Assembly (NCBI RefSeq): GCF_001513975.1
Contig: NZ_KQ947986.1
Span: 784,713-848,712 of the forward strand
DNA length: 64,000 bases
Direction of reading: 5' to 3'
Source of the DNA: Streptomyces curacoi
GTDB taxonomy: Bacteria > Actinomycetota > Actinomycetes > Streptomycetales > Streptomycetaceae
Part shown: one piece after another, positions 1-64,000 of the stretch
How positions within the stretch are numbered: position 1 is the stretch's first letter
Layout of the letters: the number at the start of each line of letters is the position of its first letter
The notes under the pieces: generated by a model
Told to the model about the DNA's origin: nothing
The model's input: the letters and a program-made list of their open reading frames with translations, nothing else
Databases searched by the model: none
Translations under genes and position numbers: made by a program

Positions 1-1689
1 CACCTCGGTGACCGCGGCCCGACCGGCCGCAATGGCCTCGCGCAAACTGTCGAGATCACCGGTCCGCTTGAACAGCATGTGCAGGCTGGTCCCGAGGTTG
101 GACTGGAATCGGGCGTGCCACGGATGATCGACCGGAATCGCCGCGAGAGCCTTTCGGTTGGCCGAAACGGCCTCGCCCAGCGTCCGCAGATCATCGGTCT
201 CGTCGAACTGGGCCAGCAGCGAACTCCCGAGGTTGGACAGGCTCGCGGCCCGCATGGGATGGCCGTCGGGGATCGCCGCGACGGCACGACGACCGGCCGC
301 GACGGCATCGTCCAATGCCTGCCGATCCCCGGAATGGTCGTACAGCGCGCGCAGCGTGTTCCCGAGGTTGGTCAGGCGGCTGGCCTGGCTGGGATGCCCG
401 TCGGGGGTGGCGGCGTCGACCTGGCGGTGGGCGACGACCGCTTCGTGGAGCAGGTTCGCGTCCCCGGTGGCTTCGAACAGCTCCCGCAGGCTCACGCCGA
501 GGTTGGCCAGGACAGCCTGCCGGTCAGTGTGGTCGGCGGGCAGGGAGGCCGACGCGGCGCGCCCGACGGCGACCGCCTCCGCCAGCGCAGCGCGGTCCCC
601 GGTGTGCTCGTACAGCAACTGCAGCGTGCCGCCGAGGCTCGACATGCTCCCCGCCCGACCGGGATCATCCTCCGGCGTGCTCTCCAACGCCGCCCGGCCA
701 ACCGCGACCGCCTCCCGCAACATGGCGGTGTCGCCGCTCGCTTCGAACGCGACGCGCAGGGTGTTTCCCAGGTTGGACAGGCAGGTGGCCCGGTCGGGAT
801 CGCCGACCGGCATCGCGGCGACCGCATCCCGCCCGGCGGTGATCGCCTCGTCGATGGCCCGCGCATCCCCGGCGTGCTCGTGCAGCATCTGGAGCACGAC
901 GCCCAGATTGGACAGGCGACCGGCTCGGATGGCCCCGTCCCCTGGGGTCGCGGCCACCGCGGACCGGGCCAGCCCCACCGACTTTCGCAGCACGCTGACG
1001 ACCCCAGTGCGCTCGAACAGGGACCGCAGCGAAAGCCCGACCTCGCTGGCGTGTTCGGGGTACTCGGGATCGCGTTCGTCTATGACCTCGAGCAGGGTCA
1101 GGCCCGCGCTCACCGCCTCCTGCAGCACGTCCTCGTCGCCGGTCTCGTCAGCCAGCGCGGACGCCGCGGCATGCATGTTCGCCAGGCACGGCCCGTACAT
1201 CGGATGGTCCTCCGGAACGGCGGACAACGCCGTCCGGAACAGGTGAACAGCCTTCTCCAACGCCTCCAGGTCACCGTTGCGTAGGAACCAGTCGAACAAT
1301 TCCGCACCCTGGTCGGTACAGGCGGCCGGATCCATCCGCCCACCCTTGCGCTTGCGCTTCTTGGGGCGACGGGTCTGTTCGGCGTACAAGCTGCGCAATT
1401 GTTCCGGCACCGCATCCGGGTCGGCCTGGTACACCGGCTGGTAGAGGATCGCAGCCATGCGCAGATCCTCGTCCCATTCATCGACCGGCAGCGCCTGAAC
1501 CCGCAGCCAGTACAGCTCGCCGACGGCCCGCAGCACCTCCAGGTCGGGATCCTCGTCGGACCCGAGCACCCGGGCCAGCAGGGCACCCGCCTCCTCCAAC
1601 GCTTCCGGCGCCAGCACCCACCGCGAATGACCGGTCTCGATGGCGTGCGCGGTCCGCGCCCGCACGGCCGCGAGCAACTTCTCCCGCAC
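1..1689 (-). CDS. TPR-repeat protein, N-terminal part (3' end off the left edge)
   Basis: The leftward frame is open from the GTG at 1689 to base 1, so the C-terminus lies outside the window. I chose this GTG because GGAGGT sits five bases upstream; the GTG two codons earlier has no usable spacing. After about 130 residues that are not clearly repeated come about eight tandem units of exactly 45 residues with the pattern (S/A)NLG-x-(S/T)L-x5-(Y/F)E-x-(T/S)GD-x5-EAV-x-AxRxA, a tetratricopeptide-like helical repeat. In Streptomyces such arrays often precede a C-terminal CHAT protease-like domain, which cannot be tested here. No signal peptide or membrane segment is visible. A role as a protein-interaction scaffold is inference. 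Identification of the repeat is firm, the function is unknown. Confidence 0.75.
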   Translation of the reverse strand, partial: MREKLLAAVRARTAHAIETGHSRWVLAPEALEEAGALLARVLGSDEDPDLEVLRAVGELYWLRVQALPVDEWDEDLRMAAILYQPVYQADPDAVPEQLRSLYAEQTRRPKKRKRKGGRMDPAACTDQGAELFDWFLRNGDLEALEKAVHLFRTALSAVPEDHPMYGPCLANMHAAASALADETGDEDVLQEAVSAGLTLLEVIDERDPEYPEHASEVGLSLRSLFERTGVVSVLRKSVGLARSAVAATPGDGAIRAGRLSNLGVVLQMLHEHAGDARAIDEAITAGRDAVAAMPVGDPDRATCLSNLGNTLRVAFEASGDTAMLREAVAVGRAALESTPEDDPGRAGSMSSLGGTLQLLYEHTGDRAALAEAVAVGRAASASLPADHTDRQAVLANLGVSLRELFEATGDANLLHEAVVAHRQVDAATPDGHPSQASRLTNLGNTLRALYDHSGDRQALDDAVAAGRRAVAAIPDGHPMRAASLSNLGSSLLAQFDETDDLRTLGEAVSANRKALAAIPVDHPWHARFQSNLGTSLHMLFKRTGDLDSLREAIAAGRAAVTEV

Positions 1690-1789
1690 GAACACCTCCG
1701 CCCGCCCCAACCGGCGGCAGTCTACCGAGACCGCCGATCAGCGAGGGCTGGTCCGCAAATAACGTCATGCCGCCGAACAGGGGGTGAGA

Positions 1790-1993
1790 TCATGCGGCCT
1801 CGATTCGTTCGAAGCGGACGGTGAGGCCGAGGTCGTTGGCCTGCCGGGTGATGCGGCGTAGGGCGCGTTCGGGGTCGTGCTCGGTGTAGTAGTCGTCGCC
1901 GAGGTCGTGGAAGCCGGTGTCGTGGGTGAGCATGTGCATCGAGTGTTCGAGCGCGACCAGGGCTTTCTTCTTGCCTGGTGCTGCGTTCCTCAA
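1790..1993 (-). pseudogene. IS110-family transposase, C-terminal fragment
   Basis: About 65 codons match the extreme C-terminus of IS110/IS116/IS902 transposases: a basic KKKALVALEHSM segment, then LGDDYYTEHDPERA and a closing R-x2-RQANDLGLTVRF. The usual hydrophobic residues between the Ser-Met and the HML are missing, so there is a small in-frame deletion. There is no ATG and no upstream catalytic domain. It is therefore a relic, lying about 350 bp from the nearly complete IS110 element at 2339-3440, and the two are separated by an IS630-type fragment. Confidence 0.6.
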
Positions 1994-2061
1994 AGGGTGC
2001 GGATGTGCCCCTGGTCAGCGGCTCTGGTCGGGGGCATCGTGCGTCGTAGGAGGCTTGTGCC

Positions 2062-2338
2062 ATGCCGAAGTTGCTGTTCGCGCGGGCTGCGCGCGACGAG
2101 AACGAAGAGCGTGAGGTCCGACGGCTGGCCGGTGCCCGGCATGCCCCGGGTGATTGGATCCAGCGTGCCCGGATCATCGAGGCCAGCTGGGACGGGACGC
2201 GGCCGGCGGCCATTGCCGCCCAGGTGGGCTGCCACCCCGAGACGGTGCGCCGCCGGCTGCACCGGTCAACGCCGAGGGCCTCGACGGGCTGGGCGACCGG
2301 CCCGGGCCCAGGGCGACGACCCCGGCTCACGGACGCCC
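2062..2338 (+). pseudogene. IS630-type transposase, N-terminal HTH fragment with two frameshifts
   Basis: The frame opens at an ATG preceded by AGGAGG (about 2048) and encodes a homeodomain-like helix-turn-helix of the kind found at the N-terminus of IS630-family transposases: ARHAPGDWIQRARII, then AAQVGCHPETVRRRLHR. After this the expected continuation FNAEGLDGLGDRPGPG is found only by changing frame near 2268 (one base apparently missing in CACCGGTCAACGCC), and a second shift near 2310 restores RRPRLT. The fragment then runs into the IS110 terminus near 2338, and the DDE catalytic domain is absent. It is non-functional and was probably cut by the IS110 insertion or an associated deletion. 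Confidence 0.6.
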
Positions 2339-3620
2339 CTATAACGGGGGGTCGGTGGAGGCCGTCCGGACCAGGTTGAAGACCTCGCGGGCGGCATATC
2401 GCTTGAGGCAACGGATGATCTCACGACGGGTTTTGCCCTCCTGGGTGCGGCGCTCGTAGTACGCCTGGGTACGCGGGTCGTGGCGCAGCCGGGTGAACAC
2501 GATGCGGTGCAGAGCAGCATTCGCCTGCCGGTCGCCGCCATGTTTGAGGCGACGCGAGCTCTGCCGACCCGAGGAGTACTCGATGGGACTGACCCCGCAC
2601 AAGGCGGCGAAGGACGCCTCGGTGCTCAGCCGCTCAGGGTTGTCGCCCATGGTGATCAGGAGCGTGACAGCGGAGTCCGGGCCGATACCGACCGGCGCGA
2701 GCAACTGCGGGGCATGGCGTTCGACGAGCCCGGTCAGTCGCTGATTCAGCTCATCGATCTGCCCCGTGAGCTGCTCGATGCGCTCGGCCAGCAGCCTCAG
2801 GGTGATGCGAGTGGCCTGGGCGACGGCATCCTCGTCACCCTCGCCGTCGCGCGGGCTGAGGCACGCGCAGGTCCGGAACAGCTCGCGGTTACCCAGGTCG
2901 GACAGCCGCTCCCGCAGAGCCGGGTCGGCTACGACCAGGACGGCCTTGAGCTGGTTGATCGCCTGGGTACGGGCCTTGACCGCGGAGTCCTTGGCGATTT
3001 TGGACATCCGGGCGCTCTGCACTGGACCGTCGCCGGTTTTGGCCCGCGCCCGGGAGCGACCACTCAGCACGGCCTGGGCAGCAGCCTGCGCATCGAGCGG
3101 GTCCGACTTCCCGAGCAGACGACGGGCCGAGCGGTCGGGGCGGTTCACCTCGAACACCTGAACGTGCTGCGCCGGCAGGTGGCGCGACAGGCCCGCTCCG
3201 AAAGTGCCGGTACCCTCCACACCGGCCCGGCGCACCGTCCCCAGCTTGCGGGCCCAGGCGAGCAGCCGACGGTATCCGACCGCCGTGGCCGGAAAGGACT
3301 TCGTACCCAGGATCTGACCCAGCGGGCAGAGAACGGCGGCGACATGGACCTCGCCGTGCGTGTCCACCCCCCAGGACGACCTCGCCCCAAGCGGGCGGGC
3401 CTTTGCTGGTGGAGTGGGGGCTGCGCTGTCTGGGTGTCATGGTGGTCCGCCTCCCGCATGGTGACGTGCTGGGTCGCTGGCACCGACCTGGTCGGGCGGT
3501 CTGAACCGTGATGGCGCCTGATTGACGGCAAGGCCCCTATTGGGACACGCCCTGTGGCTCGGTGACAGCAGGCACCATCCCGCAACGGCAGTCGACAAGT
3601 CCATGACAAGACACTTCGGT
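2320..3620 (-). mobile_element. IS110-family insertion sequence (ends approximate)
   Basis: The element contains a nearly complete IS110-type transposase reading leftward (2339-3440). IS110 elements normally lack terminal inverted repeats, so the ends cannot be set from sequence symmetry. The right end must lie close to the transposase stop, near TATAGGGGCGTC in reverse complement at about 2330-2343, where the IS630 homology stops. The left end lies somewhere upstream of 3440. It sits among other transposon relics. Confidence 0.55.
2339..3440 (-). pseudogene. IS110-family transposase with a 5' frameshift
   Basis: From the GTG at 3367 leftward, 342 codons encode a typical IS110 DEDD transposase: the first catalytic Asp in VDTHGEVHVAAV, Glu in GVEGTGTFGAG, the LLGKSDPLDAQAAA segment, and the C-terminal Transposase_20 domain with PVGIGPDSA and ALCGVSPIEYSSG. 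The normal N-terminus lies in another frame: an ATG at 3440 leads to AWGEVVLG, and a run of six G (3367-3372, read on the minus strand) must lose one base to join it to VDTHGE. Either the gene is inactivated, the protein starts at GTG 3367 one residue before the catalytic Asp, or the G-run is slipped or misread. Apart from this the frame is intact, so inactivation may be recent. Confidence 0.7.
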
Positions 3621-3868
3621 CAAAGGTGTCATGAGTCAGAGCCCCGTCCGGAACGGTGTTGCCCAACCGTCCCACTGGTCCCGGCACAACAACACGGCCC
3701 GATCAGTCCCGGAAGGCATCGTCCGAACCGGCGCTCAACGTGGCCTGGACGGACTGACGAAGACTTGACTCCCCGTTCGCCCGTGACCGGATTTGACAGG
3801 CAGCCAAGTTGGCCGCCGCACCGGCTGCCCGACGGACGGCATCGAATCCCTCCAACCGGCACACCGCG
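3441..3868. other. Non-coding stretch upstream of the IS110 transposase, possible bridge-RNA region
   Basis: No convincing gene is visible in these 428 bases. In IS110-group elements the non-coding segment 5' of the transposase gene encodes the bridge RNA that pairs with target and donor DNA. By position the segment just upstream of 3440 is where such an RNA would lie, but I cannot delimit it or fold it reliably by eye. The rest, next to the GNAT gene, shows nothing recognisable. Confidence 0.3.
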
Positions 3869-4357
3869 TCATTCCGAAGGAATGCGAAACTCGAATTCGG
3901 GACGGTCCCACGGCACGGCAGGCGGGTTCGCGAACACGGTCCCGGTCCGCACCGCACCGACGCGGTGGTAGAAGTCCTCGGCGGGAAGATGCGACACGAC
4001 CTTGAGACGGTCGAGCCCGGCGGCACGGGCCTCGGACTGCATGTGCGCCACGAGCAGCCGTCCAATACCCCGTCCTTGCACTTCGTCGGCGACGAACAGC
4101 AGGTCGAGCTCCGGCGGAGCGACGACGAGCGAGTAGAACCCGAGGACCCGGCCTCCATGCTCGTCGGCGCCGACGGCCACAAAGGAGCGGTGGGCCTCGA
4201 TGTAATCAGGACCGACCCGGTAGCCCGCGACTGCAGCTGCGTACTTACCCTGATAGGCGCCTGAGCCACGCACGAGCCGCGTGAGCCGTTTGGCATCCCG
4301 CGCGACGGCCCTTCGTATCGTGATCGGCTGGCTGATCGGGGAAGTGCGTGAACTCAT
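3869..4357 (-). CDS. GNAT family N-acetyltransferase
   Basis: A protein of about 162 residues with a full single GNAT domain: [17 protein letters not shown] at the N-terminus, the beta4 segment [32 protein letters not shown] containing the acetyl-CoA pyrophosphate loop (Q-G-R-G-I-G), and a C-terminal [12 protein letters not shown] strand. I start at the ATG at 4357 because the frame upstream, though open to 4501, reads as Arg/Cys-rich non-protein sequence. Substrate is unknown. It stands alone between the IS110 element and the deleted OYE gene. Confidence 0.75.
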
Positions 4358-4521
4358 CGGGAGAGTATTTCGCACCGGGGAGTGCCTTCGTGCAGCGGGT
4401 CGGCTGCTCGGGCAGGCGTTCCTGCACCGCTCCCGGGAACCGCTCGCCCAGGCCCCGATCGGCCACGTCACTGCCGCCGATCGGCCGCCCGCCAGCAGCA
4501 TTTGCAGAAAGAAAGAAACCC

Positions 4522-5002
4522 ATGACTGTCAACATTTCAGAAGTTTCGCCCGTTCCGTCGCTTTTCTCCCCCATCTCCCTCGGGAAGATCGAGCTCGCCA
4601 ACCGCATCGTCATGGCACCGATAACCCGGGTCCGGGCCGGTTCCTCCGGCATTCCCGGGGACCTGATGGTCGAGTACTACCGGCAGCGGGCGAGCGTCGG
4701 AATGATCATCACTGCACGCCGAGCCGGGCGGCGAGCTGGTACAGGAGCTGCGGCGGCGCTTCGACGGCAAGCTGATCGTCAACAACGGCCCCTTCGGGGG
4801 GCAGACCACCCGCGAGCAGGCGCTCCAGCAGATCGAGGCCGACCACGCCGACGCCGTGGTCGTGGGCCGGGCCCTCATCGCCAACCCCGACCTGGTCGAG
4901 CGCTGGCAGGGTGGCCACCCGGAGAACGAGCCGCGGCCGGAACTGTTCTACGGGCCGGGCGCCGAGGGCTACACCGACTACCCCTTCCTCGAAACGGCTT
5001 GA
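4522..5002 (+). pseudogene. Old Yellow Enzyme-type alkene reductase with large internal deletion
   Basis: The ATG at 4522 begins a good N-terminus of an NADH:flavin oxidoreductase/alkene reductase ([21 protein letters not shown], then [16 protein letters not shown]). Near 4713 the sequence jumps directly to the family's C-terminus in another frame: [35 protein letters not shown], then [18 protein letters not shown] and a stop at 5002. Intact family members are about 360 residues; roughly 240 residues, including most of the FMN-binding barrel, are missing. The junction is out of frame, so no functional enzyme can be made. The gene was probably lost by one deletion event. Confidence 0.8.
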
Positions 5003-5528
5003 GGCCCACGGTCACGCCTGTCCATGCGGCAGCCCCACTCACACATGGACAGGCGCCCGACCGGCGACACTGTGCCCGCCCCTTTGAGCCCGCGGTCACA
5101 CCGGCGATCACCGACTCGAGGACCGTCGGGTCCGTCAGGGCGTTGACGGTCCGCAGGTTCCTGGTCAGCAGCCTGCGCTGGGCTCCGCCGTCCATCTGAA
5201 ATCTTGCGGCGGCGGCCTCGGAGGCGTTTCACGAGCTACTCGGCACCTGGTTCGCCGCTCGTTGCCGGCTCTCCAACCGACGCCACCACTGGTCCAGGGC
5301 CCTTCACGCCGGAGGGCCCTGAGCCATGCCCGCAGTGGACAACGGACAGAACGAAACCCCATCCATGATTTGGGCTCTGCGGCCCACCCTGCGGGCAGAG
5401 CGGGGTTGTCCACGGCTACGGTCAGCATCGGTTCGGGCAGGGACCACGTCATGCCGTCATGCCTTCCACGCGGGCCGACACTCGATCGGTGCGGGCGTGG
5501 GGGAGCGCCCCTGCGCCACGGCGACTGG
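5003..5528. other. Intergenic stretch of about 525 bp
   Basis: No intact gene is visible. It contains the decayed ligase-like fragment listed separately (about 5337-5475). The remainder, 5003-5336, shows nothing I can identify. Confidence 0.5.
5337..5475 (-). pseudogene. Decayed N-terminal fragment resembling ATP-dependent DNA ligase, copy A
   Basis: Read leftward from the ATG at 5452 the sequence gives MTWSLPEPMLTVAVDNPALP then AGWAAEPK, which resembles the start of actinobacterial ATP-dependent DNA ligases, where the pattern continues KWDGFRA. Here a shifted WMGFR follows and the frame is lost, before the catalytic lysine region is complete. A second, about 70 percent similar copy lies at 9107-9250 in the same orientation. 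The repeat is plain in the DNA. The ligase assignment rests on a short stretch and is tentative. Confidence 0.45.
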
Positions 5529-6386
5529 TCAGGTGGCCGAGGCGTTGACGTTCGTGCTGGCGGCCCAGGAGGCGAGCACGCGCAGGCGGTCATGGGTAGG
5601 GGTGCCGGGTTCGGCGGTCCACACGATGAGGTGCTGGTCGGGATCGGTGCCGGCGGTGAGGGTGTCCCAGTCGAGGGTGAGGTCGCCGACGACGGGGTGG
5701 TGGAGGGTCTTGGTGCCGACACTCCCTGCGGTGACGTGGTGGCTGCTCCACCAGGTGCGGAAGTCCTCGTCCCGGACGGACAGTTCGCCGACCAGGGAGG
5801 CCAGGTGCTGGTCCTGGGGGTACTTGGCTGCATCCATGCGCAGCATGGCCACGCTCAGGCGGGCGACGGCTTCCCAGTTGTCGTAGAGGGTGCGCATGGC
5901 GGGGTCGGTGAACAGGATCCGTACGTAGCTGCGGTGCTTGTCGGGGATCTGGGAGAAGTCGGTGACCATGGCGGCGGCGAGGGTGTTCCAGGCCAGGACA
6001 TCCAGGCGGCGGCCCATCACGATGGCCGGGGTGAAGTTCACGTCGTCCAGCAGGCGCCGCAGCTGGGGCTGGACCTTCTGGATGCTGCGGCGCCGGGGGC
6101 GGGTGGCGTCCCGGCCTGCCAGTTCGAACACGTAGTCCCTCTGGTCGTCGCTGAGGTGCAGGACCCGCACGAGCGCCTGCAGAACGGTCCCCGAGGGCTG
6201 AAGGCGGCCCTGTTCGAGCCGGATGTAGTAGTCGGTGCTGATGGACGCCAACCGGGCGACCTCCTCCCGGCGCAGCCCGGGCACACGGCGGGGAGTGTCG
6301 GGAAGGCCGACGGTGCGGGGGCTGAGCTCGCCGCGGCGGGTCTTGAGGAACTCGCCCAGCTCCTTCAGCGGTGAGTTGCTGGTCAT
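5529..6386 (-). CDS. XRE-family regulator with MmyB-like ligand-binding domain
   Basis: A protein of 285 residues. Residues about 8-70 form a Cro/C1-type helix-turn-helix (LGEFLKTRRGELSP, GLRREEVARLASISTDYYIRLEQGR). The rest is the MmyB-like domain typical of Streptomyces XRE regulators that sit next to small oxidoreductase or hydrolase genes (PAIVMGRRLDVLAWN, LFTDPAMRTLYDNWE). The ATG at 6386 fits the family N-terminus. It diverges from the CMD/cupin/hydrolase genes across a 196-bp gap, so it probably represses them and itself. The inducer is unknown. Confidence 0.85.
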   Translation of the reverse strand: MTSNSPLKELGEFLKTRRGELSPRTVGLPDTPRRVPGLRREEVARLASISTDYYIRLEQGRLQPSGTVLQALVRVLHLSDDQRDYVFELAGRDATRPRRRSIQKVQPQLRRLLDDVNFTPAIVMGRRLDVLAWNTLAAAMVTDFSQIPDKHRSYVRILFTDPAMRTLYDNWEAVARLSVAMLRMDAAKYPQDQHLASLVGELSVRDEDFRTWWSSHHVTAGSVGTKTLHHPVVGDLTLDWDTLTAGTDPDQHLIVWTAEPGTPTHDRLRVLASWAASTNVNASAT

Positions 6387-6582
6387 GGGCCCAGTGTGCA
6401 CCGCCGCCCGGTAAGGGTGGGTGGGAAAGTTTTTCCTACGGAAGACGCTTCCTAGCAAGGTTTTCTCCCATTTGCGGAGCCCCTGGACTGTGTGAGCGTA
6501 GGTGTCGAGGCCGGTCCCGGAAGCCTGCGAAGGAACCAAGGCGGCCGATCGCACACCTCTCATGCACGGCAGGAGCCGCACC

Positions 6583-7149
6583 ATGGCACAGCAGTCCCCA
6601 GCGCAACAGCTCATCGGTGACGTGGCGCCGAAGCTCGCCGACCTGACCGACGACGTCCTCTTCGGCGACGTCTGGGAGCGCCCGGGACTGTCCAAGCGCG
6701 ACCGCAGCCTGGTCACGGTGACCGCGCTGGTGGCGCTGTACCGCACCGACCAGCTCGGCTTCCACCTGCGCACGGCCCTGAAGAACGGGCTCAGCAGGGA
6801 GGAGCTGGTGGAGGCCGTCACCCACCTGGCCTTCTACGCGGGCTGGCCGGGCGCGATGAGCGCCGCCACGCTCCTGAAGAGCATCCTCGCCGAGAGCGAC
6901 ATCAGCGCCGACGCGCCGTCCGGCAACCGTCAATCTCACCGCCGTCCTGTCGAAGGGCGCCGAGCTGAAGCAGCCCTCGCCGGGTTCGTCGCCGGCGAAC
7001 GACCGCCACGCGAACCGCCAAGGCCACGCCGAGCCCCCGCTCGCCCAGGCCGACCTCCCGCGAGCTGGGCTTCGGCCTCACCCACGCCGCCTGATCCACC
7101 CCCAGCCCCGTTTTTGAGAGAGACCCCCATGGAATTCGTCAAACAGTAG
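6583..7149 (+). CDS. Carboxymuconolactone decarboxylase (CMD/AhpD-like) family protein with abnormal C-terminus
   Basis: The ATG at 6583 has AGGAG eight bases upstream. The first 105 residues are a complete CMD domain (KLADLTDDVLFGDVWERPGL, RDRSLVTVTALVALYRTDQL, EELVEAVTHLAFYAGWPGAM). The usual AhpD CxxC pair is absent, as in many CMD homologues of this type. Most homologues end near LLKSILAES; here the frame stays open through about 75 Pro/Arg-rich low-quality residues and then reads in frame into the cupin start MEFVKQ before a TAG at 7147. The stop has evidently been lost or the tail rearranged. CMD and cupin modules are known to act together and are sometimes fused. Confidence 0.7.
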   Translation: MAQQSPAQQLIGDVAPKLADLTDDVLFGDVWERPGLSKRDRSLVTVTALVALYRTDQLGFHLRTALKNGLSREELVEAVTHLAFYAGWPGAMSAATLLKSILAESDISADAPSGNRQSHRRPVEGRRAEAALAGFVAGERPPREPPRPRRAPARPGRPPASWASASPTPPDPPPAPFLRETPMEFVKQ

Positions 7150-7542
7150 GCCACCGTCAAGGCCCCCGCGGACTGGTTCACCGGCGACGTCTGGTTCGAC
7201 GTCCTCTACGCCGGCCAGGAACCGTCCCGGATGCGCGCCAACATGGTCCGCTTCTCACCCGGCGCCCGCACTCACTGGCACTCCCACGTCCTGGGCCAGA
7301 CCCTGCACGTCGTCTCCGGCACCGCCCTGATCGGCACCCGCGACGGCATCGTCTTCGAGGCCCACCCCGGCGAGACCGTCACCTGCCCCCCGAACGAGGA
7401 GCACTGGCACGGCGCCACCCCCGACCGCTTCATGGAGCACATCGCCCTGTGGGAAGGCAAGGGCGACGGCAGCACCGAGACCACCTGGAACGAGCCCGTC
7501 ACCGACGAGCAGTACAACCGCGCCCGCACCCGCAACCAGTAA
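7129..7542 (+). pseudogene. Cupin-domain protein with amber codon 7
   Basis: MEFVKQ is followed by TAG (7147-7149), then the frame continues without a break through a normal small cupin: ATVKAPADWFTGDVWFD, PGARTHWHSHVLGQTLHV (metal-binding H-x-H), PGETVTCPPNEEHWHGA and a proper end at 7542. Homologues I recall read MEFVKQ-x-TVKAPADWF, so a single C-to-T change of CAG to TAG would explain it. The downstream ATG at 7231 would skip the first beta strands. Either the gene is dead or the product is made by amber read-through or internal initiation. The same frame is continuous with the upstream CMD gene. Confidence 0.65.
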
Positions 7543-7570
7543 CACCCCGCACCAGAAAGGAACTTCGCTC

Positions 7571-8488
7571 ATGAAGACCGAAGTCAGCTTCCTCAGCAAG
7601 GGCCTGAAGATCGCAGGCATCCTGTTCCTGCCCGACACCTACTCCGGCCAGCCTCTGCCCGCCGTGGTCGTCGGCCACCCCTGGGGCGGCGTGAAGGAAC
7701 AGACCGCCTCCATATACGCCGAGCGCCTGGCCCGCGAAGGTTACGCCGCCCTCCTTTTCGACGCCGCCCACCAGGGCGAGAGCGAGGGCACCCCGCGCAA
7801 CCTGGAGGACCCCTTCCAGCGCGCTGAGGACTTCCGCTCCGCCGTCTCCTACCTCGCCTCCCGCAGCGACATCGACGCCGACCGCATCGGCGGCCTGGGC
7901 ATCTGCGCCTCCGGCGGCTACCTCTCCTTCGCCTCCCAGACCGACCGCCGTATCAAGGCCCTGGCCACCGTCAGCGCCTTCGACACCGCCAGCGGCCTGT
8001 TCGAGGGCGTGGGCCGGGTACAGGGCCCCGAGGTCCGCGAGTTCCTGCTCGACCAAGCCGGTGTCCTGCGCAACGCCGAGGCCCGCGGCGAGGGAGCCAT
8101 CACCCTGACCCTGGTCCCGCCCACCGAGGCCGAAGCCGGCGCCTTCCCCGAGCGCAGCATGTTCCGCGAGGGCCACGACTACTACCGCACCCCGCGCGGC
8201 CAGCACCCCCGCTCCGCGAACTGGTCCCTCCTGCAGGCAGACGTGGCCGCCCAGTACAGCGCCTTCGCCCACCAGGACTGGATCTCCCCGCGCCCGCTGC
8301 TGATGATCGCCGGCACCGACGCCGACACCCGCTACTTCACCGAGGAGGCCATCGCCCAGGCCAACGAGCCGAAGGAGCTGTACCTCATCGAGGGCGCGAC
8401 CCACATCGACCTGTACGACAAGAACGAGTACGTGACCCCCGCGGTCGCCAAGATCTCAGAGTTCTTCGGCAAGCACCTCGGCCTGTAA
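7571..8488 (+). CDS. Alpha/beta hydrolase (dienelactone hydrolase-like)
   Basis: A protein of 305 residues, ATG preceded by GAAAGGAAC. It shows the fold's ordered motifs: oxyanion-side VVVGHPWGGVKEQ, nucleophile elbow GLGICASGGY (Ser), an acid residue near IAGTDADT, and the catalytic His in EGATHIDLYD. No signal peptide is present, so it is cytoplasmic. It follows the cupin gene by 28 bp and is probably co-transcribed with the CMD and cupin genes under the divergent XRE regulator. The substrate is unknown; a small ester or lactone is inference from family and context. Confidence 0.82.
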   Translation: MKTEVSFLSKGLKIAGILFLPDTYSGQPLPAVVVGHPWGGVKEQTASIYAERLAREGYAALLFDAAHQGESEGTPRNLEDPFQRAEDFRSAVSYLASRSDIDADRIGGLGICASGGYLSFASQTDRRIKALATVSAFDTASGLFEGVGRVQGPEVREFLLDQAGVLRNAEARGEGAITLTLVPPTEAEAGAFPERSMFREGHDYYRTPRGQHPRSANWSLLQADVAAQYSAFAHQDWISPRPLLMIAGTDADTRYFTEEAIAQANEPKELYLIEGATHIDLYDKNEYVTPAVAKISEFFGKHLGL

Positions 8489-8591
8489 CACCCCGCGACA
8501 CCCCCCCCAAGCGGTCGGCCTGCCACCCAGCAGGCCGGCCGCACCCGGTCCGCTCGCACCCCGGCAGGCGGCCACGAAAGGACGACCCGGC

Positions 8592-8972
8592 ATGCCCCAC
8601 CAGACCGCCGAGGACGGCGCCCCGAGCACGCTGACCGTCGGCAGCACCGTCATCCCCGCCACCCTGAACACCACGCTCACCGCGCAGCGTTTCAAGGACA
8701 AGCTGCCCTTCACCATCAGCCTGCAGAGGTACACCGACGACTACTGCGGAACCGCCACACCGCTGGACACGGACGAGGCCGAACAGCAGGCGGGATGGAA
8801 GAACGGCGACATCGGCTACTTCGGCGGCTGGTTCACCATCCTCTTCGACGGCCAGGAACACTCCCATACCCACACCGAAGTGATGATCATCGGCCGCGTC
8901 GACGAGGGCCACCTCGACACCGTCCGCTGGCTGGACAGCTCTATTACCGTCACCGTCGCCCTGGCCCCATGA
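8592..8972 (+). CDS. Cyclophilin-like fold protein
   Basis: A protein of 126 residues with the cyclophilin-like 2 domain pattern: short N-terminus, TLTAQRFKDKLPFTISLQ, WKNGDIGYFGGWFTILFDG, then MIIGRVDEGHLDTVRWLD. AAAGGA precedes the ATG. Members are small, uncharacterised cytoplasmic proteins often found beside NADPH oxidoreductase, hydrolase or cupin genes, which fits this cassette. It is the last gene before a strong terminator at 9014-9040. Confidence 0.75.
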   Translation: MPHQTAEDGAPSTLTVGSTVIPATLNTTLTAQRFKDKLPFTISLQRYTDDYCGTATPLDTDEAEQQAGWKNGDIGYFGGWFTILFDGQEHSHTHTEVMIIGRVDEGHLDTVRWLDSSITVTVALAP

Positions 8973-9013
8973 GCCACCGGCGCAACTCGGGCGGATGCCC
9001 CTTCCGTGAACGG

Positions 9014-9040
9014 CTGAACCCCGGCAACGCCGGGGTTCAG
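9014..9040 (+). terminator. Strong hairpin terminator after the XRE-controlled cassette
   Basis: CTGAACCCCGGC, a three-base AAC loop, then GCCGGGGTTCAG: a perfect 12-bp stem 41 bases after the cyclophilin-like stop codon. No U-run follows, as is usual in Streptomyces. Confidence 0.8.
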
Positions 9041-9501
9041 TGCTGTTGAAGATCAGATGTCTCCGTCTTCTCTCCGAAGCACCCGCTCCAGGGCTTACCA
9101 CCAGCCCGGACAATGGACAGACCAAAACCCCATCCATTATTTGGGCTCATCCGCCCACCCCGGCAGCAGAGCGGGGTCGGACACAGGGGCGGCGAGCGTC
9201 GGTTCCGGCAGCGCCCGTGTCACAGCCCCATGCCTTCCACCCAGCCCGCCCGTCGGCAAAGCGAGCGTACGCACCCGACTGTCGGCCCGACCAGGGCAGG
9301 TCAGCGCACGACAACACCTCGCCTGGGGCTGTGTGTTGAGCTCCTGGCGCACGTCCAGGTAGCAGTGCAGCCGGACATTGGGCTGTCCCGGATCCCGTGT
9401 CGTACGGTCTGATGTCGCGGGTCGTCCACCGTCCGTAACGGATCTCACCGAACCCGGCGGTGCCGCCGGTACGGCCGAAAGATCTGAACCGATACCGGGA
9501 A
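9041..9501. other. Intergenic stretch with ligase-like relic
   Basis: It holds the decayed fragment at 9107-9250. Bases 9251-9501 show no gene I can support. A short leftward frame (about 9290-9430) with a pattern like PNVRLHCYLDVRQELN is protein-like but unrecognised. Confidence 0.45.
9107..9250 (-). pseudogene. Decayed N-terminal fragment resembling ATP-dependent DNA ligase, copy B
   Basis: Leftward from a GTG at 9223 it reads VTRALPEPTLAAPVSDPALL then PGWADEPK and TAA. It ends at the same residue (the Lys of EPK) as copy A at 5337-5475, and the DNA stays similar beyond it (GGATGGGGTTT, TCTGTCC, TTGTCC). Both copies have the same orientation and bracket the CMD/cupin/hydrolase cassette. 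Confidence 0.45.
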
Positions 9502-10620
9502 TCAGGCCGCGACGAGCTCCTGCTCGCGGGCCGGCGTCTTGTCCTTGGGCTTCTTGTTCGGCAGCGAGAGCCGGAAGACCTTGTGCCACGCGGAGAACAC
9601 CTGCTTGGGCAGCGGCCCGGTGACGTACTCCAGCTCGTACTTTTCGAACAGCGCGCGCACCTTCACCGCGACCTCGGCGTACCGGTTGCTCGGCAGGTCC
9701 GGGAACAGGTGGTGCTCGATCTGGTGCGACAGGTTGCCGGTCATGAAGTGCATGGCCTTGCTGCCGCTGATGTTGGCCGAGCCCATCATCTGGCGCAGGT
9801 ACCACTGGCCGCGCGTCTCGCCCTTGATCGACCGGCGCTCGAAGACCTGTACGCCCTCGGGGAAGTGCCCGCACATGATGACCGAGTGGGACCAGATGTT
9901 GCGGACCAGGTTCGCGGTGAACGTGGCGGCGAGCGTGGGGAGGAACGACGGGCCCGACAGCAGCGGGTGGATCACGTAGTCCTTGAGCACCTGCTTGCGG
10001 ATCTTGCGGCCCACGGCCTTGGCCCGCGCGCGGAACTCGGGGTTCTTGCGGCGGCGCTTGTGCAGGTTCTTGCCGAGCTCCAGGTCGTACGCTGCGATGC
10101 CGTACTCGAAGAAGCAGGCGTTGATGAAGTTCCACAGCGGCTGGCCGAGGTGGAACGGGTGCCACTTCTGGTCCTCGTCGACGCGCATGATGCCGTAGCC
10201 GAGGTCGTTGTCCTTGCCGATCACGTTGGTGTACGTGTGGTGCAGTTCGTTGTGCGAGTGCTTCCACTGGTCGGCCGGCGAGACGTGATCCCATTCCCAG
10301 GTGGTGGAGTGGATCTTCGGGTCGCGCATCCAGTCCCACTGGCCGTGCAGGATGTTGTGGCCGATCTCCATATTGTCCATGATCTTCGCCACGGACAGGC
10401 CGGCGGTGCCGATCAGCCAGGCGGGCGGGAAGATCGAGAACAGCAGTACGCCCCTGCTGACCAGCTCGAGCTTGCGCTGCGCCGAGATGACCTTCCGGAT
10501 GTAGGCGGCGTCCTTCTCGCCGCGGCCGGCGATCACCTCGTCGCGGATCGCGTCCAGCTCGCGGCCGAGCTCCTCGATCTGCTCCGCGGTCAGGTGGGCG
10601 GTGGGGTCGATGGCGGTCAA
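9502..10620 (-). CDS. Membrane fatty acid desaturase (acyl-CoA desaturase, DesA3-like)
   Basis: A protein of 372 residues with the three histidine boxes of membrane di-iron desaturases: GHNILH (88-92), HSHNELHH (121-128) and HQIEHH (299-304). Hydrophobic stretches around 55-82 and 222-250 fit the membrane-embedded fold. It resembles the mycobacterial DesA3 group that desaturates stearoyl-CoA or a related acyl group using O2 and electrons from a dedicated reductase. The reductase gene lies seven bases upstream in the same direction. Expression is probably set by the divergent PucR-type regulator at 11770. Confidence 0.88.
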   Translation of the reverse strand: MTAIDPTAHLTAEQIEELGRELDAIRDEVIAGRGEKDAAYIRKVISAQRKLELVSRGVLLFSIFPPAWLIGTAGLSVAKIMDNMEIGHNILHGQWDWMRDPKIHSTTWEWDHVSPADQWKHSHNELHHTYTNVIGKDNDLGYGIMRVDEDQKWHPFHLGQPLWNFINACFFEYGIAAYDLELGKNLHKRRRKNPEFRARAKAVGRKIRKQVLKDYVIHPLLSGPSFLPTLAATFTANLVRNIWSHSVIMCGHFPEGVQVFERRSIKGETRGQWYLRQMMGSANISGSKAMHFMTGNLSHQIEHHLFPDLPSNRYAEVAVKVRALFEKYELEYVTGPLPKQVFSAWHKVFRLSLPNKKPKDKTPAREQELVAA

Positions 10621-10627
10621 GGTGCTC

Positions 10628-11683
10628 CTACCGGTCGATGTCGCAGGGGCCCGCCGCGGCGGACACGCAGGTCTGGATGAGGACGCCCGGCTCGGCCTCG
10701 GTGATCTCGCCGGTGCGCAGGTCGCGGACGGCGCCCGCCTTGAGCGGCGTGACGCAGCCGAAGCAGATGCCCATGCGGCACCCGGAGGGCATGAGCACGC
10801 CGGCCTCCTCGCCGGCGTCCAGCAACGGCGTGGTGCCGTCCGCGTCGACGGTCTTGCCGGTGGCGCTGAACGTGACCTCGCCGCCGTCGCCGGCGACGAC
10901 GATGCTGGGGCGGAAGCGTTCGGTGTGCAGGCGCTCTGGGACGCCGTGCTCGCTCCAGTGCTCTTCGGCGGCGTCGAGCAGGCCCGCGGGCCCGCAAGCC
11001 CAGGTCTCGCGCTCGGCCCAGTCGGGCACGAGTTCGTCGAGACGGCCGATGTCGAGCATGCCGTCGGTGTCGGTGTGCACCTCGGTGAGCTGCAGCTTCT
11101 TGTCCGCGACCAGGTCGTGCAGTTCGTTGCGGAAGATCACGTCGTGCGGCTGCGGCGCGCAGTGGACCATGACGACGTCGTTGAGCTCAGTGTCGCGCAG
11201 CATGCCCATCACGGGCGTGATGCCGCTGCCGGCCGTCAGGTAGAGCACCTTGGGAGGCTTGGCCTTGGGCAGCACGAAGTCACCGGTCGCCTGGTCGAGC
11301 TGGATCAGCGTGCCCGGTTTCGCCCTGCGGACCAGGTGGTTGCTGACCTTGCCGTCCTCGATCGCCTTCACGGTGATCGTGACGCGGCCGTCTGGGCGGT
11401 TTGCCGGCGAGGTGAGCGAGTAGGCACGCCACAGGCGCACCCCGTCGACGTCGACGCCGATCCGCACATACTGACCGGCCGTGTGGCCGCGCCAGCCCCG
11501 TCCCGGCCTGATCACGATGGTCGCGGCGTCACCCGTCTCGGGGTGCACGGCCTCGATGCGCCCCCGCAGGTCAGCGCCCGCACGCAGCGGGCTGACCAGG
11601 TCGAGGTAGTCCGACGGCAGCAGCGGCGTCGTGACCATCTCCAGCAGTTTCCACGCCCTGCTGCGCAGGGCTGCACTCGTCAT
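10628..11683 (-). CDS. Ferredoxin reductase with C-terminal 2Fe-2S domain (desaturase electron donor)
   Basis: A protein of 351 residues. Order: FAD domain with RAYSLTS (87-93), NAD(P) domain with YLTAGSGITPVMG and WACGPAGLLDAAE, then a plant-type 2Fe-2S domain with CRMGICFGC and a distant TC. This is the architecture of the reductase paired with DesA3-type desaturases (as mycobacterial Rv3230c with Rv3229c). I start at the ATG at 11683; the open frame further upstream overlaps the divergent gene and is not protein-like. It is the first gene of the two-gene operon. Confidence 0.87.
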   Translation of the reverse strand: MTSAALRSRAWKLLEMVTTPLLPSDYLDLVSPLRAGADLRGRIEAVHPETGDAATIVIRPGRGWRGHTAGQYVRIGVDVDGVRLWRAYSLTSPANRPDGRVTITVKAIEDGKVSNHLVRRAKPGTLIQLDQATGDFVLPKAKPPKVLYLTAGSGITPVMGMLRDTELNDVVMVHCAPQPHDVIFRNELHDLVADKKLQLTEVHTDTDGMLDIGRLDELVPDWAERETWACGPAGLLDAAEEHWSEHGVPERLHTERFRPSIVVAGDGGEVTFSATGKTVDADGTTPLLDAGEEAGVLMPSGCRMGICFGCVTPLKAGAVRDLRTGEITEAEPGVLIQTCVSAAAGPCDIDR

Positions 11684-11714
11684 GACTCCAGCTTGCTGCG
11701 CCTCAAGGCGTAAA

Positions 11715-11766
11715 GTCCTGACCACAGGACGTAAATCTGGTCGGCTGAATTGTTCACAGGGAACAA
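11715..11766. promoter_or_regulatory. Divergent operator region of the desaturase operon
   Basis: Two inverted repeats lie in the 86-bp gap: GTCCTG-ACCA-CAGGAC (11715-11730) and TTGTTC-ACAGG-GAACAA (11750-11766). The second overlaps the ribosome site of the pucR-type gene, so binding there would suit autorepression. The assignment to that regulator is inference. Confidence 0.45.
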
Positions 11767-11769
11767 AAC

Positions 11770-12945
11770 ATGAGCCATGCAATCCGGAGGGCCAGCGAAC
11801 TGGCCCTGGACGAGACGACGGTCACCGCACTGCGGGCCGCGCTGAAGACCACCGCCGACGAGGTCGTCCAGGCGATCATCGACGAGGTCCCTCCCTACGC
11901 CAACGCCCTTTCGGGCCGCATGGGCGGCACCATCCGCCGAGCCGTCCGCACCGCCCTGGGGCACTACCTGGACCTCGCGAGCGGGAACGCCACAGCCGGC
12001 GACGCCGGTGACGCAGCCTACGAGCTGGGCCGCGGCGAGGTACGCGACGGCCGTTCGATGGACGCCCTGCTCAGCGCCTACCGTGTCGGCGCCCGCGTGG
12101 CCTGGAGATGCCTGGCAGCCGGTGCCGTACCCGCAGGTCTGCCCGCCGCCGAGGTCGCCAAGTTCGCCGAGCTGACCTTCGCCTATATCGACGAGCTCTC
12201 CGCCGCGAGCGCCGCGGGCCACGCCGACGAACTGGCGGCCCGGGGCCGGGCCCACGAGCTCCACCTGGAACACCTGGCCCGCGACCTCCTCGCCGGCGCG
12301 AGCCCGGACGTGCTGCTGGCCTCTGCTCAACGGGCCGGGTGGCAGCCTCCGGTTTCGCTGACCGCGGTCCTGCTGCCCGCCGCCCAGGCCCGGCCTGCCT
12401 ACCGCGCGCTCGACCCGAGCACCCTCGTCCTCGACGATCTGCCGGACGCCACCGGTGTGCTGCTCGTCCCCGATGCCGACCGATCACATCTCTTGCGGCA
12501 GCTGACCGACCGCACCGCCGTGGTCGGCCCGGCCCGGCCATGGACGCGTGCGTCCGCCTCGTACGCACGAGCCGTACGCGCGCGTTCCCTCTCCTCTGAT
12601 ATTCGCGACACCGAGGACCACCTGCCCGAACTGGTGCTGAGCGCCGACGCGGACGCGTTCGCAGACCTGCGCGCCCGAGCCCTCGCACCGTTGCGGACCT
12701 TGCCTGTCGCAACCGCGCGGCGGCTGGAGGAGACGTTGCGGGCGTGGCTGCTGCACCAGGGCAGGCGGGATGAGGTGGCGGCGGCGCTGTTCGTCCATCC
12801 CCAGACCGTCCGGTACCGGATGTCGCAGCTGCGTGAGCTGTTTCCGGATCTCGCATCGCCGCACCGGGTCCTTGAACTGACGCTGGCGGTCGGTCTTCAG
12901 CTCGAACCCATCACCGCGACGCTGGTGTCCGCAAGGTCGCAGTGA
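11770..12945 (+). CDS. PucR-type helix-turn-helix regulator
   Basis: A protein of 391 residues. The N-terminal part is helical (RsbRD-like, with IIDEVPPYA and LGRGEVRDGRSMDALLSAYRVG). A GGDEF-like middle region is degenerate. The C-terminus is the PucR helix-turn-helix: LRAWLLHQGRRDEVAAALFV, HPQTVRYRMSQLRELF. It is divergent from the desaturase/reductase operon with an 86-bp shared promoter region, so it probably controls it in response to membrane or fatty acid state. The ligand is unknown. Confidence 0.82.
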   Translation: MSHAIRRASELALDETTVTALRAALKTTADEVVQAIIDEVPPYANALSGRMGGTIRRAVRTALGHYLDLASGNATAGDAGDAAYELGRGEVRDGRSMDALLSAYRVGARVAWRCLAAGAVPAGLPAAEVAKFAELTFAYIDELSAASAAGHADELAARGRAHELHLEHLARDLLAGASPDVLLASAQRAGWQPPVSLTAVLLPAAQARPAYRALDPSTLVLDDLPDATGVLLVPDADRSHLLRQLTDRTAVVGPARPWTRASASYARAVRARSLSSDIRDTEDHLPELVLSADADAFADLRARALAPLRTLPVATARRLEETLRAWLLHQGRRDEVAAALFVHPQTVRYRMSQLRELFPDLASPHRVLELTLAVGLQLEPITATLVSARSQ

Positions 12946-13388
12946 CACCCAGCGACTGACGGGACGAGGGGTCCGCCGTCTGGTACGGCGAGTCCCCCGC
13001 CCAGCGTGCGCATCCGCGATGCTCGACCCGACCATCGTCGACTTCCTGGGTGCATCCCGATCGCATCCGCTCCCTGGCAGATCCCAAGGCCGCCCGGCGA
13101 ACCCGACTCCGCACGTGACAGAACCCCCGGCTGACGCGCGCCAGCGGGGGTTCTGCATCGCCTGTTCTGTCACACGCGAGTCACGAACACCATCGACGCA
13201 CCCGAACCACAGGGACCCCGGTCTGCGCAAAGGGCATCGTTCGGACCCCGTGGACGTCAGAAGACGGTTCCGACTACGTCACAGCCCACCGGCCGGGATG
13301 TGACCCGGCACACCTTCTCGGGCCAGCGACGTGAAGCAGGACGCGCGTGCATCGTGCAGAGGGGCGGTGGCGGCCGTTCGGGGCAGAG
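12946..13388. other. Intergenic stretch of 443 bp
   Basis: Apart from the terminator at 13120-13154 I see no gene or repeat here. Confidence 0.5.
13120..13154. terminator. Hairpin terminator, probably serving both strands
   Basis: AGAACCCCC pairs with GGGGGTTCT, and an inner GCTG pairs with CAGC. It lies between the convergent pucR-type gene and the flavin monooxygenase gene. Confidence 0.75.
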
Positions 13389-14498
13389 TCAGCCGTCCAG
13401 CGAGAGCGCGTTCTTGGCGTGCGTGATGGATGCCTCGGGGGCAGGGCCGCCCGGGTTTTCCGTGGCCAGGGCCTGATTGAGGGCCACGAAGGAACGCATC
13501 CGCTGCTCGTAGTGGGAGAACGCGGCATGGTGATCGCCGTGTGTCCGGGCGAGGCAGTCGGCCAGCACGTAGGCGCCCGCGACGGCGAGGCTGGTGCCCT
13601 GCCCCGAGAGCGGGGAGGGGCAGTAGCCGGCGTCTCCCAGCAGGGCCACCCTGCCTCGCGACCAATGGTCCATCCGGATCTGGGCCATGGCATCGCAGTA
13701 GAAGTCCGGAGCGTCGCGAGCAGCCTTGGCCAGGCGGCTGCCTTCCCAGCTGAGGGAGGCGAGCTTGTCCGCGACGAGGCGCCGCAGCGCACCGTTGGCG
13801 CGGAGGTCGTGACCGAGCGGCGCGGACTCGAAGCCGAAGGCGATCCTGAGCTCGCTGTTGTCGCGGACGGGCATGATGCCGAATCCCGCATCACCGTCGC
13901 GCAGCCACACCTGCCAGTGGTCCAGCGCGAGGAAGTTGTCCGCGCTGAACACCGAGAGGTAGCTGCCCAGGTGCTGGGCGAAGAGCTCCTCGGGACCGAA
14001 GGCCAGGCGCCGCACGGTCGAGTGCAGGCCGTCGGCCCCGATCACCAGGTCGAAAGCGCGGGGTGCCCCGTGGGCGAAGTGGACGTGTACGCCGGTCTCG
14101 TTCTCGTCGAGGGCGGTGATGCTGTCGCCGAAGAGGTACTCGACGTCTGTGCGCGTGTGTTCGTACACCATCCGCACCAGGTCTTCGCGCAGCAGCTCGA
14201 TGTCGTCGCTGTCGAGTCGGCCGCTGCTGAAGGTCGACTCGGTCGAGCGGTCGATCTCGTGGCCATCGGCGTCGAGGACCGACATGCCGCGCATCCGGGT
14301 GCGCACCCGTCGTGCCTGTTCCAACAGGCCCATCCGTTCGACGACGTCGAGGGCGACGCCGCGGATGTCGACGGCCTGGCCGCCAGGACGCGGTTCCGGG
14401 GCGCGTTCGACGACGGTGGTCTCGAAGCCGTGGCGGTGCAGCCAGTAGGCGAGCACGGGCCCGGCGATTCCGCCGCCGGAGATGAGCACGGTCTGCAT
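13389..14498 (-). CDS. FAD-dependent monooxygenase (class A flavoprotein)
   Basis: A protein of 369 residues with the class A motif set: GxGxxG-type VLISGGGIAGPVLAYWL at the N-terminus, DG motif FDLVIGADGLHSTVR, and GD motif RVALLGDAGYCPSPLSGQGT. It has the normal length for aromatic or tetracycline-type hydroxylases and no membrane segment. The substrate cannot be told. It diverges from the GntR-TetR hybrid regulator at 14657, whose likely operators lie in between, suggesting an inducible detoxification unit. Confidence 0.85.
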   Translation of the reverse strand: MQTVLISGGGIAGPVLAYWLHRHGFETTVVERAPEPRPGGQAVDIRGVALDVVERMGLLEQARRVRTRMRGMSVLDADGHEIDRSTESTFSSGRLDSDDIELLREDLVRMVYEHTRTDVEYLFGDSITALDENETGVHVHFAHGAPRAFDLVIGADGLHSTVRRLAFGPEELFAQHLGSYLSVFSADNFLALDHWQVWLRDGDAGFGIMPVRDNSELRIAFGFESAPLGHDLRANGALRRLVADKLASLSWEGSRLAKAARDAPDFYCDAMAQIRMDHWSRGRVALLGDAGYCPSPLSGQGTSLAVAGAYVLADCLARTHGDHHAAFSHYEQRMRSFVALNQALATENPGGPAPEASITHAKNALSLDG

Positions 14499-14512
14499 GG
14501 GAAGCTCCTTCG

Positions 14513-14546
14513 GTACGCTGTACGCAACTGAACGTACGGCGTACGC
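14513..14546. promoter_or_regulatory. Two near-identical 13-bp direct repeats (operator candidate)
   Basis: GTACGCTGTACGC (14513-14525) and GTACGGCGTACGC (14534-14546) are 21 bp apart, two helical turns, and each is itself nearly palindromic around GTAC. They lie just upstream of the monooxygenase start (14498). A TetR-type binding site is plausible. Confidence 0.55.
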
Positions 14547-14576
14547 GCAGCCTGTTCAATCGCATGGAATGGCTCC

Positions 14577-14636
14577 TTGTACTAGGGCAGTTGGGCTGGA
14601 TTCGGCGCCCTCGCTGATAGCATCTGCACTAGTACA
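14577..14636. promoter_or_regulatory. TGTACTAG half-site and TGCACTAGTACA palindrome (operator candidate)
   Basis: TTGTACTAG (14577-14585) and the 12-bp near-palindrome TGCACTAGTACA (14625-14636), just upstream of the regulator start at 14657. The core ACTAGT fits sites of short GntR (YtrA-like) proteins. The spacing suggests autoregulation. Confidence 0.5.
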
Positions 14637-14656
14637 GGGCAGGAAGGTGGTAGAGC

Positions 14657-15604
14657 ATGACACAGCTCACAGATCCGTCTGGTCAGCCGCCCTATCTGCG
14701 CATCGTCGCCGGGATCCGCCGACGCATCATGGACGGCGAACTGAGTCCCGGCGACCGGGTTCCCTCGACCCGGCAGATCGCCAAAGAGTGGGGTGTGGCG
14801 CTCGCCACCGCCACCAAGGCCCTGACCACCCTTCGCCTTGAGGGGCTTGTCGAGGCCCGCCCGCGCACCGGCACCGTGGTCGCGGAGACCGCGCCCGCCA
14901 GGCCGCCTCGCCGGCCCTCGCCACCTGCCTCGCCCTCCGAGCAGGAGCTGACCCTTGAGCGGATTGTCCGCACCGCCATCGACATCGCCGACGCCGAAGG
15001 CCTGTCAGCGCTCTCCATGCGCGGCGTCGCGGCCCGGCTCGGCGTTGCCGCCATGTCGCCGTACCGGTACGTCCCCAGCAAGGACGACCTCGTCCTGCTC
15101 ATGGCCGACGCCGCATTCGGTGACGAGACCTACCCCGCCGATGCGCCCCAAGGGTGGCGCTCCCGCATCGAGTTGGGCGCTCGGACCCTCTGGGCCGTGT
15201 ACCGCAGGCACCCGTGGCTGGCCCAACTGGGTTCTCTCACCCGCCCGTTGCTCGTGCCCAATCTGATGGTCCACGGCGAATGGATGCTGAGTGCCCTCGA
15301 CGGCCACGGCCTCGATCCCACCACCCTGTTCGACATCCACGTACTGATCTACAGTCACATCCAGGGTCTGGCGGTGCATCTGGAGTGGGAAGCGCACGCC
15401 GAAGCCGCCACAGGCCAGTCGGAAGACCAGTGGATGGACAGCCGGGCCGACGTCCTGCGGGAACTGGTGGACTCGGGCCGCTTCCCCACCTTCGCCAAGG
15501 TCGTCGGAGCCTTTGACGACGGCTACGACCTACGCCTTGACGCGCTCTTCGAATCCGGCCTCAAAGCACTCCTCGACGGCCTGGCTCCCATCGTCGAGAG
15601 TTAG
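14657..15604 (+). CDS. Hybrid regulator: GntR-type DNA-binding domain fused to a TetR-type protein
   Basis: A protein of 315 residues. Residues 10-80 are a GntR winged helix (YLRIVAGIRRRIMDGELSPG, PSTRQIAKEWGVALATATKA). After a Pro-rich linker (about 83-97), residues 100-150 are a TetR helix-turn-helix (ALSMRGVAARLGVAAMSPYR, then YVPSKDDLVLLM), followed by a TetR C-terminal ligand domain. Such proteins therefore carry two DNA-binding modules. It is divergent from the monooxygenase gene, and two different operator-like elements lie between. It probably represses both genes. The ligand is unknown. Confidence 0.87.
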   Translation: MTQLTDPSGQPPYLRIVAGIRRRIMDGELSPGDRVPSTRQIAKEWGVALATATKALTTLRLEGLVEARPRTGTVVAETAPARPPRRPSPPASPSEQELTLERIVRTAIDIADAEGLSALSMRGVAARLGVAAMSPYRYVPSKDDLVLLMADAAFGDETYPADAPQGWRSRIELGARTLWAVYRRHPWLAQLGSLTRPLLVPNLMVHGEWMLSALDGHGLDPTTLFDIHVLIYSHIQGLAVHLEWEAHAEAATGQSEDQWMDSRADVLRELVDSGRFPTFAKVVGAFDDGYDLRLDALFESGLKALLDGLAPIVES

Positions 15605-15654
15605 GGAACGCCTGTGCCGGAACGTTGTCAGTGGCGGGTGGCAGCATCGGACGT

Positions 15655-17607
15655 ATGACGGACACCACGGCATTCGACTGGCGGTCCTTCCTGCTCAGGT
15701 GGAGCGGGGAGTGGGCGGATTCCCTGCCGGACGGCGAGACGCGGGGCGAGGACGACGAGGCAGCGCGGCGGGACCGGTGGCTGGGGTTCCCGCCCGCGTC
15801 CGAGGAGCGGATCGCAGCCATGGAGGAGCGCCTCGGGCGCCGGATGCCGCCGTCGTACCGGGAGTTCCTCAAGGTCAGCGACGGGTGGCGGCACGCGGGC
15901 GGTTTCGTGTGGCTGCTGGCGGGGGCCGAGGACGCGCGCTGGCACCACAACGAGTCGGGACTCGCGGACATGTTCGAGGAGTACCTGGACGAGGACGCCG
16001 GGCCCGAGGAGCGGCGGGAGGCGGACATCTGGCGGCGCGGGCTGCAGCTCGACGTCGAGTCCGACATCACCCACGTGCTCATGGATCCCGAGGACGTGGA
16101 CGAGGACGGTGAGTGGGCCGTGTACACGTGGGCGGGCTGGCGGGCCGCGCCACCCGAGCGGTACGCGAACTTCCTTGAGTTCATGCGGGACATGCACCGG
16201 GAGTTCCACAGCCTGCGGGCGCACCGGAGCGACGGGGAGCCGGTGTTCGCCAACGACACGACGCGGAAGCTGGACGCCCTGGTGGAGGAGGCCCGGCTGG
16301 AGGCGCTGCGCGGCGGCTGGGAACGGGCCGGGACGGCGCTGGACGAGGCCAAGGAGTACGGCAGACCGCGGGCCGCCGGGCTGGGCGACCAGATACGCCG
16401 CCTGCTCGGGCAGACCCACATGGTGTACTTCGACGGCCTGGTGACGGACCCGCAGTACGCGCCCGAGCTGCTGCCACCGCTGGTCGCCGAGCACGCGGCG
16501 CACTCGTACCGGGACGACTCCACGCTGACGTTCCACCTGCGGGGTGCCGACGACGACCTGGTGGCACTGGCTTACGCGACGTTGGACCGGGTCAGGAACG
16601 GCACGTACCGGTACGCGGCGGCCGGACCGTTCGGGGAAGCGGTCGAGCGGGCCCGGGAGTTGGCGCGGTGGGGAGACAGCGACGGGGCATGGCGGACGCT
16701 GATGAGCGCTCTTCCCCTGTGGGAGCCGCTGGGACCGGATCACCTGGCGCCACTGGGATGGCTGGCCGACCCCGTGCTCGGGCCGCTGCTGACCGAGGAG
16801 CGGGGCCGGGAGCTGCTCTCCACGCCGAGAGGCGGGCAGGGCGGTGAGGCACCGAGTCCGGCGGCCGGACTCGACCCGGGCGGCCTGGCGTGGCTCGCGG
16901 AACCGGATCCGGGCAACAACCGCACGTCCTACCGGTTCGTCCTGGTGGAGGGGGTGGAGCCGGAGGAGTTGCCGGAACGGCTCACGGACGGGGACGGCGC
17001 CGTGCTGAACGAACCCATGACCTTCTGGGAGGCGCGCCACAGGTCGCGGCAGAACCAGAGGGAGTTCTCGTCCTACGACGACAGGGCTCTCATGGCGGTC
17101 GGCCGGGCCGGCACCGGTTGGAGCTTCGCCTTCGACGACGACCCTGCCCCGTTCCACCGCCGGCGGTTCGTCTCCCCGGCCGCGGCCGCCAGCGCGGGCA
17201 CCCGTGCGGTGGTGGTGTGGAGCGGCCTGAGGACAGGGCACGGGGAGCCGTTCTTCCACCTTTCGGCGGCGCGAGACGGTGCCGAGCAGTACGCGTTCAC
17301 GTACGCGGAGGGAGAGATCCGGAAAAGCGGGGAGATACCGCGGGCGCTGGACCCGAGCCGGTTCTTCGGCGGCCTGGAGGACGTTGCGGAGGCGGAACGG
17401 TCGCTGCTGGAGGCGGTGGCCGGGGAGTTCGGTGCGTCCCTGCCGCGTCATGCCCTCGTGAACGGGCGGCTGCACACGTTCGCCACCCGTTCCTGGACAC
17501 GGCCGCCGGGGGACGGCGAGACGTACGCGGTGATCGGCATGCACTGGGGAGCCGCGCGCCCGGCGGACGGCGAGCGAGCGGAGGACGGCGAGCCAGCGGA
17601 GGGCTAA
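15655..17607 (+). CDS. Large SMI1/KNR4 (SUKH) family protein
   Basis: A protein of 650 residues from the ATG at 15655. The N-terminal SUKH domain is clear: PASEERIAAMEERLGRRMPP, SYREFLKVSDGWRHAGGFVW, then YTWAGWRAAPPERYANFLEFM. The middle region is helical. The C-terminal 200 residues hold a second module (FVLVEGVEPEELPERL, ALMAVGRAGTGWSFAFDDD) resembling DUF6461-type domains. SUKH proteins are often toxin immunity proteins, but large multi-domain Streptomyces ones have no known role, and no toxin lies beside it. The last codons are two tandem 18-bp copies encoding DGERAE/DGEPAE. A second large SUKH-type gene is at 21499. Confidence 0.72.
   Translation: MTDTTAFDWRSFLLRWSGEWADSLPDGETRGEDDEAARRDRWLGFPPASEERIAAMEERLGRRMPPSYREFLKVSDGWRHAGGFVWLLAGAEDARWHHNESGLADMFEEYLDEDAGPEERREADIWRRGLQLDVESDITHVLMDPEDVDEDGEWAVYTWAGWRAAPPERYANFLEFMRDMHREFHSLRAHRSDGEPVFANDTTRKLDALVEEARLEALRGGWERAGTALDEAKEYGRPRAAGLGDQIRRLLGQTHMVYFDGLVTDPQYAPELLPPLVAEHAAHSYRDDSTLTFHLRGADDDLVALAYATLDRVRNGTYRYAAAGPFGEAVERARELARWGDSDGAWRTLMSALPLWEPLGPDHLAPLGWLADPVLGPLLTEERGRELLSTPRGGQGGEAPSPAAGLDPGGLAWLAEPDPGNNRTSYRFVLVEGVEPEELPERLTDGDGAVLNEPMTFWEARHRSRQNQREFSSYDDRALMAVGRAGTGWSFAFDDDPAPFHRRRFVSPAAAASAGTRAVVVWSGLRTGHGEPFFHLSAARDGAEQYAFTYAEGEIRKSGEIPRALDPSRFFGGLEDVAEAERSLLEAVAGEFGASLPRHALVNGRLHTFATRSWTRPPGDGETYAVIGMHWGAARPADGERAEDGEPAEG
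17565..17600 (+). repeat. Two tandem 18-bp copies at a gene 3' end
   Basis: GGACGGCGAGCGAGCGGA and GGACGGCGAGCCAGCGGA, adjacent, five bases before the TAA of the SUKH gene. In frame, so they lengthen the C-terminus by six residues. Confidence 0.8.
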
Positions 17608-17655
17608 GCGGAGACATAGGGGACGGAGAGCAGCCAGAGACCGGTTGGCCGAGCC

Positions 17656-18039
17656 TCAGGAAGACATCGCGGCGCGATCGGACTCGCTACGGAGGACGCA
17701 GAATTCATTGCCTTCCGGATCGGCGAGGACGGCCCAGCCCGCGCCGTCGGGCTCCCTGCGATCAGCGACCAGGGTGGCGCCGAGCTTCAACAGCCGCTCG
17801 ATCTCCTCCTCGCGCGAGGTCGTCGGACGCAGGCACAAGTGGATCCGGTTCTTGATTGTCTTCGGCTCCGGCACCTGGTTGAAGTACAGCAGCGGGCCCT
17901 CCGGAAGCATCACCTGAGTCTCCCGGTCGCCCGGTCTGTCCTGCGGATGCAGCGGGCAACCGGTCACCTCACTCCAGAAGCGAGCCAGCTCATAGGCATT
18001 CGAACAGTCGATCGCCACGTTCTGCACTACCGAGACCAT
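17656..18039 (-). CDS. VOC (glyoxalase/bleomycin-resistance-like) family protein
   Basis: A protein of 127 residues with one VOC module: VQNVAIDCSNAYELARFWSE, a metal-face NRIHLCLRPT strand and WAVLADPEGNEFCVL at the end. Members bind a metal or small ligand as dimers. The substrate is not predictable. It is convergent with the SUKH gene 48 bp away. Confident for family, silent on function. Confidence 0.82.
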   Translation of the reverse strand: MVSVVQNVAIDCSNAYELARFWSEVTGCPLHPQDRPGDRETQVMLPEGPLLYFNQVPEPKTIKNRIHLCLRPTTSREEEIERLLKLGATLVADRREPDGAGWAVLADPEGNEFCVLRSESDRAAMSS

Positions 18040-18222
18040 GCAGCTCAGCCTGCCCGAGCGCCCCTCGGTTCGCTACCAGAATTCCTGGGAAGGCCAGGAG
18101 TCCGGGACCTCCGGCCGAGGCGCTGCGCGACCGTACCTTCAGCTGGATGCGGGGCTCGTCGCTCGGCCGGACCCAACGGCGTCGGCAAGTACCCGGCGTG
18201 TTCTCCGGACACTCGTTCCGGC

Positions 18223-19365
18223 TCAGGGAATGGGCGTCACGTCGATGACGACGGCTCCGTTTCCGCCGACGCCTCCGGCCACGCCGTTGTCCCCGGCGCT
18301 ACCGGCCGACCCGCCGGCGGCGGAAGCACCGCCGCTGGTCGCGCCCGCGCCACCGGCACCGCCGGCGCCGCCCGTGCCGCCACCGCCGCCGTTGCCGCCG
18401 GCGCCGAAGGCGAACCCGTCGACGGTGATGCCGGTGCCACCGGACCCGCCGGTGCCACCGCTGCCACCGGTACCCCCGATGCCGCCGGCCCCACCCGTGC
18501 CGCTCTGCCGGCTTGCGCCGCTGCCGCCGGCCGTACCGGAGTTGCCCACGGCGCCGGCGTTGCCGTTGTTGCCGTTCAGCATGGCGGCGGGGATACCCAG
18601 GCACCGTGTTGTCCCGCCGCCGCTGCCGCCGGATCCGGTGATGGTGCCGCCGGCGCCACCACCCCCGCCGAACCCGCCGGCCCCGCCGAGCCCGCCGGCA
18701 GCGCCGCCGCTGCCACCCCGGCCGCCCGTCGGGGCCCTGGTGCCGGCGTCGCCGCCGGAGGCGAAGGCCAGGTCCACGGCCGTGGTGATGCCCACCGTGC
18801 TTTCCTGACCGGCTCCCCCGAGGGAGCCGGAGCTGCCCGCGCTGCCGGGACCGCCGCCGAAGGGACCACCGCCGCTGCCGCCGGCGCCGCCGTTTCCGCC
18901 GGTCCCCGCGCCGCCGGCACTTCCCCCCGCTCCCACCACGATGGTCAAGGTCACACCGCCGGCGAGTACCTCGGTGCACTTCACGAAGCTGCCAGAGCCT
19001 CCGCCCCCGCCGCCGGCGCCTCCTCCTCCGCCGCCCCCGCCGCCACCGCCTCCCCCGCCCAGCGCGAGCAGGGCGTTGCCGCCGCCACCGCCGCCGCCCC
19101 CTCCGCCGCCACCGGCTCCTCCGCCCCCGCCTGCCCCGGCACCCCAGACCCGGATGGTCACGGTGTTCAGGACGGTGGGGCCGCCGGGAACCGTGAAGGT
19201 GAACACGCCGGGATTCGTGAAGCTCGCCTGCTGGTTCGGCTGCGCGGTCGCGCTGTCGGCGCCCACCATCGGCGGGAGCAGTCCGCCGAGCAGGGCTGCC
19301 ACGCCTACGCCGACCCGTCTTCCCAGGCTCGCGTGCCTCTGCCGGTTCATCGAAGTCCGCACCAT
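18223..19365 (-). CDS. Secreted glycine-rich repeat protein
   Basis: A protein of 380 residues starting at the ATG at 19365, which has AGGAGG seven bases upstream (the longer frame start lacks one). The N-terminus is a signal peptide: RQ-x-H...GRR, hydrophobic VGVGVAALLGGLLPP, Ala-rich cleavage zone near ADSATAQ. Residues about 40-70 form a beta-type module (FTNPGVFTFTVPGG, VTIRVWGAGAGG). The remainder is Gly-Gly-x and Gly-Ser/Thr repeats with few Cys, reminiscent of glycine-rich phage-fibre or cell-wall domains and superficially of mycobacterial PE_PGRS proteins. There is no sortase motif or C-terminal membrane helix, so it is predicted to be released. Function is unknown. Confidence 0.75.
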   Translation of the reverse strand: MVRTSMNRQRHASLGRRVGVGVAALLGGLLPPMVGADSATAQPNQQASFTNPGVFTFTVPGGPTVLNTVTIRVWGAGAGGGGGAGGGGGGGGGGGGNALLALGGGGGGGGGGGGGGAGGGGGGSGSFVKCTEVLAGGVTLTIVVGAGGSAGGAGTGGNGGAGGSGGGPFGGGPGSAGSSGSLGGAGQESTVGITTAVDLAFASGGDAGTRAPTGGRGGSGGAAGGLGGAGGFGGGGGAGGTITGSGGSGGGTTRCLGIPAAMLNGNNGNAGAVGNSGTAGGSGASRQSGTGGAGGIGGTGGSGGTGGSGGTGITVDGFAFGAGGNGGGGGTGGAGGAGGAGATSGGASAAGGSAGSAGDNGVAGGVGGNGAVVIDVTPIP

Positions 19366-19646
19366 GGATGTGCCTCCTGACTCATACGCGTGGTGGCCGG
19401 GAACGAACGTGACGGGCATCGGCGCCCCTCAGAAAAGGCCAAGGGAATGTGTGCCCGGCCAAGACGTGACGCCAGTGCCACGAGTGGGGCGGAAAGAAGC
19501 AGAAGAGGGAGCGCGATTCAGCCACCGCCTTATGGGTGGGGCTCCTGGGGGAAGCGAGGCAGCGTGAACTTCCTTACCGGAGCGTCTCATTGGACCCGCG
19601 ATCGGACCGGGGCCCCGCTCCGCCACCGAAGATCATCAGGTGCAGA

Positions 19647-20258
19647 ATGACCCGTATGTCGATAACGAACATGCCGAAGACGACGACGATCGACGACGCT
19701 CCGCTGATCAGCCGCACCCTGGCCCGCGCCTTCGACGACGACCCGATGATGCGCTGGTTCTTCCCCGACGACGCCTCGCGCGAGGCGTCGCTGGGCCGCT
19801 ACTTCAGCACCATCTTCACCCGGCAGTACGTCCACCACGGCGTGTGCGAGCGAACCGAGGCGGCGGCCGCGTTCTGGGTACCGCCGGAGGCGCAGGCCAA
19901 GGCCGTTCCCGACGCGGAAACCGTCCAGGAACTCCAGAACATCCTCGGCGACCGGGCTGCGCTGTTCCGGGATGCCGTCGAGACGGCCGCCCAGCACACA
20001 CCCCAGGAACCGCACTGGTACTTGGCGCTGATCGGTGCCGACCCGGCCGCCCAGGGCCAGGGACACGGGGCCGCCCTGCTGCGCTCGGGACTGGCCAAGG
20101 CCGACGCGGCGGGACTGCCCACCTGTCTGGAGTCCTCCAAACCGTCCAACCTGCCCTTCTACGAGCACTTCGGCTTCACCGTGCGTGAGGAACTGCGGCT
20201 GCCGGGGGACGGACCGGCGCTGTGGGCGATGTGGCGTCGGCCGCGCCGCCACCTCTGA
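19647..20258 (+). CDS. GNAT family N-acetyltransferase
   Basis: A protein of 203 residues from the ATG at 19647 (AGGTG just upstream); the ATG at 19656 is the alternative. It has ISRTLARAFDDDPMMRWFFP at the N-terminus and the acetyl-CoA loop in WYLALIGADPAAQGQGHGAAL, LLRSGLAKADAAGLPTCLE and FYEHFGFTVREELRLPG at the end. This subgroup includes many uncharacterised Streptomyces acetyltransferases and some antibiotic-modifying ones. The last codons and stop are duplicated in tandem just downstream. Confidence 0.82.
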   Translation: MTRMSITNMPKTTTIDDAPLISRTLARAFDDDPMMRWFFPDDASREASLGRYFSTIFTRQYVHHGVCERTEAAAAFWVPPEAQAKAVPDAETVQELQNILGDRAALFRDAVETAAQHTPQEPHWYLALIGADPAAQGQGHGAALLRSGLAKADAAGLPTCLESSKPSNLPFYEHFGFTVREELRLPGDGPALWAMWRRPRRHL

Positions 20259-20285
20259 GTCGGCCGCCGCGCCGCCACCTCTGAG
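20237..20285 (+). repeat. Tandem duplication across the GNAT stop codon
   Basis: TCGGCCGCGCCGCCACCTCTGAG (20237-20259) is followed immediately by a 26-bp near-copy with one extra GCC (20260-20285). The TGA stop is contained in each copy. Confidence 0.85.
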
Positions 20286-20310
20286 TCGGCCCCCGCGCCG
20301 ACCACGGCGA

Positions 20311-20350
20311 CAGGGCCGAGTGCACGGTCTCTTCCGTGCACCAGGCCCTG
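20311..20350. terminator. Bidirectional hairpin terminator
   Basis: CAGGGCC..GTGCACGG pairs with CCGTGCAC..GGCCCTG around a six-base loop, between the convergent GNAT and protease genes. Confidence 0.8.
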
Positions 20351-20373
20351 TCGGGTCTTTCCGTACCGGTCGA

Positions 20374-21303
20374 TCAGTACACCTGCACCCCGAAGGCGTT
20401 GAGGGCCTCGGTGACCGGCTGGAAGAACGTCACGCTGGGCGGGCTGGCGCAGTTGCCGCTGCCGCCTGAGGTGAGGCCCAGCGCCTGGGTGCCGGCGTAG
20501 AGGGGGCCGCCGCTGTCGCCCGGCTCTGCGCAGATGTTGGTGCGGATCATGCCGGTCACCACGCCGTCCGGGTAGCGCGCACTCCAGTTCACGCCGGTGA
20601 CCCGGCCGCAGTGAGTGCCGGTGGTGGAGCCGCGGCGGCAGGCCGCCTGGCCGCGCTGGGCGTTGGCGGCGCCGGTGATGTCCTGGTCGCCGACCGTGCC
20701 GGGCGGGGCGGGCCGGCCGGGGTCGTAGGCCACGAGGCCGTAGTCGTTGCCGGGGTAGCTGGAGCCGGCGGTGGTCCCGATGTGTGTGACGAGCCGGTCC
20801 GAGTACCAGTCGGTGGTTCCGTTGGTGCAGTGGCCGGCGGTGAGGAAGTAGTGGTTTCCGGCAGTGTCCTGGGTGTTGAAGCCCAGCGAGCAGCGCAACG
20901 TACCGGCGGCGTTCCTGCTGTAGATGGCGTCCCCTCCGGAGAGGTACCTGGTGAGCTTGCCCGGCAGGCGCTCGATGCGCAGCGCGCCGGCGTTGGCGCC
21001 CGCGGCCCGCTTGATGGTGTCGATCGCGGCGGCGGACACGGTGCTGTCGGCCGCGAGCAGCACCCTGCCGGACGTGCCGTCCACACTCCAGGCCGTGCCG
21101 ACCACACCGGCCCTCGCGACCGCCTGCTCGACCGCGGAGAGCTGCGTGGTGCTGTAGGTCGTGGTCGGGCTGGGGTCGACGGTGCCTGCGTGGGCCGCGG
21201 TCCCGGCCAGGGCCGTCGCCGCCAGGGCGGTCAGGCCGGACGTCAGGGCGACGAAACGGGTACATCGTCTCGCGCCGCGGGGCGCCGGGCGTCTGATCCT
21301 CAT
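20374..21303 (-). CDS. Secreted S1 serine protease, streptogrisin type
   Basis: A protein of 309 residues. A twin-Arg-containing signal peptide (1-38, ending AHA) is followed by a propeptide (about 40-123). The mature enzyme probably begins near DAIYSRN, as in streptogrisin B. The catalytic triad is visible: His158 (LTAGHC), Asp187 (GNDYGLV), Ser264 (EPGDSGGPL). Four cysteines sit in the family's positions. It is a chymotrypsin-like extracellular protease that matures by self-cleavage. Transcription ends at the hairpin at 20311-20350. The long opposite-strand open frame here is an artefact of GC bias. Confidence 0.92.
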
Positions 21304-21498
21304 ACGGGCCTCCAGGAAGGGTCGGGCCGCACGCCACGGGAGGGAAACGGCCGTTCGGTGATCCCTTTCCGGACGCTAACCGCGCCCCCAGGACCCCGGC
21401 GACCTGGGCACCTCGTACGGGTGACGGCCCGGCAGGTCGCGCGCCCCTGGAGGATCAGGAAGGTGCCCACGGTGACCGGGAAGCCGGGCAGACCTACC

Positions 21499-23429
21499 TC
21501 ACTCCTCCCCCGGCCGCGGTGCGCAGTGCTTCTCCAGCTCTGCCGCCGCCCACCGGATCGACGGCAGCGGATCGTCGTGCAGATGGCGCAGGGCGGGCAG
21601 CACCGCCCGTACCGCGGCCCGGTTCTCCGCGCTGTCGCAGTCGGCGATGTCCGCGATGAGCAGCAGCAGGGTGGGGCGAGCCTGGTTGTCGGGGTCGGTC
21701 ATCAGCTCAGCCAGGAACGGCACCGCGGGTGCCGCCGCGGTCAGCCCCGAGCTCTTGGAGACCAGCAGCCGGTAGAGGTCGTGGACCGCTTCCATGGCGG
21801 TCTCCTTGTGGTCGGATGCCACCTTGCCGATCAGACCGGGCACCGCGTGTGCGGGACCGCGTGCGGACCAGTAGGAACCCCAGTCGACCGCGTCCAGCCG
21901 CAGCTGGAGCTCACGGTGCGGCCAGAGCCTTTCCGCATCGAGGCGCAGTGCCACCGGGCCGGACGGTCCGGTGACGTACAGCGTGCCGTCGCTCTCCAGG
22001 GCCAGGTCCGTGATGCCGGTGCCGAGCCGCAGCCGGGCCACCGCGCTGGAGCGCAGGTCCCAGATGCGGACCAGCCCGTCCGCCCAGGCGCAGGCCAGCG
22101 CGGGGCCGGTCGCCAGGCCGGCCGCCGTGAGCGCGGTGACCGCTGTGCGCCGTCGGTCGAACGGCAGTGGCCGCGGGTCGCAGTCCGTCCGCCAGTAGCG
22201 CAGCACGCCATGTGCGTCGCCGCTGACCACGGCCCGGTGGGCGTCGTCGAGCCGGACGCAGGCGAGGGCGGTCACCGGGGCACGGTGCAGGGACTCGCTG
22301 ACGGCCGCGGAGGGCCCGTCGGCGACCGCCTCGGCGGTGGACTCCCATACGTGGACGCGGCCTTCGGCGTCGCCCGCGGCGGCCAGGGTGGCGTCCTCGT
22401 CGAGGGCGGTGGCGGTGCGGTCGGGCAGGGCGCGGAGTGCGGCGGGGACGGTGGCGGCGACGGGGGCGCCGCCGGTGGATTCCACCCGCCAGCGCCCGCG
22501 GTCGTCGGTGTCGCCGTCGGTGAGCGCGAACGGGCCCAGCTCCTCCAGGGGTTCGGGGACCTCGCTGGGCGGCTTGATGTCGTCGTCGGTGCAGGCGATG
22601 CCCAGCGTCTCGACGACCTGGAGCAGCGCCTCGCGGGTCCGGCCGTGGATCACCAGGGTGAAGTCGGCGCCCGGGCCGCGGCCGTGGGAGATGAGCACGT
22701 CCGGACCGCCGTACATCAGCGCATCGCAGCCCAGCTCCTGCCACGGCAGCAGTCCCACCTCCCGGTACGAGGCCGTCAGCCGCTCCAGGACCGCCGGATC
22801 GTCGGCGACCTCCGCGCGGCGCACCTTGAGGGTCCAGCCGTAGGTGCCGGGCAGCCGCTCCAGGGCCAGTTGGAGGAAGAACTCCGACAGCGACCGGCTC
22901 TGCAACTGCCAGCCGCTGCCGGTGCTGACCAGCACCCGGGGGTCGGGGTGGGCGGCCTCGGCGGCGAGGTAGCCCCACTGGTTGCAGTACTGGTACTCGG
23001 ACATGAAGACGCAGATCCGCCGGTCGGGAGCATCCGGTGGCAGGAACGGGTTGTCCTTGGGCAGTCCGTCGGCCCGGCCGGGTCCAGGCGCGCGTCTTCG
23101 TCGTAGGGGTCCTCGTCGGCGTCCCGCTCGCGGTACTCGTCGACCCAGATGCTCGGCGGCCACTGGGTGTGCGTCCAGTACAGCCGTGGCCGGAACGAAA
23201 AGGAGTTGACCGGGGAGTCCCACCATTCGGCGAGCGCCGCGGGGACGGGAAGGCTCTCGTCGATGCCGTAGGCGGAGTTCTCCCCGCCCCAGCGGGAAGC
23301 GACCGGCTCACCTCCCGGGTCCTCGTACCCCCACTCGCGCTGTACTGCGTCGAGCAACTCCCACCGGGGCCGGTCCTGTTGGTGCCGGAGCCGCTCCGCG
23401 AACTGTCCGTAGTCGATGATCTCTACCAC
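21499..23429 (-). pseudogene. SUKH-WD40-type protein split by a frameshift
   Basis: The protein reads leftward from a GTG at 23429: VVEIIDYGQFAERLRHQQDR, AYGIDESLPVPAALAEWW, FRPRLYWTHTQWPPSIW, DEYRERDADEDPYDEDARLD. At about 23071-23081 the sequence CTGGACCCGGCCGGGCC needs one more G to continue as PGRADGLPKDNPFLPPD and then RRICVFMSEYQYCNQWGYLA. The second part holds WD40-like strands (VHVWES, VLRYWRT, VRIWDLRS) and ends with a HEAT-like helical segment to 21499. The total would be about 643 residues. The N-terminal part resembles SMI1/KNR4 proteins. Either a recent -1 frameshift or a sequence error in a G/C run. The upstream GNAT gene is divergent. Confidence 0.65.
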
Positions 23430-23564
23430 GCGGGCATCGTACGGGTGTTCCCGCGGAGGCAGGTGCTCGTGCACGGCTTCCGGACGCTGGATAACGCCTG
23501 CACAGGGAGAGGTGCGGCTGACAGACTGGTCAGTCGGATCGGAACCGGGCGACGGGAGGCGACG

Positions 23565-24473
23565 TTGACGGAGCGGTTTGTCCGGAAGCAGGCCGACTGG
23601 CAACTCACCGAAGACGTCGACGATTTCCTCGCCCGAGCCGGAGACTTCCTGCGCTCGCGCCCCGCCCTGCACAACACGCCGCTGACGGACATCGAGAAAC
23701 TGCGAACAGGCGGGCCGGACGCACACGGTGGCGAAGCCGCCGTCTTCGGCCGACTGGAGTCAGCAGGCGAGGTCCGCGCCGTCCTTTATCGCACTCCGCG
23801 CGGCCGCCTGAGCCTCACCCCCCTCTCTGCCGAGCAGGCCGGCACCCTCGCCGCCCATCTGGCCGGCCTCGGCCCCTCCCCCTGCGACGTCATCGCGGAC
23901 CACGACACCGCCACCGCCTTCGCCGAGGCATGGCAGCGGCACACGGGCGCAGCGTCGGTACCGTTCTGGCGGACTCATCTCTACCGTCTCGGCACGCTCA
24001 CCCCACCGCAGCCGCGCGCCGAGGGCCGGGGCCGCGTCACGGGCGAGAAGGACCATGAGCAAGTCGTGCGCTGGTGCCGTGAGTTCTGCGTCGATGTCAG
24101 AGAGAACGTCTCCATGGACGCCATTGACGCCGGCTCCTGGGCCGACACCCGTTTCGCGGACAAGCACTTCACCTTTTGGGAGACCCCGGAAGGCGTCCCC
24201 GTCTCCATGGCGGGCTCGACGTCGATGGTCGGGGGCATGGTCCGGGTGGACCCCGTCTACACCCCGGCCCACCTCCGGGGTCGCGGCTACGCGGGCGCCG
24301 TGACGGTCGAGGTGAGCAGGGCCGCGCTGGCGGCGGGCGCGACGGACGTCGTCCTGTACGCGGATCCGGCCAACCCGACCAGCAACGCCCTCTACCAGCG
24401 CATCGGGTACGTCCACATCGCGGACTTCGCCGGGTACAAGTTCTCCTACGGCGCATCAGAAGCAAAGCGATGA
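23565..24473 (+). CDS. GNAT family N-acetyltransferase (about 302 residues)
   Basis: I place the start at TTG 23565, which has GGGAGG five bases upstream; no ATG or GTG in frame is better placed. The N-terminal half is a helical domain (DVDDFLARAGDFLRSRPALH, HNTPLTDIEKLR). The C-terminal half is the GNAT domain: WETPEGVPVSMAGSTSMVGG, the acetyl-CoA loop in PAHLRGRGYAGAVTVEVSRA and LYADPANPTSNALYQRIGY. The layout matches predicted acetyltransferases with an N-terminal accessory domain. It diverges from the frameshifted SUKH-WD40 gene and ends four bases from the convergent membrane-protein gene. Confidence 0.8.
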   Translation: MTERFVRKQADWQLTEDVDDFLARAGDFLRSRPALHNTPLTDIEKLRTGGPDAHGGEAAVFGRLESAGEVRAVLYRTPRGRLSLTPLSAEQAGTLAAHLAGLGPSPCDVIADHDTATAFAEAWQRHTGAASVPFWRTHLYRLGTLTPPQPRAEGRGRVTGEKDHEQVVRWCREFCVDVRENVSMDAIDAGSWADTRFADKHFTFWETPEGVPVSMAGSTSMVGGMVRVDPVYTPAHLRGRGYAGAVTVEVSRAALAAGATDVVLYADPANPTSNALYQRIGYVHIADFAGYKFSYGASEAKR

Positions 24474-24477
24474 GTGC

Positions 24478-24999
24478 TCACGCCGGCAGGGGCGAGGCGG
24501 CCGTTCGGCGCCGGTAGTAATGGACTGTGACCGCCCCGAGCAACGGACCCCACAGGACCAGTGGCGCGTAGACGATGTTGAGGAGCCAGGTGCCCCAGGC
24601 GGAAGCCTGCATGTCGGCGTTGAGTGACGTGTAGACGAACAGGGCGCCGAAGACGGTGGTGGCGAGCGCACCGAGCCCGGCCAGGACGGTGGCCGGCAAG
24701 ACCGGGACCGGACGCCCTCGCAGATACGGGATCCAGCGCGGCCACACCTCGCCCCAGCTCTGGACGAGCCCGAGGGTGAGCACCGCGAAGAACTCCGAAA
24801 CCAGGCTGAGGCCGACGAGGTAGAACGATCCCCAGCCCGGGGCATGCATCTGCTGGTACTCCGAGGGAGCCAGCCCCACGGGTATGCCCACCGCGATGGC
24901 CAGACGCCACATCGCCGACGGCAGATTGGTCAACGCGGCGCCCAGGGCGGCGCGCTCGGCCCAGGCCGGCACATCCGGCAGTGTCTTCACTCTCCACAT
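24478..24999 (-). CDS. Four-helix integral membrane protein, unknown function
   Basis: A protein of about 173 residues from the ATG at 24999 (a GTG three codons upstream is also possible). Hydrophobic segments lie around residues 27-45 (AMWRLAIAVGIPVGLAP), 55-75 (GSFYLVGLSLVSEFFAVLTL), 100-125 (VLPATVLAGLGALATTVFGA) and 140-160 (NIVYAPLVLWGPLLGAVTV). The C-terminus is basic (HYYRRR). Similar proteins are common, unnamed actinomycete membrane proteins. No neighbour suggests a role. Confidence 0.65.
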   Translation of the reverse strand: MWRVKTLPDVPAWAERAALGAALTNLPSAMWRLAIAVGIPVGLAPSEYQQMHAPGWGSFYLVGLSLVSEFFAVLTLGLVQSWGEVWPRWIPYLRGRPVPVLPATVLAGLGALATTVFGALFVYTSLNADMQASAWGTWLLNIVYAPLVLWGPLLGAVTVHYYRRRTAASPLPA

Positions 25000-25206
25000 G
25001 TGATCCACACTGGCCGCGCCAACGCCGTCGCACGTCGCCCCTGGGTCTTGTCCTCCTCCGCCGAGACGCGGATATGCGCGTACGACCACCTCCCGCCACA
25101 CCGGCCACCGAAGTGGCGGCGGCGCTTGTCCGTTTCAGCCGCGGACGGTGACACCGAAGCGGGTGCGCAGGCGACCGTCCGGTGCGCTCAGGGCCGTTGA
25201 GGCTGG
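25000..25206. other. Gap of 207 bp
   Basis: The gap lies upstream of the membrane-protein gene and just after the SWIM gene stop. A short leftward frame with the pattern ALSAPDGRLRTRFGVTVRG and a stop near 25139 is protein-like; I cannot tie it to a gene. Confidence 0.35.
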
Positions 25207-27558
25207 TCAGCCCTCCGGTGAGGCGCCGAGGCCGGTGAGGGCGCCCACCGGATCGAGGTCGGGTGTGCCGCGGGGCCACCAGTCGTCGTGGCCCGGTTCC
25301 GACTCGTACGGGTACCAGAGGCCGTCGCGGCCCAGGCGGAGCTGGACATGGCCGCGAGGGTGGGTGAGGCGGTTGCGCCACGGGCGGAAGGCCGGCAGGT
25401 CGGCGGCGAGGAGGAGGGGGCGCGCTCGGTCGAAGCGGCCGGCCGGCGGGTCCCAGGGTTCTTCGAGGACGGCGAGCCCCTCCGGGCCGCCCTGGCGCCA
25501 GGCGGCGACCGCGCGTGCCAGCTCGGCCGTGGTGCGGCCGGCGGCGGAGGCGAGGGAGGAGTACAGCGCGCGGGTCGCGGCGGTGAGGCCGGAACCGGGG
25601 CGGGCCGCGGCCAGCCGGACCGCGTCCTGCCACAGGGTCAGGTCGGCGACGGGGTCGCGGCCGGTGCTGAGGAGGGCGTGCGCGCGGGCGGCGGCGTCGG
25701 TCGCCAGCTGGTCCAGCGCGAAGGGGTCCGGGCCGCCCGGGGCCGCCGGGTAGGCCGGCGGCTGCTCGGGGTGGGCGGGCACCGGCAACGGGGCGGGCAG
25801 AGGCGGGAGTTGACGCTGGGGGGCCAGGGCGTCGGTGGCCCGTACGCCCGGCAGGGGCTCCGGTTCCTGTTCCTGTGCGGCGCGGGCCGCGCGGGCGGCG
25901 CTCAGGCGGGAGAGGGCGTCCAGCAGTTCGCGCTCACCGCGGCCACGCAGGAGAAGCAGTACGAAGGGGTCGGCGTCCAGCAGGCGCGCGGTCTGGTAGC
26001 AGAGGGCGGCGGCGTGCTTGCAGGGGTGACCGCGGTCGGGGCAGCTGCAGCGGGGGGCGAGGTCACCCGGGCCGGGCAGGAGGGGCACCCCGCACTCCGC
26101 GAGGGATTGGGGCATCTCCCCGTCGAGCAACGCGGCGATGTGTCCCGGCCTGTCCGCCACGGCGTCCAGGAACCGCGCCCAGTCACCGTCGTCGAGTGTC
26201 CGCAGCCGCACCTGCACGCGGTACGGCCGTGGACGGCTGCCCCGCACATACGCCAGCACGAGCCCTGGCGTCACGGTGATGGCGTCGACGTGACCCTGCT
26301 CCGCGTAACCGCGCCCGCGCGCAAGCCGCTTGGGGTCGAGGGCGCCCTCTTCGAGCGCCGTCACCCACGCGTTCCCCCACCACGTCCGGGCGAAGCGGGT
26401 GTCGTCCGGCGCGCCGGACGCTACGACAGGGAACGCCGGGAAGGTGCGGCGGAGTTCACCATCGCGGCCCGGTGCCGCCATGGACTGAGGCACGCGGGGA
26501 GTTGTGGGCTCGGGTGCGGTCGTGGGTTCGGTGCCGGTGGGGGGCGTGAGGGGCGGGAGTGACGAGTCGGTGTGCGTGGGCTCAGGGAGCGGTGAGGAGG
26601 CGGTGGGCGGAGTGGAGGGTGGAGCGGAGGGCGTGGTGGAACTGCGGCCCGCCGGTGGGGTCCGGCGCGACCGAGGCGGAGCAGCCGTCGACGAGTCGTC
26701 CCGGCGCGGCTCGTCTGCCTCCGGCATCTCGAACGCGCCCGCGAGGAGCTCCCGCATGGAACGCACCCGCAGATCGGCGGCGCGGCGGCGTGCGTCACTG
26801 CCCGCAGCGGAACCGCCCGGCGCCGGGCGTCCGGCCTCTCGCACGCCCTCGGCTTCCCCATCCGGCTGGTCCGTCCGTGGCCGTCGGGTTTCCTCCCGAG
26901 CAGCACGCAACGCGTGGCGTGCGACATCCGCCGGGCGGGCGCCGTGGCCCTCTGTTCCCCCGCCGCGCACCGCCGAGGCAGACGGCTCGGCACCCTCCGG
27001 AGGGTCCTCTTCCACACCGGCCCTGCCCGTCAGCGTGCCGCCAGTCGACTCGGTCGGCCCCGCATCGGAACTCGTCGGCCCCGCATCGGAACTCGCGGTC
27101 TCGTCCCGTTCGTCGCCGACCTCCGTCTGCGCCCGCCGCCTGGCGGTCACCGCATGCCGCAGGGCCGCTCGGGCCGCGTCGGCCGGCCGAGGGCCCGGGC
27201 GCTCGGGCCCGGTCGGCAGTGGCTCCTCCTGCCAGGACGTCCCCGGCTCCGGCCCCGGCTCCGGCTGAGGACTCGCCGGATCTCCCGGACCCGCCCCCTG
27301 GCCCACGCCTGCTTCCGGCACCCCTTCCCGCCGCTCCCGCGCAGCCCGCAACGCCTGACGGGCCGCGTCGGCCGGTCGGGGCTCACCGGGTCGGCCCAGC
27401 TCCTCCGGCGTCGGCGTGGAAGTCGAGACCGGCGTCCGACCCATGTTCCGCTCGTCGCCGACCTCGTTCTCGTCGACCTCCTTCTCGTCGACCCGCTCGT
27501 CGTCAAACCCCCCGGCCTCCCCACCGGCCCCACTCCCCCGCTCCACCGGGCCCGTCAT
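25207..27558 (-). CDS. SWIM zinc-finger protein partnered with SNF2 helicase
   Basis: A protein of 783 residues. The SWIM motif is clear near residue 500: CSCPDRGHPCKHAAALCY (C-x-C-x6-C-x-H). A conserved domain precedes it (FARTWWGNAWVTALEEGALD, LARGRGYAEQGHVDAITVTP). The first 280 residues are acidic, disordered and contain three copies of RPAD-x-AR-x-ALR-x-A (residues 61-73, 124-136, 208-220). Its ATG overlaps the stop of the upstream helicase gene (27555-27558), so the two are translationally coupled and likely act together. A role in nucleic-acid metabolism is inferred from the SWIM-SNF2 pairing. Length variation in the N-terminus is probably tolerated. Confidence 0.82.
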   Translation of the reverse strand: MTGPVERGSGAGGEAGGFDDERVDEKEVDENEVGDERNMGRTPVSTSTPTPEELGRPGEPRPADAARQALRAARERREGVPEAGVGQGAGPGDPASPQPEPGPEPGTSWQEEPLPTGPERPGPRPADAARAALRHAVTARRRAQTEVGDERDETASSDAGPTSSDAGPTESTGGTLTGRAGVEEDPPEGAEPSASAVRGGGTEGHGARPADVARHALRAAREETRRPRTDQPDGEAEGVREAGRPAPGGSAAGSDARRRAADLRVRSMRELLAGAFEMPEADEPRRDDSSTAAPPRSRRTPPAGRSSTTPSAPPSTPPTASSPLPEPTHTDSSLPPLTPPTGTEPTTAPEPTTPRVPQSMAAPGRDGELRRTFPAFPVVASGAPDDTRFARTWWGNAWVTALEEGALDPKRLARGRGYAEQGHVDAITVTPGLVLAYVRGSRPRPYRVQVRLRTLDDGDWARFLDAVADRPGHIAALLDGEMPQSLAECGVPLLPGPGDLAPRCSCPDRGHPCKHAAALCYQTARLLDADPFVLLLLRGRGERELLDALSRLSAARAARAAQEQEPEPLPGVRATDALAPQRQLPPLPAPLPVPAHPEQPPAYPAAPGGPDPFALDQLATDAAARAHALLSTGRDPVADLTLWQDAVRLAAARPGSGLTAATRALYSSLASAAGRTTAELARAVAAWRQGGPEGLAVLEEPWDPPAGRFDRARPLLLAADLPAFRPWRNRLTHPRGHVQLRLGRDGLWYPYESEPGHDDWWPRGTPDLDPVGALTGLGASPEG

Positions 27559-30374
27559 GACTGCCTCCGCAGCGACACCAGGTCGGACAGCTCACGGTCC
27601 GTCAGTTCGGTGAGGGCCGATTCGCCGGAGCCGAGGATCGCGTCGGCCAGGGCCCGCTTGGACTCGAGCATCTCCGCGATGCGGTCCTCGATCGTGCCCT
27701 CGGTGATGAGGCGGTGGACCTGGACGGGCTGGGTCTGGCCGATGCGGTAGGCGCGGTCGGTGGCCTGTTCCTCGACGGCGGGGTTCCACCAGCGGTCGAA
27801 GTGGACGACATGGCCCGCGCGGGTCAGGTTCAGGCCGGTTCCCGCCGCCTTCAGGGACAGCACGAGCACCGGGGTCGCGCCGCTCTGGAAGCGGTCCACC
27901 ATGCGTTCGCGGTCGGGGACCGGCGTGCCGCCGTGCAGCAGGTCCATCGGAACCGCCCGGGCGGTGAGGTGGGCGGCGATCAAGCGGGCCATCCCCACGT
28001 ACTGCGTGAAGACCAACGCCGAGCCGTCTTCCGCCAGCAGGGTGTCCAGCAACTCGTCCAGCAGCGTCAACTTGCCCGAACGGACCGCCAGTCGGTCGGT
28101 CTTCGTGCCCTCCTCCTTCAGATACAGGGCAGGGTGGTCGCAGATCTGCTTCAACGACGTCAGGAGCTTCAGCACCAGGCCCCTGCGCGCCATGCCCTCG
28201 GCCGTCTCGATGGCGAGCATCGACTCGCGCACCACCGCCTCGTAGAGCGCGGCCTGTTCGCGGGTGAGGGGGACGGGGTGGTCCGTCTCCGTCTTGGGCG
28301 GCAGCTCGGGGACGATGCCGGGGTCGGACTTCTTGCGGCGCAGCAGGAAGGGGCGGACCAGGCGGGCCAGCCGGTTCACCGCCTCCTCGTCCTCGCCGTT
28401 CTCCACGGCGCGCGCGTGCCGGGCGCGGAAGGACTTGAGCGGCCCGAGCAGGCCGGGAGTCGTCCAGTCGAGCAGCGCCCAGAGCTCGGAGAGGTTGTTC
28501 TCGACCGGTGTGCCGGTCAGCGCCACCCGCGCCGGTGTCGCAATGGTGCGCAGAGCCTTCGCGGTCGCCGAATACGGGTTCTTGACGTGCTGTGCCTCGT
28601 CGGCGACGACCATGCCCCAGGTGTGCTGGGACAGCGTCGGTGCCGTGGACCGCATCGTGCCGTACGTCGTGAGGACGAAGCCGCCGTCGAGGTCGTCCAG
28701 GCTGCGGTCCGGGCCGTGGTAGCGGCGGACGGGGACGCCGGGCGCGAAGCGGGTGATCTCGCGCTGCCAGTTGCCCAGCAGCGAGGCCGGGCAGACCACC
28801 AGCGTCGGGGCCGTACGGGCGCGCTTGAGATGCAGGGCGATGACCGTGATCGTCTTGCCGAGCCCCATGTCGTCCGCGAGGCAGCCGCCGAGGCCCAGGG
28901 ACGTCATGAGGTCCAGCCATGCGAGGCCTCGGAGTTGGTAGTCCCTCAACGTCGCCCGCAGTCCCGGCGGCGGCTCGGCCGGACGCACCCCTGCCGTCAG
29001 CCGGTCGCGCAGGGCTGCCAGGGCGCCGACCGGTACCGCCTCGACCGTCTCCCCGTCGACCTCCGCACTGCCGGTGAGGGCGACGGACAGCGCGTCGACC
29101 GGGTCGAGGAGGCCCAGTTCGCGCTTGCGGGCCTTGCGGACCAGGGCCGGGTCGACCAGCACCCAGCGGTCGCGCAGCCGGACGACCGGCCGGTGTGCCT
29201 CGGCGAGGGCGTCCATCTCGGCCTCGGTGAGCGGGTCGCCGCCGATCGCCAACTGCCAGCGGAACTGGAGGAGTTCCTCGCTCTCGAAGAAGCCGGTGCC
29301 GTCCGTCGCCGAGCCCGGGGCCGGCCGTACGACCGCGGCCGCGCTGAGGTCCTGGGCCAGGTCCCGGGGCCAGTGCACCGCGACCCCGGCCGCGGCGAGC
29401 CGGGTCGCCGCCACGCCCAGCAGGTCGCCCAACTCCTCGTCGGACAGCGCCAGCACGTCGGGCACGTCCTGCTCGGACAGCCGGTCGAGCGGCGGCCACA
29501 CCCGGGCCGCGCGCCGCACCGCCAGCGCCGCGTCCACCCGCGCGCGTGGACCGAACGCCGCGTCCGCCTCGCCCGACCACAGAGCGGCAGCGTCGACCAC
29601 CAGGGTGGGGTCGGCGAGGCTGTGCACCTGGACGATCGCCGCGCCCGCGCTGCGTGCGCCGTCACCGGCGTCGTCGAAGAGGTCGTACGCCGCAAGGTCC
29701 AGCCGGAGCGAGATCCGCACGCCCGCGTCCATGCCCGCGGCGACCTCGGCGGCCCAGTCGTGGGCGTCGGGCAGACGCTGGGGCTCGCGCGCGGCGAAGG
29801 GCTTCCCCGAGGCGTGCGGGGCGGCGGGGGTGCGGGGCAGGGTGTCCGCGACCGCGTCCAGGAAGGCGCGCATCAGCGCTTCCGGCTCGGGCAGCCGCAG
29901 CGGGCCCGGGCCGGGCAGGGGGACCGCATGGCCTTCGTACGGCAGGGCGGCGGCGACCGCTCGCAGGTGCGCGATGTCGTCCGGGTCGAGGGGGCCGGCC
30001 CGCCAGGCGTCGTGGCCGGTCGGCGTGAGGCCGGGCAGCAGCCGGCCGCGGGCGGTGAGCCGCAGCGCGTGCAGCGCGGCCGCGCCCCAGCAGGCGGTGG
30101 CGGGGTGGGCGGCCGGGTCGCGCCGGGCGCGCACGAGCAGCGGCAGCGCCTCGCCGAGCGGCAACGACAGCGCGGGGGTGGTCCTGCGGCGGACTCCGGC
30201 TCCATGGCGTCGTACGACTGTGAGCTCGGAGTCCTCGGCGGGCAGCGGGCCGCCGTCCGGGTCCCAGAAGGCCATCCGGCCCTCGCGCGGGAGGGGGGCG
30301 GGCAGGAAGACGGCCGCGAGTCGGACGGGGACGGCCTCCCCCGCGTGCTCGGCCACCACGGTCCTGTCGCTCAT
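27555..30374 (-). CDS. SNF2-family DEAD/DEAH-box ATPase (helicase-like)
   Basis: A protein of 939 residues. The first 430 residues are the bacterial SNF2-associated N-terminal region. The ATPase core follows in order: DDMGLGKTITVIALHL (Walker A), TLVVCPASLLGNW (Ia), VVADEAQHVKNP (DEAQ box), ALTGTPVENNLSELW (III), then FTQYVGMARLIAAHL, LKAAGTGLNLTRAGHV and DRAYRIGQTQPVQVHRL (V-VI). It is a double-stranded DNA translocase rather than a strand-separating helicase by family. I chose the ATG at 30374; a GTG at 30386 is equally possible. It forms a coupled operon with the SWIM protein gene. Confidence 0.9.
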   Translation of the reverse strand: MSDRTVVAEHAGEAVPVRLAAVFLPAPLPREGRMAFWDPDGGPLPAEDSELTVVRRHGAGVRRRTTPALSLPLGEALPLLVRARRDPAAHPATACWGAAALHALRLTARGRLLPGLTPTGHDAWRAGPLDPDDIAHLRAVAAALPYEGHAVPLPGPGPLRLPEPEALMRAFLDAVADTLPRTPAAPHASGKPFAAREPQRLPDAHDWAAEVAAGMDAGVRISLRLDLAAYDLFDDAGDGARSAGAAIVQVHSLADPTLVVDAAALWSGEADAAFGPRARVDAALAVRRAARVWPPLDRLSEQDVPDVLALSDEELGDLLGVAATRLAAAGVAVHWPRDLAQDLSAAAVVRPAPGSATDGTGFFESEELLQFRWQLAIGGDPLTEAEMDALAEAHRPVVRLRDRWVLVDPALVRKARKRELGLLDPVDALSVALTGSAEVDGETVEAVPVGALAALRDRLTAGVRPAEPPPGLRATLRDYQLRGLAWLDLMTSLGLGGCLADDMGLGKTITVIALHLKRARTAPTLVVCPASLLGNWQREITRFAPGVPVRRYHGPDRSLDDLDGGFVLTTYGTMRSTAPTLSQHTWGMVVADEAQHVKNPYSATAKALRTIATPARVALTGTPVENNLSELWALLDWTTPGLLGPLKSFRARHARAVENGEDEEAVNRLARLVRPFLLRRKKSDPGIVPELPPKTETDHPVPLTREQAALYEAVVRESMLAIETAEGMARRGLVLKLLTSLKQICDHPALYLKEEGTKTDRLAVRSGKLTLLDELLDTLLAEDGSALVFTQYVGMARLIAAHLTARAVPMDLLHGGTPVPDRERMVDRFQSGATPVLVLSLKAAGTGLNLTRAGHVVHFDRWWNPAVEEQATDRAYRIGQTQPVQVHRLITEGTIEDRIAEMLESKRALADAILGSGESALTELTDRELSDLVSLRRQS

Positions 30375-30508
30375 ACTTCCTGTCACCTCCCGCCCATGAG
30401 TCGGATCAACCGTCTTCGACTCTACGGGCGGGGTCTGACAATCGGCTCCGGCGGCCGGTCCGGGCCGGGTGCGTCACGGGGTCGTCGCGGGAGTCGTCAC
30501 GGCAGTCG

Positions 30509-31090
30509 TCAGGGGACCGTGCGGGAGACGACGTACACGAAGGGCTTGTCCGGGATGGACGTGTTCACGACCACGTCGTGGGTGGGCGCCGGGTTCTTCT
30601 GCGCATGGACGAGGCCGTGCCAGGGTCCGGGGCCGGTGAACTCCCAGCCGGTGATCTTCTGGTCGCGGGAGCTGATGGTGATGTCGTCCGGCTTCAGGTC
30701 GTCCCGGCCGAGGCCCATGGACTTCAGGTAGGAGTCCAGGCCCTCCGGTGTGGTCTCGAACTGGACGTAGAGACGGCTGGTCTTCCAGTTGTTCGTCTCG
30801 TAGTACGCCACCTTGTACGACGGGACCGGGATCGGCACCTGGTAGATACGGCGCTGGACCCGCGACGGCCAGCCCTCGGTGAGGCCGGTCGCCGAGTACT
30901 TCTCCTCCTTGTCCTTGCCGCTGTCGCGGCTCTGGTTGGCGGAGATCACCAGGTAGCCGGCGGGCACTCCGATGAGCAGCACGATGATGAGCAGGGTGAG
31001 CGCCCGGCGGCGGATCATGTGGCGGCGGTCCTCGGTCGGCTGCTGCGGCTCGTCCGGAGAGTCGGCCTGGCGGGGTACGGTCACGGTCAC
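30509..31090 (-). CDS. Membrane-anchored extracytoplasmic protein, unknown function
   Basis: About 193 residues from the GTG at 31090, whose GTGA overlaps the stop of the ROK kinase gene. The N-terminal 24 residues are polar, then RRRALTLLIIVLLIGVPAGYLVI is a single membrane anchor at about 25-47. The rest is a soluble outer domain (WPSRVQRRIYQVPIP, WKTSRLYVQFETTPEGLDSY, ITGWEFTGPGPWHGLVHAQ) ending VVNTSIPDKPFVYVVSRTVP. I do not recognise the domain. Translational coupling to the sugar kinase suggests co-expression, not necessarily a shared function. Confidence 0.7.
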   Translation of the reverse strand: MTVTVPRQADSPDEPQQPTEDRRHMIRRRALTLLIIVLLIGVPAGYLVISANQSRDSGKDKEEKYSATGLTEGWPSRVQRRIYQVPIPVPSYKVAYYETNNWKTSRLYVQFETTPEGLDSYLKSMGLGRDDLKPDDITISSRDQKITGWEFTGPGPWHGLVHAQKNPAPTHDVVVNTSIPDKPFVYVVSRTVP

Positions 31091-32256
31091 GCCGACCCCT
31101 GGGAGGACCGGCGGAACTCGGCGAACCGCGCATAGCGCTCGTAGCGCTCGACCCGGCGCCGGTTGGCGCGGCGGAAGCGCCGGGCGACCAGGCGGGCCAG
31201 GTCGGCGGCACCGACCATGCCGGCCTCGGGGCCGAGCTGGGCCCGGGCGATCCGGGCCTCGGGGCGGTAGCCGCGGCCGGTGAGGTGGCGCTTGAAGGCG
31301 TCCCGCGCGGGGCCGATCAGCAGGTCGTCGGCGGCCGAGACACCGCCGCCGATCACGAAGCAGGAGGGGTCCAGGGCGGCCGCGAGGTTGGCGATGCCGA
31401 CGCCGAGCCACTGGCCGATGTCCTGGAGCAGCTCGATGCACATGGCGTCGCCCTCGCGGGCGAGCTCGGTGATCATCGGGCCGGTGATGTCGCCGATGTT
31501 GCCCTTGACGTGCTCGATGATCCCGTACGCCACCGGCGAGTCGGCGGCAGCAAGCTCGCGCGCCTCCCTGACCAGGGCGTTGCCCGAGCTGTACTGCTCC
31601 CAGCAGCCGCGGTTGCCGCACGGGCAGCGGTGCCCTCCTGGGACCACCTGCATGTGCCCGAACTCGCCCGCGACGCCGTACTTGCCGCGCTTGACCTGCC
31701 CGTCCTCCAGGATGGCGCCGCCGATTCCGGTGCCCAGCGTGATCATGACGAGGTGGTCCTCGCCCCGGCCGGCGCCGAAGCGCCACTCGGCCCAGGCGGC
31801 GGTGTTCGCGTCGTTGTCCACCAGCACGGGGACCGCGAGGCGGCCGGCGATGCGGTCGCGCAGCGGCTCGTTGCGCCAGGACAGGTGGGGTGCGAACAGG
31901 ACGCGGTTGCGGTCGGCGTCGACCCAGCCGGCCGCGCCGATGCCGACGGCGTGCACGTCGTGGCGGTCGGACAGGTCCAGGACCAGCTCGACGATGGTGT
32001 CCTCGACGACCTTCGGGCTCTTGGACTTGTCCGGGGTCTCCGTGCGGAGCTTCTCCAGGATGTTGCCGTCGGCGTCCACGACGCCCGCCATCACCTTTGT
32101 GCCGCCGATGTCGATGCCCACGGTCGGCACCCGGGGCGCCGACAGATGCGAGCGGCGTTCCCGGGGGCCGACCGTGCGGAGCGCCGGCGCGCGGCGGGAG
32201 CCGATGGGGGCGGTGCCCGTCCGGGTGGGGAAGGCGAGATCGCGGTAGGTGCTCAT
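31087..32256 (-). CDS. ROK-family sugar kinase
   Basis: A protein of 389 residues from the ATG at 32256. After a 44-residue basic leader come the ROK features: ATP phosphate loop VGIDIGGTKVMAGV, catalytic Asp in VDNDANTAAWAEW, ATP site ITLGTGIGGAI, and the zinc motif GGHRCPCGNRGCWEQYSSG. The N-terminus has no winged helix, so it is a kinase, not a ROK repressor. The sugar is probably glucose or a close relative. A palindrome at 32420-32443 upstream shares its 10-bp core with the site in front of the Gfo/Idh/MocA gene, suggesting joint control by the GntR protein at 32495. Confidence 0.87.
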   Translation of the reverse strand: MSTYRDLAFPTRTGTAPIGSRRAPALRTVGPRERRSHLSAPRVPTVGIDIGGTKVMAGVVDADGNILEKLRTETPDKSKSPKVVEDTIVELVLDLSDRHDVHAVGIGAAGWVDADRNRVLFAPHLSWRNEPLRDRIAGRLAVPVLVDNDANTAAWAEWRFGAGRGEDHLVMITLGTGIGGAILEDGQVKRGKYGVAGEFGHMQVVPGGHRCPCGNRGCWEQYSSGNALVREARELAAADSPVAYGIIEHVKGNIGDITGPMITELAREGDAMCIELLQDIGQWLGVGIANLAAALDPSCFVIGGGVSAADDLLIGPARDAFKRHLTGRGYRPEARIARAQLGPEAGMVGAADLARLVARRFRRANRRRVERYERYARFAEFRRSSQGSA

Positions 32257-32419
32257 CAGGGCCGATTGTGCCTCACCGTCGGGACGGACGCCGTGCGGGG
32301 GAACAATGGGGTGGTTCATGACGTACGCCGTCTACAGGCCGTATGTGGCTGGTCGCGCCCGCGCGGCGGAACCGCGCATCGATGCGGCCCCGCGCTCCTG
32401 GGGCGTTGCCCTCACGCTG

Positions 32420-32443
32420 GTTGCAATGTCCTGACAATGCAAC
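32420..32443. promoter_or_regulatory. 24-bp inverted repeat with core TGTCCTGACA
   Basis: GTTGCAATGTC and its near complement GACAATGCAAC meet at the centre. The core TGTCCTGACA (32428-32437) differs by one base from TGTCCGGACA at 33310-33319. It lies 164 bp upstream of the ROK kinase start, so it could be its operator. Confidence 0.55.
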
Positions 32444-32450
32444 GTACCCC

Positions 32451-32509
32451 TCATGACCGCACTCTCATGAACGCACCCCTCATGACCGCACGAGTCATGA
32501 CCGTACGAG
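32451..32509. repeat. Four tandem 14/15-bp repeats beginning TCATGA at the gntR stop
   Basis: TCATGAccgcactc, TCATGAacgcacccc, TCATGAccgcacgag and TCATGAccgtacgag start at 32451, 32465, 32480 and 32495. The copy at 32495 contains the TGA stop of the leftward gntR gene. Confidence 0.8.
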
Positions 32510-33259
32510 CAGCTGGAACTCGAAGGAGTAGCGGCTCGGTCGATACGTGTGCGTGCCGTACTCGACCGCTCTGCCCGTGTCGTCGAACGTCACGCGCTGC
32601 ATCGTGAGCAGCGGGGCCCCCTCCTCTTCCGCGAGGCGCTCGGCTTCCACGGCGGTGGCCGCCCGGGCGCCGATGGTCTGGCGGGCGCTGTGCAGGGTGA
32701 TTCCGGCGGAGCGCATCAGGCGGTACAGGCCGGTGGCCTCGAGCTGCGCGGTGTCCAGGTCGATCAGGGCGGGCGGCAGGAAGTTGCACAGGTACGCCAT
32801 CGGCTCACCGTGCGCCAGGCGCAGCCGCTCGATCCGGTGCACATCGCTGTCCTCGGCCACCCCGAGCGCCGCCGCGACCTCCGCGGACGCCGGGACGACG
32901 GTGTTGACGAGGACCTTGGTGGCCGGGCGCTGACCGGCCGACTCCAGGTCGTCGTAGAGGCTGCTGAGCTCCAGCGGGCGCTTGACCTGGCTGTGCACGA
33001 CCTGGGTCCCGACGCCTCGGCGGCGCACCAGCAGGCCCTTGTCGACCAGCGACTGGATGGCCTGGCGGACGGTGGGGCGGGACAGGCCGAGGCGTGCGGC
33101 GAGTTCGATCTCGTTGCCCAGCAGGCTGCCGGGGGTGAGCGCTCCGTGCTCGATCGCGGCCTCGAGCTGCTGGGACAGCTGGAAGTACAAAGGCACCGGA
33201 CTGCTCCGGTCCACACTGAGCTCGAGTTCCACGGTCGGGTCCACTTCTGGTTTCGGCAC
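32495..33259 (-). CDS. GntR-family (HutC/UTRA) transcriptional regulator
   Basis: A protein of 254 residues. N-terminal winged helix (VPLYFQLSQQLEAAIEHGAL, NEIELAARLGLSRPTVRQAI) followed by the UTRA ligand domain (SSLYDDLESAGQRPATKVL, HRIERLRLAHGEPMAYLCNF, ending YRPSRYSFEFQLL). HutC-type GntR proteins bind a sugar-related or small carboxylate effector. It diverges from the Gfo/Idh/MocA gene with a palindrome between, and a related site precedes the ROK kinase, so it most likely represses a small sugar or inositol catabolic regulon. Confidence 0.88.
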   Translation of the reverse strand: MPKPEVDPTVELELSVDRSSPVPLYFQLSQQLEAAIEHGALTPGSLLGNEIELAARLGLSRPTVRQAIQSLVDKGLLVRRRGVGTQVVHSQVKRPLELSSLYDDLESAGQRPATKVLVNTVVPASAEVAAALGVAEDSDVHRIERLRLAHGEPMAYLCNFLPPALIDLDTAQLEATGLYRLMRSAGITLHSARQTIGARAATAVEAERLAEEEGAPLLTMQRVTFDDTGRAVEYGTHTYRPSRYSFEFQLLVRS

Positions 33260-33309
33260 GGGCCGAGCGTAGCTCTACGCGTTGTTGACGGGAAGTCGTG
33301 TAGTTCGAT

Positions 33310-33331
33310 TGTCCGGACATACACATTGACA
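33310..33331. promoter_or_regulatory. TGTCCGGACA palindrome next to a TTGACA box
   Basis: A perfect 10-bp palindrome (33310-33319) followed by TTGACA (33326-33331), in the gap between divergent gntR and the dehydrogenase. Likely operator of the GntR protein. Confidence 0.6.
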
Positions 33332-33361
33332 GCCTACGCACTGAACCCCCACTTTGTTTCC

Positions 33362-34384
33362 ATGCGCATCGGCGTCATCGGTACGGGCCGCCTCGGCACG
33401 ATTCATGCGAACACGCTCAGCCGGCACCGTGACGTCGGCTCCCTGATCCTCACGGACACCGACCCCAAGCGGGCCCAGGAGCTCGCCCTTCGGCTGGGGG
33501 AGACGGCGGCGCCCGGAGTGGACGAGATCTTCAAGTGGGGCGTGGACGCGGTCGTGATCACGACGGCGACGTCGGCCCATGCCGAACTGATCGGTCGGGC
33601 AGCAAGGTCGGGCCTTCCGGTGTTCTGCGAGAAGCCCATCGCGCTCGATCTGCCGGGCACGTTGCACGCGATCGGCGAGGTGGAGACGGCCGGGACGATC
33701 CTGCAGATGGGCTTCCAGCGCCGCTTCGACGCGGGGTATGTGGGCGCACGCGAGGCGGTGCGGTCCGGGCGGCTCGGGCGTCTGCACACCGTGCGGGCGC
33801 TGTCCAGCGACCAGGAGCCGCCGCCGGTGGAGTGGCTGCCGCTGTCCGGTGGGCTGTACCGGGACACGCTGATCCATGACTTCGACGTACTGCGCTGGGT
33901 GACCGGGCACGAGGTCGTCGACGTGTACGCGGCCGGGTCGGATGCCGGGCCCGTGATGTTCCGTGAGGCGGGCGACGTCGACACGGCGGCGGTGCTGCTC
34001 ACGCTGGACGACGGAACGCTCGCCACGGCCACGGCGACACGGCTGAACGGCGCCGGCTACGACGTGCGCATGGAGCTGGCCGGGGAGCTGGACCAGATCG
34101 TGGTCGGCCTGGACGACCGTACGCCGATCGCGTCCACCGAGCCGAGCGGGCCGCCCGCGGCGGACAAGCCCTGGTCGGGTTTCCTTGAGCGGTTCGGGCC
34201 GGCGTACGAGGCGGAGCTGAACGCGTTCGTGGAAGTGGTGCGCGGGGAACGGGCCAACCCCTGCGACGGACGGGAGGCCTTGCAGGCGCTGCGGATCGCG
34301 GAGGCGTGTGAGCGGTCGCGCCGCGAGCGCAGGCCGGTCGCACTGGCGGAGATCCCGGGCGGGGCCTCGGCCGCGGCCGTGTGA
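33362..34384 (+). CDS. Gfo/Idh/MocA-family oxidoreductase (inositol dehydrogenase-like)
   Basis: A protein of 340 residues from the ATG at 33362. The N-terminal Rossmann fold starts RIGVIGTGRLGTIHANTL. The catalytic Lys is in GLPVFCEKPIALD, with FQRRFDAGY in the second domain and the active-site region GGLYRDTLIHDFDVLRW. These are the marks of the inositol 2-dehydrogenase branch, an NAD(P)-dependent sugar or inositol oxidation. No signal peptide is present. The last codons lie in a four-copy tandem repeat. The divergent GntR gene probably controls it. The much longer upstream open frame is antisense to gntR and not real. Confidence 0.87.
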   Translation: MRIGVIGTGRLGTIHANTLSRHRDVGSLILTDTDPKRAQELALRLGETAAPGVDEIFKWGVDAVVITTATSAHAELIGRAARSGLPVFCEKPIALDLPGTLHAIGEVETAGTILQMGFQRRFDAGYVGAREAVRSGRLGRLHTVRALSSDQEPPPVEWLPLSGGLYRDTLIHDFDVLRWVTGHEVVDVYAAGSDAGPVMFREAGDVDTAAVLLTLDDGTLATATATRLNGAGYDVRMELAGELDQIVVGLDDRTPIASTEPSGPPAADKPWSGFLERFGPAYEAELNAFVEVVRGERANPCDGREALQALRIAEACERSRRERRPVALAEIPGGASAAAV

Positions 34385-34480
34385 GAGGCCGGGCCTCGGC
34401 TGCGGCCATGTGAGAGGCGAGGCTTCGGCCGCGGCCATGTGAGAGGCGAGGCTTCGGCCGCGGCCATGTGAGAGGCCGGG
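34365..34480. repeat. Four tandem 29-bp repeats across a stop codon
   Basis: Units start at 34365, 34394, 34423 and 34452, each of the form C(C/T)TCGGC(C/T)GCGGCC(A/G)TG followed by TGAGAGGC(C/G)(G/A)GG. The first contains the TGA of the dehydrogenase gene, and every copy repeats that TGA. There are no spacers, so it is not a CRISPR. Confidence 0.9.
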
Positions 34481-34506
34481 CTCCGAAGCACCCGGTGACC
34501 GTCCCG

Positions 34507-35685
34507 CTACCAGCGCACCGGCAAGCTCCGCATCCCCCGTATCAGCACCCCCGGCAGCCACTCACCCGGCGGGCCGTCCAGGGCCAGGCCAGGAGCGCGC
34601 TCCAGCAGGGACCGTATCGCCGTGCGGGCCTCCAGACGGGCCAGGGGGGCGCCCAGGCAGTAGTGGATGCCGTGGCCGAAGGCGACATGGCCTCGGGCGT
34701 CGCGGCGTATGTCGAAGGTGTCGGGGACTGCATAGCGGCTCGCGTCCCGGTTGGCCGCGGCGAGGCCGACCATCACCGGCTCGCCCTGCTCTATGGGCAC
34801 GCCGGCGATCTCCAGGGGCTCGGCGGCGTACCGGAACGTCGCCGTCTCCACCGGGCCCTCGTAGCGCAGCATCTCCTCGGCCGCGCCGTCCAGGAGGGTC
34901 ATGTCGGCGCGCAGGGCGGCGAGTTGGCCGGGGTGGGTGAGCAGGGCGTGCACCCCGCTGGTGATGAGGTTGACCGTCGTCTCGTGGCCGGCGATCAGCA
35001 GGATGAAGGCCATGCCCCGCAGTTCGTCCGGGGAGAGCCGGTCGCCGTCCTCGGCCGTGGTGCGGATCAGATCGCTCAGCAGGTCGCCGCTGGGCCCGGC
35101 GCACCTCTTGTCCTCGATCAGGTCGGTGAAGTAGGCGCCGAGGGCGACGAAGGCGTCGACCTCGCTGCCCGGGCTGGTGGGCGCGACCGCCTCCGTCGAC
35201 ATCTTGCGGAACTCGACGCGGTCCATCTCGGGCACACCGAGGAGTTCGCAGATGACGGTGAGCGGCAGCGGGTAGGCGAGGGACTCCACGAGGTCGGCGC
35301 GGCCCCGCGGCAGCATCTCGTCGAGCAGGTCGTCGGTGATCCGCTGCACCCTCGGCCGCAGCTCCTCCACGCGGCGCATGGTGAAGGCGCGCGAGATGAG
35401 CCCGCGCAGCCGGGTGTGCTGGGGCGGATCCGCGACCAGCAGGTTCTTCCCTATCAGCTCCTCGTCGAGCGACTTCAGGCCGATCTTGGCGCCGTCCTTG
35501 GACAGCCGCTGGTCGGCGAGCGCCGCGCGCGCCTCCTCGTGCCCGACGACGAGCCAGACCTCGGACTGCCAGTCGGGCAGCCGGACGCGATGCACGGGGC
35601 CCCTCTCACGCAGCCGCGCGTACACCGGATGCGGGTTCTCGCGAAACCCCTCTCCGAACTCCCCCAGGTCGATCACTTCCGCCAT
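34507..35685 (-). CDS. Cytochrome P450
   Basis: A protein of 392 residues from the ATG at 35685 (GGAGGGGGAG upstream). It shows the I-helix oxygen-binding motif LLIAGHETTVNLI, the ExxR motif in EEMLRYEGPVE, and the haem loop AFGHGIHYCLGAPLARLEA with the cysteine ligand. Its length and the VADPPQHTRLRGLISRAFT segment are typical of soluble actinobacterial class I P450s (CYP105/CYP107-like); the exact family cannot be set by eye. No ferredoxin gene is adjacent. It lies downstream of the response regulator gene on the same strand, so co-regulation is possible. The substrate is unknown. Confidence 0.9.
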   Translation of the reverse strand: MAEVIDLGEFGEGFRENPHPVYARLRERGPVHRVRLPDWQSEVWLVVGHEEARAALADQRLSKDGAKIGLKSLDEELIGKNLLVADPPQHTRLRGLISRAFTMRRVEELRPRVQRITDDLLDEMLPRGRADLVESLAYPLPLTVICELLGVPEMDRVEFRKMSTEAVAPTSPGSEVDAFVALGAYFTDLIEDKRCAGPSGDLLSDLIRTTAEDGDRLSPDELRGMAFILLIAGHETTVNLITSGVHALLTHPGQLAALRADMTLLDGAAEEMLRYEGPVETATFRYAAEPLEIAGVPIEQGEPVMVGLAAANRDASRYAVPDTFDIRRDARGHVAFGHGIHYCLGAPLARLEARTAIRSLLERAPGLALDGPPGEWLPGVLIRGMRSLPVRW

Positions 35686-35737
35686 GACGCTCCCCCTCCG
35701 GCACACCGACACACCGAACAACGCGCGGGAGCCTGGA

Positions 35738-36418
35738 CTAGTGCCCGTCGTCCTCCACTTCCTCCACAAGCCCCGCGTCGTACGCCAACAGGGCGATCTG
35801 CACACGGTTGTTGAGGTCGAGCTTGGCCAGGATGCGGGAGACATGGGTCTTGACGGTGGCGACGCTCATGAAGAGCTCCGCGGCGATCCCAGCGTTGGAC
35901 AGGCCCCGGCCCACCGCGACGGCCACCTCGCGCTCGCGGTCGTTGAGGGCGGTGAGCCGCTCACGCGCGCGTGCGCGTCGCGTGTCGGCGGCGGTGCCGG
36001 CCGCGTGGTCCATCAACTGCCGGGTCACGGTGGGCGACAGGACCGGGTCGCCGGCCGCGACGCGGCGCACCGCGTCGACGATCTCGGCGGGCGGGGTGTC
36101 CTTGAGCACGAACCCGGCGGCACCGGCGCGCAGGGCGCGCAGCACCTGGTCGTCGGCGTGGAAGGTGGTCAGCAGCACGACTTGCGGGGCGTCCTTCCTG
36201 CCGCGCAGCCGCTCCGTGGCGGTGAGGCCGTCGACCGACGGCATCCGGATGTCCATCAGGATCACGTCGGGGCGGACACGGTCGACCAGTGTCTCGACCT
36301 CGGCGCCGTCGGACGCCTCGCCGACGATCTCGATGTCGTCGGCGCCGCCCAGCATGAAGGACAGGCCGGCCCTGACCAACGGGTCGTCGTCGACGAGGAG
36401 GAGTCTGATCGCAGTCAT
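35738..36418 (-). CDS. NarL/LuxR-type response regulator
   Basis: A protein of 226 residues from the ATG at 36418. Receiver domain: acidic pair in LLLVDDDPLVRAGL, phosphorylatable Asp in PDVILMDIRMPSVDG, Thr in LLTTFHADD, Lys in GFVLKDTPP. The C-terminal LuxR helix-turn-helix is LNDREREVAVAVGRGLSNAG, then ELFMSVATVKTHVSRILAKL. It pairs with the histidine kinase at 36623, 204 bp upstream on the same strand; the gap is filled by tandem repeats. Confidence 0.9.
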   Translation of the reverse strand: MTAIRLLLVDDDPLVRAGLSFMLGGADDIEIVGEASDGAEVETLVDRVRPDVILMDIRMPSVDGLTATERLRGRKDAPQVVLLTTFHADDQVLRALRAGAAGFVLKDTPPAEIVDAVRRVAAGDPVLSPTVTRQLMDHAAGTAADTRRARARERLTALNDREREVAVAVGRGLSNAGIAAELFMSVATVKTHVSRILAKLDLNNRVQIALLAYDAGLVEEVEDDGH

Positions 36419-36519
36419 GCCCCTCACGTAATCACGGTTGTACGGCGCGCAGGTGCCGGACGGTCCGCAACGGCGCTCGCCGGGGCGGCGATTGAGCACC
36501 GCGCGGCCGGCTCCACGGG

Positions 36520-36655
36520 GTCACCCCCACGGCAGCCCGGCCGGTTCGGCGGAGTCACCCCCACAGCAACCAAGCCGGTCCGGCGGAGTCACCCCCACAG
36601 CAACCAAGCCGGTCCGGCGGAGTCACCCCCACGGCAGCCAGGCCCGCACCTCGAA
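36520..36655. repeat. Four tandem 34-bp repeats between kinase and regulator genes
   Basis: Units beginning GTCACCCCCAC start at 36520, 36554, 36588 and 36622, an exact 34-bp period. The last contains the TGA of the kinase gene (36623-36625). Each unit would encode a (L)(P/L)WG-stop ending, that is, the kinase 3' end copied three times downstream. Confidence 0.9.
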
Positions 36656-37867
36656 CCCGCCGTCCGCCGCGTGCCCGTGCTCCAGTCGGCCGCCCGTCAG
36701 CGTGGCCCGCTCCGTCAGCCCGATCAGTCCCTGTCCGGAGCCCGGAACGTGCGGGATCTCCCCCTCGGGCGCGGGATTGCGCACCGATACGGAGAGTCCC
36801 TCGCCCGGCCCGCCGGTCACCGTCACCGTGACCTCCGTACCCGGCGCGTGCTTGCGGGCGTTGGTCAGGCCCTCCTGGGCGATGCGGTAGGCGGTGCGGC
36901 CGACGGAGGCGGGCACGGCGGCGGGGTCGGTGACGCGTTGGTCCAGGGCGACCTTCATGCCGGCTTCGCGGGACTCGGCGACCAGCGCCTCCAGCGCCGC
37001 GAGGGTCGGCTGCGGGCGGCCGGCATCGTCGGGCTCGCCCGCCCGCAGGACGCCGATGATCTCCCGCAGGTCCTGGAGGGCCTCGTGGGCGCTCTCCCGG
37101 ATGACGCCCGCCGCCCGCACGATCTCCTCGCGGGGCGCGTCGGGCCGGAACTCCAGCGCGCCGGCGTGCACGCTGAGCAGCGTCAGCCGGTGCGCGAGGA
37201 CGTCGTGCATCTCCCGGGCGATGGCCTCGCGGGCGAGCCGCTGCGCCTGCTCGGCGCGCAGCCGCGCCTCCGTCTCGGCGCGCCGGGCGCGGTCGCGCAG
37301 GCTCAGCATGAGCTGCCGTTTGGACCGTACGAACATGCCCCAGCCGACCACCGCGACGGTCAGCACCGCGGCCAGGACGAGCGACCAGCCGTACGGCACG
37401 TCCGGGTCGGGGCGGAACCAGAAGTACAGCGGGTTCAGCACCATGGACGCCCCGGCCACCCAGGCGACGTATCGGAACGGGCGGTGCACGGCGAGGGTGA
37501 ACAGGGCGACCAGGCCCGCGCCGCCCGAAGTGCTGGACACGACGTTGATCGGGACCATCACGGCGGCGAGCCCGACCGGCCAGCGGCGCCGCAGCCAGAC
37601 CGCGGCGCAGGAGAGCGCGCCCAGCAGCTGGTCGAAGGCGGCGTAGCCCTCGGGAAGGTCCTCGTTCTTCATCGTGTCCGCGGCCAGCAGACCGACGATC
37701 ACGGCCAGCAGGAAGCAGGAGAAGTCGACCACCCAGTCACGCGCGGTGCGCCGGGTCCGCCCCGAGCGGTCGGGGTCGAGGTCGAGCTCCTTCACCAAGG
37801 CCGAGGGCAGCAGCCAGCGCCGCCCCGTGAACGCCTGCGGTGCGGTCTCCGGCTTGTCACGACTCAC
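36623..37867 (-). CDS. Sensor histidine kinase (HisKA_3 type)
   Basis: A protein of about 414 residues from the GTG at 37867 (SRDKPETAP follows); the longer open frame to 38299 is not credible because it overlaps a divergent small gene. Four or more membrane helices lie between about 30 and 165 (CFLLAVIVGLLAADT, LVALFTLAVHRPF, LAAVLTVAVVGWGMFV). After a coiled linker comes the HisKA_3 dimerisation domain with the phospho-accepting His in IAREMHDVLAHRLTLLSVHA. The HATPase domain has the N box AQEGLTNARKHAPG and G box GSGQGLIGLTERA. Its partner is the regulator at 35738. The signal is unknown. Confidence 0.88.
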   Translation of the reverse strand: MSRDKPETAPQAFTGRRWLLPSALVKELDLDPDRSGRTRRTARDWVVDFSCFLLAVIVGLLAADTMKNEDLPEGYAAFDQLLGALSCAAVWLRRRWPVGLAAVMVPINVVSSTSGGAGLVALFTLAVHRPFRYVAWVAGASMVLNPLYFWFRPDPDVPYGWSLVLAAVLTVAVVGWGMFVRSKRQLMLSLRDRARRAETEARLRAEQAQRLAREAIAREMHDVLAHRLTLLSVHAGALEFRPDAPREEIVRAAGVIRESAHEALQDLREIIGVLRAGEPDDAGRPQPTLAALEALVAESREAGMKVALDQRVTDPAAVPASVGRTAYRIAQEGLTNARKHAPGTEVTVTVTGGPGEGLSVSVRNPAPEGEIPHVPGSGQGLIGLTERATLTGGRLEHGHAADGGFEVRAWLPWG

Positions 37868-38047
37868 GGTCGACAAATCTACGCAGTGCCGGTCCCCGGC
37901 GCGCCTTCCGGGGCGCGGTCGGCGACCAAAGTCGTCCAGTCGAAGACTTTGGGTGCGACGGGCCCGTGCGGAACGTGGACTTCCGTCGGACCCGGCTCGC
38001 CCCGCGGCCGATTGGCGTGGGGGGTCCGCGGGGCGAGAGTCGTGGGC

Positions 38048-38248
38048 ATGAAACAGCTGCTGGAGTTCCTCGGGTTCATCGCCCTGGTGCAGGGCATCGC
38101 GGGCCTGGTGCACGAGTTCGCCGACTGGGACTGGGGACTCGTCCAGCGGCTGGGCTTCCTCGACGGCTTCGAGATCTACGCGAGCGTCGCCCTGCTCGTG
38201 CTGGCGTTCGCGCTGTTCGCCGCCGCCCAGAGCCGGAAGCCCGGCTGA
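38048..38248 (+). CDS. Small two-helix membrane protein
   Basis: 66 residues from the ATG at 38048. Hydrophobic segments LLEFLGFIALVQGIAGLV (4-21) and IYASVALLVLAFALFAA (43-59) flank a short acidic loop (HEFADWDWG). It is divergent from the sensor kinase with about 180 bp between. I know of small conserved Streptomyces proteins of this type but no function. Codon third positions are strongly G/C, consistent with a real gene. Confidence 0.65.
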   Translation: MKQLLEFLGFIALVQGIAGLVHEFADWDWGLVQRLGFLDGFEIYASVALLVLAFALFAAAQSRKPG

Positions 38249-38372
38249 AGGCGCACCGGCTCCCAGGACCCCGGCCTGGTGGACGGCGCTGAAGAGCATG
38301 TGAGGACGCCGGGCGGCAGGTTAACTTCCCGAAAACTCATCGGACTTGCCGGGTAAATCTCCGACGTTGTCA

Positions 38373-38378
38373 TTGACA
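38373..38378 (+). promoter_or_regulatory. TTGACA -35 box candidate for the RNase gene
   Basis: TTGACA, 32 bases before the ATG at 38410, in a locally A/T-richer stretch. A convincing -10 is not visible. Confidence 0.35.
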
Positions 38379-38409
38379 TGCCACTGTCTACGCGCGTCAT
38401 CATGAAGCC

Positions 38410-38796
38410 ATGAGATTCCCCCCACGAATCAGCCGTATCGGCGCCGCAGCCGCCGTCCTGTCCGCCCTCCTCGTCGGCGGCACCGTCACCGCCACCCCGG
38501 CGGCTGCCGCGGTCGGCAGCATCTGTTACAGCGACCTGCCCTCCCAGGCGCACGACACGCTGGAACTGATCGAGCAGGGCGGCCCCTTCCCCTACGACCA
38601 GGACGGCACCGTCTTCCAGAACCGGGAAGGCATCCTGCCCAGCCAGACGTCCGGGTACTACCACGAGTACACCGTCATCACCCCTGGCTCCTCCACGCGC
38701 GGAGCTCGCCGCATCGTCACCGGTGAGGAGCACCAGGAGGACTACTACACGGCCGACCACTACAGGTCCTTCGACCTGGTCGACTACGGCTGCTGA
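38410..38796 (+). CDS. Secreted guanyl-specific ribonuclease, RNase Sa type
   Basis: A protein of 128 residues. Signal peptide 1 to about 34 (ISRIGAAAAVLSALLVGG, cut after AAA). The mature part of about 94 residues follows RNase Sa closely: ICYSDLPSQAHDTLELI, GGPFPYDQDGTVFQNREGIL, SGYYHEYTVITPG, RGARRIVTGEEHQEDYYTAD. Predicted catalytic residues are Glu86, Arg101 (or Arg100) and His117, and Cys39-Cys128 form the single disulfide. It cuts single-stranded RNA after G outside the cell. No barstar-like inhibitor gene is next to it. A hairpin terminator follows at 38840. Confidence 0.92.
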   Translation: MRFPPRISRIGAAAAVLSALLVGGTVTATPAAAAVGSICYSDLPSQAHDTLELIEQGGPFPYDQDGTVFQNREGILPSQTSGYYHEYTVITPGSSTRGARRIVTGEEHQEDYYTADHYRSFDLVDYGC

Positions 38797-38839
38797 GCCC
38801 GAAGGTCACAGTCGGCACCAAGGAACGGTGCGACCAGTT

Positions 38840-38870
38840 GGAGGTCCGGTCCGCGTTCAGCCGGACCTCC
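38840..38870. terminator. Hairpin terminator after the RNase gene
   Basis: GGAGGTCCGG and CCGGACCTCC form a perfect 10-bp stem around an 11-base loop, 44 bases past the RNase stop. Confidence 0.75.
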
Positions 38871-38876
38871 GGCCCC

Positions 38877-38921
38877 CTCACCCCGCGTACCCCCCACAGC
38901 CGCTGCCGGACGCGGGGTGAG
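38877..38921. terminator. Second hairpin between convergent genes
   Basis: CTCACCCCGCGT and ACGCGGGGTGAG form a 12-bp perfect stem with a 21-base loop, probably the terminator of the leftward DHFR-like gene. Confidence 0.7.
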
Positions 38922-38974
38922 GCACGTTCCGTCAACAGACCGCCGAGCGGCCCGAGGACCAGGACTCGTGGTCG

Positions 38975-39601
38975 TCACGGGTTCTCGGGGAGCTCGTACG
39001 AGCCGTACTCGGGGCGGCCCGCGAAGTCGTACGAGTGGATGACGACGCCCGTGCCGGTGGTGCGGCCTGCGGTGTGCCTGAACGCGGTGGGCACGGCGCC
39101 CTCCGTGAACAGGCGGTAGCCCGCGCCGAGCACGACCGGGAAGGTCAGCAAGTGGAGGGTGTCGACGAGGTCGTGGGCCAGCAGTGACCTGAGGAGGGCG
39201 CCGCTGCCGTGGACCTGGAGCTCGCCGTCGGTGCGCTCCTTGAGGTCGGCGATCTCCTTGCTGAGGTCGCCGCTGATCACGGTGGTGCCGGACCACTCCG
39301 GGTCGGTCAGGGTCGAGGAGGCGACGTACTTCGGCAGCGCGTTCAGCTTGGCGGCGACCGGATCGAGGGGATCGGTCACCTTCGGCCAGAACGAGGCGAA
39401 GATGTCGTACGTACGGCGTCCCAGGAGGAAGGCGCCGGGGCGCGCGAAGACCTCGTTGATGAACTGGCCGAAGTCGTCGTCGGCGTACGGAAAGCTCCAG
39501 CCGCCCTGCTCGAAGCCGCCGCGGGTGTCCTCCTGCGGGCCGCCGGGCGCCTGGTAGACGCCGTCGAGCGTGACGAAGATGGTGGAAACGAGCTTGCCCA
39601 T
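38975..39601 (-). CDS. Dihydrofolate reductase-family (RibD C-terminal-like) protein
   Basis: A protein of 208 residues with the RibD_C/DHFR fold pattern: LVSTIFVTLDGVYQAPGGPQ, AFLLGRRTYDIFASFWPK, DGELQVHGSGALLRSLLAHD and LLTFPVVLGAGYRLFTEG. These cytoplasmic NADPH-dependent reductase-like proteins are common in actinomycetes and mostly uncharacterised; it is unlikely to be the essential DHFR. A strong hairpin (39621-39654) lies 20 bases upstream of the ATG, in its leader or promoter. Confidence 0.85.
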   Translation of the reverse strand: MGKLVSTIFVTLDGVYQAPGGPQEDTRGGFEQGGWSFPYADDDFGQFINEVFARPGAFLLGRRTYDIFASFWPKVTDPLDPVAAKLNALPKYVASSTLTDPEWSGTTVISGDLSKEIADLKERTDGELQVHGSGALLRSLLAHDLVDTLHLLTFPVVLGAGYRLFTEGAVPTAFRHTAGRTTGTGVVIHSYDFAGRPEYGSYELPENP

Positions 39602-39620
39602 GAGGAGTCCCTCTTTTCCG

Positions 39621-39654
39621 GGTGGGGTCTGCTGTCATCAGCTCAGACCCCACC
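39621..39654. promoter_or_regulatory. Strong hairpin in the divergent DHFR-like/SDR promoter region
   Basis: GGTGGGGTCTG and CAGACCCCACC pair perfectly over 11 bp around a 12-base loop. It sits upstream of both divergent genes, where a terminator is not expected; an operator or leader hairpin for the leftward gene is possible. Confidence 0.4.
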
Positions 39655-39775
39655 GGCACCCGCAACTCATCGGTCCGCCGTCCGCGTGTTCGCGGCGAAC
39701 CGCGATGTCCATGCGCTCGATCTCCGTGTCCGTTCGCCGCCAGCGCCGCGGTCCGCTCGGCGCTGGGATGGACCC

Positions 39776-40543
39776 ATGACAACCACTCACGGATCAGAGA
39801 CGACGACCCAGGGAACGCTGCACGGCAAGGTGGCCCTGGTCACCGGCGGCAGCCGCGGGATCGGCGCGGCAACGGCACTGCGGCTCGCACGGGAGGGCGC
39901 GGACGTCGCCGTGACCTACCTGAACGGCAAGGACGCGGCCGAGGAGGTCGTCCGGGCCGTTCAGGCGCTGGGGCGGCGGGCCGTGGCCCTGCGGGCGGAC
40001 GCCGGGGACGCGGAGGAGGCGGCAGGGGCGGTGGGGCTTACGGCGGAGGCGCTCGGGGGGCTGGACGTGCTGGTGAACAACGTCGGCGTCGGGGTGCTGG
40101 GGCCGCTGGAGGGGCTGTCGCTCGGGGACGTGGACCGGGTGCTCGCCGTGAACGTCCGGGGCGTTTTCCTGGCCACGCAGGCGGCCGCCGCCCGCATGAC
40201 CGCCGGGGGCAGGATCATCACGATCGGCACCTGTATGACCCAGCGCGTGCCGGGGCCCGGTGGGACGCTCTACGCGGCCGGCAAGTCGGCGCTGATCGGT
40301 CTGACGAAGGCCCTGGCGCGTGAGCTGGGGCCGCGGGGCATCACGGCGAACATCGTGCATCCCGGGCCCGTCGACACGGACCTGAATCCGGCGGACGGGC
40401 CCTACGCGGCCGGTCAGGCGGCCATGACCGCGCTGGGGCGCTTCGGTACGGCCGAGGAGGTGGCGTCGATGGTCGCCTACCTGGCCGGGGCGGATTACGT
40501 CACGGGAGCGGAGTTTTCCGTGGACGGGGGGCACTCGGCGTGA
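39776..40543 (+). CDS. Short-chain dehydrogenase/reductase
   Basis: A protein of 255 residues from the ATG at 39776. NAD(P) motif VTGGSRGIGAATAL, NNVG in place of the usual NNAG, active-site Tyr and Lys in LYAAGKSALIGLTKALAREL. At the usual catalytic Ser position the sequence reads ITIGTCMTQ, so Ser appears replaced by Thr or Cys, which some family members tolerate. The C-terminus YVTGAEFSVDGGHSA is typical. It diverges from the DHFR-like gene. The substrate is unknown. Confidence 0.87.
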   Translation: MTTTHGSETTTQGTLHGKVALVTGGSRGIGAATALRLAREGADVAVTYLNGKDAAEEVVRAVQALGRRAVALRADAGDAEEAAGAVGLTAEALGGLDVLVNNVGVGVLGPLEGLSLGDVDRVLAVNVRGVFLATQAAAARMTAGGRIITIGTCMTQRVPGPGGTLYAAGKSALIGLTKALARELGPRGITANIVHPGPVDTDLNPADGPYAAGQAAMTALGRFGTAEEVASMVAYLAGADYVTGAEFSVDGGHSA

Positions 40544-40869
40544 TGCGGGGTTCTTCGCCCCCGCCGCCCCTACCCGTCCCATCCCCCAGGGGCGCTGCCC
40601 CTTCGACCCCGTTCCCTGGGGGCCTGCGGCCCCCAGACCCCCGCTATCGGCCCTGAACGGGCCTCGTCCTCAAACGCCGGACGGGCTGAGACATGCCGGC
40701 CTGCGTCAGGGAGTGGCTGCCGCTGAATGTGCGGTCCTGGCCTCGGACGCCGGACGGGCTGAGACAGCCGGCCTGCGTCAGAGAGTGACTGCCGCTGGAT
40801 GCGCGGTTCTGGCCTCGGACGCCGGGCGGGCTGGAAACAGCCCGCCCGACGTTCAAGGGTGCCGTTCGC
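40544..40869. other. Intergenic stretch of 326 bp, mostly repeats
   Basis: It starts with a C/G-rich segment of paired GGGGGCC/GGCCCCC blocks (about 40585-40640) that can fold as a hairpin, then the tandem ACGCCGGACGGGCTG repeats listed separately. No gene is visible. Confidence 0.6.
40674..40835. repeat. Two and a fraction tandem copies of a 73-bp Streptomyces intergenic element
   Basis: Units start with ACGCCGG(A/G)CGGGCTG at 40674, 40747 and 40819 (period 73 then 72). ACGCCGGACGGGCTGAG is a very frequent Streptomyces intergenic sequence; here a whole unit including CCGGCCTGCGTCAG and GCCGCTG is duplicated. Confidence 0.8.
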
Positions 40870-41985
40870 TCAGCCGCCCAGTTCCTGATGGCGGGCCGCC
40901 AGTGCGGACGCGCCCTGGTCGGTCAGGGAGCCGTGCAGCCGGAGTCGGGAGATGCCGCCGTCGGGGAAGATGTCCACGCGCGCGTGCGTGCCGACGGCGG
41001 GGGTCGGCAGGACGAAACGGTGGTTGGTGTCGGGCTGGAGGCGGGTGCGCGGGAGGATCTCCTGCCAGTCGCCGTCCTCACCGTCCTTCACCGACACCGA
41101 CGCCCAGCCGGCGCTGTTGCCCTTCAGGTAGGCCGTGTCGATCTCGATCGCCCTGATCTGGGACTGCGCCACCAGCCGGTAGCGGATCCAGTCGTTGCCC
41201 TGGTCGCGGCGCCGGCGCGTCTCCCAGCCGTCGTCCATCTTGCGGGAGCGGCCCGGCTGGATGGTGTTGGTGGCGGGCGAGTAGAAGAGGTTGGAGGCGT
41301 CCTCGACCTGGCCGCCGTTCTCCAGGGCGACCACGTCGAAGGTGCTCAGCACCGCCAGCCACGCCGGGTCCGGTGCCACCTCGCCGTACACGCGCAGGCG
41401 GGCGATGCCGCCGTCGGGGTGCTGGTTGACCCGCAGGTGGGTGAAGCGCTGCTCGACCGCGATGGCGAAACCATTCGCCGCGTGTCCGCCCACGGGCGTG
41501 CGCGGCACGAGCGTCGTCCACTTCACGTCGTCGGCGAGCAGCTCCTCCGGGGACGGGGAGCCCGCTACCGACGTGCCCTCGATCGACACCGCCTGCGGAT
41601 AGTTGCCGCGGAAGTGGGCGGTGTCGACGACGATGCCGCGGATGACGCCGGGGGCGCCCAGGCGGACCAGCGCCCAGTCGTGGTCCTCGGCCGTCGGCCA
41701 CGGGTGGTCGGCCGAGGCGCCGCGGCGGCGCCGGGTCTCCCAGCCGTCCATGATCTTGCCCTTGTGCCCGAAGTGCTCGGGGTCGAACTCGGCCCGCTCG
41801 GGCACCAGCAGGTTCTCCCGCTGGGCGAAGAACTCGTCGTTGGCGGCGATGACGCCGGCGCCCAGTCGGCGGTCGGCGAGGTCGGCGTACTGGGTGAAGG
41901 GGAAGTCGGCGGTGCGGTAGTCCGCGTACGGGTCGCCGCCTCCGTAGGGGTTCGCGTCGCCGGTGAAGCTGGGTATCGCCGTCAC
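40870..41985 (-). CDS. alc: Allantoicase
   Basis: A protein of 371 residues with two tandem allantoicase beta-sandwich domains, visible as an internal repeat: KIMDGWETRRRRGASADH with HDWALVRLGAPGVIRGIVVD, and KMDDGWETRRRRDQGNDW with IRYRLVAQSQIRAIEIDTAY. It hydrolyses allantoate to ureidoglycolate and urea, the step after allantoinase. It lies 47 bp downstream of allantoinase in the same operon, so it shares the promoter controlled by the IclR protein. The family identification is firm. Confidence 0.93.
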   Translation of the reverse strand: MTAIPSFTGDANPYGGGDPYADYRTADFPFTQYADLADRRLGAGVIAANDEFFAQRENLLVPERAEFDPEHFGHKGKIMDGWETRRRRGASADHPWPTAEDHDWALVRLGAPGVIRGIVVDTAHFRGNYPQAVSIEGTSVAGSPSPEELLADDVKWTTLVPRTPVGGHAANGFAIAVEQRFTHLRVNQHPDGGIARLRVYGEVAPDPAWLAVLSTFDVVALENGGQVEDASNLFYSPATNTIQPGRSRKMDDGWETRRRRDQGNDWIRYRLVAQSQIRAIEIDTAYLKGNSAGWASVSVKDGEDGDWQEILPRTRLQPDTNHRFVLPTPAVGTHARVDIFPDGGISRLRLHGSLTDQGASALAARHQELGG

Positions 41986-42032
41986 GAGGTGTGCCTTTCA
42001 GGAATCGGCCGCTGCGGGTGCGGGAGAGAAGG

Positions 42033-43373
42033 TCAGTGGTCGCGGGTGAGCAGCTGCCCCTTCGGCTCGGTGAACTCGCCGTCCGCGACGATGCGTTCGC
42101 CGCGCAGCCAGGTCGACTTCACCACGCCGTACAGCGTCCTGCCCGCGTACGCGGTGACGCGGTTGCGGTGCTGGAGGGCGGCCGGGTCGACGGTGAACGT
42201 CTCGTCCGGCGCGAGGACGGCGAAGTCGGCGTCGCGGCCCGCCTCGATGGCACCCTTGCGGTTGTCCAGGCCCACCAGTTCCGCCGTGCGCGCGGACATC
42301 CAGCGGACCACGTCCTCCAGGCCGTGCCCCCGCTTGCGGGCCTCGGTCCACACCGCCGCCAGGCTCAGCTGGAGGCCCGAGATGCCGCCCCAGGCCGTCG
42401 CGAAGTCCTCGGTCTTCAGGTCGGCCGTGGAGGGCGAGTGGTCGGTCACCACGCAGTCGATGGTGCCGTCGGCCAGTGCCTGCCACAGCAGGTCCTGGTT
42501 GGCGGACTCACGGATCGGCGGACAGCACTTGAACTCGCTGGCGCCGTCCGGTACTTCCTCGGCGGTCAGGGTCAGGTAGTGCGGACAGGTCTCGACGGTG
42601 ATCCGTAGGCCCTCCCGCCTGGCCTCGGCGATCAGCGGCAGCGCGTCGCTGGAGGAGAGGTGCAGGACGTGCACGCGCGCGTGCAGGCGCCTCGCCTGGG
42701 CGATCAGCTGGGCGATCGCCGTGTCCTCCGCGTCGCGCGGGCGCGAGGCGAGGAAGTCGGCGTACTTGGGGCCGCCCTGCTGGGGGGCGGCGTCGAGGTG
42801 GTGGGGGTCCTCGGCGTGCACGATCAGCAGGCCGTCGAAGGAGGCGATCTCGGCCAGCGACTGGGCGAGCTGGTCCTGGGTCAGGTGCGGGAACTCGTCC
42901 ACGCCGGACGGCGACAGGAAGGCCTTGAAGCCGAAGACACCCGCCTCGTGCAGGGGGCGCAGGTCCTTGACGTTGCCGGGCAGGGCGCCGCCCCAGAAGC
43001 CGACGTCGATGTGCGCCTTGTCGGCGGCGACGTCCTGCTTGGTGCGCAGGTGCTCGACCGTCGTGGTCGGCGGGAGGGAGTTGAGCGGCATGTCGACGAG
43101 GGTGGTGATGCCGCCGGCCGCCGCGGCGCGCGTGGCGGTCCAGAAGCCCTCCCACTCGGTGCGGCCGGGGTCGTTGACGTGCACGTGCGTGTCGACCAGA
43201 CCGGGCAGCAGGACGTCGTCGCCGAGGTCCTCCAGCCGGGCGCCGGACGGCACTTCGGCGTCGTACGGCAGAACGGCCGTGATCTTCCCGTCGGCGACCG
43301 CGACCGACGCGGCGCGCGTCCCCTCGGGCGTGATGACGCGCGTCGAGCGCAGCACCAGTTGAGCGTCGGACAC
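42033..43373 (-). CDS. allB: Allantoinase
   Basis: A protein of 446 residues with GTG start. Amidohydrolase metal site [10 protein letters not shown] (61-70), carbamylated-lysine region [17 protein letters not shown] (Lys150), His in LLIVHAEDP and HVLHLSS, and VTDHSPS near the C-terminus. It opens the hydantoin ring of allantoin to give allantoate. It is the first gene of the leftward allantoin operon and diverges from the IclR gene; two 15-bp TTCC...GGAA sites lie between. Confidence 0.93.
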
Positions 43374-43399
43374 CCGGACCCCTCTCTGCCGCCGTTAAC

Positions 43400-43414
43400 T
43401 TCCGCGTAACGGAA
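43400..43414. promoter_or_regulatory. Candidate AllR (IclR) operator 1
   Basis: TTCCGCGTAACGGAA, arms TTCCG and CGGAA, 27 bp upstream of the allantoinase start. A further inverted repeat TTCAAC-TTTCT-GTTGAA follows at 43415-43431. Confidence 0.6.
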
Positions 43415-43507
43415 TTCAACTTTCTGTTGAAGGAGTCTTCACTCCCGCTCCCGCGCCGTCAAGGGCACACTTCTCCACAGTGCACCCGACGCACACACTC
43501 TGGACGT

Positions 43508-43522
43508 TTCCACAACGCGGAA
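43508..43522. promoter_or_regulatory. Candidate AllR (IclR) operator 2
   Basis: TTCCACAACGCGGAA has the same length and arms as site 1, about 100 bp upstream of the iclR start. It overlaps another palindrome, GGAATTACTATTCC (43519-43532). Confidence 0.55.
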
Positions 43523-43622
43523 TTACTATTCCAGCAGGCAGAACGTAGCTACGCACAAGCGGGGAGTCAACCGACTGACGGGTAGGCTTCTGCCCTCCCA
43601 CCGGTCCCGAAAGGAACGCGCC

Positions 43623-44420
43623 GTGCCGACGTCCAGCGCCAGCACCACCGACTCCGCCAGGTCCAGCTCCAATGGTGGCGTCCAGTCCCTCGAGCGCGCC
43701 TTCGACCTGCTCGAACGGATGGCGGACTCGGGCGGCGAGGTCGGCCTGAGCGAGCTGTCCGCGAGCAGCGGACTACCGCTGCCCACCATCCACCGTCTGA
43801 TGCGCACGCTCGTGGCCTGCGGATACGTACGCCAGCAGCCCAACCGCCGGTACGCCCTCGGCCCGCGTCTGATCCGCCTCGGCGAGTCCGCCGCCCGGCT
43901 GCTGGGCACCTGGGCCCGCCCCTATCTCGCCCGCCTGGTCGAGGAGACCGGCGAGACGGCGAACATGGCGCTGCTCGACGGCGACGAGATCGTCTACGTC
44001 GCCCAGGTGCCGTCCAAGCACTCGATGCGTATGTTCACCGAGGTCGGCCGACGGGTGCTGCCGCACTCCACGGGCGTCGGCAAGGCGCTGCTCGCCGGAT
44101 TCCCGCCGGAGGAGGTGCGGGCGCTGCTGTCCCGTACCGGCATGCCCGCCGCCACGGAGAAGACGATCACCACGCCGGACGGCTTCCTCGCGGCCCTGGA
44201 GGACGTACGGCGCCACGGCTACGCGGTCGACGACAACGAACAGGAGGTCGGCGTCCGCTGTCTGGCCGTCTCCGTCCCGAACTCCCCCACCGCCGCGGCG
44301 ATCTCGATCTCCGGTCCGGCGGGGCGGGTCACCGAGGCGGCGACGGAGAAGATCGTGCCGGTGCTCCAGCAGGTGGCCGACGAACTGTCCGAGGCACTGG
44401 CCAGCCAGAACCACGCCTGA
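43623..44420 (+). CDS. allR: IclR-family regulator of the allantoin pathway
   Basis: A protein of 265 residues, GTG start. N-terminal winged helix (GVQSLERAFDLLERMADSGG, ELSASSGLPLPTIHRLMRTL), then the IclR effector domain (ANMALLDGDEIVYVAQVPSK, RVLPHSTGVGKALLAGFPPE, DDNEQEVGVRCLAVSVPNSP). Its position, divergent from allantoinase and close to malate synthase, matches S. coelicolor AllR, which represses allantoin genes and responds to a pathway metabolite. Three matching sites (43400, 43508, 46290) support this. Confidence 0.88.
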   Translation: MPTSSASTTDSARSSSNGGVQSLERAFDLLERMADSGGEVGLSELSASSGLPLPTIHRLMRTLVACGYVRQQPNRRYALGPRLIRLGESAARLLGTWARPYLARLVEETGETANMALLDGDEIVYVAQVPSKHSMRMFTEVGRRVLPHSTGVGKALLAGFPPEEVRALLSRTGMPAATEKTITTPDGFLAALEDVRRHGYAVDDNEQEVGVRCLAVSVPNSPTAAAISISGPAGRVTEAATEKIVPVLQQVADELSEALASQNHA

Positions 44421-44425
44421 CGGCC

Positions 44426-45112
44426 ATGCAGCGCTGGCCCGGGCGGTACACCGACCGGCACGGCTCGGAGGAGATCGTCTTCGAGTCGGACGGCAGGGAG
44501 TCGATCCGTACGACGATCAGGGGTGTCGTCTTCGAGGGCGACATGATGGACGACCTCGGCGCCCTGAGCGGCACCCCGCCCGAGCAGATGTTCTCCTTCC
44601 TCGACGGGGCACTGTGCTCCTGCCTGCTGGAGTGGGAGGTGCCGATGCCCGTCGAGGTCGAGGGGCAGGGCGTACGGGCGGGCGTGCTGCACTGCTCCCT
44701 GCGGCTCGGGGACCCGGTGGGCCCGGGCCTGGACGAGCAGAGCCTGATCACCACCCTGCGCCTCGACGGGCACGAGTACCGCAACGCGGACAGCCAGGAC
44801 GACTTCGAGGAGGCGCTGCACGACATCCAGCGCCGACTGCCGCGAGGGGCACGGATCAAGGCGTGCGTCGCGTGCGCCTGGTCCGACTACAGCCCCGGCG
44901 GCCCCCCGCTGATGGCGGGGCTGGCCTGCTTCCGGGACGCCAAGGACCGCTACCGGCGGTGCGACGGCAAGCAGGGCCCGCACGGCATCTTCGCGATCTG
45001 GCAGGAGCGCACGGAGTTCGTACAGGAGACGTGGCTGTGCGAGGAGTTCGAGCACCGGACCTCGGACCGGGGCTACCGGGGGCCGTTCCCCTACCGCGGT
45101 CCGCTCCGGTGA
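44426..45112 (+). CDS. Conserved Streptomyces protein of unknown function (DUF6304-like)
   Basis: A protein of 228 residues, five bases after the IclR gene and so probably co-transcribed. It begins MQRWPGRYTDRHGSEEIVFE and contains FVAC-type cysteines (ACVACAWSDYSP), CRR-like CFRDAKDRYRRCDGKQGPHG and a Trp-rich end. No signal peptide or membrane helix. It occupies the same place next to the allantoin regulator in S. coelicolor as far as I recall, so the linkage is conserved, but no function can be read from sequence. Confidence 0.75.
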   Translation: MQRWPGRYTDRHGSEEIVFESDGRESIRTTIRGVVFEGDMMDDLGALSGTPPEQMFSFLDGALCSCLLEWEVPMPVEVEGQGVRAGVLHCSLRLGDPVGPGLDEQSLITTLRLDGHEYRNADSQDDFEEALHDIQRRLPRGARIKACVACAWSDYSPGGPPLMAGLACFRDAKDRYRRCDGKQGPHGIFAIWQERTEFVQETWLCEEFEHRTSDRGYRGPFPYRGPLR

Positions 45113-45113
45113 G

Positions 45114-45434
45114 CTAACCCCGCCCGCGCGGCTGCTCCCCGAACAGATCCACCGCGTTGCGAACATCCGACAAACCCCGCGACAACGCGCTCACGGACCC
45201 GATCGCCCCCGCGATCAGGAGCAAGGACCTCCGCAGCCGCGGTGTCTCCGGCACCCCGTCGACCGTCATCGCGGCCAGCGCGGCAAGCTCGTCCTCGGCG
45301 ATCCCCCGGTCCGGGAACTCGGCCGGATACGCGGCGAGTCCGCGGCGCAGACGGGACACCGCCGTCCGCAGTTCCGCCACCCTCGGGTCCTCGTCGCTGC
45401 CCGTCACCGGCCTCTGCCCCAAGCTCCGCAACAC
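45114..45434 (-). CDS. Small conserved protein (DUF5955-like)
   Basis: About 106 residues from the GTG at 45434, which has GGGGGAG six bases upstream. Helical throughout: DPRVAELRTAVSRLRRGLAA, EDELAALAAMTVDGVPETPR, LIAGAIGSVSALSRGLSDVR. It resembles small actinomycete regulators or toxin-linked helical proteins of unknown role. It converges with the DUF6304-like gene with one base between stops. The long upstream extension of the frame is antisense to the nucleotidyltransferase gene and not real. Confidence 0.68.
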   Translation of the reverse strand: MLRSLGQRPVTGSDEDPRVAELRTAVSRLRRGLAAYPAEFPDRGIAEDELAALAAMTVDGVPETPRLRRSLLLIAGAIGSVSALSRGLSDVRNAVDLFGEQPRGRG

Positions 45435-45620
45435 AGCACTCCCCCTCGCACGCCGTTGTGCGCCAGTAGTCCCGCTCCCCCATAGAGCGCCCCCGACGAT
45501 GCTTGGGCGCCAGGGACGCGGGTCAGTAAACCCACCCGGCGCCGGATGCGCCACCCGTACGGACGGAAATTCAGCCCTGAGGGACCGGGCGCTCGCGCGG
45601 GTGTCAGGTATGCAGGACGC

Positions 45621-46223
45621 ATGACTGAGAAAGAAGCGCCACCGGTCGCCGGCCTGCTCCTCGCCGCCGGCGGTGGACGGCGACTGGGCGGACGGCCCAA
45701 GGCGCTGCTCCGGCACCGGGGCCGCCCGCTGGTCGAACACGCCGTCGGAGTGCTGCGCGCGGCCGGGTGTGCCCGGGTGCACGTGGTGCTGGGCGCGCAG
45801 GCCGACGCCGTGCGGGAGCGGGCGGAACTGGGTGACTGCGTACTGGTGGAGAACCCGGACTGGGCCGAGGGGATGGGCTCCTCCCTGCGCGCCGGGCTCG
45901 ACTCGCTCGCCGGTACGGGGGCCGGGGCGGCGCTGGTCTCCCTGGTCGACCAGCCCGGCATCGGGCCGGAGGCCGTGGCCCGGGTGCTCGCCGCGTACGA
46001 GGACGAGACCTCGCTCGTCTCGGCGGCGTACGACGGGGTACGCGGGCATCCCGTGCTCTTCGGCGCCGCCCATTGGGCGGGCATCGCTGCGACAGCGACC
46101 GGCGACCAGGGGGCACGCGCCTATCTGAAGGAACGTGAGGGGGCGATCACGCTCGTCGAGTGCGGGGACGTGGCGCGGCCGTACGACATCGACACGGAGG
46201 CGGATCTGGCCCACCTTGAGTAA
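45621..46223 (+). CDS. MobA-like NTP transferase (molybdenum cofactor nucleotidyltransferase type)
   Basis: A protein of 200 residues from the ATG at 45621. The nucleotide-binding signature is complete: GLLLAAGGGRRLGGRPKALL, then NPDWAEGMGSSLRAGLDSL, LVSLVDQPGIGPEAV and GVRGHPVLFGAAHW. It is closest to the CTP/GTP-using enzymes that finish the molybdopterin cofactor for xanthine dehydrogenase-type enzymes, which fits purine catabolism next door. Transferase activity with another NTP and substrate is possible. Confidence 0.82.
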   Translation: MTEKEAPPVAGLLLAAGGGRRLGGRPKALLRHRGRPLVEHAVGVLRAAGCARVHVVLGAQADAVRERAELGDCVLVENPDWAEGMGSSLRAGLDSLAGTGAGAALVSLVDQPGIGPEAVARVLAAYEDETSLVSAAYDGVRGHPVLFGAAHWAGIAATATGDQGARAYLKEREGAITLVECGDVARPYDIDTEADLAHLE

Positions 46224-46289
46224 GTGCGGTGGCACCCGGAGCCACCTTGCCTCGACTCAGAGAATCTCGACATCAACAAACCATTGAAC

Positions 46290-46304
46290 TTCCACCATGA
46301 GGAA
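46290..46304. promoter_or_regulatory. Candidate AllR (IclR) operator 3, before malate synthase
   Basis: TTCCACCATGAGGAA has the TTCC(A/G)-n5-(A/C)GGAA form of the two sites at the allantoinase/iclR promoter and lies 130 bp upstream of the malate synthase start. Confidence 0.55.
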
Positions 46305-46433
46305 ACTAGTATCCACTGTTCAGAAGCGCCCGACCGCTCCACGGGCGTTGTTCGCCGTATCCGGGAAGACTGGCACCCGGTGCCAAACGCTCGACAGCTC
46401 GTCTTCGTAGCTCGCTGAAGGAAGTGACAGCTC

Positions 46434-48056
46434 ATGTCCGCACCAGCGCCGTCCCCGCTGGCCATCGTCGACGCCGAGCCCCTGCCGCGGCAGGAGGAGG
46501 TCCTCACGGAGGCGGCCCTCGCCTTCGTGGCCGAGCTGCACCGCCGGTTCACGCCCCGGCGTGACGAACTCCTCGCCCGCCGCGCCGAGCGCCGCGCGGA
46601 AATCGCTCGTACGTCCACGCTCGACTTCCTCCCGGAGACCGCCGCGATCCGCGCGGACGACTCCTGGCGGGTGGCCCCGTGCCCGCCCGCGCTGCAGGAC
46701 CGCCGGGTCGAGATCACCGGTCCCACCGACCGCAAGATGACCATCAACGCCCTCAACTCGGGCGCCAAGGTCTGGCTCGCGGACTTCGAGGACGCCTCGG
46801 CGCCGACCTGGGAGAACGTCGTCCTCGGCCAGCTCAACCTGATCGACGCCTACACCCGCAACATCGACTTCACCGACCCGAAGTCCGGCAAGTCGTACGC
46901 CCTGCGCCCGAACGACGAGCTCGCGACCGTCGTGATGCGCCCGCGCGGCTGGCACCTGAACGAGCGTCACCTCCAGGTCGACGGGCAGCAGGTCCCCGGC
47001 GCCTTCGTCGACTTCGGCCTGTACTTCTTCCACAACGCCCAGCGCCTGCTCGACCTCGGCAAGGGCCCGTACTTCTACCTCCCGAAGACGGAGTCGCACC
47101 TGGAGGCCCGCCTCTGGAACGACGTGTTCGTCTTCGCGCAGGACCACGTCGGCATCCCGCAGGGCACCATCCGCGCGACCGTCCTGATCGAGACGATCAC
47201 GGCGGCGTACGAGATGGAGGAGATCCTCTACGAACTGCGCGACCACGCCTCGGGGTTGAACGCCGGCCGCTGGGACTACCTGTTCTCCATCGTCAAGAAC
47301 TTCCGTGACGGCGGCGCCGAGTTCGTCCTGCCGGACCGCAACGCGGTGACGATGACGGCCCCGTTCATGCGGGCGTACACCGAACTCCTGGTCCGCACCT
47401 GCCACAAGCGCGGCGCGCACGCGATCGGCGGCATGGCGGCGTTCATCCCGTCCCGCCGGGACGCCGAGGTCAACAAGGTCGCCTTCGAGAAGGTCCGCGC
47501 CGACAAGGACCGCGAGGCGAACGACGGCTTCGACGGCTCCTGGGTCGCCCACCCCGACCTGGTCCCGATCGCCATGGAGTCCTTCGACAAGGTCCTCGGC
47601 GACAAGCCGAACCAGAAGGACCGCCTGCGCGAGGACGTCGACGTCAAGGCGGAGGACCTCATCGCCATCGACTCGCTGGACGCCAAGCCGACGTACGCGG
47701 GCCTGGTCAACGCCGTCCAGGTCGGCATCCGCTACATCGAGGCCTGGCTGCGCGGCCTCGGCGCGGTCGCCATCTTCAACCTGATGGAGGACGCGGCCAC
47801 CGCCGAGATCTCCCGCTCCCAGATCTGGCAGTGGATCAACGCGGGCGTCGAGTTCGAGAACGGCGAGAAGGCCACCCCGGAGCTGGCCCGCAAGGTCGCC
47901 GCCGAGGAACTGGCGAACATCCGCGCCGAGATCGGCGAGGAGGCCTTCTCGGCCGGCCACTGGCAGCAGGCCCACGACCTGCTCCTGGAGGTCTCCCTCG
48001 ACGAGGACTACGCGGACTTCCTGACACTGCCGGCGTACGAGCAGCTCAAGGGCTGA
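46434..48056 (+). CDS. aceB: Malate synthase (AceB type)
   Basis: A protein of 540 residues, normal length for malate synthase A. Motifs include [54 protein letters not shown], the substrate loop [18 protein letters not shown] and the signature [20 protein letters not shown]. It condenses glyoxylate with acetyl-CoA to malate. Here it probably consumes glyoxylate released from ureidoglycolate, the end of allantoin degradation, rather than serving only the glyoxylate shunt, since no isocitrate lyase is nearby. The AllR-like site upstream agrees. Confidence 0.93.
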
Positions 48057-48057
48057 C

Positions 48058-48360
48058 CTACTCCTGCGACGGCTTGTCCGAGTGGCCCAGGGACCTTCCC
48101 GGGGCCACTCGGTCGCGTACGGCCTGCTTGACCGCCGTGGGTTCCGGGAATCCCTGCTCGCGGCGGTCCCAGACCACCTCGTCATTGACACGCACGACGA
48201 AGACGCCGCCCTTGCCCGGCTTCAGGGCGAGCTCCGTCAGCTCCGCCTCGAAGGTCGTCAGCAGCTCCTGTGCCAGCCAGGCCGCGCGCGGCAGCCAGCG
48301 GCACTGGGTGCAGTACTCGATCTCGACGCGCTGGACGTCCTTCAAAGAGGTCTCCGTCAT
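48058..48360 (-). CDS. Rdx/SelT-SelW-SelH family thioredoxin-like protein
   Basis: 100 residues from the ATG at 48360, which overlaps the stop of the HipA-like gene (ATGA). The redox motif CTQC is in VEIEYCTQCRWLPRAAWLAQ, and the family end region GGVFVVRVNDEVVWDRREQG is followed by P-x-P...VKQAVRDRV. A small cytoplasmic thiol-redox protein of unknown partner. It converges with malate synthase. Confidence 0.87.
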   Translation of the reverse strand: MTETSLKDVQRVEIEYCTQCRWLPRAAWLAQELLTTFEAELTELALKPGKGGVFVVRVNDEVVWDRREQGFPEPTAVKQAVRDRVAPGRSLGHSDKPSQE

Positions 48361-49322
48361 CCGAGGTGTACCGACCAATCCTGTTCCGCCGCCGGTTTGC
48401 CGTGCAGGTCGGGGACCCGCTTGAGCCAGTCCGGGCGGCCCTGCTGGGTGCGTGCCGCGCGACGGGCCTCCTCGGCGGCGAGTTCCTCCCGGGAGGGGAA
48501 GTCGGTGGGGAGCCAGGCCGAGGACACCTGTACGCGCGCGTGGAGATAGGCGACGTAGGCGTCGCGGACCTCACCGGGGCTCATGAAGCCCGGTTCGGCG
48601 CTCAGCCACGCGTCCGGGACCTCCGCCACGACCTGCCGCAGCAGCTCCTCGGTGACCTTCGGCGCCAGCTCCGCGTCGGCCGCGCGCACATCGGGGGCGT
48701 AGTGGCCGAGGGCGTGGTGCCGGAAGTCGTACGCCTTCGCGGGGTCCGTGCCGTCCCAGCGGTGGTGGAAGACGAGCGCGGCGCCGTGGTCGATGAGCCA
48801 CAGGCGCGGCGGTACGGTCCCCAGCGTGGGCCAGACCATCAGGTTCGAGCTGTGGACCGTGCGGTCGACGTTCGCGGTGAGGGCGTCCAGCCAGACGATC
48901 CGGCCCGCCTCCAGCGGGTCGACGCGGAAGTCCTTCGCGACCTCCGGGGTGAAGTCCTTCGCGCCCGGCAGGTAGTCCATGCCGAGGTTGACCCCGGCGC
49001 TCGCGCCGTGGAGGTCGCGCACCTCCTGGTGGGGCTCGTCGTCGGCGATCGCCGGGTCGAAGTGGACCAGGACCAGCTCGGGGAAGCGCAGCCCGAGGGC
49101 GCGGGCCAGTTCACCGACGATCACCTCGGCGACCAGCGCCTTGCGGCCCTGCGCGGAGCCGGTGAACTTCACGACGTACGTGCCCAGGTCGTCGGCCTCG
49201 ACGACGCCGGGGACGGAGCCGCCGGACCGCAGGGGCGCGACATAGCGGGTTGCGGTGACCTTCCTCAGGGATATCACAGGCTCCAAGGCACCCTTTGCCT
49301 CAAAATCCACGGCCAACCCCAC
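48357..49322 (-). CDS. HipA-like kinase-fold protein
   Basis: Up to 321 residues. Motifs: LGTYVVKFTGSAQGRKALVA (nucleotide-binding Lys), FPELVLVHFDPAI, GRIVWLDALTANVDRTVHSS (catalytic Asp-Asn region) and PRLWLIDHGAALVFHH (metal-binding Asp). These are the HipA/PI3-4K-like fold features of an actinomycete family that lacks the HipB partner. No antitoxin gene is present, so a toxin role is not supported. The start is uncertain: GTG 49322, or a later GTG (about 49277) giving MISLRKVTATRY, which fits homologues better. Confidence 0.75.
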   Translation of the reverse strand: MGLAVDFEAKGALEPVISLRKVTATRYVAPLRSGGSVPGVVEADDLGTYVVKFTGSAQGRKALVAEVIVGELARALGLRFPELVLVHFDPAIADDEPHQEVRDLHGASAGVNLGMDYLPGAKDFTPEVAKDFRVDPLEAGRIVWLDALTANVDRTVHSSNLMVWPTLGTVPPRLWLIDHGAALVFHHRWDGTDPAKAYDFRHHALGHYAPDVRAADAELAPKVTEELLRQVVAEVPDAWLSAEPGFMSPGEVRDAYVAYLHARVQVSSAWLPTDFPSREELAAEEARRAARTQQGRPDWLKRVPDLHGKPAAEQDWSVHLG

Positions 49323-49410
49323 GTAGGTGCGCCACGGGGAACCCGCCGCGATCAGCCCTGGGGAGAATCTGGGGAGTTTCGACTGGCATGTCGAGCATAG
49401 TAACCAAGCG

Positions 49411-50955
49411 TTACAGCTGGCGATGAGTGACCGATTTCGGATGTGGGTTCCCTGGACCCGTGCCGAGCTGCGGGACGTCGTCCGGGATCTTCACCTGCAC
49501 CGGTTCGTTGTTCGACTTGTTGTGCCACACCGCCCAGCCGGTCAGGGCGGTGTGGCAGGCGTGGTCGAGGTGACGCAGCCGCGACAGGTCGAGTTGGACG
49601 GGCCGGTCGCCGGGGAGGGCTTCGAGCGTGTCCAGGATTCGGGGCAGCCGCAGGAAAGTGGCGTTGCCGGTGATTCGGACGTGGATGGGGCCGGCCGCGC
49701 CGTCTTCGACGTGCACGTGGAGGCTGGAGGTTTCCCACGCGGTCTTGGCCACGGCCATCAGCAGCCCGAGCAGGACCCCTTCGAACATGTTCGTGACCAC
49801 GATCGCGATGGCGGTCACGGCCAGGACGACTGCCTCACCACGGTGGTCGCGCCACAGCGGTAGGAGTTCCCTGACCGGCATCAGCTTCGCGCCGGCATGG
49901 ACGAGCACGCCGGCGAGCGCCGCGATGGGGATGGCTTCGAGAGCGGCCGGGAACAGCGCCGCGAACAGCAGCAGCCACACCCCGTGCAGGACACGGGAAA
50001 GCTTGGTGCGGGCGCCGGCCTGGACGTTTGCGGCGCTGCGTACGATCACGGCCGTCATCGGCAGAGCGCCGAGCAGCCCGCAGACCGTGTTGCCCACGCC
50101 CTGGGCCATGAGTTCCTTGTCGTAGTCGGTGCGCGGACCGTCGTGCATCCGGTCCACCGCGGCCGCGCTGAAGAGGGACTCGGCGGAGGCGATGAGGGTG
50201 AAGGCGAGCACCGTGCCCAACAGTGCCACGTCACCGAGGTTGGACAGGGCACCGAGGGCGGGAGGTTGCACCGACTCGATCAGGCCCTGTACGTCCACCC
50301 TGGCGATGGGCAGGCCGAGGGCGGCGACAGCAGCGGTGGCGAGTGCGACGGTGGCAAGCGGTGCGGGCAGCACGTGCGGCAGGGGCCCGGGGAGGCGCTT
50401 CCACAAGATCAGCACGGCGATCGTCGCAGTACCCACCATGAACGTCACCAAGGCATCGGCGCTGAAGACAATGTCCCTTGTCAGTCCCGGCAGGCCGCTG
50501 ATCTTCCCCAGCCCGCTGCTCGGGGCTGTCAGATCTGCCATCGCGTACGCCTGTCCCAGGATGAGGACGAGGCCGATTCCGGCGAGCATGCCCTGCACCA
50601 CTGCGATGGAGATCGCACGGAACCAGCGGCCGCACCGCGCAGCACCCAGGACCAGCTGCAGTACGCCGGAGGCGAGCACGATCACCCCGAGCGCGGCGAG
50701 CCCGTGGGCCTCAACTGCCTCGTGGACAAGCACGGTCAGCCCGGCTGCCGGGCCACTGACCTGCAGTGAGCTGCCCGGCAGTACGCCTGCCACCAGGCCG
50801 CCGACGATGCCGGTGATCAAGCCGAGTTCGGCCGGCACCCCGGAGGCGACCGCGACACCGACGCACAGGGGCACAGCGACGAGGAAGACGACGAGCGAGG
50901 CGGTGACGTCGGGGAGAAGGAGGGACGGCCTCAGGGCAGGCAGTTTGAAGTGCAT
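49411..50955 (-). CDS. SulP-family inorganic anion transporter
   Basis: A protein of 514 residues from the ATG at 50955 (GAGGA upstream). Ten or more hydrophobic helices, starting DVTASLVVFLVAVPLCVGVA, with the SulP signature region GLITGIVGGLVAGVLPGSSL. The C-terminal 110 residues form a STAS domain (HVHVEDGAAGPIHVRITGNA, LDLSRLRHLDHACHTALTGW). Substrate is sulfate, bicarbonate or another anion; no carbonic anhydrase gene is adjacent. Its stop lies in the inverted repeat GTAAC-CAAGC-GTTAC (49400-49414). It is on the same strand as the biosynthetic operon downstream of asnB, but with a 142-bp gap. Confidence 0.87.
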   Translation of the reverse strand: MHFKLPALRPSLLLPDVTASLVVFLVAVPLCVGVAVASGVPAELGLITGIVGGLVAGVLPGSSLQVSGPAAGLTVLVHEAVEAHGLAALGVIVLASGVLQLVLGAARCGRWFRAISIAVVQGMLAGIGLVLILGQAYAMADLTAPSSGLGKISGLPGLTRDIVFSADALVTFMVGTATIAVLILWKRLPGPLPHVLPAPLATVALATAAVAALGLPIARVDVQGLIESVQPPALGALSNLGDVALLGTVLAFTLIASAESLFSAAAVDRMHDGPRTDYDKELMAQGVGNTVCGLLGALPMTAVIVRSAANVQAGARTKLSRVLHGVWLLLFAALFPAALEAIPIAALAGVLVHAGAKLMPVRELLPLWRDHRGEAVVLAVTAIAIVVTNMFEGVLLGLLMAVAKTAWETSSLHVHVEDGAAGPIHVRITGNATFLRLPRILDTLEALPGDRPVQLDLSRLRHLDHACHTALTGWAVWHNKSNNEPVQVKIPDDVPQLGTGPGNPHPKSVTHRQL

Positions 50956-51097
50956 GGATTCCTCGTGGTGCGGTGGGGGGTGCGGTAGAGCCGTCGGCGC
51001 GTTTGGCCGAGGGTTGGTCACAGGGACCGGAACGTGTCACTACCGGGATCGTGGGCGCGGACGGCGGGCTGCGGCGCGGCGGTCCGGGAGTTCCGGT

Positions 51098-52942
51098 TCA
51101 CAGGATCAGGCGTGGTCGGTAGGCCTCGATCCAGGTGTGCAGGTCCAGGAACTTCTCCAGGGCCGCTCGGTGGCCGTGGGGGTTGGGGTGATGTGTGGGG
51201 TCTTGGGAGGCGGCCTTCCTCGCTGCTGCTGGGTCGAACAGCAGGAAGACGTCGTGGTCGGGTTGGGCGAGGATCTGGCGAGCCTGGTCTTGCAGAGCGC
51301 AGACGTAACGTGGGTCGCGGGTCATGGGGTACGGGCTTTTGAGGCGTCTGAGCACGCTGTCCGGCACGACTGGTCGTGCGGCGGCCCGGAGCACGCTCTT
51401 CTCCCGATGGTCCGCGACATGGAACGGCCAGGGGATGTTGAAGGCGTATTCAGCGAGGCGGTGGTCGCAGAAGGGCACGCGCACTTCCAGCCCTACTGCC
51501 ATGCTGAGCCGGTCTTTGCGTTCCAGCATCCCGGCCAAGCTGTGTGTCAGATGGAGGTGGAGAAGTTCGCGTGAGCGGCGCTGTAGGGGGTTTTCGCCGT
51601 CGAGTGTCGGAGTACGTGCGAGGGACTGACGGTAGCTGTGATCGGCGTACCCGGGCATGTCCAGCGCCGCCGAAAGGTCGGGGGGCAGGAACGTGCGTTC
51701 CTGGCGTACTTGGCCAAGGGCTGCTGTCAGCCAGGGAAAGCCGTGGCCTTGGCGGAGGGCGGCGTCGTGGAACCACCAGTAGCCACCGAACATCTCGTCG
51801 GCGCCTTCGCCGGACAGCGCGACCGTTGAGTGTTCGCGTATGGCGGTGAACAGTTGGATCAGAGAGTGGTCCATGTCGCCGCGGCCGACCGGCAGGTCGC
51901 GAGCCCGTATGGCGGCCTGGCGAATCGAAGGGTCGGAGAGGTGTGCGGCGTCCAGCACCAGATCGGTGTGATCGGCGTCCAGGTGCTGGGCGACGGTGCG
52001 CACATACGGTGCGTCAGGACTGACATTGTGGGCGTCGCGGGCGAAGTGGTCGGCGTGTCCGCGGAAGTCCACCGAGAAGGTGCGCAGACTCTCATCGTGC
52101 GCACAGAGCTCGCTCGCCGCGAGTCCGGCGATGGCGCTCGAGTCGAGTCCACCGGACAGCAGCACGCACCGTGGCACGTCAGCCACGAGTTGCTCGCGTA
52201 CGGAGTTCGTGAGCAGTTCCCGAGTCCGGTGGACGGTGGTGGCGAAGTCGTCCGTGTGTGGACGGGCCGTCAGCCGCCAATAGGTGGTTTCCCGGACACC
52301 GCCGCGATCAACGGTCGCAAGGGAACCAGGCTGCAGTTCCCGCATACCGCGCCAGATGGCGACTCCGGGAGACTTGATTCCCAGCATGATTTCGCGCAGT
52401 CCGTCGTGGTCGACGGCGGCCTCGACGCTGGGATGGCTGAGGATGGCCTTGGGTTCGGAACCGAACAGTACTCCGTCAGCGGTGAGCGCGTAGTAGAGCG
52501 GCTTGATGCCCAGCCTGTCGCGGACCATGAGCAGGCGCTCGCTGCGGCCGTCCCAGATCGCGAAGGCGTACATGCCGATGAGGTGATCGACGAGACGGTC
52601 ACCCCACTCCAGGTAGGCGCGGAGTACTACTTCGGTGTCGCTCGCTGTGTGGAAAGGATGGCCGCGCCCCCGCAGGTACTGCCGCAGGGCGGTGAAGTTG
52701 TATGTCTCCCCGCTGTAAGTCATGACGATCGGGCCGTCGGCGGTCTCGACCGTCATCGGCTGGGCGCCGCCGTCGAGATCGATGATGGCCAGGCGCCGGT
52801 GGCCGAGGGCTGCGTGTCGACTGATCCAGACCGCGGATGCGTCCGGCCCTCGGGTGGCCACGGAGCGGGTCATGGCCTCCAGGGTCTCCCGGTGAGGCCT
52901 GAGGTCCGCGTCGAAGGCAATCCAGCCTGCAATGCCGCACAT
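51098..52942 (-). CDS. asnB: Asparagine synthetase (glutamine-hydrolysing), AsnB type
   Basis: A protein of 614 residues starting MCGIAGWIAF, so Cys2 is the glutaminase nucleophile. The N-terminal domain has RGPDASAVW and HRRLAIIDLDGGAQPM. The synthetase domain has the ATP pyrophosphatase loop VLLSGGLDSSAIAGLAAS and LSGEGADEMFGGYWW. It uses glutamine-derived ammonia to amidate a carboxylate through an adenylate. As the last gene of an operon with panD and oxidative enzymes it is more likely a pathway enzyme than housekeeping asparagine supply: it could amidate a chain end or form another amide. The substrate is inference. Confidence 0.88.
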   Translation of the reverse strand: MCGIAGWIAFDADLRPHRETLEAMTRSVATRGPDASAVWISRHAALGHRRLAIIDLDGGAQPMTVETADGPIVMTYSGETYNFTALRQYLRGRGHPFHTASDTEVVLRAYLEWGDRLVDHLIGMYAFAIWDGRSERLLMVRDRLGIKPLYYALTADGVLFGSEPKAILSHPSVEAAVDHDGLREIMLGIKSPGVAIWRGMRELQPGSLATVDRGGVRETTYWRLTARPHTDDFATTVHRTRELLTNSVREQLVADVPRCVLLSGGLDSSAIAGLAASELCAHDESLRTFSVDFRGHADHFARDAHNVSPDAPYVRTVAQHLDADHTDLVLDAAHLSDPSIRQAAIRARDLPVGRGDMDHSLIQLFTAIREHSTVALSGEGADEMFGGYWWFHDAALRQGHGFPWLTAALGQVRQERTFLPPDLSAALDMPGYADHSYRQSLARTPTLDGENPLQRRSRELLHLHLTHSLAGMLERKDRLSMAVGLEVRVPFCDHRLAEYAFNIPWPFHVADHREKSVLRAAARPVVPDSVLRRLKSPYPMTRDPRYVCALQDQARQILAQPDHDVFLLFDPAAARKAASQDPTHHPNPHGHRAALEKFLDLHTWIEAYRPRLIL

Positions 52943-53006
52943 GGTGTTCTCCTGGTTTCGGCTCTGCCCGAGCGGACTCGCCGGTGCGCAGGGCGGTCGG
53001 CGCTGT

Positions 53007-53429
53007 TCAGTCGGTGAAGATGTGGTCGCCGCGGCAGGTGGTGCCATCTGGGGTGGCTTCGGCAGGGTCGGCCCCCAGGAGAACGACTCTGTTGTCGCTG
53101 TCCACATGGACGATCCGGGGAACGAGGAGGGCCGCTTCGGCGTCCAGGACTTGGGCGTAGGAGATGATGATGACGGTGTCGCCCGGGCTGATGAGCCGGG
53201 CTGCGGCTCCGTTGATGCCGACGACGCCGGTGCCCCGGGGACCCTCGATGATGTAGGTGGACAGTCGGTTGCCGTTGTCGATGTCGACGATGTCGACCTT
53301 TTCCCCGGGCAGCAGGTCCGCGGCCTCCATCAGGTCGGCGTCCAGAGTCAGTGATCCGACGTAGTGCAGGTCGGCCTGGGTGACGGTGGCGCGGTGCACC
53401 TTTGACTTGAACATGGAGCGGTAGTACAT
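53007..53429 (-). CDS. panD: Aspartate 1-decarboxylase (PanD), beta-alanine forming
   Basis: A protein of 140 residues starting [20 protein letters not shown], equal in layout to bacterial PanD. The self-cleavage site Gly25-Ser26 is in [10 protein letters not shown], producing the pyruvoyl cofactor. [20 protein letters not shown] and [20 protein letters not shown] complete the active site. It turns L-aspartate into beta-alanine. No panB or panC is present and it sits between asnB and an aldehyde dehydrogenase, so it probably supplies beta-alanine to the product of this cluster rather than to pantothenate. The C-terminal 15 residues extend beyond the usual end. Confidence 0.93.
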
Positions 53430-53498
53430 GTGTCTGCCCTTCTCTCGGTGGTGGGTTGACTGGGGACTGGATACCGACGAGTGCCTGGCCCGGTCGTG

Positions 53499-54917
53499 TC
53501 AGAGCTGGATCGCCTTGGTCTCCAGGAGTTCCTCCAGGCCGGCCCGGCCGCCCTCACGGCCGTTGCCGGACTGCTTGTAGCCGCCGAACGGTGCGTTGGG
53601 ATCGAAGGCCGACCCGTTGACCTGGATCTGACCGGCACGGAGTTCGCGGGCGACAGCCAGGGCGCGGTCCTCGTCCGCCGACCAGACCGCAGCGGCCAGG
53701 CCGTAGTTGGTGTTGTTCGCGATGCGGACGGCCTCGGCTTGCGTTTCGTACGTCTCGATGGCCAGCACCGGGCCGAACACCTCCTGGTGGTGGATGGCCA
53801 TGTCGCTGGTGACCCGGGACAGGATGGTGGGGCGGACGAAGAAGCCGCGGCTTGGCTCGGGAGGGGGCGCTTCTCCTCCGGTGACGAGCTTCGCTCCACT
53901 GGCCAGCGCGTTGCGGATATGCGTGCGCACCTGATGGCGCTGGGCAGAGGAGATCAGCGGTCCCAGCCGGGTCTGCTCGTGGCCGGGGTCGGCGGGCACC
54001 CATTCCCGGGCGCAGTGGCGTGCCAGTTCCTCCGTTTCTCCGAGTACGGAGCGTGGCACGATGAGTCGGGTGAGAGCCGAGCAGGTTTGGCCGTTGTTGA
54101 GGAATGAGGCTGCCAGCACGGCGGGGACGACGCGCGCGGGGTCGGCGTCGGGGAGCATCACTGCGGGGCTCTTGCCGCCCAGTTCCAGTGTCACTTTCTT
54201 GATCGTCTCAGCGGCCATGGATGCGACGCGGCGGCCCGCGCGCGTGGAACCGGTGAAGGAGACCACGTCGACCTCGGGGTGCGCGGCCAGCGCCTCCCCT
54301 ACATCGGGACCGGTGCCGCTGACGAGGTTGAAGACGCCGGGCGGCAAGCCGACGAAGTCGATGATGTCGGTCAGGTGCCAGACGCTGAGCGGTGCGAGTT
54401 CGCTGGGTTTCAGGACGACGGTGTTGCCGGCGGCCAGCGCGTAGGCGACCTTCGCGGCGACTTGGTGCAGGGGAAAGTTCCAGGGTGTGATGGCCGCAAC
54501 TACGCCGTAGGGCTCGCGCACGACCAGCGACGGCCCCTGGCGCTGTTCGAAGGGGTATGCCAGCGCGGTCTGCGCGGCCTGCAAGAAGCTGTTGACAGGC
54601 AGCGTGACCTGCACCGCCCGGGAGAAGGCGATCGGGCATCCGACGTCTTGTGTGATCAGCTGGGCCAGATCTCCCGCGCGGCGGGTCAGTTCCGCTGCGA
54701 TGGCCCGCAGGTAGCCGGCGCGTTCGGCCACGCCGGTACGCGACCAGGGGCCGAAGGCGGCACGGGCGGCGGTGACTGCGGCGTCCGCGTCCCGTGCTGT
54801 GCCGGCGGGCACTCGGGCCAGTGGCTGCTCGGTCGCCGGGTCGACAACGGTGAGCCTGGCTGGATTGTGCGACGGCGTCCAGGCGCCGTTGAGATAGATG
54901 CGGTCGTAGGCGGGCAC
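53499..54917 (-). CDS. NAD(P)-dependent aldehyde dehydrogenase
   Basis: A protein of 472 residues with GTG start. The active-site set is complete: Asn147 in ITPWNFPLHQ, Glu245 in VTLELGGKSPAVML, Cys279 in LNNGQTCSALTRL, and the cofactor loop FTGSTRAGRRVA. It oxidises an aldehyde to a carboxylic acid. It lies 69 bp upstream of panD in the leftward operon and could oxidise a terminal aldehyde made by the two flavin oxidases, or prepare a carboxylate for AsnB. The precise substrate is unknown. Confidence 0.9.
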   Translation of the reverse strand: MPAYDRIYLNGAWTPSHNPARLTVVDPATEQPLARVPAGTARDADAAVTAARAAFGPWSRTGVAERAGYLRAIAAELTRRAGDLAQLITQDVGCPIAFSRAVQVTLPVNSFLQAAQTALAYPFEQRQGPSLVVREPYGVVAAITPWNFPLHQVAAKVAYALAAGNTVVLKPSELAPLSVWHLTDIIDFVGLPPGVFNLVSGTGPDVGEALAAHPEVDVVSFTGSTRAGRRVASMAAETIKKVTLELGGKSPAVMLPDADPARVVPAVLAASFLNNGQTCSALTRLIVPRSVLGETEELARHCAREWVPADPGHEQTRLGPLISSAQRHQVRTHIRNALASGAKLVTGGEAPPPEPSRGFFVRPTILSRVTSDMAIHHQEVFGPVLAIETYETQAEAVRIANNTNYGLAAAVWSADEDRALAVARELRAGQIQVNGSAFDPNAPFGGYKQSGNGREGGRAGLEELLETKAIQL

Positions 54918-54955
54918 GTGCGCTCCGTACTCGTTGCTGGGCGGGGGTTGGAGGC

Positions 54956-55906
54956 CTAGGCGGCGCAGTGGGCGCGCAGGGCGGCGGTGATGTCCTGGCG
55001 TGCCTGCTGTGCCGCGGTGAGCCAGGGCAGCAGGAAGAAGACGTGCAGCGCGCCGTTGTAGCGCTGTGTCGTGGCGGTCACGTGGCTGCTCCGCAGACGC
55101 CGGGCGTACTCCTCCGCTTCATCTCTGAGCGGGTCGCATTCGGCGGTGAGGATCAGCGCCGGCGGGAGTCCGGCATGGTCTTCGGCGAGCAGGGGGGAGG
55201 CGTAGGGGTTGACCGCTTCCTCGGGGGAGGGCAGGTAGAGGTTCCAGAAGTGGTCCATGGAGGCACGGGTGTTGAGATGGCCCGTGGCGTACTGGTCGTA
55301 GGAGGGGAAGGGGGGATCGCCTGCGGGGGCGAGAGGGGGGCAGATGAGCACTTGCAGGTCGATGTGCGGACCGCCGCGGTCTCTGGCCATGAGGCAGGCG
55401 GCAGCTGCCAGATTCCCTCCGGCGCTCTCTCCCGCGATGACCAGCCGTCCGTCCGCCCCCAACTCCTTGGTCCGCACGGCCAGGGCCTTGACGGCGGCGT
55501 AGGCGTCCTCGGCGGGTCCGGGGAAGCGGGTCTCGGGAGCGCGTCGGTATTCGACACTGGCCACCACGGCGCCGGTGGCGTTGGCGAGGCTCCGCAGCGG
55601 TGTGTCGAGCAGTTCGACATCTCCGGCGATCCAGCCCCCGCCGTGGAAGAACACCATCAGCGGACGGGGACGTCCGGGCTGCTGGACGGGCATATAGACA
55701 CGGACGGGCAGCAGCCCCGCGGGGCCGGGTATGTGGGTCTCGGTAATCTTTTCCACGGTCTCGGCAGGGCCTTGGGCCTGCCTGAGGCCGCTCATGAGTT
55801 CACGGGTGGTGGGTACGCCGACCTGGTCGAAAGGCGGCATACGCTGTTCTGCCACACGATCGAGGAAGGCAGCGGCCTGCGGGTGCAACGGCACAGCGAC
55901 TCCCAT
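54956..55906 (-). CDS. Alpha/beta hydrolase, hormone-sensitive-lipase type
   Basis: A protein of 316 residues with the HSL-family oxyanion motif HGGGW (88-92, in LMVFFHGGGWIAGD), nucleophile Ser161 in IAGESAGGNLAAAA, acid in TAECDPLRDEAEEY, and His in YNGALHVFFLLPW. No signal peptide. Such enzymes cleave small esters or lactones. In this operon, next to a Baeyer-Villiger-type monooxygenase, a natural role is hydrolysing the ester the monooxygenase makes; that is inference. Confidence 0.88.
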   Translation of the reverse strand: MGVAVPLHPQAAAFLDRVAEQRMPPFDQVGVPTTRELMSGLRQAQGPAETVEKITETHIPGPAGLLPVRVYMPVQQPGRPRPLMVFFHGGGWIAGDVELLDTPLRSLANATGAVVASVEYRRAPETRFPGPAEDAYAAVKALAVRTKELGADGRLVIAGESAGGNLAAAACLMARDRGGPHIDLQVLICPPLAPAGDPPFPSYDQYATGHLNTRASMDHFWNLYLPSPEEAVNPYASPLLAEDHAGLPPALILTAECDPLRDEAEEYARRLRSSHVTATTQRYNGALHVFFLLPWLTAAQQARQDITAALRAHCAA

Positions 55907-55993
55907 GCGTTGTAGACGCCTTCACGGCGCAGTGGGCTGGTGGACGCAGCGGCGGGTCATCATCAGGCGGGGCGTGGCCCGCATGTCACGGCT

Positions 55994-57460
55994 TCAGCCG
56001 CCCGGCTGGTAGTGCGCCAGGTTCACCCGCCTCGTACGGCGTCGGTACTCCGTGGTCTGACCAGGCCAGTTGGTGGTGACGTGTTCGTTCGTTCCCCGGT
56101 ACCAGTTGCGGCAGGTGGCCCACACCGTGCCGCTCAGACGTCGGCGCATCTCGGCGGTGAAGCTCGCCTCGGTCTCGGGCCGGACCTCGAGGTGCCTGCG
56201 CCTTCCCCTCCTGATCAGGCGCAGGGCGTCGATGATGTAGCGGATCTGGCTTTCGACCATGTAGACGACCGAGCCGGCACCGACGTTCGTGTGCGGGCCG
56301 TACAGCAGGAACATGTTGGGGAAGCCGGGGACGGTCATCCCGAGGTGAGCCCGTGCGCCGTCTCGCCAGGTGTCGGACAGTACGCGGCGGCCACGGCCTG
56401 TGATCCGCAAGGACGCGAGGAAGTTGGTGGCGCAGAATCCCGTGGCGTAGATGATGGCGTCAACCCGGTGTTCCGCCCCTCTCCCGGTGCGGACGCCGTG
56501 TTCGGTGATCTCACTGATCGTGTCGGTGACCAGTTCGACGTGGGGCCGGTTGAAGGTCGGATAGTAGTCGCTCGAGATGCCGATCCTCTTGCAGCCCACC
56601 TCGTCCTGGGGCGTGAGGCGCTCGCGGACGGACGGGTCGTGGACCTGTCGCTCCAGTTGGGCGGCGCAGCCATAGGAGGTCAGGCGGCTGATCGGCCAGC
56701 GGCGGGTCAGGCCGGGTACCGCCGACTCGTTGAACAGCCACCACCCGAGTCGTGCCGCTTTGCCGGCGAGCCGGCCGACACCGGCCGAGCGACGGCGGTA
56801 GGCACGGTCCCAGCGCGGCACGATGTAGGGCGCTGAACGCTGAAATACCGTCAGGTGCGCTGCTTGCGCGGCGACCTGGGGGACGATCTGTATGGCGCTC
56901 GCTCCGGTCCCGATGACCGCGACCCTACGGCCGCGCAGGTCGTAGCTGTGGTCCCAGCGCGCGGAGTGAAAGGACTTGCCGGTGAAGCGGTCGGCGCCGG
57001 GGATGTCGGGGTAGAACGGTTGGTTCAGCTGACCGCATGCCGGGACGAGGACGTCCGCTTCGAGAATCTCCCCCGTCCCGGTGCGCACCCGCCAGCGCCC
57101 TGCGCCCTCGTCGAAATCCGCCCGGCGGACTTCCGTCCCGAGCCGCAGGTGCTCGTCGAGGCCGTGCTTGTCGGCGCAGCCGCGCAAATAGTCGAGGATC
57201 TCCCGCTGGCCGGCGTAGCGCTGGGTCCAGTTATGGGGTTCGAAGGAATACGAATACAGGTGAGCGGGGATGTCGCACGCCGCGCCCGGATAGGTGTTGT
57301 CCCGCCACACCCCGCCGATGTCGTCGGCCTTCTCCAGGATGGTGAAGTGGTGATGGCCGCTTCGCTTGAGGGCCATGCCCAGGCCCAGGCCGCTCAGCCC
57401 GGCCCCGACGATGAGCACGTGGGGAACGTCGTTCCGGCGGCGTGGGGGCCGGCGGATCAT
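55994..57460 (-). CDS. Flavin monooxygenase, Baeyer-Villiger type
   Basis: A protein of 488 residues from the ATG at 57460, which overlaps the stop of the upstream oxidase gene (ATGA). FAD motif VLIVGAGLSGLGLGMAL, then GVWRDNTYPGAACDIPAHLY, the Baeyer-Villiger fingerprint F159-T-G-x3-H165-x3-W169 and the second Rossmann motif VAVIGTGASAIQIVPQVA. Group members insert oxygen next to a carbonyl, giving esters or lactones, using NADPH and O2. The hydrolase gene that follows could open the product. Confidence 0.9.
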   Translation of the reverse strand: MIRRPPRRRNDVPHVLIVGAGLSGLGLGMALKRSGHHHFTILEKADDIGGVWRDNTYPGAACDIPAHLYSYSFEPHNWTQRYAGQREILDYLRGCADKHGLDEHLRLGTEVRRADFDEGAGRWRVRTGTGEILEADVLVPACGQLNQPFYPDIPGADRFTGKSFHSARWDHSYDLRGRRVAVIGTGASAIQIVPQVAAQAAHLTVFQRSAPYIVPRWDRAYRRRSAGVGRLAGKAARLGWWLFNESAVPGLTRRWPISRLTSYGCAAQLERQVHDPSVRERLTPQDEVGCKRIGISSDYYPTFNRPHVELVTDTISEITEHGVRTGRGAEHRVDAIIYATGFCATNFLASLRITGRGRRVLSDTWRDGARAHLGMTVPGFPNMFLLYGPHTNVGAGSVVYMVESQIRYIIDALRLIRRGRRRHLEVRPETEASFTAEMRRRLSGTVWATCRNWYRGTNEHVTTNWPGQTTEYRRRTRRVNLAHYQPGG

Positions 57461-58854
57461 GACGCCTCGCCGGACGCTGGAGGGATGTTGTGGTTGAACC
57501 GCAGCACGTTGTGGGGGTCGTACTGGGCCTTGACCTCGGACAGGCGTGCCAGCCGGTGGTCGTTCCAGAAGGCGCGGACACGGTCGGTGTCGTCGTCTTC
57601 GGAGGTCGTGTTCAGGTAGGTGTTGCCGGAGCCGAAGGTCTTCAGCATCGTTCCCACGTTCTTCACCCAGGTGCGGCAACGATCGGAGTCCGCCTCGTCC
57701 TTCCACTGGCAGATCACGTGGATCAGCCAGCTGTCCTCACGATGCGCGAACGCCGTGGCGTCAGGGGGCACGTCGGTCGCTGCCGTGTCGAAGGGGTGGA
57801 TGTTGACGGTGGTGAGCGAGGAGGGCAGATCGCTGCCGATGGCGGCGAGGACGGCGATCTCCTCGGTGCCCATGCGGGGCAGGAACTCGCTGGTCCAGTA
57901 ATGGAGATTGCCGGCCGGGGTGAAGGTGTCGAGCATGGACTGCACCGCCACGAGCGGCATCGGGCCGATGCTGTCATAGAGCGGACCACCGTACTCCCGA
58001 AGAGGCCTGACGGCCTCCCATGCCTCTTCCATCGGCCCGAAGTAGCGCACGAACAGCGTGATCAGCGGCACGCCGTGGAAGGCCTCGGGCACGAAGTCCG
58101 CCGCGGGAGCGTGGATGAACAGGGCGTCCGCGCTGAGATGCGCCGGGCTGGTGGCGCTGAAGTCCCGCAAGAACGCGAGAACCTCCTCCGCCTGGTCGAC
58201 CGGGTGCGCCAGGAATCCCGCCAGCATGGTCGGGCCGACCGGGTGGGCGCGGAACTCGAAAGAGGTGACCACGCCGAAGTTCCCGCCGCCCCCACGCAGT
58301 GCCCAGAACAGTTCCGGATGGCTGTCGGCGCTCGCCGTCACCAGCTCGCCGTCCACGGTGACCATGTCGGCGGACAGGAGGTTGTCGCACGTCAGCCCGT
58401 ACTTGTGGAGCATCATGCCCACGCCGCCGTTGAGGGTGAGTCCCGCGATGCCGGTCTCTGACATCTGTCCGGTGGGGATGGCGAGGCCGTGCAGCTGCGT
58501 CTCGCGGTCCACGTCTGCGAGCAGTGCGCCGCCCTGGACCCGCACCGTGCGGCGCACCGGGTCGACGTGGACACCCCGCATGCGGGAGAGGTCGATGACC
58601 AGGCCGCCGTCGCACGTACCGTGACCTGCGACGCTGTGTCCGCCGCCGCGGACGGCGATCAGCAGCCCCTCCTCGCGGGCGAAGCGGATCGCCTGGACGA
58701 CGTCGGCAGTGCCCAGGCATCGCGCGATAGCCGCCGGGCGCTTGTCGATCATGGCGTTGTAGACCCGGCGCGCGGTGTCGTAGCCGGCGTCTGCAGGCCT
58801 GAGAACCTCGCCGAGCAGCGCGCCGCGCAGGCGATCGAGCGCATCATTGTTCAT
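57457..58854 (-). CDS. FAD-linked oxidase of the berberine-bridge-enzyme type, bicovalent flavin
   Basis: A protein of 465 residues. PCMH-type FAD domain: His73 in AVRGGGHSVAGHGTC and Cys156 in KYGLTCDNLLSADM are the two flavin-attachment residues, so FAD should be bicovalent. The substrate domain follows, ending with the BBE signature YDPHNVLRFNHNIPP. Enzymes of this group oxidise alcohols, sugars or polyketide intermediates with O2. No signal peptide. It is translationally coupled to the monooxygenase gene. Confidence 0.9.
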   Translation of the reverse strand: MNNDALDRLRGALLGEVLRPADAGYDTARRVYNAMIDKRPAAIARCLGTADVVQAIRFAREEGLLIAVRGGGHSVAGHGTCDGGLVIDLSRMRGVHVDPVRRTVRVQGGALLADVDRETQLHGLAIPTGQMSETGIAGLTLNGGVGMMLHKYGLTCDNLLSADMVTVDGELVTASADSHPELFWALRGGGGNFGVVTSFEFRAHPVGPTMLAGFLAHPVDQAEEVLAFLRDFSATSPAHLSADALFIHAPAADFVPEAFHGVPLITLFVRYFGPMEEAWEAVRPLREYGGPLYDSIGPMPLVAVQSMLDTFTPAGNLHYWTSEFLPRMGTEEIAVLAAIGSDLPSSLTTVNIHPFDTAATDVPPDATAFAHREDSWLIHVICQWKDEADSDRCRTWVKNVGTMLKTFGSGNTYLNTTSEDDDTDRVRAFWNDHRLARLSEVKAQYDPHNVLRFNHNIPPASGEAS

Positions 58855-58897
58855 GAAATCTCTCCGCGTGTTTGAGTCCGGCCAGGAGGAGGCGCTG

Positions 58898-59395
58898 TCA
58901 CTTTCGGGCGATGACGGACGTCGTCGCGGCGGGTTCCACAGCGCGCTTTCCCTTGTTCTGCCTTCGGTTCTCCAGGAATTCCACGAATGCGTGGTGCATG
59001 CCGTCCGGGATCTTTGTCAGCACGCCGCGCTCGGGGTCGACAAAGGCGTGGACGGTCCGGGCCTCGGCGATAAGTTGACCGCCGCGTTTCCGGTAGATCT
59101 CGTAATAGTAGGTCAGGGTGCCCGGAGTGGCCGCCCAGGTCTTGACCACGAGATCGTCCAGATATTTTGCCGCAGCGTGGTACCGGACCTGCAGATCGGT
59201 CGTCGCGATCTGGTACTTGCGGTAATCGGCGCCGATGTCCAGGGCGAATTTCTCCCGCCCCAGATCGAACCACGGGATGTAGCTGGCGTAGTAGGCGTGT
59301 CCCTGCAGGTCGCACTCCCCCCACCGGACCCGGACCGTGGCCTCTACGTTGACGTCGCGCATGATGTTGGTCGCGGACTGCACTAGACGCGGCAT
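58898..59395 (-). CDS. Hot-dog fold acyl-CoA/acyl-ACP thioesterase
   Basis: 165 residues from the ATG at 59395; the longer frame to 59509 is unlikely because GGGAGG lies before the shorter start. The 4-hydroxybenzoyl-CoA thioesterase pattern is visible: VRVRWGECDLQGHAYYASYI with Asp29, then QVRYHAAAKYLDDLVVKTWA and TYYYEIYRKRGGQLIAEART. It is the first gene of the leftward operon and faces the chain-building operon, so it is the natural candidate to release the finished acyl chain from the carrier protein. Confidence 0.85.
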   Translation of the reverse strand: MPRLVQSATNIMRDVNVEATVRVRWGECDLQGHAYYASYIPWFDLGREKFALDIGADYRKYQIATTDLQVRYHAAAKYLDDLVVKTWAATPGTLTYYYEIYRKRGGQLIAEARTVHAFVDPERGVLTKIPDGMHHAFVEFLENRRQNKGKRAVEPAATTSVIARK

Positions 59396-59742
59396 GTTTC
59401 GTTGATCCTCCCGAACGCGCGGGCGCTTTACCGGCATGAAATCCTGCGCCATCCACCACGGGCCGGCCTGCCCGAATGCCAAGAACGCTAGGAATTGACC
59501 AGGCAGCACGTCAATCGCCGAACTCGAATATTTCCAGTTTCTTTCAAATCTTTCAGCACTGTTTCGGCATATTCAGCGACCGCGCGTGACGCTGACCAGG
59601 ATCTTACGCTGCCATTGACCCGGCGAGAATGCCCCCATAAGGTCATCCCGACCGAAGGGGAATTACTCACTTTTCGGCTCGGCCTCGGCCTATCAAGCAG
59701 TCCATTCCTATCGCCTTCCGGTGAAGAGGCGGAGAGTATGCC
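59396..59742. promoter_or_regulatory. Divergent promoter region of the biosynthetic cluster (347 bp)
   Basis: No credible gene. The segment 59500-59700 is clearly A/T-richer than anything nearby (AATATTTCCAGTTTC, GGCATATTCAGC, TTACTCACTTTTCGG), as expected for promoters of the two divergent operons. I see no clean operator palindrome. Confidence 0.55.
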
Positions 59743-60189
59743 ATGCTAATTTCGGATGCGGTCCGGAGAATTCCGGCGCACCTGCAATCGGCCGGTGTGG
59801 ACCTAGTGGACCTGGCGCGCTTCGAGCGGGCCGTGGACCGCTGCGGGGACTCACTGGCGTTTCGGTACTTCACAGCGCACGAACGCCGGATTGCCAAGGA
59901 ATGGGCCACGGAGGAGCGGTCCGCCGCTGAGGTCCTCGCTCACTTCTTCGGAGTGAAGGAAAGCGTCGTCAAGCTGATGGGGGGCCTTCCCGCCGCCGGC
60001 CGACTGGCCGATATCTCTGTGGCCGTCCCGGACGGCGGCTGGGGCTCGGAGCACTGGACAGTGCACCTGAGCGGTCCGCTGGCCCCATGGTCCCGGTCCG
60101 ACCACGGGATCGTGGGTGCCTCAGCCCGGCTGGAGGATGGTCTGGCGCTCGCTTGGGCCGCGGCTCCCAGCGAGGGTGGGGCGCCATGA
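59743..60189 (+). CDS. AcpS-type 4'-phosphopantetheinyl transferase
   Basis: A protein of 148 residues with the AcpS signatures: AGVDLVDLARFERAVDR (metal-binding Asp20) and AHFFGVKESVVKLMGG (Glu73 and Lys77), then SGPLAPWSRSDHGIVGASAR. It moves phosphopantetheine from CoA to the Ser of a carrier protein, here most likely Ser54 of the ACP encoded at 61969. It is the first gene of the rightward operon and overlaps the next gene by ATGA. Being inside the cluster, it is probably dedicated rather than the primary AcpS. Confidence 0.85.
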   Translation: MLISDAVRRIPAHLQSAGVDLVDLARFERAVDRCGDSLAFRYFTAHERRIAKEWATEERSAAEVLAHFFGVKESVVKLMGGLPAAGRLADISVAVPDGGWGSEHWTVHLSGPLAPWSRSDHGIVGASARLEDGLALAWAAAPSEGGAP

Positions 60190-61181
60190 CCTCGAGCACC
60201 GCCTTCGTCTTTCCCGGGCAAGGCAGCCAGTTCCCGGGGATGGGTCATGAGCTGTTCCGATTGGGCCCACAGGCCAAGGCCCTCGCCGACAGAGCCGAAG
60301 AGGTCACGGGTCTGCCTGTGATCGAGCTGATGACGCGTGCTGACGCCGCGACGCTCGCCGATCCGGAGCTCGCCCAAGTACTCGTCCTGGTCTGGTCGCT
60401 GGCGGCGCTGGAGCGGCTACGTCAAGCAGGCTGGCGGCCGAGCGCTGTCGCCGGTCACAGCCTGGGGGAATACACCGCACTCGTGGCCTGCGGCAGTCTT
60501 GACACCGACACCGCGCTGTCACTGGTGGCCTGCCGGGGCAAGGCGATGGCGCACGCCGCACGCAGCCGGCCAGGCGGTATGGCGGCCATCGTCGGACTCG
60601 CCTCGCAGGAAGTACAGGCACTGTGCACGCAGGCCTCGACGGGGAACGAGATCGCCGTCATCGCCAACTGGAACTCACCTCGCCAACTGGTTGTGGCCGG
60701 CACCGTCCAAGGGGTCGACCACGTCGTTCGGGCGGCGACCCGCGCCGGGGCCTTGAGAGCCCGTCGGCTGGCCGTCGGGGGTGGTTACCACTCCCCGCTC
60801 ATGAACGACGCCCACGGCCGCCTGGCGGGCCTTCTGGCCACCGTCCCACTCGGCAACCCATCCATTCCGTTCGTCTCCAGCACCACCGGCAGCCACATCA
60901 CCGACATCCACACGTACCGCAGCAACCTGCAGGCACAGGTGATCTCACCGGTCCGCTGGAGCGACACAGTTCAGGCCCTGGGCACACTCGGCGCCACCAC
61001 CTACATCGAGGCGGGCCCCGGCCGGGTACTGAGCGGCCTCGGTCGTGAAATGGCTCGCGCCGCCCGGCACTTGGGGACCTGGGAAGCCCTGCGTCATGCG
61101 ATGCCGGCAGACATCGCCCGCGGCCCGGACGACGGAAAGCGTCCGGTCGCCACCGCCCTCCACCGAAGGAACGCGACGTGA
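60186..61181 (+). CDS. fabD: Malonyl-CoA:ACP transacylase (FabD-like)
   Basis: A protein of 331 residues. VFPGQGSQFPGMGHEL at the N-terminus, nucleophile Ser92 in VAGHSLGEYTALVACG, Arg in VACRGKAMAHAA, His in VGGGYHSPLMNDAH, and the closing YIEAGPGRVLSGLGREM. It loads malonyl units on the ACP. Malonyl versus methylmalonyl choice cannot be decided with certainty. It overlaps both neighbours by four bases, so it is tightly coupled. Confidence 0.92.
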   Translation: MTSSTAFVFPGQGSQFPGMGHELFRLGPQAKALADRAEEVTGLPVIELMTRADAATLADPELAQVLVLVWSLAALERLRQAGWRPSAVAGHSLGEYTALVACGSLDTDTALSLVACRGKAMAHAARSRPGGMAAIVGLASQEVQALCTQASTGNEIAVIANWNSPRQLVVAGTVQGVDHVVRAATRAGALRARRLAVGGGYHSPLMNDAHGRLAGLLATVPLGNPSIPFVSSTTGSHITDIHTYRSNLQAQVISPVRWSDTVQALGTLGATTYIEAGPGRVLSGLGREMARAARHLGTWEALRHAMPADIARGPDDGKRPVATALHRRNAT

Positions 61182-61924
61182 GTGAACTCAAGGGGCAGAT
61201 CGTACTGGTTACCGGAGCCACCAAGGGCATCGGCCTCGCGGTGGCGACCGAGCTGGCCCGCTGCGGCGCCACTGTCCTGATGAACCACCGCGGCAAGCCG
61301 GAACAGGCCCTCGACGCTCTGGAGCAGGTGCGAGAGATCAGCCAGGATGCCCACCTGCTGCGGGCCGACATCGCCGACGCCTCCGACGTAGAGCGCATGT
61401 TCCGGCAGATCAGAGCCGATCACGGACGGCTCGACGCCTTCGTCAACAACGCAGGCATCACCCTGGACGGCTACGCGCTCATGATGGGCGAGGCGAAGTG
61501 GCGCAAGGTCATCGACACCAACCTCACCGGCGCATTCCTGTGTACGCGGGCCGCCGCCCGGCTCATGGCCCGCAGACGCACCGGGTCGATCGTCACCGTC
61601 AGCTCGACGAGCGCCCTGAGCCCCCCGGCGGGCCAGGCCAACTATGCGGCCGCCAAAGCCGGCGGCATCGCCCTGACGAAGGCACTCGCCAAGGAACTGG
61701 GCTCCTACGGCATCCGAGTGAACTGCGTGATCCCCGGCTTCATCGATACCTCGATGACCCGTCAGATGCCACCCGAACGCCTTGAGGAGAACCTCCGGCA
61801 TGTCCCCCTCGGCCGCATCGGCCGACCCGAAGAGGTCGCCTCCGTCGTGAAGTTCCTCCTCAGCGATGCGTCCACGTACGTGACCGGATCGTCGGTCGTC
61901 GTCGACGGAGGCCTCGTCTGCTGA
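61178..61924 (+). CDS. fabG: 3-oxoacyl-ACP reductase (FabG-like ketoreductase)
   Basis: A protein of 248 residues, GTG start in a GTGA overlap. VTGATKGIGLAVATEL, NNAG in DAFVNNAGITLDGY, active-site Ser in VTVSSTSALS, Tyr-Lys in QANYAAAKAGGIALT, ending VVVDGGLVC. It reduces 3-ketoacyl-ACP to 3-hydroxyacyl-ACP with NADPH. Together with the FabZ-type dehydratase at 62253 it gives enoyl chains; no enoyl reductase is visible in the window. Confidence 0.92.
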   Translation: MSELKGQIVLVTGATKGIGLAVATELARCGATVLMNHRGKPEQALDALEQVREISQDAHLLRADIADASDVERMFRQIRADHGRLDAFVNNAGITLDGYALMMGEAKWRKVIDTNLTGAFLCTRAAARLMARRRTGSIVTVSSTSALSPPAGQANYAAAKAGGIALTKALAKELGSYGIRVNCVIPGFIDTSMTRQMPPERLEENLRHVPLGRIGRPEEVASVVKFLLSDASTYVTGSSVVVDGGLVC

Positions 61925-61968
61925 CCCTCCATCCCCGTCCACCGAACCGACATCGACAGGAGACAGAC

Positions 61969-62256
61969 ATGGTGATGACACTCAACGAAGCGACCCGCCG
62001 GGCGGCGGCTCGCCAGGAACTCTGCGCGCAGGTCAAGATCCTGCTGGTCGACCGCCTCTCGCTGGACGTCGACCCGGGCTCGATCGGGGACGACCAACCG
62101 CTCTTCGGCCGCGGCCTTGAGCTCGACTCCATCGACACCCTCGAACTGGCCATGGCGGTAGAGGACACCTTCGGTGTCACCGTCACCGACGACGACACCC
62201 ACAGCCTGCTGTCGCTGAACCGGCTGGTAGATCACATCGAGAGGGCTCGGGCATGA
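61969..62256 (+). CDS. Acyl carrier protein
   Basis: 95 residues. Helix I, then FGRGLELDSIDTLELAMAVE with the phosphopantetheine Ser54 in the DS(I)D motif, then the acidic helix III (VTVTDDDTHSLLSLNRLVDH). The start is the ATG at 61969 (AGGAGACAGAC upstream); ATG 61975 is possible. It is slightly longer than FAS ACPs at the N-terminus, as many PKS ACPs are. Its TGA overlaps the start of the dehydratase gene. Confidence 0.92.
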   Translation: MVMTLNEATRRAAARQELCAQVKILLVDRLSLDVDPGSIGDDQPLFGRGLELDSIDTLELAMAVEDTFGVTVTDDDTHSLLSLNRLVDHIERARA

Positions 62257-62750
62257 CCGCAGCGCCTTCCTCGCCGTCGGCACGCGTGGTGCTCAACGCC
62301 GACGACATCGCCCGAATGCTGCCGCACCGCCACCCGTTCTTCCTGCTGGACCGTGTCACGGCCCTCGAACCCGGCAAGAGCGCCGAGGCCATCAAGAACG
62401 TCACGGCCTCCGACGGCGTGTTGGCCGGCCATTTCCCCGGCCGCATGCTCTACCCGGGAGTCCTGCTCGTCGAATGCGTCGCACAGCTCGCGGCCGTCAT
62501 CTACGGCAGCGCCGCCGCGCAGGCGTCCACCGGTGACCTGGTGGCCGATGTCGCCGACCGAGTCGGCTACCTCGCCGAGATCCGCCAAGCCAAGTTCCTC
62601 AAACCGGTCGTCCCCGGAGACCAGGTCGTCTTCCGAGCCCACAGCGGCCCACGACTGGCCGGACTGATCTCGGTATCCGGCCAGGCATCGGTCGGTCGGG
62701 AGCTGGTCATGACCGCCCGACTGGCCGTCACCGAACTCGACCAGCCGTAG
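62253..62750 (+). CDS. fabZ: 3-hydroxyacyl-ACP dehydratase, FabZ/FabA hot-dog type
   Basis: A protein of 165 residues. IARMLPHRHPFFLLDRVTAL with the catalytic His, and GHFPGRMLYPGVLLVECVAQ with the catalytic acidic residue (Glu in LVECVAQ). It removes water to give trans-2-enoyl-ACP. Repeated use without an enoyl reductase would give a conjugated polyene. Confidence 0.9.
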   Translation: MTAAPSSPSARVVLNADDIARMLPHRHPFFLLDRVTALEPGKSAEAIKNVTASDGVLAGHFPGRMLYPGVLLVECVAQLAAVIYGSAAAQASTGDLVADVADRVGYLAEIRQAKFLKPVVPGDQVVFRAHSGPRLAGLISVSGQASVGRELVMTARLAVTELDQP

Positions 62751-62847
62751 CCCCACCGGCACTCCTGCTCACGCCCCAGCCGTTCCGGCACATCCACCAG
62801 GGGCCGCGGATCCACTCAACACCGCCACCACTGAACACGGAGAAACG

Positions 62848-63867
62848 ATGAAGACTCGCTTCACCACCACGGACGAGGAGTACGCGGCCCTGCGCCGCAA
62901 CACGGGCCTCATCCACTACCAGGGCGCAGGGCTGCTCACGGTGACCGGACCCGAGGCCGCCGGCTTTCTCGGCCGGGTCGGGACACGCAGCATCGACTTC
63001 CTGCTCGAGGGCCAGAGCACGGCCTCGCTACTGCTCCGCGAAGACGGCACCATCATCGCCGAAACGCTCATCCATTGCTGGGGCACCGACTACCTCGTGG
63101 AGATCTGGCCTGCCCAGGCGACCGAGGCCACGGCCCACCTGCTCGCGGCGGCGGACGGATTCGCTGACGTCACCGTCGAGGATGTCAGCGAGGCCTACAC
63201 CATCCTCGGCTTGGAGGGCCCTTCCTCCTTCAAGATGGCCCAGAAGTACCTCGACTTCCCCATCGCCTCCCTCGCCTATCGCAGCTGCGCCGCTGTTGAG
63301 TGGGGTGGCGAAGCAGTGACCCTGTCGCGGACCGGGATCACCGGCGAATACGGCTACAAGTTCATCGTCCCGTCCGCCGGTGCCCCCAGGCTGCGGGCCG
63401 AACTCCTGGAACTGGGGGCTGTCGAGTGCGGTAAGGACGCGCTCGACATCTGCCGCATGGAGGTCCGCTTCGCCGGCCTCGAACACGAGCACGCCGGTGG
63501 ACCGATCACCCCTTTCGATGTGGGTCTGCAGTGGATGCTCGACACTGGCCAGGACTTCGTCGGCCGGGAAGCCCTGGAGCAGCGCAGCCGCCATGGGGGC
63601 AGGTCCCCGGTGTGCTGGGTCGCCGACGCCGCTCTGGAAACCGCACCTGCCCGCGGGACCGCGATCGCGGTCAGTGACGCGGAGATCGGCATCGTGACGC
63701 ACTGCGTCTGGTCCCCCACGCTGGCCCGGCACATCGGTACTGCCGTGGTCGACCCCGCGGTGGCGGCCTCCGGGCAGGAGTTCCAGCTCGCCGGCACTGC
63801 CATGACAGTGCGCACCATCTCCGCGCCCTTCCTGACGGCGACCAGCCTCGCCGTACCCCTCGACTGA
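62848..63867 (+). CDS. GcvT-like (aminomethyltransferase-fold) folate-dependent protein
   Basis: A protein of 339 residues. It shows the T-protein layout: RNTGLIHYQGAGLLTVTGPE, YTILGLEGPSSFKMAQKYLD, LSRTGITGEYGYKFIVPSAG, DALDICRMEVRFAGLEHEHA and WMLDTGQDFVGREALEQRSR. These domains bind tetrahydrofolate. No other glycine-cleavage genes are near, so it is a pathway enzyme, not the GCV T-protein. It may transfer a one-carbon unit or demethylate an intermediate. It lies between the dehydratase and ketosynthase genes in the same operon. Confidence 0.82.
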   Translation: MKTRFTTTDEEYAALRRNTGLIHYQGAGLLTVTGPEAAGFLGRVGTRSIDFLLEGQSTASLLLREDGTIIAETLIHCWGTDYLVEIWPAQATEATAHLLAAADGFADVTVEDVSEAYTILGLEGPSSFKMAQKYLDFPIASLAYRSCAAVEWGGEAVTLSRTGITGEYGYKFIVPSAGAPRLRAELLELGAVECGKDALDICRMEVRFAGLEHEHAGGPITPFDVGLQWMLDTGQDFVGREALEQRSRHGGRSPVCWVADAALETAPARGTAIAVSDAEIGIVTHCVWSPTLARHIGTAVVDPAVAASGQEFQLAGTAMTVRTISAPFLTATSLAVPLD

Positions 63868-63929
63868 GCCGCGCCCGGAGCGGCTCCCTCGACCTCCAGG
63901 CCACCGGCCCGCGAACAGGAGAAGACAGC

Positions 63930-64000
63930 ATGAGTCCCAACAAGCGGCGAGAAGTCAGCGTCGCCGTCACCGGTGTCGGCATCACGTGCGCGCTCGGCAA
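63930..64000 (+). CDS. Beta-ketoacyl synthase, start only (runs off the right edge)
   Basis: Only 23 codons are present: MSPNKRREVSVAVTGVGITC then ALG. VAVTGVGITCALG is the standard N-terminus of FabF/KS-alpha proteins (VVVTGLGxxxxxG). AACAGGAGAAGACAGC before the ATG is a good ribosome site. It is most likely the elongating ketosynthase of the cluster; whether a chain-length-factor partner follows cannot be seen. Confidence 0.82.
   Translation, partial: MSPNKRREVSVAVTGVGITCALG

Follow-up and report, generated by a model that had tools for sequence, protein, structure and literature searches.

Why should a lone gene with the fold of the glycine-cleavage T protein lie between the dehydratase and ketosynthase genes of an operon for carrier-bound chain assembly? 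The question is raised by a stretch of 64,000 nucleotides from Streptomyces curacoi (contig NZ_KQ947986.1, positions 784,713 to 848,712 of the forward strand), referred to below as the window. A preliminary description had proposed that the product of this gene, here named P0001, might add or remove a one-carbon unit on an ACP-bound or beta-alanine-derived intermediate.

The gene and its operon

The following features of the window are considered, with positions given in window coordinates.

51098 to 52942, minus strand: AsnB-like hydroxyamidotransferase-type amide synthetase (start taken as the Met before Cys, residue 56 of the listed ORF)
53007 to 53429, minus strand: aspartate 1-decarboxylase PanD (beta-alanine), a variable tailoring or supply gene
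53499 to 54917, minus strand: aldehyde dehydrogenase, Streptomyces version
54956 to 55906, minus strand: alpha/beta hydrolase, Streptomyces version
55994 to 57706, minus strand: FMO/Baeyer-Villiger-like monooxygenase, Streptomyces version (true start probably near 57460, judged by eye)
57457 to 58854, minus strand: berberine-bridge-enzyme-like (BBE) FAD oxidase, Streptomyces and Kribbella versions
58898 to 59509, minus strand: 4HBT-type thioesterase (start codon uncertain)
59743 to 60189, plus strand: first AcpS-like phosphopantetheinyl transferase
60186 to 61181, plus strand: FabD-like malonyl/acyl transferase (AT; the ORF opens at 60087, with 60186 the likelier start by eye)
61178 to 61924, plus strand: FabG-like ketoreductase KR1
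61969 to 62256, plus strand: discrete acyl carrier protein (ACP)
62253 to 62750, plus strand: FabZ-like dehydratase (DH) of the hot-dog type, core neighbour
62848 to 63867, plus strand: GcvT-fold protein P0001, apparently without the canonical folate site (339 aa, ATG start, open frame)
63930 to 64000, plus strand: 5' part of the gene for a fused KS-CLF of 822 aa, the rest lying beyond the window (L005:8643-11111)

Past the KS-CLF gene, outside the window, another AcpS-like frame is followed by a further SDR and an exporter of the DHA2 type.

Pfam assigns P0001 to the T-protein fold with both domains above cut-off, GCV_T at 134.5 bits (5e-39) and GCV_T_C at 36.8 bits (3.7e-9), and neither GcvH nor GcvP could be recognised when the neighbours were scanned with Pfam and NCBIfam models. 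The picture of a lone T-protein-fold gene between dehydratase and ketosynthase genes is thus borne out by the open frame, the domain matches and the neighbour scan. The protein nevertheless falls far below the NCBIfam equivalog and subfamily cut-offs for GcvT itself (150.8 against 300; 106.9 against 235.85). It also misses the equivalog cut-offs for DmdA, LigM/DesA and TMAO demethylase (38.7 against 410, 32.4 against 800, 19.7 against 580 and 93.4 against 1100), so that the cut-offs of these NCBIfam demethylase models (DMSP, syringate, vanillate and TMAO) lie far above its scores; a YgfZ model was absent from its eight NCBIfam hits.

The solved relatives that best match P0001 are 1wos, 1yx2 and 3a8i, all of the GcvT fold and aligned over the whole length. 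The AlphaFold2 model obtained from an eight-row alignment (pLDDT 56.9; fair for most of residues 8-203 and unreliable beyond about residue 203) likewise retrieves 1wos in Foldseek (E 5.6e-16, TM 0.54), and a single-sequence AlphaFold2 prediction, with a pLDDT of 37, was unusable. Because the model is weak, the folate pocket was read from sequence alignment rather than from coordinates. Three GcvT-fold paralogues occur elsewhere in the S. curacoi genome, and the sole GcvH match of the genome lies on contig C16, adjoining another GcvT paralogue. The scan of the cluster proteins revealed no further folate or glycine gene. No RNA family, and hence no glycine riboswitch, reached its cut-off between positions 50000 and 64000 of the window. 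The GcvT fold likewise serves other chemistry in TMAO demethylase, DmdA, LigM/DesA and the alpha subunit of sarcosine oxidase; to our knowledge, no demethylase or sarcosine-oxidase relative of GcvT has been tied to a PKS.

The surrounding genes have the features of a reducing type II PKS, namely a KS with an intact active site and a CLF partner, together with discrete ACP, KR, DH and AT. The motifs ACAAG, HGTGT and GHMLG are all present in the KS half of the fused protein. The CLF half (L005:8643-11111) keeps an active-site-like Cys574 (GCASG at 573) and has no HGTGT motif. In the PKS core, no enoyl reductase was recognised. The ishigamide, skyllamycin and ADEP1 systems share the discrete ACP, KR and DH with KS-CLF and the lack of a recognised core enoyl reductase; however, here KS and CLF are fused in one gene and the core holds an extra GcvT-like protein. 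The accessible part of one account of reducing type II PKS names the components without a GcvT (PMC11446937). The cispentacin machinery (AmcB, E, F, G and H) is also related, as the KS half passes the AmcF model (360.5, cut-off 325) and the DH and ACP are weak hits of AmcE and AmcB. However, FabF scores higher on the KS half (579), and the models of the AmcE-type decarboxylase and the AmcB ACP remain below cut-off (81.9 against 140 and 33.9 against 80), and a cispentacin-type cyclopentane pathway was therefore rejected. The cispentacin machinery, too, is named without a GcvT in the accessible part of its source (PMC10698177). A sponge swf cluster, as far as the accessible text of its source goes, shares merely the word aminomethyltransferase and was set aside as well. 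In the literature covered, which leaves most subscription journals outside, no paper on a GcvT-like protein in a PKS operon was recognised, and such a protein in a PKS core seemingly has not been described.

The minus-strand genes give some indication of the product of the Streptomyces version. From end to end, the AsnB-like protein aligns with 7ylz, a hydroxyamidotransferase of known structure (677 bits), and for this reason a carboxamide or hydroxamate is the likely product. A hydroxyamidotransferase of the AsnB-like type is reported to act on a free acid (PMC13418202), and the acid released in the Streptomyces version is probably amidated by the AsnB-like protein; no amidooxygenase partner for it was recognised among the scanned proteins.

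In the Streptomyces and Kribbella versions, the core is bordered by two small AcpS-like proteins (59743-60189 and L005:11074-11670). Of these, the first retains GVDLVD and KES, both N-terminal motifs, and the second resembles only the C-terminal part, so the two may be one split phosphopantetheinyl transferase. In Priestia, the first is present, and a small protein in place of the second has no detectable similarity to it.

Distribution and the constant core

The family of P0001 as gathered here has 40 rows, the window included and 39 of them distinct, from Streptomyces, Kribbella, two other actinobacterial families (f89 and f113) and a Priestia megaterium plasmid. The gene order ACP, dehydratase, GcvT-like, KS-CLF is found in all 40. 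Co-occurrence with discrete FabG/FabZ/ACP operons, which the preliminary description had put forward as a check, is thus strongly supported, across Actinomycetota and Bacillota plasmids; KR is present in each of the 15 rows (of 40) checked for it. By tblastn, ACP and DH precede the GcvT-like gene and KS-CLF follows it, all on one strand, in 36 of 36 loci, among which L007, L008, L050, L051 and L095 repeat loci of L035-L041 and L001 is the window itself. Seven loci emerged from scanning named genomes, and the same arrangement of ACP, DH, GcvT-like and KS-CLF was found in L035-L041 by tblastn and in Priestia by annotation and tblastn.

The gene is rare. With P0001 as query, it was found in 3 of 297 Streptomycetaceae genomes (E <= 1e-50, own genome included). 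A nine-row profile (E <= 1e-60) matched in seven genomes at either rank, out of 392 for the genus and 394 for the class, the own genome being counted in both. When searches were centred on the members found later, the family of K. albertanoniae gave matches in 3 of 38 genomes, f89 in 17 of 200 and f113 in 8 of 100, the last two together amounting to 25 of 300 sampled. In a phylum sample (E <= 1e-30), 17 of 396 genomes matched, all but the window's own with scores of 107-122 bits. These genome counts are lower bounds, since the searches sample genomes and score a limited number of candidates in each.

Among plasmid records, eight matches were obtained: four Priestia megaterium plasmids, two Listeria records and two Haloterrigena records. 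The Listeria and Haloterrigena matches, at 26-27% identity, three annotated as gcvT and one without an annotated feature, look like ordinary GcvT. A search with laxer limits returned 185 plasmid records, 181 of them under 60% identity. Relatives of the KS-CLF gave a match in 328 plasmid records; around six of them picked for inspection (five fused, one split), no GcvT-like gene was found within roughly 10 kb in both directions.

A tree of 34 rows unites the 15 family rows known at that stage in one clade (100/100) against 19 other GcvT-fold proteins. In the KS-CLF tree, which leaves out the split pair L049, the GcvT-linked rows are not firmly united (two changes; one change in 24% of bootstrap trees). 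Five comparisons by the NG86 method gave dN/dS values of 0.23-0.39 for the GcvT-like gene, indicating purifying selection, and values of 0.125-0.27 for DH, KR and KS-CLF (one KS-CLF value missing); the GcvT-like gene thus evolves faster than its neighbours. Purifying selection and the same direct neighbours in 40/40 rows argue that the gene is there by more than chance.

A comparison across lineages separates the core from the tailoring genes. AT, KR, ACP, DH, the GcvT-like protein and KS-CLF occur in all nine non-Streptomyces sets scanned (three Kribbellaceae, Priestia L042 and five from f89 and f113), and the second Priestia plasmid, L043, agrees on the core gene set. Around this core, the Streptomyces versions add AsnB, PanD, aldehyde dehydrogenase, hydrolase, FMO and BBE (with AsnB beyond the stretch for L037-L039), and the Kribbella versions keep BBE and the thioesterase. 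The Priestia plasmid runs in the order SDR, thioesterase, PPTase, AT, FabG, ACP, FabZ, GcvT-like, KS-CLF, small protein and exporter; BBE was not found there. A 4HBT thioesterase is shared by the Streptomyces, Kribbella and Priestia versions. In the five f89 and f113 regions, no homologues of AsnB, PanD, FMO, BBE or 4HBT were recognisable; the f89 region L070 holds amino-sugar and glycosyl-transfer genes, an aklavinone-hydroxylase-like oxygenase and a SnoaL-like protein. Because the core is constant while the tailoring genes differ, the GcvT-like protein looks like part of chain assembly rather than of tailoring. The regions L070-L074 represent a further type of cluster built around this core, and several families of L070 have homologues in the other four.

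The same comparison bears on the supposed link to beta-alanine, which does not hold generally. In the Streptomyces loci, panD does lie beside the cluster, but tblastn found none in the stretches of Priestia, K. catacumbae, genome G705 and five f89 and f113 genomes. In Kribbella, PanD occurs in only one of three stretches of 50-55 kb, beside an NRPS; in this stretch, from K. albertanoniae, panD lies about 9 kb from the GcvT-like gene. An ishigamide-like beta-alanine amide, suggested by panD and AsnB, was accordingly rejected as an explanation of the GcvT-like protein, as neither gene belongs to the conserved core. A sarcosine-oxidase-like pairing of BBE with GcvT was likewise discarded, since Priestia and the five f89 and f113 regions have the GcvT-like gene without BBE.

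Residues of the folate cleft

The 40 family rows were aligned with 19 GcvT-fold references from the own genome and phylum, presumed to be folate enzymes, and columns were tied to the E. coli structure 3a8i via the genome's own GcvT. At the column of the catalytic or folate Asp, E. coli Asp97 (T. maritima Asp96), the residue altered in the solved D97N T protein of E. coli (3a8k), Asp is found in 19/19 references and in 0/40 family rows (Gln 23, Glu 15, Ile 1, Ser 1). The Glu195 column has Glu in 19/19 references against 0/40 (Lys 24, Gln 16), the Arg223 column Arg in 17/19 against 0/40 (Leu 34, Val 5, His 1) and the Tyr101 column Tyr in 17/19 against 2/40 (Phe 16, His 14, Trp 8). The columns of T. 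maritima Tyr83 and Tyr188, which we take to be folate neighbours, keep Tyr in 19/19 and 18/19 references against 0/40 and 3/40 family rows. Several polar side chains of the former folate cleft are now mostly Leu, Val, Phe, Met or Ser. Arg223, Tyr101 and Glu195 of E. coli GcvT are described as THF contacts in PMC12560246, and D95, E189 and Y221 of SesA, a protein outside the family alignment, are named in folate binding in PMC5547118.

Judged from these columns, the canonical folate site seems to have been lost in the family. P0001 is like the glycine-cleavage T protein in fold, over its whole length, and in the RTGxTGE motif, of which the family keeps Arg and Glu; it differs in that none of the rows retains the folate Asp, Glu or Arg, and very few the Tyr. 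TMAO demethylase (Tdm) also lacks the folate Arg, and THF slightly lowers its formaldehyde release, as reported (PMC12560246); some folate binding can therefore survive one loss. Tdm, however, keeps the folate Glu in the alignment, which the GcvT-like family does not; according to PMC5547118, all BrdA retain the folate Glu of SesA.

New residues are fixed in the family. Tyr12, Glu123, Tyr168, Arg207 and Trp229 are invariant in 40/40 rows and Asp232 in 39/40. Arg207 stands where all 19 references have Gly, Glu123 where 17/19 have Gln, and Tyr168 is found at its column in 0/19 references.

Possible role in chain assembly

In the T protein, folate sits in a central cleft, and the substrate arrives on the swinging lipoyl arm of the H protein. 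By analogy, we infer that the GcvT-like protein would act on the ACP-held chain. The fixed neighbourhood, the replaced folate residues and the constant core make a folate-independent core component of the PKS probable. The fuller reading that we prefer, to which the sequence comparisons lend about an even chance, is that a T-protein fold without its canonical folate site belongs to the core machinery of a reducing type II PKS and works on the chain held by ACP. Since the folate side chains are replaced, an Arg and a Lys or Gln are fixed, and ACP is the constant partner, a cleft that holds and shapes an ACP-bound, partly unsaturated chain appears the likeliest function. In such a scheme, the phosphopantetheine arm of ACP would enter the fold as the lipoyl arm of the H protein does, and the growing unsaturated chain would occupy the former folate cleft with its new fixed Arg. 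The GcvT-like protein might then position, isomerise or cyclise the chain ahead of release, which in the Streptomyces, Kribbella and Priestia versions would fall to the 4HBT thioesterase.

On this preferred reading, the cluster would represent a new variant of reducing type II PKS in which a T-protein fold has been put to another use. It would add a core part, seemingly undescribed, to polyketide synthases that occur in 25 of the 300 genomes sampled from two actinobacterial families and on Priestia plasmids, and would illustrate the re-use of a widespread folate enzyme for carrier-bound chemistry. A bolder proposal, possible rather than probable, is that the fold has given rise to acyl-ACP catalysts of a new class, which cyclise or isomerise a chain lying in folate's place; such an enzyme would be essential to the core in one subclass of reducing type II PKS and would have spread horizontally between Actinomycetota and Bacillota plasmids.

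A non-catalytic scaffold, tying ACP, DH and KS-CLF together or steadying the fused KS-CLF, is the alternative that survives best, though it is unlikely. It is in keeping with the strict adjacency of the GcvT-like gene to KS-CLF and with the loss of the T-protein Asp, and the faster evolution of the gene would also suit a non-catalytic role. However, the invariant polar residues Tyr12, Glu123, Tyr168 and Arg207 and the nearly invariant Asp232 exceed what we would expect of a scaffold, and the six plasmid relatives of KS-CLF exist without the GcvT-like gene.

Somewhat more doubtful is a one-carbon enzyme, in which folate bound in an altered mode would give a methylene or hydroxymethyl group to an ACP-bound enolate, leading to an exomethylene or branched product. 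The retained fold and the Arg and Glu of RTGxTGE agree with this, T proteins do take substrates on carrier arms, and without such a role the presence of a solitary GcvT in a PKS operon would call for an explanation. Against it, the Asp97, Glu195 and Arg223 columns are changed throughout and Tyr101 in 38/40 rows, while the references keep Asp and Glu in 19/19, and neither a further folate or glycine gene nor a glycine riboswitch was recognised in the regions scanned. The one-carbon chemistry of the preliminary description is thus unsupported, since 40/40 rows have other residues at the positions which, in known members, bind tetrahydrofolate.

A housekeeping paralogue or YgfZ-type iron-sulphur factor, in the operon by chance and unlinked to such clusters elsewhere, would fit the three paralogues of the genome but is very improbable, given the rarity of the gene, its PKS operon in every checked locus, its separate clade and the missing YgfZ model.

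The plasmid pBM500 of Priestia megaterium (L042:10813-20673) carries a compact version of the whole core in about eleven genes. It offers a convenient minimal system in which function and product would be quickly testable.
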